From a bacterium (GTDB lineage Bacteria > Bacteroidota > Ignavibacteria > Kapaibacteriales > Kapaibacteriaceae), in NCBI GenBank assembly GCA_024711065.1, contig JANJTN010000007.1, positions 1 through 33,595 of the forward strand: 33,595 nt of DNA, read 5' to 3'. Under the pieces are notes generated by a model. The model searched no databases. It was not told where the DNA came from and worked only from the letters and a program-made list of their open reading frames with translations. Position numbers and translations under genes: made by a program. The stretch's first letter is position 1; every line of letters starts with the position of its first letter. Positions 1 to 33,595 of the stretch are shown one piece after another.

Positions 1-1554
1 CCGCACCACGTCACGCGGAAGTACATCGACCAATTCAAGGGCAAGTTCGACATGGGTTGGGATGCCTATCGCGAACAAGCCTTCGAGCGTCAGAAGCAAC
101 TCGGCGTGGTTCCCGCCGGCACGAAACTTACCCCCCGGCCCAAGGAGCTTCCGGCTTGGGAGTCTCTGAGTGCCGATCAGAAGAAGCTGTTCGCTCGCAT
201 GATGGAGGTCTTTGCCGGCTTTACCGCCGAAACGGATGCCGAAGTGGCGCGCTTGCTCGAGGTGGTGCGCCAGCAGCCGGATGCCGACAACACCATGATC
301 ATCTTCATGGTGGGTGATAACGGCGCATCGGCTGAAGGGGGCTTGGTAGGACTCGTGAACGAGAACTCGTTCTTTAACGGTGTTGATGAAAAACTGGAAG
401 ACAACCTGAAGGTGATGGACGAGCTGGGAGGCCCCAAGCACTTCAATCACTTCCCGGCCGGATGGGCCTGGGCCATGAACACGCCGTTCCAATGGACCAA
501 ACAGATCGCCTCGCACCTTGGCGGCGTCCGCAACCCGGTGGTGATCTCCTGGCCGAACAAGATCACCGATCGTGGTGGAGTACGTTCGCAGTTCGGTCAC
601 GTGATCGACATCGCTCCCACGATCTATGAGGCTGCCGGTATCGATCCGCCGAAGGCGTTCAATGGCATCGACCAGCGTCCCATCGAGGGGGTCAGCATGA
701 TCTATGCCTTCCAGGACGCGAAGGCCACGGAGCGCCACACTCAGCAGTACTTCGAGATGTTCATCAATCGGGGACTGTATAGCAACGGCTGGTGGGCTGC
801 CTCTCGGGCTAACATCCCGTGGGAGGGAGCTGCCGCCGAAGCGGATCCGGACGCGATGAGTTGGGAGCTCTATCACCTGGACGAGGACTTTTCACAGGCC
901 GTTGATCTGGCCAGCAAAGAACCCCTTCGACTTCGTCAGCTTCAGGACCTCTGGTGGGCCGAGGCAGCTCGGTACAACGTGCTGCCAATGGACGGCCGCA
1001 AAACGGTTCGCCTGAGTGCGGAACTCCAGGGGCGCCCAACGCCAACGGCCGGACGTACTTCCTTTGTGTACTATCCCGGTACGGTAGCTCTGCCATCTGG
1101 CTCGGCGCCTCCGCTCCTGAACAAGTCCTTTACGATCACGGCATACGTGGTCACGGGTAAGCAAAGAACGTCCGGTGCGGTCTTCTCGCTGGGCGGTGGC
1201 GATGGTGGGTATGGCGTGTACGTCGAAGACGGCAAGCCCGTGTTCGCCGCGAACTTCCTGGGACGGAAGATCACCCGCGTGCGCTCTTCCAAAGCGCTTC
1301 CTGCCGGAGACGCCGAGATCAAGGCGGTATTCGATTACGAGGGGGGAGGGCTCGGCAAGGGTGGAACCATGTCCCTCTTTGTGAACGGCTCCAAGGTCGG
1401 CGAAGCCAAGGTCGAACAAACCCAGGCGATCACCTTGGGCTTGGGCGGAGCCCTGGATATTGGACTGGACACCGGATCGCCCGTGGACGACCTCTATACG
1501 CCACCCTTCCGCTATACAGGCACGATCGACCGGGTTCAGATCGACCTGAAGTAG
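1..1554 (+). CDS. Arylsulfatase, C-terminal part (5' end outside window)
   Basis: This is the 3' part of a sulfatase of the alkaline-phosphatase superfamily, which hydrolyses sulfate esters. The reading frame is open from base 1, and the residues before the first Met (PHHVTRKYIDQFKGKFD) already match the family, so the gene is cut by the window edge rather than starting at 52. Visible family motifs are VGDNGASAEGG (the metal-site DNG region) and PVVISWPNKITDRGG, followed by FGHVIDIAPTIYEAAGI. The catalytic CxPxR cysteine that becomes formylglycine lies upstream and cannot be seen. The last 160 or so residues, from about TSFVYYPGTVALPSGSAP, form a beta-rich concanavalin-like jelly-roll often found at the end of this arylsulfatase subfamily. 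A strong hairpin follows the stop. The natural substrate cannot be told from sequence, and export cannot be judged without the N-terminus. Confidence 0.9.
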   Translation, partial: PHHVTRKYIDQFKGKFDMGWDAYREQAFERQKQLGVVPAGTKLTPRPKELPAWESLSADQKKLFARMMEVFAGFTAETDAEVARLLEVVRQQPDADNTMIIFMVGDNGASAEGGLVGLVNENSFFNGVDEKLEDNLKVMDELGGPKHFNHFPAGWAWAMNTPFQWTKQIASHLGGVRNPVVISWPNKITDRGGVRSQFGHVIDIAPTIYEAAGIDPPKAFNGIDQRPIEGVSMIYAFQDAKATERHTQQYFEMFINRGLYSNGWWAASRANIPWEGAAAEADPDAMSWELYHLDEDFSQAVDLASKEPLRLRQLQDLWWAEAARYNVLPMDGRKTVRLSAELQGRPTPTAGRTSFVYYPGTVALPSGSAPPLLNKSFTITAYVVTGKQRTSGAVFSLGGGDGGYGVYVEDGKPVFAANFLGRKITRVRSSKALPAGDAEIKAVFDYEGGGLGKGGTMSLFVNGSKVGEAKVEQTQAITLGLGGALDIGLDTGSPVDDLYTPPFRYTGTIDRVQIDLK

Positions 1555-1590
1555 TGGGGAATGGGGAATGGGATGGCTAGCTAACAGAAA

Positions 1591-1630
1591 GGCCTCGCGG
1601 GTCTGCACCCCCGCGAGGCCTGTTCTTTTA
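1591..1630 (+). terminator. Rho-independent terminator after the arylsulfatase
   Basis: A perfect 11-bp stem (bases 1591-1601 with 1610-1620) closes an 8-nt loop and is followed by a T-rich stretch (TGTTCTTTTA). It lies 37 nt after the sulfatase stop, so it should end that transcript and separate it from the transporter gene. Confidence 0.8.
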
Positions 1631-1753
1631 CCGACCCGACATTGTCAGGCGGCAAGTCGGTCAACAACGGTCGGCGCGGTTGGGTTCCACTGATCAAAGA
1701 TCAGGAGTGGAAGAGACCGAACCGGAAGGACGGAGCGTGCTGGGAGTGTAGAT

Positions 1754-2710
1754 TTGGCCGTGGATCTACACCTCCTGATCGCCAATCTGACCAATCCTAC
1801 CCTGCTGTTCTTCGTGCTGGGGATCCTGGCTGTAAAGGTCAAAAGCGATCTGGAGATCCCGCCGTCGTCGGCCAAGTTCATCGCACTCTACCTCCTGTTC
1901 TCGATCGGCTTCAACGGCGGCAGAGAGCTTGCCCATAGTCCACTTACGGCCGAGATCGGGTGGAGCCTCCTGTTTGGACTGCTGATCGCCTCGGCGATCC
2001 CGGCCTACAGTTTCTTTGTCCTGAAGCCGCGACTCGGCGCTGAGAACGCCGGTGCGATCGCCGCATCCTACGGGTCCGTGAGTGCTGTGACCTTTGTTGC
2101 CGCTGTCGCATTTCTGGAGTCGCAACAGCAGACCTACGGCGGCCACATGGTTGCCGTGATGGCCCTGATGGAATCGCCTGCGATCATCGTTGGCGTGGTG
2201 ATGATGATGCTGTTTGGAGGGGGCCGCCAGGTGCCGATCTCGCAGGTCTTGCACCACTCTGTGACCAACGGCAGCGTATTGATGATCCTGGGCAGTCTGG
2301 TGATCGGCTATATCGCCGACGAGCAGATGGCCGTAGGGATCACGCCGTTCACCACGGATATCTTCAAGGGCTTTCTGGCGATCTTCCTACTCGAAATGGG
2401 AATGGTCACGGGCAACAAGCTCACGTCGTTCTTCCGTAACGGCTGGTTCGTGACGGCATTCGCTGTGGTTGCTCCATTGGTGAATGGATCCTTGGTAGCG
2501 GTCCTTAGCCACGGCGTGGCATCTCAGCCGGCGGACCGGTTCATGTTCGCCGTGCTGGCCGCCAGCGCGTCCTACATCGCTGTACCGGCGGCCATGCGAC
2601 TCGCGGCCCCAAAGGCCGATCCGGGCCTCTACATTCCCATGGCTTTGGCTGTGACGTTCCCGCTGAACATCACTCTGGGTATGCCGCTATACTACGTGTT
2701 GGCCGGGTAA
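1754..2710 (+). CDS. sbtA: SbtA-family sodium-dependent bicarbonate transporter
   Basis: A 318-residue integral membrane protein of the SbtA family (former DUF897), which imports bicarbonate with sodium. The sequence shows two related halves of hydrophobic helices. The first contains SPTL-like TNPTLLFFVLG and GFNGGRELAHS; the second contains FLLEMGMVTGNKL and the AASASYIAVPAAMRLAAPKADPG segment that corresponds to the substrate/sodium site region of SbtA. The protein is shorter than cyanobacterial SbtA (about 370 residues), mainly because the cytoplasmic loop between the halves is short. TTG at 1754 is the likely start, because GGGAG at 1742-1746 sits 7 nt upstream; GTG at 1760 is an alternative. 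No partner SbtB (PII-like) gene is next to it. In a non-photosynthetic host it may supply bicarbonate for carboxylases or pH balance, which is inference. Confidence 0.85.
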   Translation: MAVDLHLLIANLTNPTLLFFVLGILAVKVKSDLEIPPSSAKFIALYLLFSIGFNGGRELAHSPLTAEIGWSLLFGLLIASAIPAYSFFVLKPRLGAENAGAIAASYGSVSAVTFVAAVAFLESQQQTYGGHMVAVMALMESPAIIVGVVMMMLFGGGRQVPISQVLHHSVTNGSVLMILGSLVIGYIADEQMAVGITPFTTDIFKGFLAIFLLEMGMVTGNKLTSFFRNGWFVTAFAVVAPLVNGSLVAVLSHGVASQPADRFMFAVLAASASYIAVPAAMRLAAPKADPGLYIPMALAVTFPLNITLGMPLYYVLAG

Positions 2711-2721
2711 AACCGGTGCGA

Positions 2722-3639
2722 TCACGACGAGGTCACCAACACAACGTGCGCCACGTAGAGCGCCAGGAGATAGATCCCTTTTGTGCGCGACTGAAGTCGG
2801 GCGGGCGGCACGGCAATGATCAGCACGGAGAGCAAACCGAACAGCAGTTCAACCAGGACCGGTGTAAAGGTGAGCTGCGGTGGTGTGATCAAGGAGGCGA
2901 TGGGGACGATGGCCAGTCCATTGAAAATGTTGCTTCCGATCAACGTGCCAAGACCTACGTCGTCGGTTCTCTTAAGGCGAGACACGATCACCACGGCGAT
3001 CTCGGGCATCGACGTCCCAACGGCTACCACCGTTGCGCCGATCACGAATTCGGAGATGCCGAACCAGCGGGCAAGGGGCGGCGCATGGGCAGCCACCAGA
3101 AGGCCGGCTGTGATCAACAGCGCAAGTCCACTCAGAAGGTTGAAGATGGTGCGCCACGTGCTGTTCGATTGACCGGAAGGTTCGAGAGTGGACCGGTCCT
3201 GCCGTGCGTCCCGAACGGTAAGGACCAGCCAGACCAGGAACACACTGAGCAGGATCGTGGACTCCAGGCGGGACAATTCGCCGTCGTACAGAAATCCGGC
3301 GGTAATGATCGGGGCATACAGCGCGGTGGTCAGATACCGCTTTGAAGAGGCATGATGGCTGACGGTCGACCCCAGCAAAAGAGCCAGCCCTCCCACAAGA
3401 GCGATGTTGGCAACGTTGGATCCAAGTGCGTCGCCCACGCCGAGTGCCGAGTGCTGATCCAGAGCCGAGGTCACCGACACGGCAAGCTCCGGTGCAGATG
3501 TTGCGAATGCGGCCAGTGTAGCGGCCACGATCCCCGGTGCGATCCGCAACGTCGATGCGATCGAGAGCACGCCACGCACGAAGATCTCTCCGCCCAGAGC
3601 GGCGCAGAGAACGCCTGCAAGCAGAAGGAGTACGTCCAT
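2722..3639 (-). CDS. Sodium/calcium exchanger family membrane protein (CaCA, YrbG-like)
   Basis: A 305-residue cation:calcium antiporter. Two alpha-repeats are visible: the first near residues 40-80 (FATSAPELAVSVTSAL, then GDALGSNVANIALVGG) and the second near residues 190-240 (GATVVAVGTSMPEIAVVIVS, then GTLIGSNIFNGLAIVP). The GTSMPE/ATSAPE and GSNxxN motifs carry the ion-binding residues of the family. About ten hydrophobic helices are expected, which fits the length of bacterial YrbG-like proteins (about 300-325). It most likely expels Ca2+ in exchange for Na+ or H+; the ion pair cannot be fixed from sequence. The gene converges on sbtA with only 11 nt between stops. It lies downstream of ahcY on the same strand, but a terminator stands between them. 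No clear Shine-Dalgarno is seen before the ATG. Confidence 0.88.
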   Translation of the reverse strand: MDVLLLLAGVLCAALGGEIFVRGVLSIASTLRIAPGIVAATLAAFATSAPELAVSVTSALDQHSALGVGDALGSNVANIALVGGLALLLGSTVSHHASSKRYLTTALYAPIITAGFLYDGELSRLESTILLSVFLVWLVLTVRDARQDRSTLEPSGQSNSTWRTIFNLLSGLALLITAGLLVAAHAPPLARWFGISEFVIGATVVAVGTSMPEIAVVIVSRLKRTDDVGLGTLIGSNIFNGLAIVPIASLITPPQLTFTPVLVELLFGLLSVLIIAVPPARLQSRTKGIYLLALYVAHVVLVTSS

Positions 3640-3656
3640 GATCTACGAACCCGTCC

Positions 3657-3696
3657 GAGAAAATAGAGACGGCCCCAAGATCGCTCTTGGAGCCGT
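3657..3696 (-). terminator. Rho-independent terminator after ahcY
   Basis: Bases 3669-3680 pair with 3685-3696 (12-bp stem, one G-T pair, 4-nt loop). On the minus strand the stem is followed by CTCTATTTTCTC. It lies just after the ahcY stop and before the exchanger start, so it ends the metK-ahcY transcript. Confidence 0.75.
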
Positions 3697-3719
3697 AAGC
3701 AGTGCAATGCCGTTCGCCC

Positions 3720-5165
3720 TTAGTACCGATAGTAATCCGGCTTGTACGGCCCCTTCACATCCACGCCAATGTACTTGGCCTGATCCTTGGAGAGCACATC
3801 CAGCCGAACGCCGATCTTCTCGAGGTGCAGCCGGGCTACCTTCTCGTCCAGGTGCTTCGGCAGCACATAGACCTTGTTCTCGTACTGTCCGCTGTTCTTC
3901 CACAGCTCCAGCTGTGCCAGCGTTTGATTGGTGAACGAGTTGCTCATCACAAAGGACGGGTGTCCCATGGCGCAACCCAGGTTCACGAGTCGGCCTTCGG
4001 CCAGCACGATCACGTCACGTCCCTTGATCGTGTACTTGTCGACCTGTGGCTTGATCTCTACGCGAGACTTGCCGTGGTGTTTGTTCAGCCAGGCCATGTC
4101 GATCTCGTTGTCGAAATGGCCTATGTTGCACACGATGGCCTTGTCCTTCATGTGCACGAAGTGCTCGCCGGTGACCACGTCTTTGTTGCCCGTAGCGGTC
4201 ACGATGATGTCCGCCTCCTTGACGGCGTCTTTCATGCGCTTCACTTCGTAACCGTCCATCGCAGCTTGCAGGGCGCAGATCGGATCGATCTCGGTTACGA
4301 TCACGCGAACGCCGGCACCGCGAAGGGAGGCGGCGGAGCCTTTGCCAACGTCTCCATAGCCAGCCACCACGGCCACCTTGCCGGCCATCATCACGTCCGT
4401 GGCGCGGCGAATAGCGTCGACCAGCGACTCTTTGCAGCCGTACTTGTTGTCGAACTTGCTCTTGGTGACCGAGTCATTCACGTTGATCGCCGGCATCGGC
4501 AGCGTGCCGTTCTTCATGCGCTCGTACAGCCGGTGAACGCCCGTGGTGGTCTCTTCCGAAAGACCTTTGATGCCCGAAACCAGCTCCGGGTATTTGTCCA
4601 GGACCATGTTCGTCAGGTCGCCACCATCGTCCAGGATCATGTTCAGTGGCTTACGATCCTTGCCGAAGAACAGGGTCTGCTCGATGCACCAGTCGAACTC
4701 TTCGGCATTCATGCCCTTCCAGGCATAGACCGGTGTGCCGCTCTTGGCGATGGCCGCAGCAGCGTGGTCTTGCGTCGAGAAGATATTGCAGCTCGACCAG
4801 GTGACGTCTGCGCCCAGATCCACCAGCGTCTCGATCAGCACGGCCGTCTGGATGGTCATGTGCAGGCACCCGGCGATGCGAGCCCCTTTCAGCGGCTTCT
4901 TGCCTTTGTACTCCTTGCGCAGGGCCATCAGGCCCGGCATCTCGGCTTCGGCCAGCTCGATCTCGCGTCGGCCGAACTCTGCCAGCGCCAGGTCGCGCAC
5001 GGCATAGGCATTGGGTTTGTAGGCGATCTGACCGTTGGCTACGCGGCCAGGTGTGGCCAGCGCCTTGGTGGCAGGGGCCTTCTTCGAAGCGCTACCGTTC
5101 TTGGACGAGCCATTCTTCGAGGAGGGGGCTTTGGTGGATGGGGTGGTCTTTGTTTTCACCGACAT
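3720..5165 (-). CDS. ahcY: Adenosylhomocysteinase
   Basis: S-adenosyl-L-homocysteine hydrolase, 481 residues, cytoplasmic. It reversibly splits S-adenosylhomocysteine to adenosine and homocysteine and so relieves product inhibition of methyltransferases. Recognisable parts are [15 protein letters not shown] and [17 protein letters not shown] (substrate domain), [16 protein letters not shown], the Rossmann segment [17 protein letters not shown] for tightly bound NAD+, HFDNEIDM, and the C-terminal KPDYYRY that closes the neighbouring subunit's cofactor site. The ATG at 5165 is chosen over the longer frame (Met at 5246) because GGAGAG lies just before it and the longer frame would overlap metK. 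A tail of about 35 residues rich in Lys, Ser, Ala and Thr precedes the conserved core. The gene follows metK by 13 nt. Confidence 0.97.
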
Positions 5166-5178
5166 GGATCTCTCCGGA

Positions 5179-6339
5179 TTAAGCGAATGCGTTCTTGAAC
5201 ATGTCAACAAGGTCGAGATGTTCCCACGGGAACTGATGACGGCCAAAATGACCGTAGGCGGCGGATGGGCGGTAGATCGGGCGACGCAGGTTGAGTCGCT
5301 CGATAATGCCCTTGGGCGTCAGATCGATCTCGCGCTGGATAAAGGCCGCGATCTCGTGATCCGGAGCAGTGCCCGAACCGTGGGTCTGCACCAGGATCGA
5401 CACCGGCTGAGCCACACCAATGGCATAGGCCAGCTGGATCGTGCACTCGTTGGCAACGCCGGCAGCAACCAGATTCTTGGCAAGGTGACGTGCCGCATAG
5501 GCGGCAGAACGGTCGACCTTGGTCGGATCCTTGCCAGAGAATGCACCACCGCCGTGCGGAGCGCGACCGCCGTACGTGTCCACAATGATCTTGCGGCCCG
5601 TCAGACCGGTGTCGCCATGCGGACCACCGATCACGAAGCGTCCGGTAGGGTTGATGTGGTAGCTGGTGGATGACGAGATCAGGTGTTCCGGGATCACCGA
5701 CTTGATCACGTTCTCCACCACGTCTTCGTGAATGCGAGCCTGGGTGACCTCTTTACCGAGCGTGTCGACCTCGGCATGCTGGGTGGAAACCACCACGGTC
5801 GGTACGCCGATGATCTCGCCGTTGTCGGCATACTCCACGGTCACCTGGGCCTTGGCATCCGGCCGCAGATAGGGCATCAGGATCGGGTCGTTCTTGCGGA
5901 TATCCGCCAGACGCTTCACGAGCTGATGCGACCACTGGATCGGAGCCGGCATGTACTCATCCGTCTCACGGCAGGCGTATCCGAACATCATCCCCTGATC
6001 CCCGGCACCGCCGGTGTCTACGCCCTGGGCGATGTCGCTGGACTGTCGGTTGATCACGTTGATCACGGCACAGGAATGGGCATCGAAGCGCAACTCCGGA
6101 TCGGTGTAGCCGATATCGGAGATCACGCCACGCACCACTTCCGGCAGATCGATGTACATCGACGTGGTGATCTCTCCGCCGACCACGATCATACCCGTGG
6201 CGGCAAAGCATTCGCAGGCGACGCGAGCTCCGGGGTCCTCGGCAAAGACCGTATCCAGGACGGCGTCGGAAACTTGATCGCAGATCTTGTCGGGATGCCC
6301 TTCGGAGACCGACTCGGACGTGAAGATGTGTGTGTTCAT
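5179..6339 (-). CDS. metK: S-adenosylmethionine synthetase
   Basis: Methionine adenosyltransferase, 386 residues, of usual bacterial length. It makes S-adenosylmethionine from methionine and ATP in the cytoplasm, normally as a tetramer with Mg2+ and K+. Signatures are [20 protein letters not shown] at the N-terminus, [13 protein letters not shown] (the ATP/methionine loop) and [22 protein letters not shown] in the C-terminal third, then FGRHQFPWE near the end. The gene is followed after 13 nt by ahcY, so synthesis and recycling of the methyl donor appear co-transcribed. The 58-nt gap to the pyrophosphorylase gene upstream holds no visible SAM riboswitch or terminator. No strong Shine-Dalgarno is seen before the ATG. 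Confidence 0.97.
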
Positions 6340-6397
6340 GAAGGATGAGGATCGGTGAATACGAAGCTCAGAGTGCTAATGGAGAGAGATCGATCGG

Positions 6398-7375
6398 CTA
6401 TTGCGACAGGCGCACGATGGAGGCATCGCCGATGTTAATGCTGGCGAACTTGCCGGAGATCTGGGCGTTCTCGCCAATGATGGACGACTCGATGGTGATA
6501 TCGGACACGGACGCAAAGTCGCTGATGATCGAGTCGCGCACGATACTGTTGCGGACCACAGCCCCCTTCGAGACGGTGGCATTGGGGCCGATCACGGAGT
6601 GTTCCACAATGGCCGACGGGTCGATATGCACCGGAGGTACGATCACGCATCCGGCCGGCGAGGCCGACGAAGGACGGTTGTTCAGCAGGAAGCGGTTTGT
6701 TTCCAGCAGGGTTTCGGGCTTGCCGCAGTCGTGCCATCCATCCACATCGAACGTGGTGAACTTCTCTCCGCGGTCGACCATCATCTGCAGAGCATCCGTC
6801 AGCTGATACTCTCCCTTGGTCCGCAGATCGCGGTCGATGATCTCGGACAGGCAGTCCTTGAGCAAATGCGGGTGGGCGATGTAGTACAGGCCTACGATGG
6901 CAAGATTGGATACCGGCGTCTCTGGTTTCTCGACCAAGCGCGACACGAAGGCTCCATCCTTCATCACTACGCCGAAGCGGCGAGGGTCGTCTACCGTCTT
7001 GACACCCAAAGAACTGAACTGTGAGGTCTTCAGGATGCCGAGGTCGACGTCGAACACCGTATCGCCAAGAATGATCAGCACGGGTTCGTCGGCGAGAGAC
7101 TCTCGGGCGCACCAGATCGCATGGCCAAGGCCGAGCATCTCGGACTGTTCCACGAAGGTGGTCTGCAGGTTGTAGTTCGACGTCACGTACTGCTCCACCA
7201 GATCACCCTTGTAGCCGGTGATGATGGTAACCTCGTCTACGTCCTGAACGATCAGCGCATCCAGAATGTGGCCCAGAATGGGCTTACCGGCAACGTTCAC
7301 CAGCACCTTTGGCAAGGTGTGGGTGAAGGGTCGTAACCGAGTGCCGATGCCGGCAACAGGAATGATGGCACGCAT
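6398..7375 (-). CDS. NDP-sugar pyrophosphorylase (nucleotidyltransferase with beta-helix tail)
   Basis: A 325-residue sugar-1-phosphate nucleotidyltransferase. The N-terminal Rossmann-like domain begins with the signature GIGTRLRPFTHTLPKVLVNV, which binds the nucleotide triphosphate and carries the catalytic Lys, followed by GKPILGHILD and ILGDTVFDVDLG, where the Asp ligates Mg2+. From about residue 245 the chain runs in short hexapeptide-like turns (SAIVEHSVIGPNATVSKGAV, then VRDSIISDFASVSDITIES), a left-handed beta-helix. This is the layout of glucose-1-phosphate thymidylyl/uridylyltransferases and mannose-1-phosphate guanylyltransferase-like enzymes; the sugar and base cannot be fixed. It would feed polysaccharide or envelope sugar synthesis. 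It lies between the mltD-like gene (51 nt upstream) and metK (58 nt downstream) on the same strand. A GAAGGGGGCT word falls inside it at 6560-6569. Confidence 0.88.
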   Translation of the reverse strand: MRAIIPVAGIGTRLRPFTHTLPKVLVNVAGKPILGHILDALIVQDVDEVTIITGYKGDLVEQYVTSNYNLQTTFVEQSEMLGLGHAIWCARESLADEPVLIILGDTVFDVDLGILKTSQFSSLGVKTVDDPRRFGVVMKDGAFVSRLVEKPETPVSNLAIVGLYYIAHPHLLKDCLSEIIDRDLRTKGEYQLTDALQMMVDRGEKFTTFDVDGWHDCGKPETLLETNRFLLNNRPSSASPAGCVIVPPVHIDPSAIVEHSVIGPNATVSKGAVVRNSIVRDSIISDFASVSDITIESSIIGENAQISGKFASINIGDASIVRLSQ

Positions 7376-7426
7376 AAGACCGCAAAGTTATCGAGAACCC
7401 GAGTAATCGAGTACTCGAATGGTCGT

Positions 7427-9577
7427 CTACTGCAGTCTGATCTTCTGGCCCACGCGGATGTTGTCCGAGTTCTTCAGGGACGGGTTCGCCCTGCGAAGCT
7501 CGCTGATGCTCATACCGAACTTGTCGGCGATCATCGATAGCGTGTCTCCGCGACGCACTTTGTAGGTCTTCGGCGTGCTGGAGGTCCGGGAGTTCTTGGC
7601 AGGCTTGGCTTCCGCCAACTGGCGGCTGACCGTGGTGGTGGTCTCCACTTTCAGTGAACGGCCGGCCTTGAGGGTGCTTCGGCGCGACATGCCGTTGAGT
7701 TCGCGGATCCGATCCACGGTGGTACCGTAGCGTTCGGCGATCTCCGTGAGGTTGTCGCCTCGGCGCACCTTGTGGCGGACGACCTTGGTGATCGGGATCC
7801 GCTCAACCTTGGCCGTTGTTGTAGGGCGGTCGGTCACGTTTACCACCAGCTCGTCTCCGGGGTGGATCACGCCGTTGCGGCCGTCGATCTGGTTCCATTC
7901 GCGTAGATCGGACACAGACACGCCGTATCGGCTGGCGATCGAGCCAAGGCTCTCGCCGGACTGGACCACATGCTTCTCGGAACGTTTGGCCGGTGCGACC
8001 GCTTTGGCAACCGGACCGGGCTCCGGAGCTTTAGTGGTCTTGACCTCTTCTTGCGGTTCTTCCTGTGATTCACCGGCCGAGGCCACGTCCACGGCCTCGC
8101 CTTGATTCACGATCGGGATCCGTAAGCGCTGTCCACGGCGGACGCCATGCCGATATCCCGAGATGTCGTTGATCGCGGCCAGGTCGCCGGCCGAAACACC
8201 GTATTGCCGAGCGATCTTGGCAAGGGTCTCGCGGCGGCGTACCGTGTGCTCGATCCAGGGTGTTTTCTCGTCGTCGGTGAGCAGTGCGAAGCGCTGTCCG
8301 AACTGTACGGTGGAACCAACAGGGATCTTCAGTCGGTATTCCATGTCCGGCGGCGTACACTCACGCCGCAGTTCCGGGTTCAGCGCTTTGAGGGAGTCCG
8401 TCGAAATACCCGCGCATTTGGCCAGCGCTGTCAGGTTCACCGGCTCGTCCACCACGTAGGTCGCATACGCATAGGGCGGTTCGAACGTGAGTGAGTCCTT
8501 CGGGAATCCGTACTTCTCGGGATTCATCGTGATCATCGTCGTAGCGATGTAGAGCGGCACGTAGTTGCGGGTCTCTCGAGGCAGCTTGTGGCGCACCTGC
8601 CAGAAATCTCCGGACTCCATGCCTGCGCGCCGACGCGCCCGCCGAACGCCGCCAGGTCCGCAGTTGTAGGCAGCAAGGGCCAGTTGCCAATCGCCCAGAT
8701 CGTTGTACAGATCCTTGAGGAAGCGCATCGAGGCTCTGGTAGCCTTCTCCACGTCGCGTCGCTCATCGATCCAGGTGTCGATACGAAGGTCGTACATCCG
8801 TCCGGTGGACTGAATGAACTGCCACATTCCGACAGCTTTGGCCGGCGAGACCGCGTTGGGGTTCAGGCCCGACTCCATCATGGCCAGATAGATGATCTCC
8901 GGCGGCATGTCTTCTTCGGCGGCGATGCGCTGCAGGGTTGGGAACCAGCGGCCCGACCGCTCCAGCCAGCGCTTGAAGAACTTACGGCCCTTGGCCTGTG
9001 TCAGAAACTTCAGGTTGTCGTCCACCGACTCGTGGCTCGTCAGCGGGATCTGCGTTGCCACCGGCCCAGTGCGCGGTGTGGTCTTGACCACCGTGATCGG
9101 CTCAACCGCCGGCTTGGCGTCCACCTCGGTGTACATCTTCCCGCGAAGAATGAAGATCGGCGTGTCCGTGCTCAGGTCGTCGATGTTCGTGATATAGGAC
9201 TCGTAGTCCTCCACGATGGCTTGCACCAGCTCTGTGTAGTCGCGATCCTTGGTGATCTCCGGCTCGTCGGCCAAGGCGTTCAGGATCGAGATCGACTCAT
9301 CGAAGTGCTTGGATGCAATGGACTTATTGCCCTTCTCGATGGCTTCGAGAGCCATGAGATATTTCTGCCGGGCGCGGTCGAGCTGATCGGTGGTCGTGCG
9401 ACCAAATGCGCCGACACTGACGCCGGAGTTCCCTTCGTCAAGGTCGGAGAATTCGTCTGGAAAGACCGGTGCCTGGCGTTGACCGCTGCTATTGGGCTGC
9501 GCTACCGCCCTGGTTGGAGAACCTCCAACCACCAGCAACAGCGCTACCACCAGGACCAGAAAACTGGACTGCTTCAT
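7427..9577 (-). CDS. mltD: MltD-like lytic murein transglycosylase with LysM repeats
   Basis: A 716-residue exported peptidoglycan enzyme that cleaves the MurNAc-GlcNAc bond with formation of 1,6-anhydro ends. Residues 1-26 form a signal peptide ending AVA-Q. A helical region (60-190) precedes the SLT domain (about 205-335), with catalytic Glu235 in MMESGLNP, then AVGMWQFIQSTGR and LALAAYNCGPGGV, all typical of the family. A degenerate LysM-like segment near 375-420 is followed by four clear LysM modules at about 443-490, 535-581, 601-645 and 671-716, separated by Lys/Pro/Thr-rich linkers. E. coli MltD has two LysM modules, so four is on the long side but not rare. A putative promoter lies about 60-90 nt upstream. 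It may head a unit running through the pyrophosphorylase, metK and ahcY. Confidence 0.9.
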   Translation of the reverse strand: MKQSSFLVLVVALLLVVGGSPTRAVAQPNSSGQRQAPVFPDEFSDLDEGNSGVSVGAFGRTTTDQLDRARQKYLMALEAIEKGNKSIASKHFDESISILNALADEPEITKDRDYTELVQAIVEDYESYITNIDDLSTDTPIFILRGKMYTEVDAKPAVEPITVVKTTPRTGPVATQIPLTSHESVDDNLKFLTQAKGRKFFKRWLERSGRWFPTLQRIAAEEDMPPEIIYLAMMESGLNPNAVSPAKAVGMWQFIQSTGRMYDLRIDTWIDERRDVEKATRASMRFLKDLYNDLGDWQLALAAYNCGPGGVRRARRRAGMESGDFWQVRHKLPRETRNYVPLYIATTMITMNPEKYGFPKDSLTFEPPYAYATYVVDEPVNLTALAKCAGISTDSLKALNPELRRECTPPDMEYRLKIPVGSTVQFGQRFALLTDDEKTPWIEHTVRRRETLAKIARQYGVSAGDLAAINDISGYRHGVRRGQRLRIPIVNQGEAVDVASAGESQEEPQEEVKTTKAPEPGPVAKAVAPAKRSEKHVVQSGESLGSIASRYGVSVSDLREWNQIDGRNGVIHPGDELVVNVTDRPTTTAKVERIPITKVVRHKVRRGDNLTEIAERYGTTVDRIRELNGMSRRSTLKAGRSLKVETTTTVSRQLAEAKPAKNSRTSSTPKTYKVRRGDTLSMIADKFGMSISELRRANPSLKNSDNIRVGQKIRLQ

Positions 9578-9632
9578 AGGATCTGGTGTCCTCCTCTTGT
9601 AACTGCTCTGCCGACCCCCTTGCCGGCTTGTG

Positions 9633-9662
9633 AATATACGTGCATAAGACTATTCACGCCAA
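9633..9662 (-). promoter_or_regulatory. Putative sigma-70-like promoter for the mltD-like gene
   Basis: On the minus strand TTGGCG (9657-9662) and TATATT (9633-9638) are separated by 18 nt in a locally AT-rich stretch. The start codon follows 55 nt downstream, with GAGGAGG about 12 nt before the ATG. Prediction by eye only. Confidence 0.4.
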
Positions 9663-9705
9663 ATAGTTAGGTGTATTGTAGCATGAATTCCTGTTCATCG
9701 TACGT

Positions 9706-10395
9706 CTAGGGGAGCAGGCCTTGAACCTGCCAGGCTTTGAGGAGCATGATCTCGCAACCCGGCAGAGACGCGGCTGGGGGCATCGGAGTTCCCGATCCGG
9801 TACGCTCGATCGATCGGATCAGCCGGCCGGAGGTCATCATCTCCACGACGTCCGGATAATCCTGCAGGCGGATATTGGCCGCCGCTGCAGCATTGGAGTG
9901 GCAACTCCAGCAGTATTGCTCCAGGATCGGCCGGATACGGGCAAAGGTCACGTTGGTGGTGTCGCACAGGCCAGAGTCGCTGCACACATCGTTGCGAGCC
10001 CCCTCCTGGATCCATTGCCGGACCACATCGATCTGGAACTGGGAGAGCGACCGAGGTGCCGGCGGCATCCGCTCGTTGGCCTCGTCTTCAACGAGAACTT
10101 CCCATAGCTCGCTATCCCACGGATCGTATGGCCGAACAAGATCCTTGGGGCCGGACATGATCGACGCATACGATTCAAGGACCACGCCATCCCGAGCGGA
10201 TGCGGCGTCGTGACAGCCGCTGGTCGCACAGTTCGCACGCAGGGTCGGCAGGACGTGGACTTCGAAGCATAGGTCGTCGAGCACCCGCGTGGTGTCCCGC
10301 GGCTCGTGATCGTCGTCGTCCGCTACAAAGAACGGACGGCACGCGGGGGCCAGGATCAGTGCAGAGACGATGGCCAGCAGGAAGAGAACTCTCAT
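9706..10395 (-). CDS. Lipoprotein-like c-type cytochrome domain protein
   Basis: A 229-residue exported protein with two c-haem-type motifs: CATSGCH (a CX4CH spacing) near residue 54 and CWSCH (canonical CxxCH) near residue 165. Each is followed at a distance by Met-containing MPPA or MPPAAS segments that could supply the distal ligand. This pattern (CX4CH then CxxCH, with QIDVVRQWIQEGA) resembles two tandem planctomycete-type cytochrome c modules. The start is set at ATG 10395 because MRVLFLLAIVSALILAPAC then reads as a signal peptide ending in a Cys, with a weak lipobox (LAPAC). The longer frame from 10503 adds only non-signal residues. It is divergently placed from the zinc phospholipase-like gene. 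Redox partner and role are unknown. Confidence 0.7.
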   Translation of the reverse strand: MRVLFLLAIVSALILAPACRPFFVADDDDHEPRDTTRVLDDLCFEVHVLPTLRANCATSGCHDAASARDGVVLESYASIMSGPKDLVRPYDPWDSELWEVLVEDEANERMPPAPRSLSQFQIDVVRQWIQEGARNDVCSDSGLCDTTNVTFARIRPILEQYCWSCHSNAAAAANIRLQDYPDVVEMMTSGRLIRSIERTGSGTPMPPAASLPGCEIMLLKAWQVQGLLP

Positions 10396-10473
10396 ACACC
10401 AAATGTACTCCCGGCAGGAAGATGACGAAAGTCGTATGTGAAAGGGGCTTGGTACGGTATGTTCGAGTACGGG

Positions 10474-10490
10474 CTTGCATGAAATGCAAG
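10474..10490. promoter_or_regulatory. Inverted repeat in the divergent intergenic region
   Basis: CTTGCAT and ATGCAAG are perfect inverted copies around GAA. The element lies 43 nt before the phospholipase-like ATG and 79 nt before the haem lipoprotein start, in a position suited to an operator. It has no T-run, so it is unlikely to be a terminator. Confidence 0.35.
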
Positions 10491-10532
10491 TGGGGCTGGT
10501 CAATCTGGATCGATCGAACTCTGGGGGATGGT

Positions 10533-12440
10533 ATGTATCGAATCATCGTGATCGTGTTGACTGTTGGTGTGTTGGCGTGTGCCTCGGCGTCGGCCTGGGT
10601 CTATCCCGAGCATCGTGATATCGCAGTGGCGGCCGTGCTCAAGCTCGATTCCGCGCGTCGGGTCCACCTGGACTCCCTTTGGAGTTGGGCGCGCATCGGG
10701 CATGAAACCCGGCTTCCCTCGTCCATCGTGATCCCCGAGCTTCCCGAACAGCCCAACTACATCGACTGGGGTGCCTGGCCAGCCATTGGTGGTGATCACT
10801 CGTGTTCACCGTCACAAATGCTGGAGACGGTGTTGAACACCGAGTGGATCCTGGATGTGGCCCGTATCACCGAGCACTTCAAGCGTGAGCTTCTGGCAGC
10901 CAAGCATCAGGCCAAGCGGCTAAACGCGTTACGCGATCAGGATCTGCAGCTGCAGCGGGCCGACCCGGAGTATGCTACCCGAGCAGGTTCGAACAACGTG
11001 CATTTCCTTCTTGCCCGAACATCCGTATCCACCTCTCCGCGAGTCTATCTCGAGGGTAGCCTTTCGCAGGGTGGCGAGATCAACGCGCTTGCCGTGTATA
11101 TCTGGTACCACTATCGTGCCATGGCCAAGATCTCACAGCTTCGATCGCCCGGGCTGACCGAGGTCCAGCGGAATCAGATCGCCCTCGCAGCGCTGGCCGA
11201 CGAAGCCTTCGGCATCCACTTTCTGGAAGATGTGTATGCTGCCGGTCATGTGGCCGGTACATGGGGTAATGCCTCATTGCGCAAGGGCACACACGACTAC
11301 TACAACGAGCACGGATACGAAACGCACACATGGGCTGGAAAGCCCGTGGTCCTGATGGGCGATGCCTATATGCGCCCTGAAGACATTGAAGCCCCTGCCC
11401 ATGCGGTGCGCATCAGTCTTGAGCAATTCGTGGATGCTTTCCGGGGAGTAGATCCCTACGCCGGCCACGAGTTCAATGACCGCGAGATCGAGGGGCTGTT
11501 CATGACCGAGCCCGACACCTTGAACGTGTGCCAGAACAACGATATCCCCGGCAAGATCGCCAGCAGTGAACTGATGCCACAGTACGTTTCCGTGATCCAG
11601 CACACGCCCATGCCGGCACTCAAGGCCGGATATGGCGAACTGCCTCGGTTCCGGACCGAACTCGGAGGTTTCATCGGTATCGCACCATTCGTCCGTGGCG
11701 CGGGGTGGGACGGCGGGTTCGACCCAGTGCAGACCTCTGCCCTCGGAATCGCGTCGCTCGGCATGAACCTGCGACTGGGTCTGGGACTTGATGGCGTAAC
11801 GAGCGAAGCCGGGGATGGATTGGTGTTCATCGAATTCGGCATCGCGCACGACAACGCGTCGACCGCAAATTTCTCTACCGATTCAGCATTGGCGGACTAT
11901 GGCGATGTCTTGGCTGCGATCCCATCGAGGTCCTCCTTCACCACACGGATCCGCATGCCGTTCTACGTGATCCCGGGTGATCTGATCCTTGGAGCGCTGC
12001 TGATCGCCCCGTTCTCGCTGCAAACGTATACGCAGATGGCCGTTGTAGCCGGCAATGGCGGGGTGATCCCCTGGCAGTCGGGCATTGCCACCGACTTTGG
12101 ACGCTTCCAGTTCATTCTCGGTCGGGAGGTCGGTGTGAATTTTTACGGTTTTGGCAGCGGCAGCCAGAAGATTCTGGTACCGTATCAGGACGACGAATCG
12201 AACCAACTGGCTGAACTGCTGGATCTGCGATCCATCCAGGTAGAAGCTCCGATCGTGGAGTGGCGTCCATTCCGCACGTTCTCCGTGGACCAGAGCTCAA
12301 GCATGGTGGTGCAGTTCTATGGCGCTGCCGACATCCCGGTGTATTGGAAGAGCCATCTCACGCCACCCACGACCTATGACCTGAAGACACGCTGGGGCCT
12401 TGGTGTGAGGGTCGCCTTCGACTGGAGATACTACTATTGA
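10533..12440 (+). CDS. Zinc phospholipase C/P1-nuclease-like protein with C-terminal barrel-like region
   Basis: A 635-residue exported protein. ATG 10533 is chosen because GGGGG lies just before it and the product begins with a good signal peptide (residues 1-21, ending ASA). Cleavage there leaves Trp22 as the mature N-terminus, and His27 lies five residues later, exactly the W1/H6 spacing of P1 nuclease. Further candidate zinc ligands are Asp78 and His89, His157, and the triad His229-x3-Asp233-x5-His239 (HFLEDVYAAGH), with His254 and Asp255/Glu259 after it. This is the trinuclear zinc pattern of zinc-dependent phospholipase C and S1/P1 nucleases, enzymes that hydrolyse phosphodiesters. From about residue 370 the chain is Gly- and aromatic-rich with alternating patterns and ends in WRYYY, like an outer-membrane barrel. 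Substrate is unknown. It overlaps the convergent gene by 7 nt. Confidence 0.7.
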   Translation: MYRIIVIVLTVGVLACASASAWVYPEHRDIAVAAVLKLDSARRVHLDSLWSWARIGHETRLPSSIVIPELPEQPNYIDWGAWPAIGGDHSCSPSQMLETVLNTEWILDVARITEHFKRELLAAKHQAKRLNALRDQDLQLQRADPEYATRAGSNNVHFLLARTSVSTSPRVYLEGSLSQGGEINALAVYIWYHYRAMAKISQLRSPGLTEVQRNQIALAALADEAFGIHFLEDVYAAGHVAGTWGNASLRKGTHDYYNEHGYETHTWAGKPVVLMGDAYMRPEDIEAPAHAVRISLEQFVDAFRGVDPYAGHEFNDREIEGLFMTEPDTLNVCQNNDIPGKIASSELMPQYVSVIQHTPMPALKAGYGELPRFRTELGGFIGIAPFVRGAGWDGGFDPVQTSALGIASLGMNLRLGLGLDGVTSEAGDGLVFIEFGIAHDNASTANFSTDSALADYGDVLAAIPSRSSFTTRIRMPFYVIPGDLILGALLIAPFSLQTYTQMAVVAGNGGVIPWQSGIATDFGRFQFILGREVGVNFYGFGSGSQKILVPYQDDESNQLAELLDLRSIQVEAPIVEWRPFRTFSVDQSSSMVVQFYGAADIPVYWKSHLTPPTTYDLKTRWGLGVRVAFDWRYYY

Positions 12441-13969
12441 TCGATCGCGGTCGAGAGCGCTACCTGACGGAATCGCCTGCGGTCTCGTTTGGCGATCAAC
12501 CAGGCTGTGAACCCGAACATCTCGGTGGGTGGCTGCGCGTTGGATGGCCGATCAATGTTCTCAAGCCGTTCCAACGTCGTACGGAATAACTTCTGGCGCG
12601 CGCTGCCGGGCGCAACACCGAAGTACCGGGCCATCAACGACAGGAACTCCTCTTCGGCGGGGTCGAACACCGTACCCTTGAGCAATCGCCGTTGGCGGCG
12701 CACCATGCTCTGCACCACGGACTCGTGGTCTTGCTCTACATGGCACAGGATCAACAAGTACGCTGCTGCCCTGTGAACGTCGGCCCGCATCGATGCCGGA
12801 TACTCGTCCACGCGCTGAAGCCAGCGGATCGCATCGCGATACCGACCGTCTGCGAAAGCCAACAGGCCAAGGTTGAACCAGGCCGCAATGCCGATCTCGG
12901 TGGGGCCATCGGACTCATGCTGCTCGATCAGTGCAAGGAGTCCGCTCAGGATCGGCTGTACCGAAGCCAGGTCCAGCTGGCTGGCTGCAAGAAAGATCTC
13001 CAGATTCAAGTACTGACCGAGCACGTTCGCGCGGACGCCAGGGGTCAGGGGAGCCTCCTCGCCAGACCAGTAAGCTCGCAGCGTCTCGCGGTACGGGATC
13101 GCCTCAGCCGGACGTCCGAGTACGCACAAGCGAAGTGCCACACTGTGCAGCAGATTGAGCCACATGGAAAGATTGGCTCGCCGGAACGACTCGTTGGATT
13201 CGATGATCGCCAGGCGCTCTTTGTCCAGGTCCAGCGCCCCCAATCGATCCACATCAAAGAAGAGGGCATTCAGGCTGCGCAAGCGAAGCCAGGAGTGATG
13301 GGCCGTGAGGGTCGCAAAGGGCTGCAACGCCGAGGCCTGCCGGACCAGGTCTCGAGCGATCGCCAGCGCCGCCGGATTGCTGGACTGTCCATAGCGCTCC
13401 ACCAATGCCTGCATCCGCTGCTCCAGCGCCTGCAGTCGGGCGGCTTCCAATGCGCGCTGCGCCTCGATCACAATGGGGTCCTGTTCATATGCCGACGTAG
13501 GCTCAACAGCCAGGACACTACTGCGCTCTGCTTGCATCAGACCATGTGTCGCCAGCAGTCGCAACGCGTGGTTCTCGGTCAGGGCCGAAGCCTCCACGGC
13601 GGCTCGCATCCTCCGATCACCGAGGCGGGCAAGCCCCCTTCCCAGCAAGAAGACCCCATCCAGATACGCCGTTAGCGCTTCGCGCTGGGCCGTACGCCCG
13701 GCATGGAACTGGCGCATCGCTCGCAGGATCACCGTGAGCAGTTCGCGTTTGGCTTCGGGTAGCCGCTGTACGAATCCCCGGCCCTCGAACCGCTGCTTGA
13801 TCCGCGCCTCGTTGTACTCCGACTGGGCCGCGATCGCATCAAAGAGTAGCTCGGACTGGTTGACCTCGCCAAGGACATGACGTCGAAGTTCCTGCTTGAC
13901 ATAGCGCCGCTCTGCCTGACTAAGGCTTGCAATAAGAGCATGCAGATCAGAATCAGGTGTTCTTGACAT
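12434..13969 (-). CDS. Uncharacterised alpha-helical repeat protein
   Basis: I do not recognise this protein. From ATG 13969 it has 511 residues (523 if the in-frame ATG at 14005 is used; neither has a clear Shine-Dalgarno). It has no signal peptide or membrane span. The sequence is almost wholly helical, rich in Leu, Ala, Arg and Gln, with helix pairs such as AAWFNLGLLAFADGRYRDAI and HRAAAYLLILCHVEQDHES that look like degenerate tetratricopeptide units. The N-terminal part (LHALIASLSQAERRYVKQEL) is highly charged. It is probably a cytoplasmic scaffold or regulatory protein, but no catalytic motif is visible. The gene is divergent from the cytochrome c gene and overlaps the end of the phospholipase-like gene by 7 nt on the other strand. 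A GAAGGGGGCT word lies within it at 13632-13641. Confidence 0.7.
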   Translation of the reverse strand: MSRTPDSDLHALIASLSQAERRYVKQELRRHVLGEVNQSELLFDAIAAQSEYNEARIKQRFEGRGFVQRLPEAKRELLTVILRAMRQFHAGRTAQREALTAYLDGVFLLGRGLARLGDRRMRAAVEASALTENHALRLLATHGLMQAERSSVLAVEPTSAYEQDPIVIEAQRALEAARLQALEQRMQALVERYGQSSNPAALAIARDLVRQASALQPFATLTAHHSWLRLRSLNALFFDVDRLGALDLDKERLAIIESNESFRRANLSMWLNLLHSVALRLCVLGRPAEAIPYRETLRAYWSGEEAPLTPGVRANVLGQYLNLEIFLAASQLDLASVQPILSGLLALIEQHESDGPTEIGIAAWFNLGLLAFADGRYRDAIRWLQRVDEYPASMRADVHRAAAYLLILCHVEQDHESVVQSMVRRQRRLLKGTVFDPAEEEFLSLMARYFGVAPGSARQKLFRTTLERLENIDRPSNAQPPTEMFGFTAWLIAKRDRRRFRQVALSTAIDQ

Positions 13970-14097
13970 CGGATAAATATCGGAAAGTTTGTGTAGCTCT
14001 GGCATTCAAAGCCCGTACGTTCGCATCCGGATCGACAGCCTATCGGGTGAACGGTCCGAGATAGTGAATCCACATGAATCTTGACAGTAGGTGATAT

Positions 14098-14619
14098 ATG
14101 CTTTGGACCCTTCGACTACTCGTTCTAGCGGCTGTGATCGTAGCCGCCTTGTTGTTTTCCAGTGAGCGCGGCGTGGCGCGCGGTGAGGATCATTCGGCTG
14201 TGTCGGCCAAGGTCGACCGTGGACGGTACCTGGTGGTGATCGGTGGATGCAACGACTGTCACACACCCATGTTCGGGGAGCGTGCCGGTCAGGTGCCGGA
14301 GTCAGAGTGGCTTGTAGGCGCTCCGATGGGCTTCAGCGGACCTTGGGGTACATCGTACCCAACAAACCTGCGACGCATGGTGGACCGGATGGAAGAGGAG
14401 CAATGGGTGCAGTATGTGCGTACCTATGAAGCCCTTCCCCCCATGCCATGGTGGGCCTTGCACGCCATGAAGCACGATGACCTTCAGGCCATCTATGCGT
14501 TCATCCGCTCGCTGGGGCCGGCAGGAGAGGAAGCGCCAGCCGCACTTCCACCAAGCGCTGTGCCGTCGACCCCTTATATCTCCTTTATGCCCGTGTTCCC
14601 ACAAGGAGGTTCAAAATGA
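14098..14619 (+). CDS. Monohaem cytochrome c
   Basis: A 173-residue exported c-type cytochrome. Residues 1-28 form a signal peptide or N-terminal anchor (RLLVLAAVIVAALLFS). RGRYLVVIGGCNDCHTPMFG contains the single CxxCH haem site near residue 51, with His as the proximal ligand. The later ALPPMPWWALHAM offers a Met distal ligand, and DDLQAIYAFIRSLGP is the usual C-terminal helix of class I cytochromes. It would pass electrons in the periplasm, for example to a terminal oxidase or from a dehydrogenase; no partner gene is adjacent. The stop codon TGA overlaps the ATG of a 13-codon ORF that has a perfect Shine-Dalgarno within the 3' end of this gene. The start at 14098 is set by the signal peptide. 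Confidence 0.85.
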   Translation: MLWTLRLLVLAAVIVAALLFSSERGVARGEDHSAVSAKVDRGRYLVVIGGCNDCHTPMFGERAGQVPESEWLVGAPMGFSGPWGTSYPTNLRRMVDRMEEEQWVQYVRTYEALPPMPWWALHAMKHDDLQAIYAFIRSLGPAGEEAPAALPPSAVPSTPYISFMPVFPQGGSK

Positions 14620-14657
14620 AAACCAAACCGGTCACGGTGATCGTGATCCACCAGTAG
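14616..14657 (+). CDS. 13-codon mini-ORF coupled to the cytochrome c gene
   Basis: ATG 14616 overlaps the cytochrome stop as ATGA and opens a frame of 13 codons (MKTKPVTVIVIHQ) ending with TAG at 14655-14657. AAGGAGGT at 14603-14610 gives an almost ideal Shine-Dalgarno 6 nt before the ATG, clearly stronger than those of most genes here. The peptide is basic, then hydrophobic, then ends His-Gln. A terminator-like hairpin begins 28 nt after the stop. It may be a real small protein, a translation-coupling element, or the degraded remnant of a longer downstream gene. Nothing in the peptide indicates a function. Confidence 0.4.
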   Translation: MKTKPVTVIVIHQ

Positions 14658-14685
14658 AACTCCTCGATCGAGGTAGGAAGCAGAG

Positions 14686-14730
14686 CACGGGCTGTTGTGG
14701 TTACCACAGCAGCCCGTGTTCGTTGTGTTG
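14686..14730 (+). terminator. Terminator hairpin after the cytochrome c/mini-ORF
   Basis: Bases 14686-14700 pair with 14704-14718 over 15 positions (one G-T pair) around a 3-nt loop, followed by TTCGTTGTGTTG. The T-run is weak, but the stem is very strong. It lies between two convergent genes. Confidence 0.65.
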
Positions 14731-14743
14731 GGTGCCCGAATGA

Positions 14744-15883
14744 TCAGTACCGCAGAATGGCCGCAATGCCAGTAGCCGTTGGCATGTGCTCAGTTCGTAG
14801 AACAAGAACGCGACCCTTGTGACGGAGCGCGAGCTCGGCCACATCATCCAGCAGATCATCAACTTCCGGATGGTTCAGAGAATCGAATTCGACCTCGCCC
14901 GTGGTAGCGTCCACCATACCCGGGATCTGGCGCTCGGCTTCGACGAACAGTACGTCTATGCGTCCCTCGGCGGCAGCCTTTGCCACGTCGCGCGGGTCAG
15001 CAAGCCCCTTTCCATTGACCTGCGCCGCCATGAACCGTTCCACCAGTTCCTGGCTGTACCGCACCTGATAGGGTTCGATCACCTCCCAGGCTCGGCGCGT
15101 GAGGTCTTTCACGGTGAGCGCATCCGGATGAGCGGCGATGCCTTCGAGCAGCACGTTGTGGTTGTGTTTGCGGACCTTGTGAAAGACCGCCAGCTGTTCC
15201 GGCAACCCGGCCAGGATGAGTGGCAGACCTGAGGGGCGGCTGTACGCATCGTAGATGGCCTTGTCGATCACCCGATAGAACCGCTCGGTGTCCAGGTCGG
15301 CCTCTTCTCTGGCACTGCTATGACCATGCAGAATGCGTGCCCCGCCAGCGCTCATCACGGTGGCTTCGCGGTGGGTGACCTCGTACCCCAGCGCCTCTTC
15401 CAGGGTGCGGGGGACGGACGCGTCCAGATCGACCTCCACCAGGCCGTCGCGGTCCCCAACGTACAAGGCGATCCTCTCGCTGGTAAGCGCTAGCACATGG
15501 TAGGTCTCCACGGTCTGTAGCAGCCGCAGGATGGGCTTCAGGTGGAAGCTGTTGGCAGCGATCGCCAGTTCCGGGACCGAACGATCCAGATGCTGCGCTA
15601 CGGTTACCTGAGGCGACGCGAACAGGGCGATGCCCTCTCGACGCGCATTCCAGAACTCTTCGTCCTCCTGCAGCGCTTTGAATGGACGCATCAGCGCCTC
15701 GACCTCCGTCTTGGTATAGGTCTTTTCCAGAGAGGTTTCCAGGCGTCGGACAAGGGCGCGGTACCGCGTGGGATCGTCTCGGCGCTCCGGTTGCGTACGG
15801 TGGGTTGGCAGATACAGACTCAGGCATGGCCGCTCGGTATTGGCCAGCAGATCGGCCAGCAGCGGATGCTCAGTGGTGGTCAT
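14744..15883 (-). CDS. baeRF-family protein (bacterial relative of eRF1)
   Basis: A 379-residue soluble protein resembling the bacterial/archaeal eRF1-like families (baeRF, closest by eye to baeRF3). Family-like segments are PCLSLYLPTHRTQPERRDDP at the N-terminus, FHLKPILRLLQTVETYHVLAL followed by RIALYVGDRDGLVEVDL, ARILHGHSS with a following ERFYRVIDKAI, LPLILAGLPEQLAVFHKV, and the C-terminal VDDLLDDVAELALRHKGRVLVL, which matches the third eRF1-like domain. No GGQ motif is seen, so peptide release is not expected; these proteins are thought to act on ribosomes or RNA, but their role is largely unproven. ATG 15883 is chosen over 15907 because GAGGAG lies just before it. The gene is divergent from the ECF sigma gene. 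Confidence 0.65.
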   Translation of the reverse strand: MTTTEHPLLADLLANTERPCLSLYLPTHRTQPERRDDPTRYRALVRRLETSLEKTYTKTEVEALMRPFKALQEDEEFWNARREGIALFASPQVTVAQHLDRSVPELAIAANSFHLKPILRLLQTVETYHVLALTSERIALYVGDRDGLVEVDLDASVPRTLEEALGYEVTHREATVMSAGGARILHGHSSAREEADLDTERFYRVIDKAIYDAYSRPSGLPLILAGLPEQLAVFHKVRKHNHNVLLEGIAAHPDALTVKDLTRRAWEVIEPYQVRYSQELVERFMAAQVNGKGLADPRDVAKAAAEGRIDVLFVEAERQIPGMVDATTGEVEFDSLNHPEVDDLLDDVAELALRHKGRVLVLRTEHMPTATGIAAILRY

Positions 15884-15995
15884 GGTCGTCTCCTCAGTTG
15901 GTGACACGGGAATCTACGTCGGCTGGAAAGGGGCTGGCAATGACGGATGTTAGCTCGCCGCGATGTCTGTAACCGCGATGCCTTCGGGATGTTAG

Positions 15996-16568
15996 GTGGA
16001 CGTGATCGCAGGACCCACATTATCGCACCAGACCGAGACGCAGCGGCTGAACCAGTTGTTCCGTCGGGTTGCCGACGGCGACGAGCGAGCGTTCCGTGAG
16101 TTGTATGAAGAGGTTTCTCGCCCCCTGCTGGCGTATTGCCTGAGCTTTACGCGAGATATGGATGATGCCAGAGACCTGTTTCAGCACACGATGGCAGCGG
16201 TGTTCGAGCACCGAAACCGCTATCGGTACGAGAACCTCATGGGCTGGATCTTCACGATCGCACGGAATGCAGGCCGTTCCTGGGAGCACAAAGCCAAACG
16301 GTTCGAGACCCTGGATACCGATCCGTGGGACGAGATCGAGACCGACCCACTCGAAGCGTCGGAAACCACTGAACTGGTCCAGCGATCCATCCTGGACCTG
16401 CCGGAAGAATTTCGCACGGTGATCCTGCTGCGGTACTTTGGCGAGATGTCGATACGCGACATTGCCGAGTCCGAGGGGATCACCGAATCACTTGTCAAGG
16501 TCAGGCTGTTCCGCGCACGAGAACGCCTGTCCGTAGCCCTTGGACCATTGATCGGACATTCCTCATGA
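15996..16568 (+). CDS. RNA polymerase ECF-type sigma factor
   Basis: A 190-residue sigma-70 family protein with only regions 2 and 4, as in extracytoplasmic-function sigma factors. Region 2 runs from about residue 25 to 95 (DERAFRELYEEVSRPLLAYC, DARDLFQHTMAAVFEHRNRY, LMGWIFTIARNAGRSWEHK). Region 4 runs from about residue 125 to 180 (LPEEFRTVILLRYFGEMSIR, then DIAESEGITESLVKVRLFRA), the helix-turn-helix for the -35 element. GTG 15996 is the first usable start: the codon before it is TAG in frame. The stop overlaps the start of the next gene as ATGA, so both are translated together, which suggests that the next gene encodes its regulator. The inducing signal is unknown. Confidence 0.9.
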   Translation: MDVIAGPTLSHQTETQRLNQLFRRVADGDERAFRELYEEVSRPLLAYCLSFTRDMDDARDLFQHTMAAVFEHRNRYRYENLMGWIFTIARNAGRSWEHKAKRFETLDTDPWDEIETDPLEASETTELVQRSILDLPEEFRTVILLRYFGEMSIRDIAESEGITESLVKVRLFRARERLSVALGPLIGHSS

Positions 16569-17194
16569 AATCGCTCGACGATCTTCTTCGCGATGCCTCT
16601 GCCGACTGGCTGCAGCAGGCACGACCTACCCTTGTGGAGACGGCAGACGAACTCGCAGGACAGCTGCGCCCAACCCGGTGGCATCGACTGGCCATGGGTG
16701 GTGTCTCGGTGGCGGCGGTCATCGGAGCAGCATGGTGGCTGCTATCCCAAACGCCTTCGGTGCAGGAGCCGCCACGGATGACCGTGCAAGCCCAGGTACA
16801 GACGCCAGTTGCGACGCAGGTTCAGCAGAACCGTGTAGACGCACCGGATGCAGCCCCCTCCACGTCGCCGACACGCCCATCTGCAAAGGATGCGACGGCG
16901 TCGGTCGAGAGTGAAATGCCGACCCAATTGATGGCGGACGGTACAGTGGATGGGTTCACGGCCGAGTACGAACGCGTACTGGCTCGGGCAATGCAGTTCG
17001 AGTCTACCGATCCGCTGCGAGCAGCCAATGAGTACCTGGGACTGGGCCGGTTGTGCCTGGTTCGCAAGCAGTGGGCACATGCAGCTTCCGCTTTGCAGCG
17101 AAGTGAGGAATTGGCTCGACGTGGGCAGTTCCTGCACCTGATGCCGGAGATCCAGCGCCAGCTCGCCATCGCGCAGCAGCGCCTGCGCAACTGA
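16565..17194 (+). CDS. Single-span membrane protein, probable anti-sigma partner
   Basis: A 209-residue protein with a short cytoplasmic N-terminus (about 38 residues), one membrane helix near residues 42-61 (LAMGGVSVAAVIGAAWWLLS), a Pro/Thr/Gln-rich linker, and a C-terminal helical part (about 130-209) whose ANEYLGLGRLCLVRKQWAHA and ASALQRSEELARRG segments look like TPR units. It starts inside the stop codon of the ECF sigma gene. Position, size and topology fit an anti-sigma factor, but the N-terminus has no zinc-binding HxxxCxxC motif, so it is not a classical ZAS-type anti-sigma factor and the role is inference. It ends 8 nt before the convergent stop of the barrel-like gene. Confidence 0.7.
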   Translation: MKSLDDLLRDASADWLQQARPTLVETADELAGQLRPTRWHRLAMGGVSVAAVIGAAWWLLSQTPSVQEPPRMTVQAQVQTPVATQVQQNRVDAPDAAPSTSPTRPSAKDATASVESEMPTQLMADGTVDGFTAEYERVLARAMQFESTDPLRAANEYLGLGRLCLVRKQWAHAASALQRSEELARRGQFLHLMPEIQRQLAIAQQRLRN

Positions 17195-17202
17195 ACAGCC
17201 CC

Positions 17203-18498
17203 TTACCGTGAGCGTTGCAGGTTGGAATTCTGCGGTGTTCGCCGCAGGGTGACCACGCGTGGGACAGCGCTCAGAGACTGGCCGACGGCATCCGTCGTTA
17301 CGGCCGAAACCTCCAACACGATCACCTGCCGAGTGGAGATGTCCGGCAGCACATCGCGCAGAAGCACGGTCCATTCAGCATGGGGTCCCCGCACAACCTC
17401 GGTCCACACCGGTTGCTGGTCTGCAGACATGGTCACGGTCGTAGTGGCTGTGGTGTCGCTCACACACTCAACGCTGATCCAGACGGCGGCCACGGAGTCG
17501 GCCGCCTGGTCGTCGGCGATCACGTCGAGCATGGTCGAAAGGAACGGAGGAGGTCCCGGCAGGTGGCGCTCCACACGAATGTGCTGCGTCAGGATCAGCG
17601 TGTCGACATCCGGACCCCGAACGGTCTCGGTGTAGTCAGTGGTGTCGAGAACCCATAGCGTGTCTGTTCGACCGATCTGAAACGCGTCGACCAGCGTGAC
17701 CGTATCGCGCACGCTTCGATAGTACTGCGCCGCCATTCCAACGTCCGGAGCTGAAGGAACCGCAGCTGCTGAAGCGAACGCAAAGCCCACGTCCAGTCCA
17801 ATGCCGATCTCCCACGGAAACCAGGCCTCGTTGGCCAGGGCCGATGTGAGTGCCACGCGGGCGCGAGCCTGAGGCGCCACCTGCCACTGCGGGCCGATCC
17901 GATACATCTTCGATGCCGCGATCTGGGCGAATCCGTACGTCTGTGCCGGGCCGCCGGCCAACCATCCGCTGCCCAGGTCGCGCTCGGGTGTACCGGTCGA
18001 TACAAAGGTCACGCCGGTCGGAGACTCGATCTCGTCGCGGACCGCGATCTGGAGTGTTGGCGGGAACATCGCGCCGAGACCGGCCGAAAGGGAAACGTCT
18101 GCAGACGGGAACCACGCAAGGCCCGCACTCAGGCCGAGTGACGAAGACGAGACCTGTACGTCGCGCCGGATGGTACCGTTCTGGGCCTCGCCGCCGATGG
18201 AGAACACGGTCGCATACGGACGAGACAACGTAGCCCAGGACCACTGGGCTTCGACGTCTGCCCGTACGGCAAGATCCGACCCCACGGGCAGCATCGTCCC
18301 GACCGAGAGGGAAGCGGTGGGCATCAGGCCCGAGGCCCCCTGTGTCGTGATCACGTCCGGTTCCGGAGACGCCGACACGGTCGCAGAGAACTGTCGATAA
18401 CCAAGAACAGGGCCGAGGCGGATCACCGCCTGGCCCTGCACTTGGAGGGATGTGATCATCACGGTCAACAGCACCGTGATGCGCGATCGAAGCGTCAT
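17203..18498 (-). CDS. Outer-membrane-type protein, uncharacterised
   Basis: A 431-residue protein with an N-terminal signal peptide (residues 1-22, ITVLLTVMITSLQVQGQA). Residues about 23-250 alternate polar and apolar residues with many Gly, Ala, Trp and Tyr (for example LGLSAGLAWFPSADVSLSAG), as in outer-membrane beta-barrels. Residues about 265-431 are Thr/Val/Asp-rich beta structure of a periplasmic type. I do not see an OmpA peptidoglycan-binding motif or a T9SS sorting tail. The gene starts 1 nt after the stop of the T9SS-cargo gene (TGA-G-ATG), so the pair is almost surely co-translated and may work together in the outer membrane. Function is unknown. Confidence 0.7.
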   Translation of the reverse strand: MTLRSRITVLLTVMITSLQVQGQAVIRLGPVLGYRQFSATVSASPEPDVITTQGASGLMPTASLSVGTMLPVGSDLAVRADVEAQWSWATLSRPYATVFSIGGEAQNGTIRRDVQVSSSSLGLSAGLAWFPSADVSLSAGLGAMFPPTLQIAVRDEIESPTGVTFVSTGTPERDLGSGWLAGGPAQTYGFAQIAASKMYRIGPQWQVAPQARARVALTSALANEAWFPWEIGIGLDVGFAFASAAAVPSAPDVGMAAQYYRSVRDTVTLVDAFQIGRTDTLWVLDTTDYTETVRGPDVDTLILTQHIRVERHLPGPPPFLSTMLDVIADDQAADSVAAVWISVECVSDTTATTTVTMSADQQPVWTEVVRGPHAEWTVLLRDVLPDISTRQVIVLEVSAVTTDAVGQSLSAVPRVVTLRRTPQNSNLQRSR

Positions 18499-18499
18499 C

Positions 18500-20233
18500 T
18501 CATTCGATGGTCATCAGCAGGACGTTGGAATACGCACCGGCATTCATGGCAAGGTAGTACGCGCCGGACGGCAGTCCGGACGTGTTGATCTCGAACGATC
18601 CTTCTTCAGATTGTACGCGGGCCGAGAGATCTCGGACCACAACGCCGAGGGCATTCACCAGGCGCAACGTGGCCGGTGCAGCGGAGCCACGCTTGTAGGT
18701 GATGGTGGTCAGACCCGAAGCAGGAAGGGGGCTGACGGACATGGTCAAGGGGCCGGCAGACGGATTCACCTCGAAGCCGCGTGCGTCCAGCACGGACACC
18801 AGCGTGCCGTTCACACTCGTGCGGTGACCGGTGGGGTCGCCATTGGCATTCACCCAGTCCAGCTGCACGACGTCCAGCGTGGTGTTGGCAGCATTGCCTA
18901 AAGCAACGGTGAATTCCACGAGCCCTGTGCGGTCTCCCAGGTTGTGGCCGCTCGGGATCAGGCGGAAGCGGGACGTGCGGAAGCCATCTACGATGGGGTC
19001 GTTCGCATCCAGCGTGATGGACACCGGCACAAGCACGGTGGAATTGTACCGCAGGGTGACCACGCCATGATCGATCTCGGACGGCAGATCGCCGCCGTTG
19101 GTGAACGTTGCACGGCAGGTCTCCCCAACCTTTGCGTCGTTCGTCTGCATCGTGATCTGCAACGGCGGTGCTTGTTCTCTCACGGTATCGGCGGAGATCA
19201 GGCGTACCCAACCGATCAGTTGCGTTTGGGTGTCCGCTAGCTCGCGACCCCAGATCAGGACCGAGTCGGTATGGATGCCGGTGGCTTCGGGTGCACAGGC
19301 AACCGTGACCAGGATCGTGTCGCCTCCGCTGAGAACGGACGGAAAGGCAATGGGCGAGGAGATACTGAACACGGACGCCGAACCGGCGATGAGCTCCACG
19401 TTATCGATCGTGCAGTCGATGTCGCTCAGGTTAATGATCGTGAACTGCCGAGTCGGGTAGGGTTCATCGTCGTACCGTGAGAACTCCAGGTTCTTTGGGT
19501 TGATCAACAACCACGGGCGTCCTTCAGGACGGCGCGTGGCTCGAATCTCCAAGGAAATGGAGGTGATCCCGGAACTATCGATAAGGCGTCCGTCTCCGAT
19601 CTGAATGGTGGTGGAATTCTCGCCGTCGTCCAGAGCCGATCCGTTCACGCGCACCAACACGGAGGAAGATGAACCCGCAGGAACGAAAACGGACGTAGCC
19701 ATCTTACCGTCCACAAAGAAACCGGCGAATTGACCCGGGTCGGCCCAGCCAACCGTCAGGTCTTCGGTCCCAAGATTGGTCACGGTGAATGCTGCCTCGC
19801 GAGTGTCGGATGGGAGCATCATTCCCAGGTCGAGCACGGTCGGTGATACGGCGAACCGAGGGCGTGCGCCAACGGCAAATCCGACCAGCACGACCTCCCG
19901 GGCGTAGCCCAAGGCGCTGAACTGGACGGGGTTGTCCGTCCGGCCCACCGTGGAAGGTGTAAAAGTGAAGGCAGCGACGACGGTGTCACTGCCATTGAAA
20001 TTGATGGTCGTCTCGGGCGTGGAGAAGGGGGATTCCACACCCGTGATCTGAATGGACTCTACGACATCGGTAGTGCGGATCAGGACGACGTTGGAGGTAA
20101 CGGACTTGCCGACGGATGTTTCCAGGCCAAGGTACCCGGAATCCGGTACGATCACCTGGAAGGGCAGTTGTGCCGAAGCGGCCAGTGCCCCAACGAGGAG
20201 GACCGCTAGCGTGATCATCGATCGAATTCGCAT
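18500..20233 (-). CDS. T9SS-secreted protein with choice-of-anchor-D-like modules
   Basis: A 577-residue secreted protein. ATG 20233 gives a signal peptide (RIRSMITLAVLLVGALAASA); the frame continues 19 codons upstream without signal character. Three immunoglobulin-like repeats of the choice-of-anchor-D (ASPM/SPD-2/Hydin) type follow, recognisable by phrases such as VSPTVLDLGMMLPSDTREAA, FTVTNLGTEDLTVGW and FTIINLSDIDCTIDNVEL. A cohesin-like beta domain (VTLRYNSTVLVPVS) comes next. The last 75 residues (SVSPLPASGLTTITYKRG, LRLVNALGVVVRDLS, SGAYYLAMNAG) form a T9SS type A sorting domain, which directs export through the type IX system and cell-surface anchoring. It is the first gene of a pair with the barrel-like gene. 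The partner or substrate is unknown. Confidence 0.8.
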   Translation of the reverse strand: MRIRSMITLAVLLVGALAASAQLPFQVIVPDSGYLGLETSVGKSVTSNVVLIRTTDVVESIQITGVESPFSTPETTINFNGSDTVVAAFTFTPSTVGRTDNPVQFSALGYAREVVLVGFAVGARPRFAVSPTVLDLGMMLPSDTREAAFTVTNLGTEDLTVGWADPGQFAGFFVDGKMATSVFVPAGSSSSVLVRVNGSALDDGENSTTIQIGDGRLIDSSGITSISLEIRATRRPEGRPWLLINPKNLEFSRYDDEPYPTRQFTIINLSDIDCTIDNVELIAGSASVFSISSPIAFPSVLSGGDTILVTVACAPEATGIHTDSVLIWGRELADTQTQLIGWVRLISADTVREQAPPLQITMQTNDAKVGETCRATFTNGGDLPSEIDHGVVTLRYNSTVLVPVSITLDANDPIVDGFRTSRFRLIPSGHNLGDRTGLVEFTVALGNAANTTLDVVQLDWVNANGDPTGHRTSVNGTLVSVLDARGFEVNPSAGPLTMSVSPLPASGLTTITYKRGSAAPATLRLVNALGVVVRDLSARVQSEEGSFEINTSGLPSGAYYLAMNAGAYSNVLLMTIE

Positions 20234-20267
20234 AGTGGATGCAATGAGTGGTGGATGGGATGTGGTG

Positions 20268-20279
20268 GTGTTCGAACAC
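20268..20279. promoter_or_regulatory. Perfect 12-bp palindrome upstream of the T9SS-cargo gene
   Basis: GTGTTCGAACAC reads the same on both strands and lies 35-46 nt before the ATG at 20233. The size and place fit a repressor or activator site, though a chance palindrome cannot be excluded. Confidence 0.25.
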
Positions 20280-20311
20280 ACTGACCACACAACGCAGAGA
20301 CCCCTGATCGG

Positions 20312-20968
20312 TTACTGGGTAACAGTAGCGCCTGCCAGCCGCAGGATGTCGTGGTTCAGGGCCACGGTGACCCCCGCCTCGGACTGCTCGGCCATCAGCA
20401 GCATGACCGCTGCCACGTCGGCCGCGCGCACGGCTCGCCAGCGCTTGGGGATCAGCCACGCAAAGGTCTGCATCAGCAGCGAGGCGATCTCTTCGCCCAT
20501 CCGTGGCTCGCGGCGGTTGCCCAAGAGCAACGACGGACGCAGGATGCAGAGGCGATCGAAGCCCACATGCTCCAGCTCGGACTCCGTGAGGCCCTTGACC
20601 CGATTGTAGAAGACGCGAGAGTCTCGGTCGGCTCCCATCGAACTGATCACCACGAAGGTGGTGGTATTGCGAGCCCGAGCCTCTGTAGCGATGTGCACGG
20701 GTAGGTCGTGGTCGATGTGCAGAAACGCCTCTTCTGATCCGGCGTCCTTGATCGTGGTCCCCAGAGAACAGAACACCACGTCCGGTCGAAGGTCATCGGG
20801 CAAGGGGCCGAACAGATCCACCACGCGATGCTCCACGCCGATCGGAGTGGGAAAGGGGAGAGGCCGTCGACCGATCGACACAACACGGGTGTAGGTGGAG
20901 GAAGAGGATATTCGGTGCAAGAGTTCGGATCCGATCAAGCCGGAGCCACCAACAACGAGTGCGGTCAC
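20312..20968 (-). CDS. NAD(P)-binding Rossmann-fold protein (atypical SDR)
   Basis: A 218-residue protein of the NAD(P)H-binding, HTATIP2/YwnB-like atypical SDR type. The N-terminal TALVVGGSGLIGSELLHRI is the GxxGxxG dinucleotide loop; VVFCSLGTTIKDAGSEEAF, FVVISSMGADRDSRVFYNRV with KG just after (a YxxxK-like pair, YNRVK), and LCILRPSLLLGNRREPRMGE match the HTATIP2-like pattern. The GTG at 20968 is taken as start because the Rossmann strand begins right after it and AAAGGA lies 9-10 nt upstream; the longer frame from 21079 adds 37 residues without family character. The true substrate is unknown. It lies upstream of the T9SS-cargo gene on the same strand, with 78 nt between. Confidence 0.8.
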   Translation of the reverse strand: MTALVVGGSGLIGSELLHRISSSSTYTRVVSIGRRPLPFPTPIGVEHRVVDLFGPLPDDLRPDVVFCSLGTTIKDAGSEEAFLHIDHDLPVHIATEARARNTTTFVVISSMGADRDSRVFYNRVKGLTESELEHVGFDRLCILRPSLLLGNRREPRMGEEIASLLMQTFAWLIPKRWRAVRAADVAAVMLLMAEQSEAGVTVALNHDILRLAGATVTQ

Positions 20969-21109
20969 GTGCAACGATCCTTTCAGGCAGGGGTGGACAG
21001 GGGAGGTGGGAAGCGAAAAATACTCAACGAAGATGCGTGAGAAGTGTTTGAGGCGTGGTTCTCGGGCGTAGCTTGCCACCCTGTCACACGTTCAAAGAAG
21101 GAGGGACCT

Positions 21110-21628
21110 ATGGACGTCTTGATGATCACGCTCAGGTTGGTGCACATCGTTCTTGGTGTGCTGTGGGCTGGATGGGCGTTTTCACTCGCCCTGTTCGTCG
21201 AGCCGGCATCGCGGATCGCCGGACCCGGTGCCGGGCCATTCATGCAGGCTCTTACGGGAAGGACGCCGCTCGTACGGGTGATGTTGATCGCCCCACTCGT
21301 TGTGATCGCCTCCGGCGTGTGGATGTTCTGGATCGTCTCCGGTGGGTTCAACGGAGCATGGATCGCGTCCGTCCACGGCACAACCCTCACGCTTGGAAGC
21401 GTGATCGGCATCGGCACGTTCGTGTACGGTATCCTGATGGTGCGTCCGTTAGCACTGCGGATGGGCACGCTGGCCGGCCGGATCGCTACAGCGGGCCAGC
21501 CCCCTTCAGCCGATCAGCTGGCCGAGATGCAGGTGCTTCGCATCAACATGCGAGTCCGAGGCCTGACGATCGGGATCCTGCTGGCGGTGTGTGTTGCTCT
21601 GATGGCAGCGGCGCGCTACGTGATCTGA
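21110..21628 (+). CDS. Small four-helix integral membrane protein
   Basis: A 172-residue membrane protein that I cannot assign to a function. ATG 21110 is chosen because AAGGAGGG lies just before it; the frame extends 22 codons upstream without conserved character. Four hydrophobic segments are visible at about residues 5-27 (LRLVHIVLGVLWAGWAFSLA), 57-80 (MLIAPLVVIASGVWMFWIV), 90-112 and 150-170. The LRLVHIVLGVLWAG opening, with a His in the first helix, resembles CopD-like or DUF2269-like membrane proteins, in which such His residues bind haem or metal, but this is only a likeness. The stop touches the convergent stop of the SDR gene with no gap. Confidence 0.7.
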   Translation: MDVLMITLRLVHIVLGVLWAGWAFSLALFVEPASRIAGPGAGPFMQALTGRTPLVRVMLIAPLVVIASGVWMFWIVSGGFNGAWIASVHGTTLTLGSVIGIGTFVYGILMVRPLALRMGTLAGRIATAGQPPSADQLAEMQVLRINMRVRGLTIGILLAVCVALMAAARYVI

Positions 21629-22381
21629 TCAACGGGCCAGGTAGCCGCCGTCCACGGCGTAGTACGATCCGGTGATGAACGAGGCATCCTCCGAGACGAG
21701 GAAGGCTACGAGTGCGGCCACTTCATCGGGACGGCCGATCCGACCGATCGGGTGCAGTTGTTGCAGCATCGGCCCCATGGCCGGGTCGTCTATCACATGA
21801 GCGATCATGGGAGTGTGGATGAACGCCGGACCAACGGCATTGATGCGCACACCCTGCGATGAATGGTCAAGCGCTGCCGCCTTGGTAAGACCAACCAGGC
21901 CATGCTTGGCCGCGGTGTACGCCGGAGCACTACCAAAACCCACAGCGCCCAGGATGCTGGCCATGTTCACGATCGAGCCGCCGCCGTTCTTGAGCATTGC
22001 CGGGATCTGGGCCTTCATGCCGTAGAACGGACCCGTGAGGTTGATGTCCATCACTTGCTGCCAGGAATCGGGGTTGTAGTCGGCGGTAGGACCCGATTCA
22101 CCGCCGATGCCGGCATTGTTCACGGCGGCATCCAGCCGGCCATAGGTCTCGAGTGCCAGATCCACGGCTCGTTGGTTGTCCGCCAACGAAGAGACGTCGC
22201 AGTGGACATAACAGGTTGAGCCCCCTTCACGATTCAGCGTGGCGGAGAGTTCTGATCCGGCGGCATCGCTGACATCGGCCAGGACTACGGCCCAGCCATC
22301 GTGGACGAGGCGTCGGACGATCGCAGCGCCGATCCCGGAGGAGGCACCGGTCACAAGGGCTACGCGTTGGTTGCTGGTCAT
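21629..22381 (-). CDS. Short-chain dehydrogenase/reductase
   Basis: A 250-residue classical SDR of usual length. [12 protein letters not shown] (residues about 11-22) is the glycine-rich cofactor loop; DVSSLA, NNAGIGG and the catalytic set Asn-Ser-Tyr-Lys follow ([22 protein letters not shown], with YxxxK). The C-terminus ([20 protein letters not shown] then [13 protein letters not shown]) is typical of 3-oxoacyl-ACP reductase/glucose 1-dehydrogenase-like members. The Asp at the end of the second strand (VVLADVSD) suggests NAD(H) preference. The alcohol or ketone substrate cannot be told. GGAG lies just before the ATG. A GAAGGGGGCT word is inside it at 22219-22228. Confidence 0.9.
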
Positions 22382-22475
22382 GGCGAACTCCGGGGAAGTG
22401 GAGAGTTTGGAGACGCCATTAACCTATCCGTTGCCGGACCGGAACACAATGAGGATTGTTAGTGTAGGGGGCTTG

Positions 22476-24272
22476 CTAGAGGTGATCCAGCCAGTAGGTC
22501 TGCATCATTCCCTTGCCCTTGATCTCGAAGGCGATCCGAGGTTCGACCTGCCACACGGAGTGGTCGCTCAAGGCATTGATGAACTCCTGACTGGCCTGCA
22601 CGCGGCCGGGTTCGCCGGAGCTCTCCATGCGCGAAGCCACGTTCACGGCATCGCCCCACACGTCGTACTGCAGTCGCTCTTTACCCACTACGCCGGCTAC
22701 GACCGGCCCGCAGTGCACACCAACGCGGGCGTGGACCTCCGGGATCGTGTTCACCCACGAGGTGTCTCCCAACTCCGGCGGCATCTTCAGTTGGAGCTCC
22801 GTCAGCGCTCGCTGGATCTCGGTGGCGGCTTTGGCCATGCGGTCCACATGGTCGGCCTGGATATCCGGAACGCCGGCGACCGCCATGTAGGAGTCTCCGA
22901 TGGTCTTCACCTTGGTAACGCCGTGTTTCAGGATGATCTCGTCACAGACGCTGAAGATCGACTCCAGAAGATGGACCACATGGCCGGGTGGGATGGTGGA
23001 GGCGATGCGCGTAAATCCGGCCAGGTCAAGGAACATCACGCTGGCCGAGGCAAAGGCATCGGTGACCTCTTCGCCACGCACCAATCGTTCGGCCACATGC
23101 TGCGGGAGAGCTCCGTACAGGATCTCGCGTTCACGATCTCGCTGCTTGCGCTCCTCTTCGATCTCGCGTTCCTTCTCCTGCATCACCATGCGGCGGGCCG
23201 ACGCGGCACCACTGACCTCTTCCGATAGCCGGAGGTGCTCTTCATTATGCCGGATGTACCCGTCAAAGTCGCCCATGGACTTTGCAAGGTCGCGTAGGTG
23301 TTTGTGGATCTCGGCCATTCCCTGGCGTTCATTGCGAGAGGTGGACTGGCTGAGTGCTTCGGAGAACAGCGTGCGTGCGCGTTCATACTCGGCTCGATGC
23401 ACGGCCAGCTTGGCCTCTACCAACATCTTGGCCGTGATCGTGGTGGGAGAGTGGTCCAGCACATGCCCCTGCGTTCTCAGCAGCTCGTCAACGTCGTCCA
23501 GCTGGCCCTGTTCTTCGAGGAATTGCATGAAGTGAATGAGCACGTTGGCGCGTGACCCAACGTCCGTGAGTCGGTCCAGAAGTTGAAAGCCTCGCTCCAT
23601 CCATGCATTCGCCCCTTCAAGGTCGCCCTCAGCCGCCATGTGGCTACCGATCTCGGCGCACGTCCCGGCGGCATAGCCAAAGTTCTCCAGCTCCAGGTGG
23701 ATCTGATAGGCGCGCTGAATGAACTCGATCCCGCGTTGTTTATCGCCCGTGGAGGCGAAGAGAGAGCCGAGGTTGGACGTGGTGTTCGCGATGTTCTGTC
23801 GGCTTCCCGCCTGTTCATGCAAGGCCAGTGCTCGGTTCCAATACTCCATAGCGGCCGGGAGGTCGCCGGTGGCATTGAAGGCATTGCCGATGTTGCTGGT
23901 AACGGCGCCCATGCCTCCCACGTCGGCGATCTCTTCGTATAGCGCTAACGCTTTGTGCAGGTGTTCCAAGCAGGCCGAGTAATCGCCAAGCTCCTCATGA
24001 ATGATGCCGATGCCATTCAGGCAGGACGCCATGCCTTTCTTGTCTCCGATCTTGCGATAGAGTTCAAGGGCTAGGATCAGATCGTCCTTGGCTTCCTTGT
24101 ACCGTCCTTCGAGCAGATTGCTAAACGATCGTGCGCGATAGGCGAGCGCATGCGCAGACTCCGTCTCGAACTGTCGGAGTTCGACCGACACGTCATTCAA
24201 CAATCGGGCATTGCGCGAGCCTACGCCGGTCGCGAAATCGCTTTCGATCTCTTCAAAGGTTCGACTGGCCAT
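22476..24272 (-). CDS. TPR-containing class III adenylate cyclase
   Basis: A 598-residue soluble protein. Residues about 15-330 form a chain of tetratricopeptide repeats (for example NGIGIIHEELGDYSACLEHL, TSNLGSLFASTGDKQRGIEF). A charged coiled-coil with EKEREIEEERKQRDRERE follows, then a class III cyclase domain from about residue 395. Metal ligands are the Asp residues in MFLDLAGFT and KTIGDSYMA; the Lys in VKTIGD and the Asp in YDVWGD are the adenine-specifying pair, and NVASRMES carries the transition-state Asn and Arg. So it should make cAMP, not cGMP, working as a homodimer. ATG 24272 is chosen because GGAGG lies just upstream. The TPR part probably senses a protein partner. No cAMP receptor gene is in the window. 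Confidence 0.9.
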   Translation of the reverse strand: MASRTFEEIESDFATGVGSRNARLLNDVSVELRQFETESAHALAYRARSFSNLLEGRYKEAKDDLILALELYRKIGDKKGMASCLNGIGIIHEELGDYSACLEHLHKALALYEEIADVGGMGAVTSNIGNAFNATGDLPAAMEYWNRALALHEQAGSRQNIANTTSNLGSLFASTGDKQRGIEFIQRAYQIHLELENFGYAAGTCAEIGSHMAAEGDLEGANAWMERGFQLLDRLTDVGSRANVLIHFMQFLEEQGQLDDVDELLRTQGHVLDHSPTTITAKMLVEAKLAVHRAEYERARTLFSEALSQSTSRNERQGMAEIHKHLRDLAKSMGDFDGYIRHNEEHLRLSEEVSGAASARRMVMQEKEREIEEERKQRDREREILYGALPQHVAERLVRGEEVTDAFASASVMFLDLAGFTRIASTIPPGHVVHLLESIFSVCDEIILKHGVTKVKTIGDSYMAVAGVPDIQADHVDRMAKAATEIQRALTELQLKMPPELGDTSWVNTIPEVHARVGVHCGPVVAGVVGKERLQYDVWGDAVNVASRMESSGEPGRVQASQEFINALSDHSVWQVEPRIAFEIKGKGMMQTYWLDHL

Positions 24273-24429
24273 TGGACCTCCATCCCATGGTAGCGCAAGC
24301 GGCAAGTTGCACGGATCCCCATCTGGCAACTCCGACTCTCCTCGATTCCCCGACGTGAAGGTATGTGCTTTCTGTCACTAATGGAAGGAAAATCCTGCAG
24401 GATCGACGTCGAGGTGTCGCACAACCACA

Positions 24430-24461
24430 AAGCCCCCTTCCATCGGGATGGAAAGGGGCTT
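24430..24461 (-). terminator. Hairpin after aconitase made of two inverted word copies
   Basis: Bases 24430-24444 pair with 24447-24461 with a single C-A mismatch. The arms contain AGCCCCCTTC (24431-24440) and GAAAGGGGCT (24451-24460), the two forms of the dispersed word, in inverted order. It lies 22 nt after the aconitase stop. On the minus strand it is followed by TTTGTGGTTGTG, a weak T-run, so it may terminate aconitase transcription or serve another purpose. Confidence 0.5.
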
Positions 24462-24482
24462 GCAACGGTCGAGAAGGATGCC

Positions 24483-26720
24483 TTACCGGCCGGCGATCAG
24501 ATTCAACGCACTGCCGGCTCGGAACCAGCCGATCTGCTGGTCGTTCATGGTGTGCTTGGCCTGAATGGAGTCCGTGGATCCATCCGCATGGCTGATCGTG
24601 ATCGTCAGTTCTGCGCCTGGTGCGAGTTGGTCGATGTCGATCGACAGGCGGTCATCTTCGCGGATCAGTTCGTAGTCTGCCGGGTTGGCGAACGTAAGCG
24701 GCAGCATACCCTGCTTCTTCAGGTTGGTCTCGTGGATGCGAGCAAAGCTCTTCACCAGGATCACCTTGCCACCGAGGAAGCGTGGCTCCATAGCGGCGTG
24801 CTCACGGCTGGATCCTTCGCCATAGTTCTCGTCTCCCACCACCACCCAATAGGCACCACGAGCCTTGTAATCACGGGCTACAGCAGGGACTTCGTTGTAC
24901 TCGCCAGTAAAGGTATTCTTGATGCTGTTGGCGGTGTCGTTCACGTAGTTGATCGCACCAATGAACATGTTGTTAGAGATGTTGTCCAGGTGTCCGCGGA
25001 AACGCAGCCACGGTCCGGCCATGGAGATGTGGTCGGTGGTGCACTTGCCTTTGACCTTCAGGAGCAGCGGCATGTTCACGTACTCTTCCTTCTTCGGAGC
25101 CTTGAAGGCCTCGAGCTTTTGCAGGCGGTTGCTGTCCGGTGCGATCACCACATCTACGCCGCTGCCATCCGCAGCGGGTGCGACAAAGCCATCGGGATCG
25201 GGTACAAAGCCCCCTTCCGGAAGTTCTTTACCGACCGGCGCTTGCAGCATCACACCATCGATCGGATCCTTGATGAAGTTGTGCGTGAGCTTGCCGGCAA
25301 GTACGAATCCGGCAACTGTTTCCGGCGAGGCTACGAAGGCATGCGTTTCCTTGATGCCATCGTTACGGCCGGTGAAATTGCGGTTGAAGCTAGTGATGAT
25401 GGAGTTCTTGTCTCCGGCCTGCACGTCGTGGCGCTTCCACTGTCCGATGCACGGGCCGCAGGCGTTGGCAAGGACCACGCCGCCAACAGACTCGAGTTTC
25501 TCGAGGATGCCGTCGCGCTCGATGGTAGCGCGCACTTGCTCCGAGCCTGGCGTGATGGTGAACTCGCTTTTGGCAGCCAAGCCGTGCTCGGATGCGAACG
25601 CGGCGATCTCGGCCACGCGGCTCATGTCTTCGTAGGACGAATTGGTGCACGAACCGATCAGGCCCACGCGCAGTTCTTCGGGCCAGTTGTTGTCCTTGAC
25701 GGCCTTGACGAACTCCGAGAGTTCCATGGCGCGATCCGGGGTGAACGGACCGTTGATGTGGGGCTCCAGGGTGTTCAGATCGATCTCGATCACCTGGTCG
25801 TAGTAGGCTGCCGGGTTGGCCACCACGTCGGCATCCGGCTGCAGGTGCTCGGCTACGGTGCGAGCCAGGTCGGCAACGTCGTTGCGTTCGGTGGAGCGCA
25901 GATAGCGATCCATCGACTCGTCGTACGGAAACACGGAGGTGGTAGCGCCGATCTCGGCGCCCATGTTGCAGATCGTACCTTTACCCGTGGCGCTGAACGA
26001 TGCGGTTCCGTCGCCGAAGTACTCCACGATCGCACCGGTTCCACCTTTCACGGTCAGGATCCCGGCCAGCTTCAGGATCACGTCCTTGGGCGAGGTCCAG
26101 CCGCTCATCTTGCCCGTCAGTTTCACACCGATCACCTTGGGCATCTTGAGCTCCCACGGCATGCCGGCCATCACGTCTACCGCATCGGCACCGCCAACAC
26201 CGATGGCGATCATTCCCAAGCCCCCTGCATTCGGCGTATGAGAGTCCGTGCCGATCATCATACCGCCCGGGAAGGCGTAGTTCTCAAGGACCACCTGGTG
26301 GATGATCCCGGCACCCGGTTTCCAAAAGCCGATGCCATATTTCCGGGAGACGGATCCGAGGAAGTCGAACACTTCCTTGTTCTCGTCCAGCGAGTTGGAC
26401 AGGTCGGTCTTGGCTCCGTGCTCGGCGCGGATCAAGTGGTCGCAATGCACCGTGCTGGGTACAGCCACCTGTGGGATCCCCGCGCTCATGAACTGCAGCA
26501 GGGCCATCTGGGCCGTTGCGTCCTGCATGGCTACGCGGTCCGGGTTGAAATTCACATAGGCCTTGCCGCGCTCATGCGGTGCCGACGGCAGCTCATCCAT
26601 GTGGGCGTAGAGGATCTTCTCGGTCAGGGTAAGGGGCTTGCCAACGATGCGGCGCGCGTTGCTGATCTTGTCTGGCAGATTCGCGTAGACCCGCTGGATC
26701 ATATCGAGGTTCTGTGTCAT
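24483..26720 (-). CDS. acn: Aconitate hydratase (mitochondrial-type)
   Basis: Aconitase, 745 residues, a TCA-cycle enzyme that interconverts citrate and isocitrate through a [4Fe-4S] cluster. Length and N-terminus ([20 protein letters not shown]) fit the mitochondrial-type family rather than the longer AcnA. Cluster cysteines are in [11 protein letters not shown] and in [10 protein letters not shown] (CxxC). [24 protein letters not shown] and the C-terminal swivel-domain segment [19 protein letters not shown] are further active-site regions. ATG 26720 is chosen at the family N-terminus; the open frame extends 21 codons further and would overlap vapC. The gene starts only 19 nt after the vapC stop on the same strand. 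No strong Shine-Dalgarno is seen. Confidence 0.96.
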
Positions 26721-26739
26721 ACGTGTCACTGTATGGTAT

Positions 26740-27129
26740 TCAATAGGATGGTTTGAGGTATCGTACGTTCGGTAGCCCATCAAAATCGCGGTCCTGAGTC
26801 AGCAGGACCGCTTGATGAGCTGTGGTAGCTGCGTAGACCATCGCATCGGCCATGGCGAGTTTACGATCATTTCGGATCTGTGCTGCAGCAACGGCTCGTT
26901 CGGCTGTGAGTGGGTCCACGAGTTGCCCGCGCATATTCGCTACCACCACCCGCACCATGTCCTCGCCGATGCGGCGTTCCACCGCCAGCGACACTTCATA
27001 GATGCAGACGGTAGGAACAATGATGGCATGCTTGCGCATGGGTTCGATCACCAGATCGCGTATGCGAGTATTACCCAGGTAGAACTCCACCCAGATCGAG
27101 GAATCCATGACGATGGGTTGATCGATCAT
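26740..27129 (-). CDS. vapC: VapC-type PIN-domain toxin
   Basis: A 129-residue PIN-domain ribonuclease, the toxin of a type II toxin-antitoxin pair. The acidic Mg2+-binding residues are in place: Asp in [12 protein letters not shown], Glu in [12 protein letters not shown], Asp in [11 protein letters not shown], and Asp in [10 protein letters not shown] near the end. VapC toxins cut tRNA or rRNA when not held by VapB; the target here is unknown. The ATG overlaps the antitoxin's stop as TGATG, so both are translated together. The gene ends 19 nt before the aconitase start, so aconitase may be partly read from the vapBC promoter. Confidence 0.9.
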
Positions 27130-27341
27130 CAGTCGTAGTCCTCTTTCTCCCGCTCAATGACCACGTCGTGTCCCTTGAAAATGCCGAATGCCTCATCTGG
27201 CTCGAGGACCGGCACCAGTACGAAGGAGCCTCGCCACTCCATGAACATGACCTTTTGGCCAGGCTTGATCTTCATCGTGTCTCGCACTTCCTGCGGGATC
27301 ACGATCTGGTACTTGGGGCTTACTGTGACGGTGGTGCTCAT
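27129..27341 (-). CDS. vapB: VapB-type AbrB-fold antitoxin
   Basis: A 70-residue swapped-hairpin AbrB/MazE-like DNA-binding protein. MSTTVTVSPKYQIVIPQEVR followed by DTMKIKPGQKVMFME is the typical SPKYQIVIP..VR..KIKPGQ signature of the N-terminal domain; the C-terminal tail (DEAFGIFKGHDVVIEREKED) is the part that normally binds and blocks the toxin. ATG 27341 is chosen because the AbrB signature begins there; the longer frame from 27398 runs through the operator. Such proteins also repress their own promoter, and two overlapping palindromes lie 19-38 nt upstream. Confidence 0.88.
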   Translation of the reverse strand: MSTTVTVSPKYQIVIPQEVRDTMKIKPGQKVMFMEWRGSFVLVPVLEPDEAFGIFKGHDVVIEREKEDYD

Positions 27342-27359
27342 ATCGACCCTGCATCGTTG

Positions 27360-27379
27360 TACGCTAGGCGTATCGATAC
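27360..27379. promoter_or_regulatory. Probable vapBC autoregulatory operator
   Basis: Two overlapping palindromes, TACGC-TAG-GCGTA (27360-27372) and GTATCGATAC (27370-27379), lie just upstream of vapB. Paired palindromes close to the antitoxin start are what VapB-family repressors usually bind. Confidence 0.45.
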
Positions 27380-27459
27380 AAAGATCGTAAAACCGCACGA
27401 AATTCCAAGATCCAATCCGGGTAACAGGAACCCCGGCATGGTTCCGTAAGTCGTTTACT

Positions 27460-28044
27460 TTAACGGATGATGGTCGTGAACACCAGATTCCGAAACGCTG
27501 TAAGGGGCCTACTGGAACGAGCGCTCTTCATGCGTACCATGGCGCCTTCGAAGGCATTCAGGAGGAATTGGCCGGTTGCCTCGGCATCCAGCTTAGGGTC
27601 GATCGAACCCTCGCGTTGTCCGTCGCGAACGGCGTGGATGAAGTAGGATTCTGCGGTTCGGAAGACGGTATCGACGTGTTGGGCGAAGACGTCGTTCACA
27701 TCGCCCAGCTCCTGGCTGAAGTTGCCCGCCAGGCAGCCTCTGGTGAAGTGGGTGGAGTTCTCGTAGGTGTCGATCATGTGATCGAAGAAGCGCGAGAATC
27801 GCTCGCGGGCCGGATACTTCTTGTCGGCAAGAAAGGTGCGCAGCTCCGTATGCCACATCTCGGCATACCGGTCGATCACGGCGAGAGCAAAGTCTTCCTT
27901 GCTCTTGAAGTGGTTGTAGAACGACCCCTTCGGCATCCCGGCGGCATCCACCAGGTCCTTGATGCTCACATCGTTGTACCCCCGGAGATACATCAATTCG
28001 AGCCCCTTGTCTACAAGCGAGGCAGGGTCGATCCGTGTTTTCAT
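27460..28044 (-). CDS. TetR-family transcriptional regulator
   Basis: A 194-residue TetR/AcrR regulator. The N-terminal helix-turn-helix is clear (LMYLRGYNDVSIKDLVDAAG, then MPKGSFYNHFKSKEDFALAV; residues about 17-55). The helical C-terminal part (RGCLAGNFSQELGDVNDVFA, GQFLLNAFEGAMVRMKSARS) resembles the AcuR/NemR-like branch, whose members often respond to reactive or electrophilic small molecules; the ligand here is not known. AAAGGA lies a few bases before the ATG. GACCGGTC-type sites lie 19 and 76 nt upstream and fit autoregulation. A lipoprotein gene precedes it on the same strand. Confidence 0.9.
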   Translation of the reverse strand: MKTRIDPASLVDKGLELMYLRGYNDVSIKDLVDAAGMPKGSFYNHFKSKEDFALAVIDRYAEMWHTELRTFLADKKYPARERFSRFFDHMIDTYENSTHFTRGCLAGNFSQELGDVNDVFAQHVDTVFRTAESYFIHAVRDGQREGSIDPKLDAEATGQFLLNAFEGAMVRMKSARSSRPLTAFRNLVFTTIIR

Positions 28045-28059
28045 CGTGCGTCCTTTCCA

Positions 28060-28127
28060 AGCGACCGGTCATCTTGCGTTACATGGAAGCGGTCGCTCAA
28101 TGCGCACTGGGCACTGAACGACCGGTG
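28060..28127. promoter_or_regulatory. GACCGGTC-type candidate operators for the TetR gene
   Basis: GACCGGTC (28063-28070) and GACCGGTG (28120-28127) stand in the 108-nt gap before the TetR gene. AGCGACC (28060-28066) also recurs inverted as GGTCGCT (28091-28097). The core GACCGGTC is a perfect palindrome and is of the kind bound by some TetR/NemR-like repressors. Confidence 0.4.
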
Positions 28128-28152
28128 GTGTAAGGCAAGATGGCTGGTCATG

Positions 28153-28668
28153 TCATTTGCAATCCGTTGTCGACGTGGTTTCCTGACCGATCAAGACTCC
28201 ATTCTCGTCCCACGTGGTCACGGTCTTGAACGTGACCCACGCATTGGCCGAGGATCCCTTGGAGACCAGCTTTCGCTCCGTGAAGGACGTGAATTCCCGC
28301 GGGAACGGAGGGCCGACCTCATACGCATTCACGGATCCCGAGGAAGACATGATCTCGTAGGCGTCGCCAGAGACCGATCCGACACCCTTGGCCTTGATGT
28401 CCGATTCGATCAATCGGCTGGTGGATCCGTTGCCCTGCTCCTTGACCTTGATCGTGAGTTTCAGGACCCCGTCGTAGGTTACCCGCTCGGGAATACAGGC
28501 GTTTGTCACCACGCCGCGTGTATCGAACGTGCGGTGCGTGACGTCCGTGGACTGGATGGTGCCATCCTGCTTGCCCGATGATGCCGCCGTTGGCGAGGTT
28601 TCGCTGGGACTGCAGGAGATCAGCAGGAAGAAGATCGCGATGGCTACTAGCGAAAGGAATGCGCGCAT
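28153..28668 (-). CDS. Uncharacterised lipoprotein
   Basis: A 171-residue lipoprotein of unknown function. ATG 28668 is chosen because MRAFLSLVAIAIFFLLISC is then a lipoprotein signal peptide with a good lipobox (LISC); the longer frame from 28779 runs through the promoter. The mature part starts with a Ser/Thr-rich linker (SPSETSPTAASSGKQDGT) and continues as Thr/Ser/Val-rich beta structure with Cys residues in VTNACIPERV and the C-terminal STTDCK that could form a disulfide. No family motif is recognised. A promoter-like element with an inverted repeat lies about 83-111 nt upstream, and the TetR gene follows 108 nt downstream. Confidence 0.7.
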   Translation of the reverse strand: MRAFLSLVAIAIFFLLISCSPSETSPTAASSGKQDGTIQSTDVTHRTFDTRGVVTNACIPERVTYDGVLKLTIKVKEQGNGSTSRLIESDIKAKGVGSVSGDAYEIMSSSGSVNAYEVGPPFPREFTSFTERKLVSKGSSANAWVTFKTVTTWDENGVLIGQETTSTTDCK

Positions 28669-28750
28669 GTGACGTATCCCCAATGTGTTAAGACTGCAGC
28701 ACCCCGTCTGTGCCTCCAGGAACGCAGCCGATTCCATGAGCGGGGAGTGC

Positions 28751-28779
28751 ATAATACGTACGTAGTTGTACGTATGCAA
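28751..28779 (-). promoter_or_regulatory. Putative promoter with an inverted repeat between -35 and -10
   Basis: On the minus strand TTGCAT (28774-28779) and TATTAT (28751-28756) are 17 nt apart. The inverted repeat ATACGTAC-N6-GTACGTAT (28754-28775) covers the spacer and touches both elements, where a bound repressor would block polymerase. It would drive the lipoprotein gene. Confidence 0.45.
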
Positions 28780-28780
28780 G

Positions 28781-28812
28781 TAAAAAAATGACCGGTCGGT
28801 TTACGACCGGTC
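28781..28812 (-). terminator. Rho-independent terminator after the desaturase
   Basis: Bases 28790-28798 pair perfectly with 28804-28812 around a 5-nt loop; on the minus strand ATTTTTTTA follows. It lies 34 nt after the desaturase stop. Both arms contain the palindrome GACCGGTC. Confidence 0.8.
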
Positions 28813-28846
28813 GAATTGCTCTCAAAGTTGATGGGAAGGGGGCTTG

Positions 28847-29788
28847 TTAGGCCGCTTCGTCCAGCTCCACCGGCTCGATCAGCTCTGGCTGACCGCCATC
28901 GGTCATTGGTAGTGCCTGCACATTCAGGAACTCTTCGGTGGTTTGCCGGCGCTTTTCCAACAAGTTCTGCGGAATGCGCACCACGCTCTTGGCCAGGCCA
29001 AGGGCTTCATACACACGGATCGTGAACCCGGTGAAGTCGAGCTGCCACCACGTAAGACCGTGAAACGCCGAGGCCGGGAAAGCATGGTGGTTGTTGTGCC
29101 ATCCTTCGCCGAGGGCCAGCAGGCCAACGATCGGATTGTTGCGGCTCTTGTCCGTGGTCTTGAACATGCGGCCGCCTACGTAATGGCACACGGAATTCAC
29201 CGACCAGGTAACGTGCGAGGTAAAGAAGATCCGAACCAGGCCACCCCAGATGAAGCCGGTCCAGGCGCCCCACCAGCCCCCTGCCAAAAATCCGATCGCT
29301 GCCGGAACGATCAGCGAGAAGACGGACCAGAACAGGAAGGTCTTGGAGAACCACACCAGCATCGGATCGCGCTGGTACCGGCCGCCCCACTTGGTGATGA
29401 TCTGATCCAGCTCGTCGCTGTTCATGTCGATCAGCCACTCGAAGTGCGCATAGATGAAGCCGGAGATCGTAGGGGAGTGCGGATCTCCCTGTTGATCGGA
29501 GTGTGCGTGGTGCTTGGTGTGCACGGAAGCCCAATGCAGTACCGGCCCCTGGAAGGCCATGGAGCCGAACGCCAGGATGATGGCCTTGAGAGGCTTGACC
29601 GCATCGAAGGAGCGGTGGACCACCAGACGGTGGTAGCCGGCCGTTACGCCGTACTCGGTCAGGATCATACCGGCGAGCGCCAGAACAATGTCGGTTGTCG
29701 AAACATTGCCGGTAATGGCAAGGTAGGCGGCGTATACGACGCCGACGAATGGGACCACGACCAGTCCCACGATAGGAAGTTTGGACAC
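28847..29788 (-). CDS. Acyl-CoA/acyl-lipid delta-9-type fatty acid desaturase
   Basis: A 313-residue integral membrane di-iron desaturase, which inserts a cis double bond in fatty acyl chains using O2 and electrons from a carrier. The three His boxes are HRLVVH (53-58), HTKHH (90-94) and HNNHH (231-235), with the spacing of the stearoyl-CoA desaturase family; hydrophobic pairs lie before and between them. The start is GTG at 29788 (product MSKLPIVGLV). Size fits bacterial members (about 300-330). The requirement for O2 suggests an aerobic or microaerobic life, in line with the cytochrome genes. The reductase or ferredoxin partner is not in the window. A GAAGGGGGCT word lies right after the stop (28835-28844). 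Confidence 0.9.
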   Translation of the reverse strand: MSKLPIVGLVVVPFVGVVYAAYLAITGNVSTTDIVLALAGMILTEYGVTAGYHRLVVHRSFDAVKPLKAIILAFGSMAFQGPVLHWASVHTKHHAHSDQQGDPHSPTISGFIYAHFEWLIDMNSDELDQIITKWGGRYQRDPMLVWFSKTFLFWSVFSLIVPAAIGFLAGGWWGAWTGFIWGGLVRIFFTSHVTWSVNSVCHYVGGRMFKTTDKSRNNPIVGLLALGEGWHNNHHAFPASAFHGLTWWQLDFTGFTIRVYEALGLAKSVVRIPQNLLEKRRQTTEEFLNVQALPMTDGGQPELIEPVELDEAA

Positions 29789-29847
29789 AGGAGATCTCTC
29801 AATTCAAGGAATCCACAAAGATACCGCGAATTCCAGTGGACATTGTC

Positions 29848-30591
29848 CTATTCTGTGTCCGAATTCGGCTGATCCCGATGATACCAAGCCTGCTCCTGCC
29901 GATACGAAGCGCCCACCACGTGCAGGATCTTGAACATGCCCTTGGTGCGGTCTTCGTACCGCATGCGTTCGGCATCGCCATCACCAACGAACATCTCTCG
30001 CATCAGGTCTTCGTAGGGCTTGTTGCTGGTCACGAACACGCGGCCCCCACGATCGTGGATGTTCAGGATCACCTTTTTGTACAGACGGCTGGAGATCCCG
30101 TAGCCGGAATTCATGTCATCGATGATCCAGACCTGGCCCGGTTCCAGCCGCAGATGCGTGTCGAACGAGTACGTGTCGGCGGTCATGAAGATCGGATCCA
30201 GACCGCGCTCCATGAAATCCTTGGCCAAGCCAACGGCGATATGGCTCTTGCCGATCCCGGCCTCGCCCCACATGTAGAGTCCGGCTCCGACGCTTTCGCC
30301 CTTGAGCGCCGCAAGACGCTTGGCGAACTCCAGCATCTCTATCTGCGATGGCGTTCTGGGCGAATAGGTATCAAGATGAGAGCACAAGCTCTCGAGAGGC
30401 AACGTGGGATTGCGCTCGAAGAATTCCAGGTCCAGCGTCAACCGTCGGAGCTGTTCTGCAGAGAGCGCCGACGTGTCGGCCTGAAACGAACTACCCGACC
30501 CATCGGAATCGATCCGAAGGGTCGGGTAGGTCTCTTGCAATCGGGCGATCACCGCAGGGGTGATCCGTGCATGAACGAAGTGGCTCCTCAC
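29848..30591 (-). CDS. DnaC/ZapE-like AAA ATPase
   Basis: A 247-residue AAA-type ATPase. Walker A is GEAGIGKS (109-116), Walker B is VWIIDDMN (about 154-161), and VFVTSNKP is the sensor-1 strand; RYEDRTKGMF is a late arginine-rich segment that may hold the arginine finger. The core resembles DnaC, IstB and ZapE proteins. The first 90 residues are a helical, acidic region unlike the DnaB-binding part of E. coli DnaC. There is no insertion-sequence or phage gene around it, which argues against IstB. The start is GTG at 30591; no better start is seen and this is uncertain. It could be a helicase loader or a chaperone-like ATPase. Confidence 0.75.
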   Translation of the reverse strand: MRSHFVHARITPAVIARLQETYPTLRIDSDGSGSSFQADTSALSAEQLRRLTLDLEFFERNPTLPLESLCSHLDTYSPRTPSQIEMLEFAKRLAALKGESVGAGLYMWGEAGIGKSHIAVGLAKDFMERGLDPIFMTADTYSFDTHLRLEPGQVWIIDDMNSGYGISSRLYKKVILNIHDRGGRVFVTSNKPYEDLMREMFVGDGDAERMRYEDRTKGMFKILHVVGASYRQEQAWYHRDQPNSDTE

Positions 30592-30629
30592 GGGTATAAC
30601 CTACGGAGAACCACCGTTCTTTGATCACG

Positions 30630-31325
30630 TTACTTTACGATCTCGAGTAATTCAACCTCAAAGATCAATGCCTGGTTCGGTCCGATCGAGCCACCGGCGC
30701 CCTGCTCTCCGTAGCCCAGTGACGGCGGGAGGTACAGCATGTACTTCGAGCCAACGGTCATCAGCTGCAGACCTTCCGTCCAGCCCGGGATCACCTGGTT
30801 CAGGCCGAACGTAGCCGGCTCGCCACGGTCCACCGAGCTGTCGAACTTCGTACCGTCGATCAGCGTACCGGTGTAGTGCACCTTCACCTGGTCGGTGGCC
30901 TTCGGCTTGGCGCCGGTTCCTTCCTTGATCACCTTGTACTGCAGACCGCTCGGCGTGGTCATCACGCCTGGCTTGGACTTGTTGGCAGCCAGGAAATCGG
31001 TGGCCTTCTTGATGGCCTCTTCGCCCTCTTTCATCCGCTTCTCGTCCGCCTGGCGCATGGCCTTTTCCTGGAAGGCCATCAGAATGGCGCGCACTTGATC
31101 GTCGGTCAGCTTCGACTCGCCCTTGAGCGCGTCGCGCAGGCCGGCCGACAGCAGATCGGCGTCCACATCCAGCCCCTGCTGCTTCATGGACTGACCGATA
31201 TTCGTGCCAATGGCATACGATGCCGAGTCCTTATCACTCTTCAGATCCACGTTACTTGCTCCCGATTGGGCATTGCAGGCAATGGTCAATACGGCGGCCA
31301 TTGCGATGGTCAACACGACCTTCAT
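30630..31325 (-). CDS. FKBP-type peptidyl-prolyl cis-trans isomerase, exported
   Basis: A 231-residue exported proline isomerase of the FkpA/Mip type. Residues 1-17 form a signal peptide ending in IAC (a possible lipoprotein signal). Residues 30-115 are the helical dimerisation region (DKDSASYAIGTNIGQSMKQQ). The FKBP domain fills about 125-231, with pocket residues Tyr151, Phe161, Asp162, Val178, Ile179, Trp182 and Tyr205 in VHYTGTLIDGTKFDSS, NQVIPGWTEGLQLM and LGYGEQGAGG. It helps fold envelope proteins. AGAGGT lies before the ATG. It runs the same way as the ATPase gene but with no functional link seen. Confidence 0.92.
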   Translation of the reverse strand: MKVVLTIAMAAVLTIACNAQSGASNVDLKSDKDSASYAIGTNIGQSMKQQGLDVDADLLSAGLRDALKGESKLTDDQVRAILMAFQEKAMRQADEKRMKEGEEAIKKATDFLAANKSKPGVMTTPSGLQYKVIKEGTGAKPKATDQVKVHYTGTLIDGTKFDSSVDRGEPATFGLNQVIPGWTEGLQLMTVGSKYMLYLPPSLGYGEQGAGGSIGPNQALIFEVELLEIVK

Positions 31326-31390
31326 AAGAATACCTCTGGTTTGACATGAACTCCTAAGTTACGGCATTCAGCGATGTGCCGAAACACTTC

Positions 31391-31705
31391 ATGACGAACG
31401 ACTTCTACGAACGCGTGTACGAACTGGTCCGACAGATCCCCTCCGGACGGGTGACCACGTATGGTCACATCGCCGAAGCCTTGGGCATGCGATCATCGGC
31501 TCGGATGGTAGGCTGGGCCCTGAATGCGATCGCCCTTCGCGATCGGCAGGATATCCCTGCCCATAGGGTTGTGAACCGGTTTGGAGCCTTGTCCGGACGC
31601 CAACACTTTGAGACCCCGTACGCCATGCGCGAGCGCCTGGAGGCCGAGGGGGTGCAGTTCATTGGCGACGAGGTGGACCTGAGCCGACACCTGTGGGCAC
31701 CGTAA
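31391..31705 (+). CDS. atl: Alkyltransferase-like protein (ATL), MGMT without catalytic Cys
   Basis: A 104-residue member of the O6-alkylguanine-DNA alkyltransferase family. IPSGRVTTYGHIAEALGM is the DNA-binding helix-turn-helix start, SARMVGWALNA carries the recognition helix with the Arg finger, and IPAHRVVNRFGALSGR replaces the PCHR active site: Cys is Ala. Such ATL proteins bind O6-alkylguanine without repairing it and recruit nucleotide excision repair, as shown for other ATLs. The GTG at 31376 gives a five-residue longer form; ATG 31391 fits the usual family N-terminus (MTNDFYERVYELV). It is 8 nt from the convergent amine oxidase stop. Confidence 0.9.
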   Translation: MTNDFYERVYELVRQIPSGRVTTYGHIAEALGMRSSARMVGWALNAIALRDRQDIPAHRVVNRFGALSGRQHFETPYAMRERLEAEGVQFIGDEVDLSRHLWAP

Positions 31706-31713
31706 CGGAGAGC

Positions 31714-33240
31714 TTAGCGATTCAGACGCTGGAGGACGGCTTCCGCCGCCAGTCGGCCCGACCGGGCTCCGCCATTCATGTAGCCGCGAAACTGGTCGTC
31801 GGCATGCTCTCCGATGAACATCAGTGTATCGCTATTGCTTCGCTCTACGCAGCCATAGAACCGCGTCCACTGTCCTGGACCGAAGCTGGAATAGCTGGCT
31901 TTGATGAAGGGGGCTTGTGGCCAGTTCATCCGCTCGAAGCGCAGAGAGGGGTGGTCTTGGGCTGATGGCCAGACGGAGGCCAGGGCGTCCAGCAGCACGG
32001 CTCGTGCCTCCTGCTTGTCCATACCCATCACCATTCGGCAGGTGCTACCGCCGGAGTACATGGTCATCCCGGCCCCCTGCACGCCTTGCATCGCCGTATT
32101 GTCCCAGGCCAGTTGGATCGGTAGATCCGTATACACGACGCCCGAGGCACCCAGGTCGTGCCAGAACGGACGGTCGAACCCCACAAGGGTCTTGGCATTT
32201 GCGCCATAGTGCAGCTCCCGGATCATCTCCTTGAGACGCGTTGGCAGGTGGACCTCCATGGGGATGGTGCGCAACACCGAAAACGGGATCGCGCAGATCA
32301 CCACATCGGCAAGCACGTCCACCGTGGTGCTGCCGGTTCTGAACTGTAGAGCGTACCGATCACCAACCGCTTGTAAACGCTCCAGACGATGCCCGTAGGC
32401 AACTCTGTGCGCCAGCTCACCGGCGATCCGATCGGCGATCTGTTGATTGCCGCCTCGAACCTTGAAGCGCTCGTCGCTCTCGCCATACAATCGAAACGCA
32501 CCACTGCCAAGCTCGGTACCGATCATGGAAATGAAGTTCAACGCCGACTGTTCGCCCAGTTCCAGACCATGCTCGGTCACAAAGGCAGACTCCAGGAACG
32601 CCCGGAACCACCCGGTAAGTCCGAGCTCGGCAAAGTAGGCTTCGGTAGACATCTCGTCCAGTATTCGCGCTGGGCTTCCACTCAGATCGGCCAGGTCCAG
32701 CGGAAGCCGTTCCAGATCCGCTTCGATCCGTGGGACGTATGGCAACAGTGCCGTCACGAGGTCGGCTTCGGTATACGCAACTCCCTCTACATAAAAGGTG
32801 TCAGACAGGTCGGCATACGGCTGTTCCGTCAGATCGATCAGGTGTAAGCCATACTCGGCAGCAAGCGTAAGGATGTCCGTGTGCACCGTGTCGATGAACT
32901 CTCCGCCAAGCTCGGTCACAGCCCCCTTCACCAGATAGTCGGAGACCGAGAGCATGCGACCGCCAACGCGCCCCTGTGCTTCGTAAAGGGTGACCTCTGC
33001 TCCGCCCCTTGCCAGGTCGCGTGCGGCCACCAGTCCGGCGATGCCGCCGCCGACCACAGCGATCCGCGTAGTGGTATCGGTCGGAAGGTCTTGCGGGCGT
33101 GTGCACGAGGCGATCACGGGGGGCAGGGCCAGCGCTGATCCGGCAAGCAGGCTGGTGCGCAGGAACGAACGTCTCGACGCGTCGGTGCCGGCAGATCGCA
33201 CGGCCCGACGCAACAAGCGCATCAGCGGGGTTCTCGACAT
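31714..33240 (-). CDS. Tat-exported flavin monoamine oxidase-like protein
   Basis: A 508-residue FAD-dependent amine oxidase. The N-terminus holds a twin-arginine signal (SRRSFLRTS at 22-30, then a hydrophobic stretch ending VIASC, so a Tat lipoprotein is possible). RIAVVGGGIAGLVAARDLAR followed by VTLYEAQGRVGGRM is the FAD-binding Rossmann signature with the GG-doublet. ELGGEFI, the C-terminal FIGEHADDQFRGYMNGGARS (FAD ribityl/flavin contact) and GYMNGGARSGRLAAE match the family. It would oxidise an amine or a related substrate in the periplasm with release of H2O2; the substrate is unknown. Two GAAGGGGGCT words lie inside it. The next gene upstream on the same strand is the OmpA-domain protein, whose stop is 33 nt away. 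Confidence 0.9.
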   Translation of the reverse strand: MSRTPLMRLLRRAVRSAGTDASRRSFLRTSLLAGSALALPPVIASCTRPQDLPTDTTTRIAVVGGGIAGLVAARDLARGGAEVTLYEAQGRVGGRMLSVSDYLVKGAVTELGGEFIDTVHTDILTLAAEYGLHLIDLTEQPYADLSDTFYVEGVAYTEADLVTALLPYVPRIEADLERLPLDLADLSGSPARILDEMSTEAYFAELGLTGWFRAFLESAFVTEHGLELGEQSALNFISMIGTELGSGAFRLYGESDERFKVRGGNQQIADRIAGELAHRVAYGHRLERLQAVGDRYALQFRTGSTTVDVLADVVICAIPFSVLRTIPMEVHLPTRLKEMIRELHYGANAKTLVGFDRPFWHDLGASGVVYTDLPIQLAWDNTAMQGVQGAGMTMYSGGSTCRMVMGMDKQEARAVLLDALASVWPSAQDHPSLRFERMNWPQAPFIKASYSSFGPGQWTRFYGCVERSNSDTLMFIGEHADDQFRGYMNGGARSGRLAAEAVLQRLNR

Positions 33241-33273
33241 GCCCCGAACTTACGCCGTTGCCATGGTATGGCG

Positions 33274-33595
33274 CTACTTGCGAAGGATCTTGAAGACCGT
33301 GCGGCGGTTCTGCGACCGGCCCTCTTCGGTATCGTTCGAGGCCACGGGCATGGTCAGGCCAAAACCGCGAGCCCGCAGTCGGGAGGCTTCGACGCCTTTG
33401 GCGATCAGGGCATCGCGGACGGCGTTGGCGCGCGCTTCCGACAGCCGCTGGTTGAACTCCTCTCCGCCGATGTTATCCGTATGCCCCTGCACTTCCAGAA
33501 CCACACGCTCGTAGCGGTCGAGGGCGTCTACCAGCTCATCGATGATGTAGGTCGATGCCGAGTCGATGTCGGCCTTGTTGTAGGCAAAGAGGATC
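33274..33595 (-). CDS. OmpA-domain protein, C-terminal part (5' end outside window)
   Basis: The last 106 codons of a gene that runs out of the window; the frame stays open to the edge, so the apparent internal start at 33504 is not a real start. The residues form an OmpA-like peptidoglycan-binding domain: LEVQGHTDNIGGEEFNQRLS, with Asp in HTDN and the later Arg in SEARANAVRDALIAKGV, is the diaminopimelate-binding core, then LRARGFGLTMPVASN and GRSQNRRTVFKI close the domain. It anchors an outer-membrane or lipoprotein partner to the cell wall. What precedes the domain is unknown. Confidence 0.9.
   Translation of the reverse strand, partial: ILFAYNKADIDSASTYIIDELVDALDRYERVVLEVQGHTDNIGGEEFNQRLSEARANAVRDALIAKGVEASRLRARGFGLTMPVASNDTEEGRSQNRRTVFKILRK

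Follow-up and report, generated by a model that had tools for sequence, protein, structure and literature searches.

The window analysed here is positions 1 to 33,595 of contig JANJTN010000007.1 (GCA_024711065.1), forward strand, from a 2.56-Mb draft genome of the Kapaibacteriaceae in 216 contigs (hereafter G000; other numbered genomes are members of the same family). On its minus strand lies a gene for aconitate hydratase, identified by its matches to Pfam PF00330 and PF00694, and downstream on the same strand follows a gene for a protein with TPR and adenylate/guanylate cyclase domains. A Por secretion tail is also encoded in the window; together with the aconitase neighbours it points, by inference, to the Bacteroidota group. 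Between the two genes, starting 21 nt past the aconitase stop, is a hairpin whose stem is built from two opposed copies of the word AGCCCCYTTC, which is dispersed throughout the genome (Table 1).

Table 1. Features of the window, with positions counted from its first nucleotide
Positions	Strand	Feature	Sequence
24430-24461	-	Hairpin of two opposed word copies; 15-bp stem, 2-nt loop; putative intrinsic terminator of aconitase	AAGCCCCCTTCCATC-GG-GATGGAAAGGGGCTT
24430-24444		First arm of the stem	AAGCCCCCTTCCATC
24447-24461		Second arm of the stem	GATGGAAAGGGGCTT
24431-24440	+	Word copy, left arm	AGCCCCCTTC
24451-24460	-	Word copy, right arm, read on the minus strand	AGCCCCTTTC
24441-24450		Stem extension plus loop	CATC/GATG, loop GG
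24483-26783	-	Aconitate hydratase gene	
24485-24483	-	Aconitase stop codon	TAA
22476-24329	-	TPR plus adenylate/guanylate cyclase domain protein; start uncertain, 24272 or 24329	
334-344	-	Single word copy	AAGCCCCCTTC
13631-13641	+	Single word copy inside a gene	AAGCCCCCTTC
25207-25217	+	Single word copy inside the aconitase gene	AAGCCCCCTTC
28835-28845	-	Single word copy	AAGCCCCCTTC
31906-31916	-	Single word copy	AAGCCCCCTTC

The hairpin behind aconitase

An earlier note, made from the sequence alone, described two forms of the word standing face to face 10 nt apart just after the aconitase stop, with a single mismatch in the stem, and this observation is confirmed. The two 15-nt arms form a GC-rich stem with 14 of 15 pairs around a loop of two nucleotides. 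One correction is needed: the mismatch, C.A on the plus strand, is a U.G wobble on the minus strand, which is the strand of the aconitase transcript, so that the RNA stem is unbroken. Predicted folding is correspondingly stronger on the sense than on the antisense strand (dG -23.5 against -20.1 kcal/mol), and with flanks included it reaches -29.4, with a z score of -4.15 against shuffled sequences. Stems with 14 of 15 pairs and a 2-nt loop occur only 7 times in the 0.77 Mb of this genome that we examined, more rarely than would suit a chance origin. The U-run is indeed weak, as the note had remarked (CUUUGUGGUUGUG; tract after the stem GGGGGCUUUGUGGUUGUG), and a generic terminator scan, which requires five T in eight, does not list the site.

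We examined the region behind the aconitase stop in 17 relatives. Word-type hairpins are found in G003, G015, G016, G018 and G021, some with one arm changed by wobble, and the G021 hairpin is followed by a run of six T. Seven further genomes (G005, G008, G009, G010, G011, G013 and G017) carry hairpins of unrelated sequence at the same place, whilst G001, G002, G004, G007 and G019 show neither a word hairpin nor a clear alternative in the first 150 nt. Across the six word-type stems, including that of G000, 76 of 78 pairs of the 13-bp stem are standard, with one position changed on both sides (U-A to A-U) and several wobble changes; pairs were counted by position from the ends, since a MAFFT alignment of the hairpins misplaced a gap. 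This is evidence from a small sample of six sequences, but we read it as a conserved terminator position into which the word has been drafted. A hairpin in G004 (contig C1, 348689) resembles that of the window but is not its orthologue, as the aconitase gene of that genome is at 1808898. In the same 3′ regions, tandem GGGCGAGACGCCGTCTCGCCCC hairpins were seen in G003 and a triple repeat of GTTCGTCACCCCGAGCGTAGTCGAGGGGC in G019.

The dispersed word and its inverted pairs

AGCCCCYTTC occurs 767 times in G000, 386 times forward and 381 times in reverse, against 8 occurrences of its reversed control. In the 0.77 Mb examined the consensus proved wider, (C)(A)AGCCCC[C/T]TNC[C/A]; the core AGCCCCYT occurs 690 times, or one per 1.1 kb, and AGCCCCYTNC 546 times, or one per 1.4 kb, which scales to about 1800–2300 copies in the genome. 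The main forms are 6- to 40-fold above the expectation of an order-4 Markov model. About 89% of copies lie in genes, as called with a simple hexamer model of our own, and they use all six reading frames, which rules out a protein-coding origin of the word. The word is enriched in 20 of 22 other genomes of the family and at background in the sampled genomes of 38 other families of the phylum, and it keeps its GC-rich form in G006, where the 0.38 Mb examined has 46% GC. It is at background in G008 and G013, of genus g4 of the family, so the trait was lost there or arose after the split of that genus. Other over-represented words in the examined part of G000 are TAGCGTCTAG (43 copies against 0.1 expected), TAGCGTTTAG and runs of ATTCCCC, which are probably tandem or intergenic repeats. 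In the 0.40 Mb of G004 examined, about 159 copies of a repeat with GGCTACTAGAGCAGAT and CTTTGAAAGT words probably represent a long CRISPR array on contig C1.

The earlier note drew on the inverted pairs of uptake sequences that act as terminators in Neisseria and Haemophilus, whilst leaving the terminator role open, and proposed listing all inverted pairs of the word within 30 nt and asking whether they follow stop codons. The result is a split answer. With the exact word there are five convergent and three divergent pairs, against 1.8 expected of each, and with the refined word there are 17 convergent pairs against about 10 expected by chance (p=0.026). Of the 17, 15 could be inspected. Six of these lie between genes just after a stop, although one overlaps an uncertain gene start, compared with 8–11% of words (p 0.001–0.003), and all six have stems that continue beyond the word. 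The other nine lie in genes or overlap a gene end and mostly lack such an extension; these look like chance pairs. Separately, hairpin-forming words are about five times more frequent between genes (7 of 56) than in genes (15 of 630; Fisher p=0.001). A CC(A/G)T../GATGG extension similar to that of the aconitase hairpin recurs in three other word hairpins of the genome (C153, C155 and C209). The note's interpretation is thus only partly supported: further inverted pairs exist and the subset with extended stems follows stop codons, but word terminators are few and inverted pairing is not a systematic terminator device here, and the resemblance to an uptake sequence is unproven.

Taken together, these data make it most likely, and we hold it with fair confidence, that the hairpin is the intrinsic transcription terminator of aconitase. 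In this view the word is maintained for its own reason, most likely as a DNA-exchange signal, for uptake or recombination, that is read in one strand direction only, and where a terminator stem was needed a word pair could supply it. The analysis establishes the stem and its place after the stop, the recurrence of word-type hairpins behind aconitase in six family genomes with pairing kept, the enrichment of hairpin-forming words between genes, the density and family restriction of the word, and its strand-wise spacing. That transcription ends at the hairpin is inferred from sequence alone, and so is any role of the word in DNA exchange, whether by preferential uptake of DNA that bears it or by attenuating a nuclease and stimulating recombination. 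On present evidence a 3′ hairpin that protects against exonucleases cannot be excluded. It is very unlikely that the hairpin is a chance pair of a dense word without function of its own: the total number of pairs is close to chance and pairs inside genes lack stem extension, but this stem continues beyond the words, lies 21 nt after a stop, and has word-type counterparts behind aconitase in five relatives with pairing kept.

Strand-wise spacing and candidate functions

Neighbouring copies of AGCCCCYT tend to point in opposite directions. They share the same orientation in 206 of 632 cases in G000 (p=1e-18), 60 of 171 in G004 and 91 of 240 in G006, which is 34% of 1043 pairs when pooled (p=1e-24). 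A general avoidance of close direct repeats does not account for this, as 127 control 7-mers gave 53.5% same-oriented neighbours, with a minimum of 46.5%. Same-strand pairs are depleted within about 1.2 kb, three-fold below 100 bp, and recover at about 1.3 kb, whereas opposite-strand pairs are not depleted. Regular spacing on each strand alone is not sufficient either, since a simple simulation of strand exclusion gave 42% same-oriented neighbours rather than the 33% observed in G000, so that some attraction of opposite copies also seems needed. Convergent pairs do exceed expectation 1.4- to 1.6-fold at 100–600 bp in G000, although no such excess is seen at the same distances in G006. These observations could suit a chromosome-organising site, a nucleoid or loop anchor bound by a protein that prefers oppositely oriented pairs, but we consider this unlikely, as there is no candidate protein and known anchor sites are far sparser. 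One exception to the alternation is a cluster of GAGCCCCCTGCGA copies in direct orientation at positions 11185–11780 of one stretch of G000 (L138).

By density, dispersion in both orientations, lineage restriction, location in genes in all frames and terminator use, the closest match to the word is the uptake sequences of Neisseria (DUS) and the Pasteurellaceae (USS), likewise short non-palindromic words at about one per kb, some of whose opposed pairs form hairpins at gene ends (PMC7811141). The sequence and the phylum are different, however, and hairpin pairs are far fewer, with about six seen after stops compared with 109 close pairs in H. influenzae 86-028NP (PMC7811141). The inner-membrane channel ComEC is present in 21 of 23 family genomes including G000, but also in the word-less genus g4. 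A profile search with TIGR01420, which covers the ATPase and not the minor-pilin receptor, found nothing in G000, and no PilT-type or related secretion ATPase passed the cut-off in any of the 23 genomes, with a single weak match of 56 residues in G017, whilst 13 of 14 control genomes gave a hit. Uptake without pili is possible: Riemerella, a genus of the Bacteroidota, transforms without pilus homologues (PMC8459023), and R. columbina is reported to prefer its own DNA (PMC7965970), although no comparable word is known there and the k-mers listed in that study are A/T-rich runs. The present family resembles Riemerella in having ComEC without detectable pilus machinery. The Haemophilus receptor is reported to act irrespective of orientation (PMC1939737), and a receptor of that type would not be expected to produce spacing strand by strand. 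We therefore regard a classical uptake sequence, recognised on duplex DNA in either orientation, as unlikely, whilst an uptake-type signal of any mechanism remains a tentative possibility at somewhat less than even odds.

A Chi-type site, read on one strand by a translocating AddAB/RecB-type helicase-nuclease, would explain why each direction of travel needs its own regularly spaced copies, and the word is, like Chi, dispersed and over-represented, with one strand G-rich (GNARGGGGCT). The RecB-family nuclease domain PF12705 is found in all 23 family genomes, including the word-less G008 and G013, and one AddB-like match lies far below the NCBIfam cut-offs. Published candidate Chi motifs are, however, required to be polarised along the chromosome (PMC8022716), and here neighbours alternate, orientation does not follow the GC skew of the contigs (r=0.04), and contig orientation is under-dispersed. 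The word is also longer and degenerate, and denser than Chi in E. coli, which occurs once per 5 kb (PMC8022716). A Chi-type function is accordingly unlikely, and we retain an uptake-type or other strand-read exchange signal as the leading idea, without assigning the word to DUS, USS or Chi.

Of the papers that hold one of the letter strings of the word, those examined are on unrelated subjects and none concerns a dispersed repeat, and no paper was found that joins Kapabacteria and uptake sequences. Even spacing of USS (Karlin) and the absence of orientation bias are described (PMC1939737), but alternation is not reported in the papers that we read. Uptake-type words of this density are best known from Neisseriaceae and Pasteurellaceae, both with pilus-based uptake (PMC7811141), and a word of the same density in an unrelated family that lacks detectable pilus ATPases would show that such signals arise with another machine. 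It is possible, though doubtful on present evidence, that the word represents a new kind of genome-wide DNA-exchange signal in a family without detectable type IV pili, read on one strand only and with its own exclusion zone of about 1.2 kb on each strand, so that neighbouring copies alternate in direction and inverted pairs are secondarily used as terminators. Strand-by-strand spacing is a property that can be measured from genome sequence alone, in Haemophilus, Neisseria and E. coli as well as here, and it would separate orientation-blind from strand-directional readers without any experiment.

A different dispersed word, CCTTGCCRCC, is present in 84 copies in the 0.40 Mb of G008 examined. 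It was considered as an alternative dialect of the main word, which G008 lacks, but its copies do not alternate in orientation.
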